Shown here piece after piece: positions 1 through 13,298 of a DNA stretch of 13,298 nt (position 1 is its first letter; each line of letters opens with the position of its first letter). The position numbers and the translations under genes are program-made. The stretch is from contig PHAM01000051.1 of assembly GCA_002841685.1 (NCBI GenBank), forward strand, positions 1 through 13,298, read 5' to 3'. Origin of the DNA: Elusimicrobia bacterium HGW-Elusimicrobia-2 (lineage in GTDB: Bacteria; CG03). The notes under the pieces are model-generated. The model was given only the letters and a program-made list of their open reading frames with translations, did no database searches and was not told where the DNA came from.

Positions 1-1
1 T

Positions 2-3000
2 TGCGAAGAAGGCGAAAATGTAATTAAATATTACAGCGTTGATGTCATCGGGAATACAGAGGCGGAAAAAACACTTTCGGTGATTGCGGATTTCAGCGCG
101 GCGGAGACGGGAGTTTTAATTTCAGCTCCGGTATATGAAAATTACATCACATCCCGGATCTCAATCACTTTAATCGCGGAAGATAAGGGTGTAATTCCAA
201 GCGGCGTGAAGGAAACGAAATATTCAATCAGCCAATCCCCTTTTATCGGTTACGATTCTCCATTTACCATTTCCGGCGATGACGGAATCTATACCGTAAA
301 TTATTACAGCGCCGACAATGTTTTGAATGCGGAAATTGTAAAATCAATAACGGTCAAACTCGATAACAGCCCGCCGGAGACTGAGATCATCGCCGGATTA
401 CCGCAGTATATAGCTGATAATAGAATCTATATTTCACCACGCGCAGAGATAGAATTGGCCGCGACAGATCCTTCCGTGAATGAAGCGGCTGCCGGGCTTG
501 AAAATATCAGATACAGAATTGACGGCGGAGAGTGGAAGATTTACACGGGCACATTTACGCTGACTGAGGGGGTAAGAGCGATTGAATATTACGCGACCGA
601 TAATATCGGTAATGCCGAAGAAATTAAAGCCCAAATTTATTATGTTGACGACACGGCGCCTGAAACTTCAATTGCAATTAGTCAGCCGAAATATTTACCT
701 GACGGCAGTATATACATCACATCGTCGGCGGAGATAACGCTTTCGGCAATTGATCCCGTCGCAGAGAATGTGTCGTGCGGAGTGGCTCTGACAAAATACA
801 GGATATTGAGCAGTACGGGAATTTATGAGGACTGGCGGATAGATGAATCAATTAATATTACCGGTCCCGACGGAGTTTATACGATAGAGTATTACAGCAT
901 TGATAATCTTGAGAATACTGAAATCGTCAAATCAATCACGGTGAAACTGGATAACACACAGCCAATAACGACAATTACCGCGGGAGAACCGAAGTATGCT
1001 TCGGGTGAGAGGGTTTATATAACGTCGCAGACAGAAATAGTTTTAACAGCCGAAGATCCTATCGTAAATGGAGTTGCCTGCGGAGTGTTATACACAAAAT
1101 ACAGAATAGACGGAGGCGGCTGGATAGTATATCAGACGGAGCAAGTCCCGCTATTGCAGGAAGGAATCCGTAAAGTGGAATATTGCAGTATTGACAACCT
1201 TGGCAATAAAGAAATAACAAGGGAACAGGTTTATTATGTCGATGCTACGGCTTCGTTAAGCAGTCTTGCTCTCGGTGAGCCGTTCTGCGCGAGTCACAGT
1301 ATTCCGGGCGTAGAGCATTCAACGGCGGTGGTCAGTTCGCTGACGCCGCTAACCATTACTGCGATTGACCCTGTAATAAAAGAAGTTGCTTCGGGAGTGA
1401 AGGAAATTAAATGGCGTATAGCAGGTGGCGGCTGGCAGACCGCTTCTTCAGCGGTTGCCGTTTTTCAGATAGAAGATACATTTGCCGACGGGGAATATAA
1501 AATTGAATATTACAGTGCCGACAATCTGCTGAACACGGAGCCTGCGAAAGACAGGACGGTGATACTGGATAACACAGCGCCGGAAGTTTATTTAATATTC
1601 CCGTCAACGGCGAATACGGGGCTGTGTCAGATGATAAACGGAACGGTGACGGTCAGGGGGACTGTGACGGATCCTCATTTGAAATATTTCAATTTGGATT
1701 ACAGGGCATATAACGGGACTGTCTGGCAGACGGCTGTCAGCACAAAAGAGATAATTGTTGAAAACGGGGATTTAGGCGAATGGAATACCGCGGGGCTTGA
1801 TGACGGCTGGTATGTGCTGAGGCTTCAAGCCGTTGACTGCGTGAACAATGCTTCGGAGACGGAGGTTGAAGTTTATGCGGGACAGCCGTATAAACTGATG
1901 GAAATAGGAAGTAAGGGCAAAGGGGACGGCGAATTTAATCATCCCGGATATGCGGCAATAGATGAAGACGGCGGAATTTATGTCAGTGATACGGAAAACG
2001 GGAGGGTGCAGAAATTTTCTTCCGGCGGAGAACATTTATTGACTTTCGGAAAAGGGATATTGAATGAGCCTACGGGTATAGCCGTGGATAACGCGGGGAT
2101 GGTGTATATAGCTGACCGAAATAATGACAGGGTGGTGAAAATAGAGCAAACGTCAAATGACAGCTGGCAACTAGTCGGTGAGATAACGGGTTTGAACAAG
2201 CCGCACGGGATTTGTGTATCAAGCGGACTGATATATATAGCGGACAGAAATAACGACAGGATACAGGTTTATGATTCGGCGCTTGCGCGCGTGGCGGAGA
2301 TAGAGACGGGAATAGAGGTGGAGCTGAATAAGCCGCAGGGCGTTTTCGCGGTTAAAGACGGGGAAATATATATATCGGACAGGAATAATGACAGGGCGCT
2401 GGTGTTGAGTTCAACGGGCAGTCTGAAACAGAAGATAGAAGGGTTTAACAAGCCCGACGGCGTGGCATTAGGCGGGAGAGGATTTCTTTTTGTGAGCGAC
2501 ACGAATAACGATAAAGTTAAAATGTTTACGCCGGAGGGCGTCCTTGCCGCGGTTACTGACGGTGATTTCAATAAGCCGGGGGGCGTCGCTGTTTTTAACG
2601 GTGAGTTGTATGTGGTGGACAGTTTGAACGACAGGGTTGTTAAATACGGGGCGCCGCCAAAGGATATGAGCGGCGGGCGTACGGTAATGGTTTTGGGAGC
2701 GAAGCGGCAGAATTCAACCCTCGCGGTGTTTGAGCTGAAAGAGGTTTACGCATACCCGAACCCGGCGAAGAGAGTCAATCCGAAAATACACTTTGACTGC
2801 GGGGTTTCTGACGCATCAGTTAATCTCAGAATATTTACGATAGCGGGTGAGCAGGTTTTCGGATGCGATATGTCAAATAATTATGTCGCGGCAAAGAACG
2901 CTTATGAATATGAATGGGACAGCACAGGGAAAGCCAGCGGCGTGTATATATATCTGATAAAAGCGGATAGAAACGGCGTTAGCCTGAAGAAGACAGGAAA

Positions 3001-3019
3001 GATGGCGGTGATAAAATGA
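2..3019 (+). CDS. Secreted surface protein: OmpL47-like Ig repeats, NHL propeller and FlgD/T9SS-like C-terminal domain (5' partial)
   Basis: The first usable start in the window is a GTG at 80, but the same frame is open upstream to base 2 and encodes another copy of the repeat hallmark (YYSVD..GNTE), so the gene begins outside the window and the GTG is not its start. In order it shows: five tandem 95-110-residue repeats (about 107-1573) with YRIDGG.W and EYYS.DN..N.E motifs, as in OmpL47-type Ig-like domains; a sixth Ig-like domain (about 1577-1880); six NHL repeats (about 1905-2650); a linker; and a C-terminal domain from about 2744 that begins YAYPNPA and ends GVYIYLIK...GKMAVIK. That last domain resembles FlgD-Ig (PF13860) and type A T9SS sorting domains. 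The protein is probably exported and surface-attached or released, with an adhesive or ligand-binding role. No catalytic motif is visible. Its stop overlaps the next gene by ATGA. Exact function is unknown. Confidence 0.88.
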   Translation, partial: CEEGENVIKYYSVDVIGNTEAEKTLSVIADFSAAETGVLISAPVYENYITSRISITLIAEDKGVIPSGVKETKYSISQSPFIGYDSPFTISGDDGIYTVNYYSADNVLNAEIVKSITVKLDNSPPETEIIAGLPQYIADNRIYISPRAEIELAATDPSVNEAAAGLENIRYRIDGGEWKIYTGTFTLTEGVRAIEYYATDNIGNAEEIKAQIYYVDDTAPETSIAISQPKYLPDGSIYITSSAEITLSAIDPVAENVSCGVALTKYRILSSTGIYEDWRIDESINITGPDGVYTIEYYSIDNLENTEIVKSITVKLDNTQPITTITAGEPKYASGERVYITSQTEIVLTAEDPIVNGVACGVLYTKYRIDGGGWIVYQTEQVPLLQEGIRKVEYCSIDNLGNKEITREQVYYVDATASLSSLALGEPFCASHSIPGVEHSTAVVSSLTPLTITAIDPVIKEVASGVKEIKWRIAGGGWQTASSAVAVFQIEDTFADGEYKIEYYSADNLLNTEPAKDRTVILDNTAPEVYLIFPSTANTGLCQMINGTVTVRGTVTDPHLKYFNLDYRAYNGTVWQTAVSTKEIIVENGDLGEWNTAGLDDGWYVLRLQAVDCVNNASETEVEVYAGQPYKLMEIGSKGKGDGEFNHPGYAAIDEDGGIYVSDTENGRVQKFSSGGEHLLTFGKGILNEPTGIAVDNAGMVYIADRNNDRVVKIEQTSNDSWQLVGEITGLNKPHGICVSSGLIYIADRNNDRIQVYDSALARVAEIETGIEVELNKPQGVFAVKDGEIYISDRNNDRALVLSSTGSLKQKIEGFNKPDGVALGGRGFLFVSDTNNDKVKMFTPEGVLAAVTDGDFNKPGGVAVFNGELYVVDSLNDRVVKYGAPPKDMSGGRTVMVLGAKRQNSTLAVFELKEVYAYPNPAKRVNPKIHFDCGVSDASVNLRIFTIAGEQVFGCDMSNNYVAAKNAYEYEWDSTGKASGVYIYLIKADRNGVSLKKTGKMAVIK
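107..1573 (+). repeat. Five tandem Ig-like (OmpL47-type) protein repeats
   Basis: The repeats begin near 107, 369, 656, 956 and 1247, with a partial preceding copy at the left edge. Each runs from a PPET.I or equivalent turn, through Y.TS...I.L.A.DP, a G(V/L)...KYRI core and YYS.DN..N.E, to a (K/Y)VDxT closing strand. The copies differ by many substitutions and by length, so they are old duplications under protein-level selection and not fresh DNA repeats. Confidence 0.8.
1905..2650 (+). repeat. Six NHL repeats, predicted six-bladed beta-propeller
   Basis: Blade signatures follow N(H/E/K)P.G.....G.(I/L)YV(S/A)D..N.R(V). They lie near 1933, 2066, 2195, 2327, 2447 and 2570. Three central blades carry the identical hexapeptide DRNNDR in different codons. 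Six copies match the standard count for one closed NHL propeller, a fold that usually binds protein, RNA or carbohydrate ligands. The ligand here is unknown. Confidence 0.82.
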
Positions 3020-3969
3020 CGGACAATAAAATGAGAATAATCAAGATCTGTTTTTTAGCCGCCGCTGTAAATTTTTTACTATTGACCGGCGCACCTCTTT
3101 CCGCGGAGACGGGAAAAAGCGGAGCTTCGTTTCTGAAGATAGCGCCGACGGCGGGTTCGGAGGCTATGGGCGGAGCTTATACGGCGGCGGCATCCGGCAT
3201 AGGGGCGCTGTATTATAATCCGGCAGGGATGGTTTACGGGAGACAGACGCAGGCGGGATTTACGCACACGGCCTGGATACAGGGAATGACTTATGATTTC
3301 GCTGGAAGCATTGTTCCTGTTATGTGGGGCAATCTGGGCATATCAGTAATATCCATGAGGAGCGGCGAAATAGACGGCAGGGACAGTGACGGCAGTAAGA
3401 CCGCTGATTTTGAGAGTTCCGATACGGCGTTTACGGTATCGGCTGCGAGGGAATTGAACGGTAAAAATATGCTGGGCGTCAATGTGAAGTTCATAAGGCA
3501 GACGATAGCCGATGAGAGCGCAGAAGGATTCGCCGTAGATATGGGGGCGATGAGAGCGCTGACGGATAAAGTGTCAGTCGGACTGAGCGTAAGAAATCTC
3601 GGGCCGGATATGAAATTCATAGAGGAGAAATATCCGCTTCCCCTGACATTCACGCTCGGGGGGATGTTCAAATTTGCGGGAGTGTTCGGATTGACGGCGG
3701 ATATGGCCTATGAGCCGGTGGATGAGAAGAAGACATTCAGGATGGGTATGCAGCTTGCTCCGGCGAGATTCATGGTTCTGAGGGCGGGCTATATGATGAA
3801 GGCGGTGTCGGCTGTTTACGGCGATACGGAATCAGACGACTTCGACGACGAGGAGGGAATCGGCGGCGGCGTTGGCTTTAACTTTGGCTCCTACGCTCTT
3901 GACTACTCGATAAAGCCGTATGCCGATCTCGGTACTTCACAAAGGGTGAGTTTCAGGGTAGGGTTTTAA
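3016..3969 (+). CDS. PorV/PorQ-family (UPF0164) outer-membrane beta-barrel protein
   Basis: A 317-residue protein with an N-terminal signal peptide: basic MRIIK, then a hydrophobic run, with likely cleavage after Ala30 (PLSA before ETG). The mature start FLKIAPTAGSEAMGGA followed by GALYYNPAGM (residues 39-72) is the hallmark of the PorV/PorQ/UPF0164 family, which are FadL-like outer-membrane barrels. The protein ends in alternating aromatic/polar residues with a terminal Phe, the usual BAM recognition pattern. In type IX secretion PorV carries C-terminal-domain cargo to the attachment complex. The upstream gene ends in such a domain and overlaps this start by ATGA, so the two are probably co-translated. 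ATG 3031 (Met6) would give a tidier signal peptide but lacks a Shine-Dalgarno. Specific function beyond the family is inference. Confidence 0.85.
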   Translation: MTDNKMRIIKICFLAAAVNFLLLTGAPLSAETGKSGASFLKIAPTAGSEAMGGAYTAAASGIGALYYNPAGMVYGRQTQAGFTHTAWIQGMTYDFAGSIVPVMWGNLGISVISMRSGEIDGRDSDGSKTADFESSDTAFTVSAARELNGKNMLGVNVKFIRQTIADESAEGFAVDMGAMRALTDKVSVGLSVRNLGPDMKFIEEKYPLPLTFTLGGMFKFAGVFGLTADMAYEPVDEKKTFRMGMQLAPARFMVLRAGYMMKAVSAVYGDTESDDFDDEEGIGGGVGFNFGSYALDYSIKPYADLGTSQRVSFRVGF

Positions 3970-3998
3970 ATAATATTTTTCGTCCTGCTGCCCGCAGT

Positions 3999-4027
3999 TT
4001 GACAGGAAATTGATTTTTTGCGACAAT
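3999..4027 (+). promoter_or_regulatory. Predicted sigma-70-type promoter of the rpmE-prfA-prmC-murA-his operon
   Basis: A perfect -35 TTGACA (3999-4004) is followed by a 17-base spacer and GACAAT (4022-4027, four of six matches to TATAAT). Transcription would start near 4034, leaving a 5' UTR of about 55 bases that contains the palindrome at 4053-4068 and the rpmE Shine-Dalgarno. It lies in the only gap of more than 100 bases on this strand upstream of a long overlapping gene block, which supports its role. The -10 is imperfect. Confidence 0.55.
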
Positions 4028-4052
4028 CCACTCTGAATAACTGTGTTGTAGG

Positions 4053-4068
4053 CGGGGTTTTAACCCCG
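4053..4068. repeat. GC-rich palindrome in the rpmE 5' UTR
   Basis: CGGGGTT and AACCCCG form a perfect 7-bp inverted repeat around a 2-base centre. It is flanked by an imperfect direct repeat: GTGTTGTAGG at 4043-4052 and GTGTTTAGG at 4068-4076. The second copy runs into the rpmE Shine-Dalgarno. It could be an operator, an RNA hairpin affecting L31 translation, or a short dispersed repeat. No T-run follows, so it does not look like an intrinsic terminator. Confidence 0.6.
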
Positions 4069-4088
4069 TGTTTAGGAGACATAATAAT

Positions 4089-4397
4089 ATGAAAGACAAA
4101 ATACATCCGGACTACAAGCCGGTGAAGGTTATATGCACTTGCGGAAACACCTTTGAGGTGCGGTCCACTATGGGAACGGACATAAGGCTGGAGATATGTT
4201 CGGCCTGCCATCCTTTTTTCACGGGGAAACAGAAACTTATCGATTCCGTGGGCAGCCTCAGCAAGTTCGAGAAGAGATACAAAAAAACCGCAGGGCAAAC
4301 GGTCAGGGTGAAACCTAAAAAAGCGATGAAGAAAAAAACCGCGGTCAAAAAAACAAAACCCGCCCCTAAAAAGAAAATTTCCCCCGACGAAGAATAG
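4089..4397 (+). CDS. rpmE: Large ribosomal subunit protein bL31 with Lys-rich C-terminal extension
   Basis: A component of the 50S subunit that bridges to the 30S head. The start at ATG 4089 is preferred over an upstream in-frame GTG (4068) because AGGAG at 4074-4078 sits 10 bases before it and the protein then starts MKDKIHPDY, matching the family. It is the zinc-binding (C+) form: Cys16, Cys18, Cys37 and Cys40 are all present (CTCGN and CSACHPFFTGKQK). The protein is 102 residues long against a usual 65-75. The extra part (about residues 76-102) is rich in Lys, Ala and Pro, resembling histone-tail-like extensions, and ends acidic (SPDEE). It is the first gene of the operon; prfA follows after 12 bases. 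Confidence 0.95.
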   Translation: MKDKIHPDYKPVKVICTCGNTFEVRSTMGTDIRLEICSACHPFFTGKQKLIDSVGSLSKFEKRYKKTAGQTVRVKPKKAMKKKTAVKKTKPAPKKKISPDEE

Positions 4398-4409
4398 TTT
4401 CAGGTTACC

Positions 4410-5432
4410 TTGGAGCAAAAATACCTTAAGATAGTCAGGGATTTTGAGGAACTGGGAAAGAGTCTGGCCGAGTCGACCGCTTTTGATCCGGAAATCCACG
4501 GCCGCTACAAAAAACTCAAGCCTTTTTATCCGTCCGCCGCGCGTCTTGTTCAGATAGAAAAGGAACTCGCGGGGCTCGATGCCATGAAAGATGATGAGGA
4601 AATGTCTCTTCTTTACGAGGAGGAAAAAAACGCGCTCAAGGCTGAGTATAAAAAGGTCAGAGCCGAGCTTTCCGCGCTGTTTTCAAAAAGCCCTTTTGAG
4701 GGCAAACCCGTTATCGTGGAGGTCAGGGCGGGCACGGGCGGCCTTGAGGCGGGGTTGTTCGCGGGGGATCTTTTTAAGATGTATCAGAAGGCCGCTGAAA
4801 TCTACGGACTGAAACTCAAGATATTCTCGATCCACTCAACGCCCATGGGCGGAGTCAAGGAAGCGGTTTTTGAGGTGTCGGGAGAGAATGCCTATTCTTA
4901 TTTCAGGTTTGAAGCCGGCGTCCACAGGGTGCAGCGGATCCCCGCCACCGAAGCGGGCGGCAGGATACACACATCTGCGGCTTCCGTCGCCGTTTATCCG
5001 GAACCGGAGGAAGTGGATATAAAAATAGAACCCGCCGACCTGAGGATAGACACATACAGGTCTTCGGGCAAGGGCGGTCAGCATGTGAACAAAACGGATT
5101 CGGCCGTCAGGATAACGCATATTCCGACAGGCGCCGTGGCCTCATGCCAGAACGAACGGAGTCAGTTCCAGAACAAGGCCAAGGCGATGACCATGCTAAA
5201 GGCGAAGATCTATGAGCGGCAGGCGGAAGACGCCGCCGAAAGCACCGCCGATATCGTGCGCAATCAGGTGGGCAGCGCCGACAGGAGCGAAAAGATAAGA
5301 ACATATAATTTTCCTCAGAACAGGGTGACGGATCACAGGATAAAATTCACCATTTACAATCTTGCCGAATTCATGGAAGGCAGGATATCGGCTATGACGG
5401 AAAAACTGAATGAGGAGCTTGCCGGAAAATGA
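4410..5432 (+). CDS. prfA: Peptide chain release factor 1 (RF1)
   Basis: RF1 recognises UAA and UAG and triggers hydrolysis of peptidyl-tRNA. The GGQ catalytic motif is at residues 222-224 (SSGKGGQHVN) and the RF1-type codon-reading tripeptide P178-A-T180 (RIPATEAGGR) is present, distinguishing it from RF2, which carries SPF. The N-terminal domain 1 is coiled-coil-like and rich in Glu and Lys. Length is 340 residues against about 360 in E. coli. The start is a TTG with only a weak AGG upstream (4402-4404), 12 bases after the rpmE stop, so initiation probably depends on ribosomes arriving from rpmE. prmC, whose product methylates this GGQ glutamine, overlaps the stop by ATGA. Confidence 0.96.
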   Translation: MEQKYLKIVRDFEELGKSLAESTAFDPEIHGRYKKLKPFYPSAARLVQIEKELAGLDAMKDDEEMSLLYEEEKNALKAEYKKVRAELSALFSKSPFEGKPVIVEVRAGTGGLEAGLFAGDLFKMYQKAAEIYGLKLKIFSIHSTPMGGVKEAVFEVSGENAYSYFRFEAGVHRVQRIPATEAGGRIHTSAASVAVYPEPEEVDIKIEPADLRIDTYRSSGKGGQHVNKTDSAVRITHIPTGAVASCQNERSQFQNKAKAMTMLKAKIYERQAEDAAESTADIVRNQVGSADRSEKIRTYNFPQNRVTDHRIKFTIYNLAEFMEGRISAMTEKLNEELAGK

Positions 5433-6250
5433 GAGATACCGCCATAGCTGTTTGTGCCGGAGAGCTTTATAAAGCTATGCGTGGGGATTATCCGCGGCTG
5501 TCAGGCGAGGAATTTGACACACTGTTTAACGCGTCGCTGTCCCTGTCTTACGGAGAAGCGGCTTTTTCGGATAAAAAGATAAACCCGGTGTTGAGGAAAA
5601 AGCTGACTGATAATTTCTCGCGCCGGGCCGCGGGCACCGCGGTGGAATATATTACGGGCTCGGTTGAATTCATGGGTCTGACGCTTGAAATGGAAGAGGG
5701 GGTTTTTATACCGAAAAACAGCACTGAGACGCTTGTGGAACGGCTGCTTGAAAGATCTTCCGCCGGCATGACGCTGATAGATATGGGCTGCGGCAGCGGA
5801 AACATATCCATTGCCGCTTCAAAACTGGGTAAATTATCCGTGACAGCCTGTGACATCAACCCTGCCGCGCTTCGACTCACGCGGAAAAACGCCGGAAAGC
5901 TGGGGGAAAATATAAAAATTCTGCGAAGCGATCTTTTCTCTGATATAAAAGTCAGGTTTGATATTATCGCGAGCAATCCGCCCTATATTCCGTCAGGCGA
6001 AACACTGGATGAAGCCGTGTTGAGCCAGCCGGCTGAAGCGCTTTTTTCCGGAGCGGACGGCCTTGACTGTATAAGAAAGCTCGCCGGGCGCTCCCGCGAT
6101 TATTTAAATGACGGCGGATATCTTTTGATAGAGATCGGAGCGCTCCAGGAAAGGGCCGTCTCCGATATACTGAATGCAGGGGGATGGAAAAATGTGAGTT
6201 TTTATAAAGACCTTTCCGGTATTACGAGGGTGGCGGAGGCGTCATGTTAG
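5429..6250 (+). CDS. prmC: Release factor glutamine N5-methyltransferase
   Basis: PrmC (HemK) transfers a methyl group from S-adenosylmethionine to the Gln of the release-factor GGQ loop, raising termination efficiency. The SAM-binding motif I is D118-MGCGSG, and the substrate-amide motif N183-P-P-Y186 is intact. An N-terminal helical domain of about 90 residues precedes the Rossmann domain, as is usual. Length is 273 residues (E. coli 277). Its ATG overlaps the prfA stop by ATGA, with GAGGAG at 5412-5417 upstream. The adjacency to prfA is a widely conserved pairing and supports PrmC over other N5-glutamine or N6-adenine methyltransferases with the same motif. Confidence 0.95.
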   Translation: MRDTAIAVCAGELYKAMRGDYPRLSGEEFDTLFNASLSLSYGEAAFSDKKINPVLRKKLTDNFSRRAAGTAVEYITGSVEFMGLTLEMEEGVFIPKNSTETLVERLLERSSAGMTLIDMGCGSGNISIAASKLGKLSVTACDINPAALRLTRKNAGKLGENIKILRSDLFSDIKVRFDIIASNPPYIPSGETLDEAVLSQPAEALFSGADGLDCIRKLAGRSRDYLNDGGYLLIEIGALQERAVSDILNAGGWKNVSFYKDLSGITRVAEASC

Positions 6251-7491
6251 GCCTTTGCCGCCGGACGGAAAAACTCGAAGGCGCTGTCCAGATCAGCGGC
6301 TCAAAGAACGCGGCTCTCCCCATATTGAGCGCCTGCCTTCTGACGGATGAAAAATGCGTCATCAGAAATGTTCCCGACCTGGAAGATGTGCGCGTTATGT
6401 TCGCGCTCCTGAGAAAAATGGGCAAGACGATAAAGTTTGAAAAAAACATCGCGCAGGTGTCGGGCCGTCTGCGAAGCGGGGTTCTGCCGGAAAAACTTGT
6501 GAGGAAACTGAGAGCTTCGGTTCTGGTTATGGGTCCGGTGCTGTCGAGATTGGGAGAAGGCTCCTTTGCTCTGCCCGGCGGCTGCGCTCTCGGTGAAAGG
6601 CCGATAGACATACACCTCGGCGGGTTGAAGGCCATGGGCGCGTCATATTCTATTTTGCGCGGGCGCATGATTTTCATGCGGCAGGCCCTTAGAGGCGCGC
6701 ATATAAAATTCTCTTTTCCTTCGGTGGGAGCCACGGAAAATCTGCTTATGGCCTCGTCCTGCGCCGGAGGAGTGACCGTTATTGAAAACGCGTCGGTGGA
6801 GCCGGAGATAGGGGATCTTTGCCTTTTCCTCAGGGCTATGGGCGTGGGGATAACAAGAAAAGGCTCATCTTATACTGTAAAAGGCAGGGCATGCCTTGGC
6901 GGCGCTGATTTTACCGTTATGCCCGACAGGATAGAGGCAGGGACTTTTCTTCTGGCCGCCGCTTCCGTCGGCGGCCGTGTGCGGGTGGATTCCGCCCGCC
7001 CCGCTCATCTGGGCGCGCTTTTGACAAAACTCAGGGCAACGGGGGTGAAAATAAGCAAAAAGGGAAATTCCCTGACGGTTAATTCGCCGAAAATAATAAA
7101 ACCGGTCAATATTGTCACGGGGCATTATCCCGCTTTCCCCACGGATCTTCAGCCGCTGTGGGCGGTGTATATGCTGCGCGCTTCCGGGCGGAGCAGTATA
7201 AAGGATAAGATCTTTCCGGCGCGTTTTATGTATGTTGACGAGCTCAAAAGGCTGGGCGCGTCAATGGTGCTTAAAAACGCGGTGCTCATGATAAACAAAT
7301 CCCGTCTTTCGGGGACAAATATTTACGCCTGCGATCTGAGGGCGGCCGCGGCCATGATCATCGCCGGCCTCATGGCGGAGGGCGAAACCCGCGTTTATGA
7401 GCTCAGGCATTTGTTCAGGGGCTATGAAAATTTTTTCATCAAGTTGCGTAAGCTCGGCGCAAATGTTTCAATGGAGAAGGTGAAAAAATGA
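6244..7491 (+). CDS. murA: UDP-N-acetylglucosamine 1-carboxyvinyltransferase
   Basis: MurA performs the first committed cytoplasmic step of peptidoglycan synthesis, adding enolpyruvate from PEP to UDP-GlcNAc. Family residues are intact: Lys21-Asn22 (SGSKNAALP, E. coli K22/N23), the loop Cys114 (LPGGCALGERP, E. coli C115, the residue alkylated by fosfomycin), the PAFPTD aspartate (E. coli D305), and the arginine of RGYENF (E. coli R397). Length is 415 residues (E. coli 419). It overlaps prmC by 7 bases and has GGAGG 4 bases before its ATG. The two stop-start overlaps place a cell-wall gene between translation-termination and histidine genes. Confidence 0.96.
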   Translation: MLGLCRRTEKLEGAVQISGSKNAALPILSACLLTDEKCVIRNVPDLEDVRVMFALLRKMGKTIKFEKNIAQVSGRLRSGVLPEKLVRKLRASVLVMGPVLSRLGEGSFALPGGCALGERPIDIHLGGLKAMGASYSILRGRMIFMRQALRGAHIKFSFPSVGATENLLMASSCAGGVTVIENASVEPEIGDLCLFLRAMGVGITRKGSSYTVKGRACLGGADFTVMPDRIEAGTFLLAAASVGGRVRVDSARPAHLGALLTKLRATGVKISKKGNSLTVNSPKIIKPVNIVTGHYPAFPTDLQPLWAVYMLRASGRSSIKDKIFPARFMYVDELKRLGASMVLKNAVLMINKSRLSGTNIYACDLRAAAAMIIAGLMAEGETRVYELRHLFRGYENFFIKLRKLGANVSMEKVKK

Positions 7492-8657
7492 GAAAACAGA
7501 ACAATGTTCAAAAGACCGTTTCGGATATAATAGCCAAGGTCCGCTTCGGCGGTGACAAAGCTCTTTTCTTTTTTGAGAAAAAATACGGGAGTATATCGCT
7601 GAATGAAAAGAATCTGAGGTTTGTTAAAAAGGATTTTGACGGGGCTCTTAAAAAGCTTCCGGCGGATACGAGAAAAAGCCTGGAAACAGCCGCCAAAAAT
7701 ATATTTTTTTATCAGAAAAAAATCAGGGCTCTTTATAAAGATGTGAAAGTGAAGAGGCCCGGGCTCACCCTGGCTCATCGTTTTCGCGCTCTTTCAAAAA
7801 CAGCGGTTTATGTGCCGGGGGGAAGATACTTTTATCCTTCCACCGTTCTTATGAACGCCATACCCGCCAAGGCCGCCGGAGTTGACGAAATTTATGCCGC
7901 CAGCTGCGGTGTCTCGGACGAGGTGCTGGCTTCCTGCGCTCTTTCCGGCGTTAAGTCATTGTTCAGGATTTCGGGCGCGCAGGCGATAGCCTCTTTCGCG
8001 ATGGGAACGGAATCCGTGCCGAAGGTTGATTTTATCGCGGGCCCCGGAAACAAATATGTGACGGAAGCCAAAAGGCAGCTTTTCGGCGAAACCGGCATTG
8101 ACCTTCTCGCGGGCCCCAGCGAAGTGCTTGTCCTCGCCGACGGGAGCGTCCCGGAAGAATGGGTGCTTGCAGATTTAGCCGCGCAGCTTGAGCACGCTCC
8201 GGACGCGCGGGCGTCCCTTATAACTCCGTCCAAAAAACTTCTGAATTTTATCACTGCCGTTTTCGGAGGGAAAGTGAAAGCGTTTTTGATAAAAGACAAA
8301 AAAAAGCAGATTGAAAAAGCGGATGAAATTGCCCCCGAGCATCTCATTGTGATGATGAAAAATTCCGCCGGCTATGAGGGTAACTTTAAAAACGCCGGCG
8401 CGGTGTTTCTTGGAAAATATTCGCCCGTTGCTTTGGGCGATTACGCCGCGGGGCCGTCGCACACTCTTCCGACGGGGAAAAGCGCCGTTTTTTCATCAGG
8501 CCTTAACGCGGGTTCTTTTCTGAGGAGTTACGCCGAAATAAAATATGAAAAAAAAGGGTTTGAATCAGACAGCGATTTTGCCGCCATTATAGCCGGCGCC
8601 GAGGGCATGGCCAACCACAAAAAATCCATAGAAATAAGGAAGGTGAAAAGATGTTGA
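7488..8657 (+). CDS. hisD: Histidinol dehydrogenase
   Basis: HisD catalyses the last two NAD-dependent oxidations from histidinol to histidine. The zinc and catalytic residues known from the E. coli enzyme can all be matched: Gln233 and His236 (AAQLEHAPD), Glu284-His285 (APEHL), Asp318 (LGDYAAGPSHTLPT) and His377 (GMANHKKS). The GPGNKYV and AGPSEVLV signatures are present. At 389 residues it is shorter than the usual 425-435; the missing part is mainly the extreme N-terminus. It overlaps murA by ATGA, with AAGGTGA at 7477-7483 as Shine-Dalgarno. It is the first of four contiguous histidine genes. Confidence 0.95.
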   Translation: MRKQNNVQKTVSDIIAKVRFGGDKALFFFEKKYGSISLNEKNLRFVKKDFDGALKKLPADTRKSLETAAKNIFFYQKKIRALYKDVKVKRPGLTLAHRFRALSKTAVYVPGGRYFYPSTVLMNAIPAKAAGVDEIYAASCGVSDEVLASCALSGVKSLFRISGAQAIASFAMGTESVPKVDFIAGPGNKYVTEAKRQLFGETGIDLLAGPSEVLVLADGSVPEEWVLADLAAQLEHAPDARASLITPSKKLLNFITAVFGGKVKAFLIKDKKKQIEKADEIAPEHLIVMMKNSAGYEGNFKNAGAVFLGKYSPVALGDYAAGPSHTLPTGKSAVFSSGLNAGSFLRSYAEIKYEKKGFESDSDFAAIIAGAEGMANHKKSIEIRKVKRC

Positions 8658-9262
8658 ACAAAGTGAAATCCGCCTGCGGCGGAAGAAAATCAAAAATTAA
8701 AAGAAAGACGAAAGAAACCTCTGTAAGCGTTGAATTTTCGGCTCCCGCCTTGGGTTCCAAAAAAAACAGCGTGAAGACTCCGGATGGTTTTCTGAATCAT
8801 ATGCTTGAGCTCTTCGCTTATCACGGCGGCTTCGGTCTTGTTGTGAAGGCCGCCGGAGACACCGATGTGGATATGCATCACACCGTTGAGGACACGGGCA
8901 TCGTTCTCGGCGAGGCCATAGGCAAAATAGTCTCAAAGGGCAAAATACGCAGATTCGGCTCCGCTATCATCCCCATGGATGAGGCCCTGGCTCTTGTTTC
9001 GCTGGATGTCTCGGGCCGGCCGTTTCTTGAATTCAATGTTAAATTCAAAAATATAAGAACCGCTGATTTTGATTACCGCCTTCTGGAGGATTTCTTCAGG
9101 GCGCTTTCCGTAAAGGCGGGAATCACAATACACATCGTCTCTCTTGCCGGGCGCGACAATCATCATATATGCGAATCTGTGTTCAAGGCCTTCGGCAAAG
9201 CTCTCGCCGAAGCTCTCAAACCCTCGTCCAGAAAAGTGGCCTCGACCAAAGGCCTTATCTGA
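8651..9262 (+). CDS. hisB: Imidazoleglycerol-phosphate dehydratase (monofunctional)
   Basis: Converts imidazole glycerol phosphate to imidazole acetol phosphate using two manganese ions. The two metal-binding repeats are clear: His76-His77...Glu80-Asp81 (DMHHTVEDTG) and His171-His172...Glu175 (GRDNHHICE), plus His50 in FLNHML and the C-terminal STKG. At 203 residues it is the monofunctional type without the phosphatase domain seen in enterobacteria. The N-terminus carries about ten extra basic residues, but AGGTGA at 8641-8646 supports this ATG. It overlaps hisD by 7 bases and hisA follows with no gap. Confidence 0.95.
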   Translation: MLNKVKSACGGRKSKIKRKTKETSVSVEFSAPALGSKKNSVKTPDGFLNHMLELFAYHGGFGLVVKAAGDTDVDMHHTVEDTGIVLGEAIGKIVSKGKIRRFGSAIIPMDEALALVSLDVSGRPFLEFNVKFKNIRTADFDYRLLEDFFRALSVKAGITIHIVSLAGRDNHHICESVFKAFGKALAEALKPSSRKVASTKGLI

Positions 9263-9985
9263 ATGCTGATCATACCGGCTATTGATTTAAGGAGAGGAAA
9301 GGCCGTGCGCCTTTTCAAGGGCCGGCCGGAAGAAGAAAAAGTTTATTTTGACGACCCCGCGACGGTCGCCGAGTCTTTCGCGAGGCAGGGGGCGAAAAGG
9401 ATACATATTGTAAATCTTGACGGGGCTTTCGGCGACGATGATTCTCTAAATAAAGAGGCGCTCAAAAATATAAGAAAAGTTTCGCCGGCTATTCTGGAGG
9501 TTGGGGGAGGAATAAGAAGTTTCAGCGGAGCCTGCGAGTGCCTTAAATCGGGCGCCGATAAAATAATAATAGGTTCGCTTTATTTTGATGACAGACAGGC
9601 CTTCGGCGAAATTGTTTCGGAATTTCCCGGGAAAGTTATGCTTTCAGCCGATGTCGGAGAGGGCAAAATCAGGATACACGGCTGGAAAGAATCGTCGCTC
9701 CGGACACTCAAAGAATTTTTAACGGCTTTGCGCACAAGGAACATAAAGGAAGTGGTCGTCACCCAGATAGAAAGGGACGGCACGCTTGAAGGAATAAACG
9801 CGGATTTTTATTCGGAACTGGCGTCTATGACCGATATGGATATTATCGCCTCCGGCGGTGTGAGCTGCATGGAAGACATAGCGGCTCTTTCCAAAACCGG
9901 CGTCGCCGGCGTCATCACAGGAAAGGCGATATATGAGAACAAACTGGATTTACAGGAGGCGATTAGAAAGTATGGCGTTAATTGA
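9263..9985 (+). CDS. hisA: ProFAR isomerase (phosphoribosylformimino-AICAR-P isomerase)
   Basis: A (beta/alpha)8 barrel isomerase acting on ProFAR in histidine synthesis. The N-terminus IPAIDLRRGKAVRL is HisA-like and not HisF-like. Catalytic Asp8 and Asp130 (LSADVGEG) and Thr167 (TQIERDGTL) match D8, D127 and T164 of the Thermotoga enzyme. Both phosphate-binding glycine motifs (VGGGIRS and ASGGVS) are present. An oddity is Asn51 in HIVNLDGA, where most HisA proteins have Asp. Length is 240 residues, normal for the family. It starts directly after the hisB stop with a weak Shine-Dalgarno, suggesting re-initiation, and overlaps hisI by 14 bases. Confidence 0.94.
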   Translation: MLIIPAIDLRRGKAVRLFKGRPEEEKVYFDDPATVAESFARQGAKRIHIVNLDGAFGDDDSLNKEALKNIRKVSPAILEVGGGIRSFSGACECLKSGADKIIIGSLYFDDRQAFGEIVSEFPGKVMLSADVGEGKIRIHGWKESSLRTLKEFLTALRTRNIKEVVVTQIERDGTLEGINADFYSELASMTDMDIIASGGVSCMEDIAALSKTGVAGVITGKAIYENKLDLQEAIRKYGVN

Positions 9986-10379
9986 TGAAATAAAATTTGA
10001 TCCCGCGGGACTCGTGCCGGCGGTGGCTGTTGACGAGAGCGGCTGTGTGCTGATGCTCGCTTATATGAACAGGGAGTCTTTTGAGAAAACGATTGCCACG
10101 GGCAAGACGACTTTTTATTCCAGAAGCAGAAAGAAGCTCTGGACCAAGGGTGAGGAGTCGGGGAATGTACTGGAGATGTTAGACATTTATCTGGACTGTG
10201 ACGGCGATGCTCTTGTCGTTAAGGTGAGATCCGGCGTTCCCGCCTGCCACAAGGGTTACTTGAGTTGTTTTTACAGGAAACTTGAACAAAGGAATTGGAA
10301 AATTATTATGAAAAGGGAATTCGATCCCGGTAAAGTTTATCCCGTTAGCGGGAAATACCCTCGAGGTGAGGCAAAATGA
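9972..10379 (+). CDS. hisI: Phosphoribosyl-AMP cyclohydrolase (monofunctional)
   Basis: Opens the adenine ring of phosphoribosyl-AMP in histidine synthesis. The start at ATG 9972 is chosen over an earlier in-frame ATG at 9933 because AGGAGG (9954-9959) lies 12 bases upstream and MALIDEIKFD matches family N-termini. Motifs include W57TKGEESG64, the metal-binding D75CDGD79, and the zinc cysteines Cys92 (ACHKG) and Cys99 (SCFY). At 135 residues it has no fused HisE pyrophosphohydrolase domain. About 25 extra residues follow the last conserved Cys-containing segment. The CBS gene overlaps its stop by ATGA. Confidence 0.94.
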   Translation: MALIDEIKFDPAGLVPAVAVDESGCVLMLAYMNRESFEKTIATGKTTFYSRSRKKLWTKGEESGNVLEMLDIYLDCDGDALVVKVRSGVPACHKGYLSCFYRKLEQRNWKIIMKREFDPGKVYPVSGKYPRGEAK

Positions 10380-10741
10380 TAGCGAAACATATTATGACAA
10401 CAAATGTTGAAACCGTTACGCCGGAGACGCCTCTGGCTGATGCGGTTAACATGTTGCTGATGAGGGAAATCAGCGGCATGCCTGTTGTTGACGGCGAAGG
10501 CCGTCTGATGGGCGTGGTTTCCGAGAAAGATGTTTTTCGACTCGCTTTCAGCGGCAAAATTCACGAATCAAGAGTCGCGGATGTGATGACGACAAAAGTC
10601 GTCTCTTTCCCGCCTGACGCCGATATCAGGGATATCGCGAAAGTCCTCGGTGAAAACGTTTTCAGGACAGTCCCTATTTTAGAAGACGGAAAGATTATCG
10701 GCATTGTTTCAAGAGCCGATATTCTGAAAGTCGCGCTATAG
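10376..10741 (+). CDS. Two-CBS-domain protein
   Basis: A 121-residue cytoplasmic protein made only of two CBS motifs: roughly residues 1-60 (IMTTNVETVTPETPL...GMPVVDGEGRLMGVVSEKDV) and 67-121 (VMTTKVVSFPPDADI...TVPILEDGKIIGIVSRADIL). Such Bateman modules bind adenine nucleotides or SAM and regulate partners. There is no fused enzyme, DNA-binding or membrane domain, so the target is unknown. A strong GAGGTGAGG lies just upstream of the ATG. It overlaps hisI by ATGA, which makes it the last gene of the histidine block. Its stop shares the palindrome CTATAG with the stop of the convergent gene. Confidence 0.9.
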   Translation: MIAKHIMTTNVETVTPETPLADAVNMLLMREISGMPVVDGEGRLMGVVSEKDVFRLAFSGKIHESRVADVMTTKVVSFPPDADIRDIAKVLGENVFRTVPILEDGKIIGIVSRADILKVAL

Positions 10742-11503
10742 AGAAAAAGTTTTTTTTATTTTCTTTAAAACGTTCCGCGGCTTTTTAAGCAGATCTTCTT
10801 CGGATATTCTTATGATTTTCCAGCCGAGTTTTTTCAATTCCTCATCCCGCAGTTTATCTTTAATGCGCTGCTGCTTCCGCGAGTGCCAGCGGTATCCGTC
10901 ACATTCCACGTCTATCGGTTTCGGACTGCCGCCCAGGGCGAAATCCAGACGGTATATTTTAGCGTTTTTTCTTTTTACAACAAATTCTCTTTTAAAGGGT
11001 ATTTTGTTTTTTGTGAGCATCGCCGCCAAAATGTTATCCATTGGCGGAATATCAAAAAGTCCCCGGATATTTCCCGCTCTCCGCAGTTTCGGAAGTGATG
11101 TGAAGCCGAATGAAATTCTGACACGGCCGCTATTTAAAACCGGTTTCCGCAGTTTGCTTATGCGGCCCAGAAAAAATTGCAGATAAAGTTTATCTGCGCG
11201 GGGATGATTTTTTTCTCCGGGGAGTATTTCTTTTCTTTTTTTCAGCCGCCAGTATTTTATATGCCCGTAAAGTTCTATTTTTTCGCCCGAATCTTTAAAT
11301 ACGGCAGGCTGGTAAAAAGCCAGAAATTTTGGTTTTCTCCGGGGAGCGTGCTCAAGCGGAATTCTGTACCATTTTTCTTCAAGGAGGATTTCTTTGTCCC
11401 GCTTTGTTTTGAGGACGCATACAAGAACATCGGGCCTTTGTTTTTTCACAAGGAAATTATAGTAAACAAACCGCCGCCCTTTCAAGGGATTGTTCAAATA
11501 CAT
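10736..11503 (-). CDS. WYRIP-domain/DUF559 fusion: putative Vsr-like endonuclease
   Basis: The C-terminal part (about residues 160-255) matches DUF559/very-short-patch-repair-type PD-(D/E)xK nucleases: YRLDF with Asp187, then IDVECDG with Glu200 and Asp202, His207, a LRDEELKKLGWKIIRI helix-strand, and a Lys-rich end. The N-terminal part (about 26-148) holds KRDKEIL...KWYRIP...FLAFYQPAVF...IELYGHIK, a compact beta-rich region seen by memory with similar nucleases and vaguely like PUA/EVE-type folds; its function is not established. ATG 11503 has no Shine-Dalgarno. A strong promoter inside this end predicts transcription starting at the in-frame GTG 11449 (Val19), which may be the true start (237 residues). 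The gene is convergent with the histidine block and overlaps it by 6 bases. Stand-alone nuclease activity is inference. Confidence 0.8.
   Translation of the reverse strand: MYLNNPLKGRRFVYYNFLVKKQRPDVLVCVLKTKRDKEILLEEKWYRIPLEHAPRRKPKFLAFYQPAVFKDSGEKIELYGHIKYWRLKKRKEILPGEKNHPRADKLYLQFFLGRISKLRKPVLNSGRVRISFGFTSLPKLRRAGNIRGLFDIPPMDNILAAMLTKNKIPFKREFVVKRKNAKIYRLDFALGGSPKPIDVECDGYRWHSRKQQRIKDKLRDEELKKLGWKIIRISEEDLLKKPRNVLKKIKKTFSL
11456..11485 (-). promoter_or_regulatory. Predicted promoter of the DUF559 gene, leaderless geometry
   Basis: On the minus strand TTGAAA (plus 11480-11485, five of six) is followed by an 18-base spacer and a perfect TATAAT (plus 11456-11461). Seven bases beyond the -10 is plus 11449, the G of an in-frame GTG. 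This would give a leaderless mRNA and shorten the protein by 18 residues. Confidence 0.5.
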
Positions 11504-11519
11504 GGGAAAATGCAGGACG

Positions 11520-11561
11520 TCCCCTTTTTCCTCCCTTTTTCCTTTTTCTCCTTTTTTTTTT
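11520..11561. other. 42-base homopyrimidine tract with mirror repeat
   Basis: Every base from 11520 to 11561 on the plus strand is C or T. It contains a perfect mirror/direct repeat: CCTTTTTCC at 11523-11531 and 11534-11542, separated by TC. It sits in the divergent intergenic region (11504-11628). Read on the other strand it is purine-only with several GGAG-like cores, but those are 15 or more bases from ATG 11503. Confidence 0.8.
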
Positions 11562-11628
11562 ACTGCGTAAAATGTAAAATAATAAAGTTGAAAAGTTGAG
11601 AAGAGTTTGAGGGAGCAAAAAGCGTAAA

Positions 11629-12267
11629 ATGAAGAAAGATATTGTCGTTTTATTTTCGGGCGGCGTTGACAGCGTCGCTGCCGCGCTTTATTATATCATC
11701 AAAGGGCTCAGTGTCCATCTGCTGACTTTTGACAACGGCGCCGAGAGCCACTTGGAAAAATCCGAAAACAAGGCGAAGGAGCTGAAATTAAAATATCCCG
11801 AAGCCCTCGTGTGGTCGCTTGGAAATTCTCAACGGCTTTTTCAGAAGCTCGCTTTAAAAAATCTGGAAAAAGATGTTAAAAAATATGGGAACCTTATATG
11901 CTGCGGGTGCAAGATGGCAATGCTTGCTGAGGCGCTGATATATTGCCGGAAAAATAAAATAAAGTTTATAGCTGACGGCTTTAGGAAGGAGCAGGGATAT
12001 TATCCGGAGCAGACGCGGGGTTATATGGATGTCGCGTCGGAACTCGCGGAGAGCTTCGGCGTAAAATATGAGCATCCCGTGTATAATGTGAAGCTATCCG
12101 GGATAAAGAAACTTATTAAAAAAGCGGGAATAAGCGCTGTTCCCTCACAGGCTTCGTGCTTGTTTGCGTTCAACAGGGTGACAAATGATATGATATGGGA
12201 GTACACGGCGCTGAAAGCGAAGGCCGTGAAAAAATATGTAAAAGGAAAATCAGGCGGACAAAAATGA
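11629..12267 (+). CDS. PP-loop ATP pyrophosphatase of unassigned family, cysteine-containing
   Basis: A 212-residue cytoplasmic protein of the adenine nucleotide alpha-hydrolase fold. The PP-loop S10-GGVDS15 follows the first strand, as in ThiI, MnmA, QueC and TilS enzymes, which adenylate a substrate before thiolation or amination. It has Cys91-Cys92-Gly-Cys94 after the third strand, then IADGFRKEQGYYPEQTRGY, then Cys177 in SQASCLF. A mid-chain cysteine plus a distal one is the layout of sulfur-transferring or Fe-S-dependent tRNA thiolases. It lacks the QueC C-terminal zinc cluster. GAGGGAG (11609-11615) precedes the ATG. It overlaps cysK by ATGA, which supports a link to cysteine-derived sulfur. 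Substrate unknown. Confidence 0.82.
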   Translation: MKKDIVVLFSGGVDSVAAALYYIIKGLSVHLLTFDNGAESHLEKSENKAKELKLKYPEALVWSLGNSQRLFQKLALKNLEKDVKKYGNLICCGCKMAMLAEALIYCRKNKIKFIADGFRKEQGYYPEQTRGYMDVASELAESFGVKYEHPVYNVKLSGIKKLIKKAGISAVPSQASCLFAFNRVTNDMIWEYTALKAKAVKKYVKGKSGGQK

Positions 12268-13184
12268 AATTAGCGAAGAATGTTTTAACTCTTGTGGGGA
12301 ATACCCCTATGGCTGAGCTCCGCAATTTGGGGAAAGATCTTCCGGGGCGCGTTCTGGCGAAGCTGGAATATTTTAATCCCGGCGGCAGCATAAAGGACAG
12401 GATAGCGCTTTACATGATAGAAGACGCCGAAAAAAGAGGTCTTTTAAAAAAAGGCGGCTTCGTCGTGGAACCCACCAGCGGCAACACGGGGATAGGCCTT
12501 GCCATGGTGTGCGCCGTTAAAGGTTATTCTTTGACAGTGACCATGCCGGAATCGGCAAGCGAAGAGCGAAGGAAATTTATAAGTTCTTTCGGCGCGGAAG
12601 TTATACTTACACCGGCGTCCGGCGGAATGAGAGAGGCCATAAAGAAAGCGGAAGAGTTGTCGAAAAAAACAAAAGGCGCTTTTATGCCGCGGCAGTTTGA
12701 AAATCCCGCTAACCCGGATGCCCACAGAAAAACCACGGCGGAAGAAATATGGACAGATACGGACGGTAAAGTTGATATTGTTGTCGCCGGAGTGGGAACA
12801 GGCGGGACAATAACGGGGATAGGTGAAGCTCTTAAAAAAAGAAAACCGTCATTGAAAATCGTGGCGGTGGAGCCAGCTTCATCTGCTGTTCTCTCGGGAA
12901 ACAAGCCTGGCCCTCACACCATAGAGGGAATAGGCGCCGGTTTTATACCGAAGGTGCTCAACAGAAAAATTATTGATGAGATAATAAAGGTTTCCGACGA
13001 GGAAGCGAAGCGCACCGCCCGCGCGCTGGCGGAGCAAGAGGGTATTTTTGCGGGCATATCGTCCGGCGCGGCCGCGGCCGCCGCTTTGATTCTAGCCGGC
13101 AAAGAGGAAAACCGCGGAAAATGCATAGTGGTGATCTTCCCCGATTCGGGAGACAGGTATATTGCGGGCGGGCTTTTTTCGTAG
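12264..13184 (+). CDS. cysK: Cysteine synthase (O-acetylserine sulfhydrylase)
   Basis: A PLP-dependent enzyme that makes cysteine from O-acetylserine and sulfide. The start is ATG 12264, not the in-frame ATG at 12195, because MKLAKNVLTLVGNTP matches the family and AGGCGG lies just upstream. PLP Lys44 is in NPGGSIKDR; the substrate loop PTSGNTG, the phosphate loop GTGGTITG, GISSGAA and the C-terminal PDSGDRY are intact. Length is 306 residues, typical for CysK/CysM. It overlaps the PP-loop gene by ATGA. CysK versus CysM cannot be settled without alignment, but length and motifs favour CysK. Confidence 0.93.
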   Translation: MKLAKNVLTLVGNTPMAELRNLGKDLPGRVLAKLEYFNPGGSIKDRIALYMIEDAEKRGLLKKGGFVVEPTSGNTGIGLAMVCAVKGYSLTVTMPESASEERRKFISSFGAEVILTPASGGMREAIKKAEELSKKTKGAFMPRQFENPANPDAHRKTTAEEIWTDTDGKVDIVVAGVGTGGTITGIGEALKKRKPSLKIVAVEPASSAVLSGNKPGPHTIEGIGAGFIPKVLNRKIIDEIIKVSDEEAKRTARALAEQEGIFAGISSGAAAAAALILAGKEENRGKCIVVIFPDSGDRYIAGGLFS

Positions 13185-13219
13185 GGTTGGCATATTTAGT
13201 CTGGATTATTCACACTGTA

Positions 13220-13298
13220 TGTCATTTCGAAGGAGTTTTTACGACTGAGAAATCTAAGATTCCTCACGGAGCCTGTCCCGAGCAAGATTTCTCCCTAC
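13220..13298. repeat. Partial dispersed intergenic repeat with inverted arms
   Basis: The non-coding tail after cysK contains TGTCATTTCG (13220-13229), then GAGAAATCT (13247-13255), whose exact reverse complement AGATTTCTC lies at 13285-13293, and an inner hairpin AATCT-A-AGATT (13251-13261). The wording (TGTCATTTCG, GAGAAATCT, GATTCCTC, TGTCCCGAGC) resembles dispersed REP/MITE-like elements common in several Gram-negative phyla. The element runs off the right edge. Bases 13185-13219 hold nothing recognisable. Confidence 0.6.

Follow-up and report, generated by a model that had tools for sequence, protein, structure and literature searches.

The PP-loop protein encoded at positions 11629–12267 (+) of the window, which is the whole 13,298-nucleotide stretch of Elusimicrobia DNA that was analyzed, belongs to the YcfA/TgsB fold family and probably performs ATP-dependent sulfur insertion into a small molecule, as judged from its sequence and predicted structure. 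The YcfA fold, together with a conserved cysteine triad lying on the cluster ligands of LarE and TtuA, makes this chemistry likely. In other bacterial groups, relatives of the protein are encoded inside the operon of a molybdenum hydroxylase, and the enzyme may thus help to build a sulfur-bearing metal site. It is tentatively interpreted as a YcfA-type, LarE-like sulfur insertase that serves this hydroxylase and perhaps sulfurates its cofactor; this is quite possible, short of probable, and the target is a guess.

The PP-Loop Gene and cysK in the Window

The window covers contig C91 in full; the assembly to which it belongs has 1.78 Mb and is 96% complete, and the view of the neighborhood stops after cysK. 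The open reading frame of the PP-loop gene is real, as described earlier, and its assignment is supported by the structure match to YcfA and by a clade of ten orthologues. Its product of 212 aa carries the motif SGGVDS at residues 10–15 (11656–11673, +), which is predicted to bind ATP. The cysteines are Cys91-Cys92-Gly93-Cys94 (11899–11910, +), Cys106 (11944–11946, +) and Cys177 (12157–12159, +); Cys106 was missing from the earlier list. The stop codon TGA overlaps the ATG of cysK in the sequence ATGA (12264–12267, +), an overlap that had been reported before and is confirmed here, and translational coupling of the two genes is likely from this arrangement. The cysK gene (12264–13184, +) encodes an ordinary cysteine synthase A of 306 aa, which passes the NCBIfam equivalog TIGR01139 (432 bits against a cutoff of 351).

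Positions 10736–11503 (−), which separate the his genes from the PP-loop gene, encode a 255 aa protein with a C-terminal MTES_1575/DUF559 endonuclease domain. The window also encodes a ribosomal protein L31 whose C-terminus is extended by a lysine-rich stretch (4068–4397; 109 residues, with the domain reaching to residue 72) and an NHL-repeat protein of 979 aa with a weak match to a type IX secretion tail (80–3019).

Placement in the YcfA/TgsB Family

The structure of the PP-loop protein was predicted with a pLDDT of 92.7. Its best fold match was YcfA (Z 31.3, rmsd 1.3 Å over 208 residues), and the next matches were ThiI (Z 18.1), LarE (14.8) and QueC (13.9); TtuA and MnmA are also similar in fold. 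Among solved structures, the closest by sequence is 9kq6 (E 1.2e-22), the YcfA of Erwinia amylovora, which was determined with GTP and ATP, and the profile alignment of the PP-loop family with YcfA gave an E-value of 1.3e-47. Matches to designed PPR proteins, obtained in the initial PDB search, were discarded as chance hits of the repeat type. YcfA, together with the PLP enzyme YcfC, leads to 6-thioguanosine (PMC6225789), and the gene for its staphylococcal counterpart TgsB shares the tgs operon with that for a SufS-like enzyme (PMC7994395); the tgs operon locus examined here is L093. The protein is alike to YcfA and to TgsB of Staphylococcus chromogenes in its whole-length fold, the SGGxDS or TGGxDS motif, Cys106, the conserved Gln128 and its size, whereas the identity is only about 28–30%. 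The preliminary description had called this PP-loop ATPase unassigned, a label that is wrong because the protein falls in the YcfA/TgsB fold family. Its suggestion of a sulfur-insertion enzyme is well supported by YcfA as the nearest characterized relative and by the cysteine triad. The best characterized match is thus a sulfur enzyme, and not a non-sulfur PP-loop family.

The statement that the protein matches neither QueC nor full-length MnmA and ThiI was accurate only in part. The Pfam QueC model (PF06508) was passed with 37.3 bits against a gathering score of 22, and Pfam ThiI was passed with 28.8 against 20.5 bits. On the other side, the NCBIfam QueC equivalog TIGR00364 was failed (38.9 bits against a cutoff of 150.3), as were the curated full-length cutoffs of MnmA (14.6/14.2 against 284/237) and ThiI (30.2 against 264.5), and the C-terminal four-cysteine motif of the QueC homologues (L007–L009) is absent from the PP-loop protein.

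A tRNA thiolation enzyme would agree with the resemblance in fold to ThiI, MnmA and TtuA, and with the presence of MnmA in the same cluster in G001, annotated by eye. A tRNA target is nevertheless highly improbable, since the protein, at 212 aa, has no THUMP domain, zinc finger or other RNA-binding extension. The terminal zinc-finger domains of TtuA/NcsA are absent: the only cysteines are 91, 92, 94, 106 and 177, and the SGG motif already stands at residue 10. The unmet MnmA and ThiI cutoffs and the linkage to a hydroxylase described below also argue against it.

Conserved Cysteines and the Candidate [4Fe-4S] Site

Among the 35 family members compared, G11, G12, D14 and S15 are kept in all, Cys91 and Cys177 are present in 32, and Cys94 is missing from one further member. 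The three members without the triad Cys91/94/177 are exactly the 6-thioguanine-type branch (L093–L095), in which the triad positions are occupied by L, D or E, and S, while Cys106 is retained in all three. Aligned YcfA shows the same pattern at the triad and Cys106. In the ten close orthologues, SGGxDS, Cys91, Cys92, Cys94, Cys106 and Cys177 are all invariant, and Cys92 is specific to this subfamily. Because this invariance extends over several phyla, the motif and the cysteines are not a matter of chance; a lack of conservation among orthologues, which had been named as an argument against the sulfur reading, is not seen. This family survey suggests that the LarE-like cluster motif is ordinary in YcfA-type enzymes and missing from the 6-thioguanine branch.

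When the family was aligned by hhalign with 15 LarE sequences taken from the surveyed genomes (E 1.8e-15), CCGCK fell on CYYCK, and Cys177 on the LarE cysteine 172. TtuA-type sequences align likewise in a profile–profile comparison (E 6.7e-9). In Thermotoga maritima LarE, Cys92, Cys95 and Cys172 bind a [4Fe-4S] cluster, which is needed in sulfur transfer and carries the transferred sulfur (PMC9283937), and NcsA has the same three-cysteine arrangement (PMC10067955). It is predicted from the alignment, on which the spatial clustering of the residues rests, that Cys91, Cys94 and Cys177 hold a [4Fe-4S] cluster, in line with the earlier remark that the arrangement is compatible with an Fe-S cluster. 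Cys106 may be a persulfide carrier, considering its conservation and its alignment to YcfA.

The likeness to the [4Fe-4S]-type LarE of T. maritima consists of SGGxDS followed by CXXCK...DG...C, and LarE is a small-molecule sulfur insertase for a cofactor, comparable to the role predicted here. The PP-loop protein differs in that its Z score to LarE is only 14.8, its score is far under the NCBIfam LarE cutoff (TIGR00268, 9.2 against 150 bits), and the C-terminal part of LarE is lacking. With the tRNA thiolases TtuA and NcsA it shares the aligned three-cysteine cluster motif, but neither the N- or C-terminal zinc fingers nor any RNA-binding architecture.

The cysteines would be structural, as zinc ligands, if the protein were a QueC- or amidotransferase-type PP-loop enzyme that inserts nitrogen. 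The Pfam QueC score above the gathering score is in favor of this, and we consider it improbable: the fold is much closer to YcfA (Z 31) than to QueC (13.9), the QueC equivalog cutoff is not reached, the triad lies on the cluster ligands of LarE and TtuA, and the neighbors are sulfur genes (cysK, cysE, nifS and metX in the genus, SufS-like genes in the wider family).

Orthologues and Distant Relatives

Two of the three other genus members (G001 and G003), as well as G009 from the same phylum, have orthologues with close to 50% identity. A scan of genome contigs with the single protein recovered no relative. With a four-member alignment as the query, eight loci (L023–L030) were recovered from 84,980 species genomes, with hosts in Elusimicrobia, Auribacterota, a Verrucomicrobia bin and other phyla; L023 and L024 are apparently the G009 and G001 contigs. 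The window gene and its orthologues form one clade of ten with support of 95/95.

Distant relatives (25–37% identity) are scattered across other genomes, with up to five copies per genome, and copies of this wider family adjoin SufS-like PLP genes, an arrangement also seen in the tgs operon. Cys91/94/177 are absent from the 6-thioguanine branch, in whose staphylococcal operon PLP, NUDIX and efflux genes are found, whereas the window clade is a separate branch that has kept the triad and neighbors a molybdenum hydroxylase or cysK.

Several further loci were observed. Distant YcfA-type PP-loop genes recur next to a SufS-like PLP enzyme in L018, L099, L103, L105 and L106 (absent in L100), and in L018, L099, L100, L103 and L106 they form a recurrent set with a protein of about 120 aa starting with MxCCG or MxxCCG. 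The 6-thioguanine-type PP-loop gene is found on plasmids of Alicyclobacillus acidoterrestris (L094, 3989–4699), together with NUDIX, DMT transporter and HAD genes, and of Vibrio coralliilyticus (L095, 4037–4699).

Association with cysK within the Genus

In all three genus genomes with the PP-loop gene, cysK is nearby on the same strand, and it is directly adjacent in two. The PP-loop gene is followed by cysK in the window and in G001, where cysE, nifS, iscU and mnmA lie beyond (annotated by eye). The order in G003 is OAH sulfhydrylase, cysK, metX, metW, PP-loop and XdhC N-domain. A second, divergent PP-loop gene of G003 (L016, 6079–6771) and a similar copy cut off by the contig end (13–420) both flank the cysteine/methionine cluster. 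The survey of gene neighborhoods with cysK, which had been proposed in the preliminary description, revealed that the coupling to cysteine synthase is specific to the genus of the window (3/3); cysK is near none of the seven orthologues outside it, where a molybdenum hydroxylase is the neighbor instead.

The identities of the PP-loop protein and CysK are 51% and 58% between the window and G003, 52% and 63% between the window and G001, and 70% and 68% between G003 and G001, while other sampled proteins of the window genome (G000) and G003 are mostly 85–99% identical. The two proteins are similarly distant in all three comparisons. It therefore seems that their genes were exchanged as a unit, and this supports a functional connection between them in this genus. 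Two small MoaD/ThiS-like proteins encoded close to the PP-loop gene in G001 and L025 were considered as sulfur carriers and dismissed, as no NCBIfam model matched and they did not recur.

The shared strand of cysK in the three genomes and the matching divergence of the pair would both suit a general sulfur insertase of cysteine/methionine biosynthesis, to which the molybdenum link elsewhere would be secondary. There is little to recommend such a role when cysK is absent near the seven orthologues outside the genus and an XdhC domain lies within the G003 cluster itself.

Linkage to a Clade of Molybdenum Hydroxylases

Outside the genus, each of the seven orthologues (G009 and L025–L030) lies 3′ to the genes of a xanthine-dehydrogenase-type molybdenum hydroxylase, always of the same clade and on the same strand, within about 1.3 kb of the gene for the 2Fe-2S subunit. 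The large subunits are 71–75% identical to that of G009 and keep the GxGE active-site Glu motif; the L025 contig ends before the large subunit. In L028, a cytosine-deaminase-like amidohydrolase is encoded between the 2Fe-2S subunit and the PP-loop protein. MocA and XdhC follow the PP-loop gene in G009. In G003, an XdhC N-domain follows it and the hydroxylase is elsewhere in the genome. The window genome encodes the same hydroxylase on contig C56, as a trio of amidohydrolase, large and small subunits (68–78% identical to G009), with no PP-loop gene there, and also an ordinary XdhC. In L025, two apparently unrelated genes (1479–3406; one DNA methyltransferase-like, by eye) separate the PP-loop gene from a second, divergent hydroxylase set with MocA and XdhC.

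Among 386 diverse genomes, the hydroxylase clade is present in seven and the close PP-loop protein in four, all of which are among the seven. Counted by genus, both genera with the PP-loop protein fall within the 4 of 329 with the hydroxylase, a chance of about 1e-4 by simple counting, although shared ancestry or co-transfer weakens this figure. No PP-loop gene was found in G002, G224 and G028 (assemblies 86–99% complete) despite the hydroxylase clade; thus, the PP-loop protein is not always needed.

SelD above cutoff is absent from G000, G001, G003 and G009, the genomes with the PP-loop gene that were searched for it, and is present in three other members of the phylum. A sulfur rather than a selenium ligand is therefore expected, and a selenium role, raised by YqeB-/YqeC-like genes in G009 (by eye), was rejected. 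Replacement of LarE, considered because no LarE above cutoff was found in G000, was set aside since G009 has both LarE and the PP-loop gene.

Proposed Role

In the proposed mechanism, SGGVDS would bind ATP and adenylate an oxygen on the target. The fourth, open iron of a [4Fe-4S] cluster on Cys91, Cys94 and Cys177 would carry the incoming sulfide, which would be resupplied by a cysteine desulfurase, and Cys106 may receive the persulfide. The sulfur source would be cysteine, in this genus probably from the neighboring CysK. The target would most likely lie in the xanthine-dehydrogenase-type hydroxylase system; the best guess is its cofactor, with conversion of Mo=O to Mo=S or a change at another cofactor site, together with XdhC and MocA. 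To our knowledge, no PP-loop enzyme acts on a metal-oxo group, which counts against this target.

A PP-loop sulfurase dedicated to the molybdenum cofactor of xanthine-dehydrogenase-family enzymes, and dependent on ATP and a [4Fe-4S] cluster, would be a third route to Mo=S beside XdhC/cysteine desulfurase and CoxD; this stronger proposal is rather doubtful. In its boldest form, the pterin carbonyl of the cofactor would be thiolated. Pterin and the guanine substrate of YcfA have a 2-amino-4-oxopyrimidine unit in common. CoxD performs ATP-dependent molybdenum sulfuration, with the source of sulfur open (PMC4240915), and by analogy this precedent counts for ATP-dependent molybdenum sulfuration by a PP-loop enzyme. 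In the standard route, XdhC and a cysteine desulfurase suffice in Rhodobacter (PMC2997495), and the ordinary XdhC in the window genome counts against the need for a PP-loop enzyme. Compared with XdhC plus NifS4 and CoxD, the predicted client belongs to the same enzyme family and an XdhC gene or domain is adjacent in two genomes, but the protein families differ. No PP-loop enzyme was found described for those systems in the openly licensed literature that was searched. The same literature yielded no description of a PP-loop protein with a molybdenum hydroxylase or xanthine dehydrogenase, nor of a role of the YcfA-type family in such a system.

The strongest competing explanation is that a nucleobase- or nucleotide-like metabolite is thiolated, in the manner of YcfA/TgsB, in a pathway of the amidohydrolase and the hydroxylase, in which the hydroxylase would act upstream or downstream and not be the client. 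YcfA, the closest protein in fold and sequence and solved with GTP and ATP, acts on guanine nucleotides, and LarE likewise acts on a free mononucleotide (PMC9283937). The cytosine-deaminase-like amidohydrolase in the hydroxylase operon fits a nucleobase pathway, and the hydroxylase of G028 is beside a BMP-type substrate-binding/ABC transporter set (by eye). The substrate of YcfA and the type of amidohydrolase speak against the cofactor. MocA and XdhC after the PP-loop gene in G009, and the XdhC domain in G003, whose hydroxylase genes lie at another place, speak against the metabolite, and no 6-thioguanine-type NUDIX or efflux genes were seen beside the PP-loop gene in the ten-member clade. The metabolite reading is on the whole unlikely, while deserving serious consideration.

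For the delivery of the essential sulfur ligand to molybdenum, the outline of a route with XdhC and a cysteine desulfurase has been established, and an ATP-dependent process is known for CO dehydrogenase. A PP-loop sulfur insertase encoded within hydroxylase operons would, if true, represent a separate and testable chemistry for molybdenum sulfuration. If the target is a metabolite instead, the protein would point to a new thio-nucleobase in uncultured bacteria.
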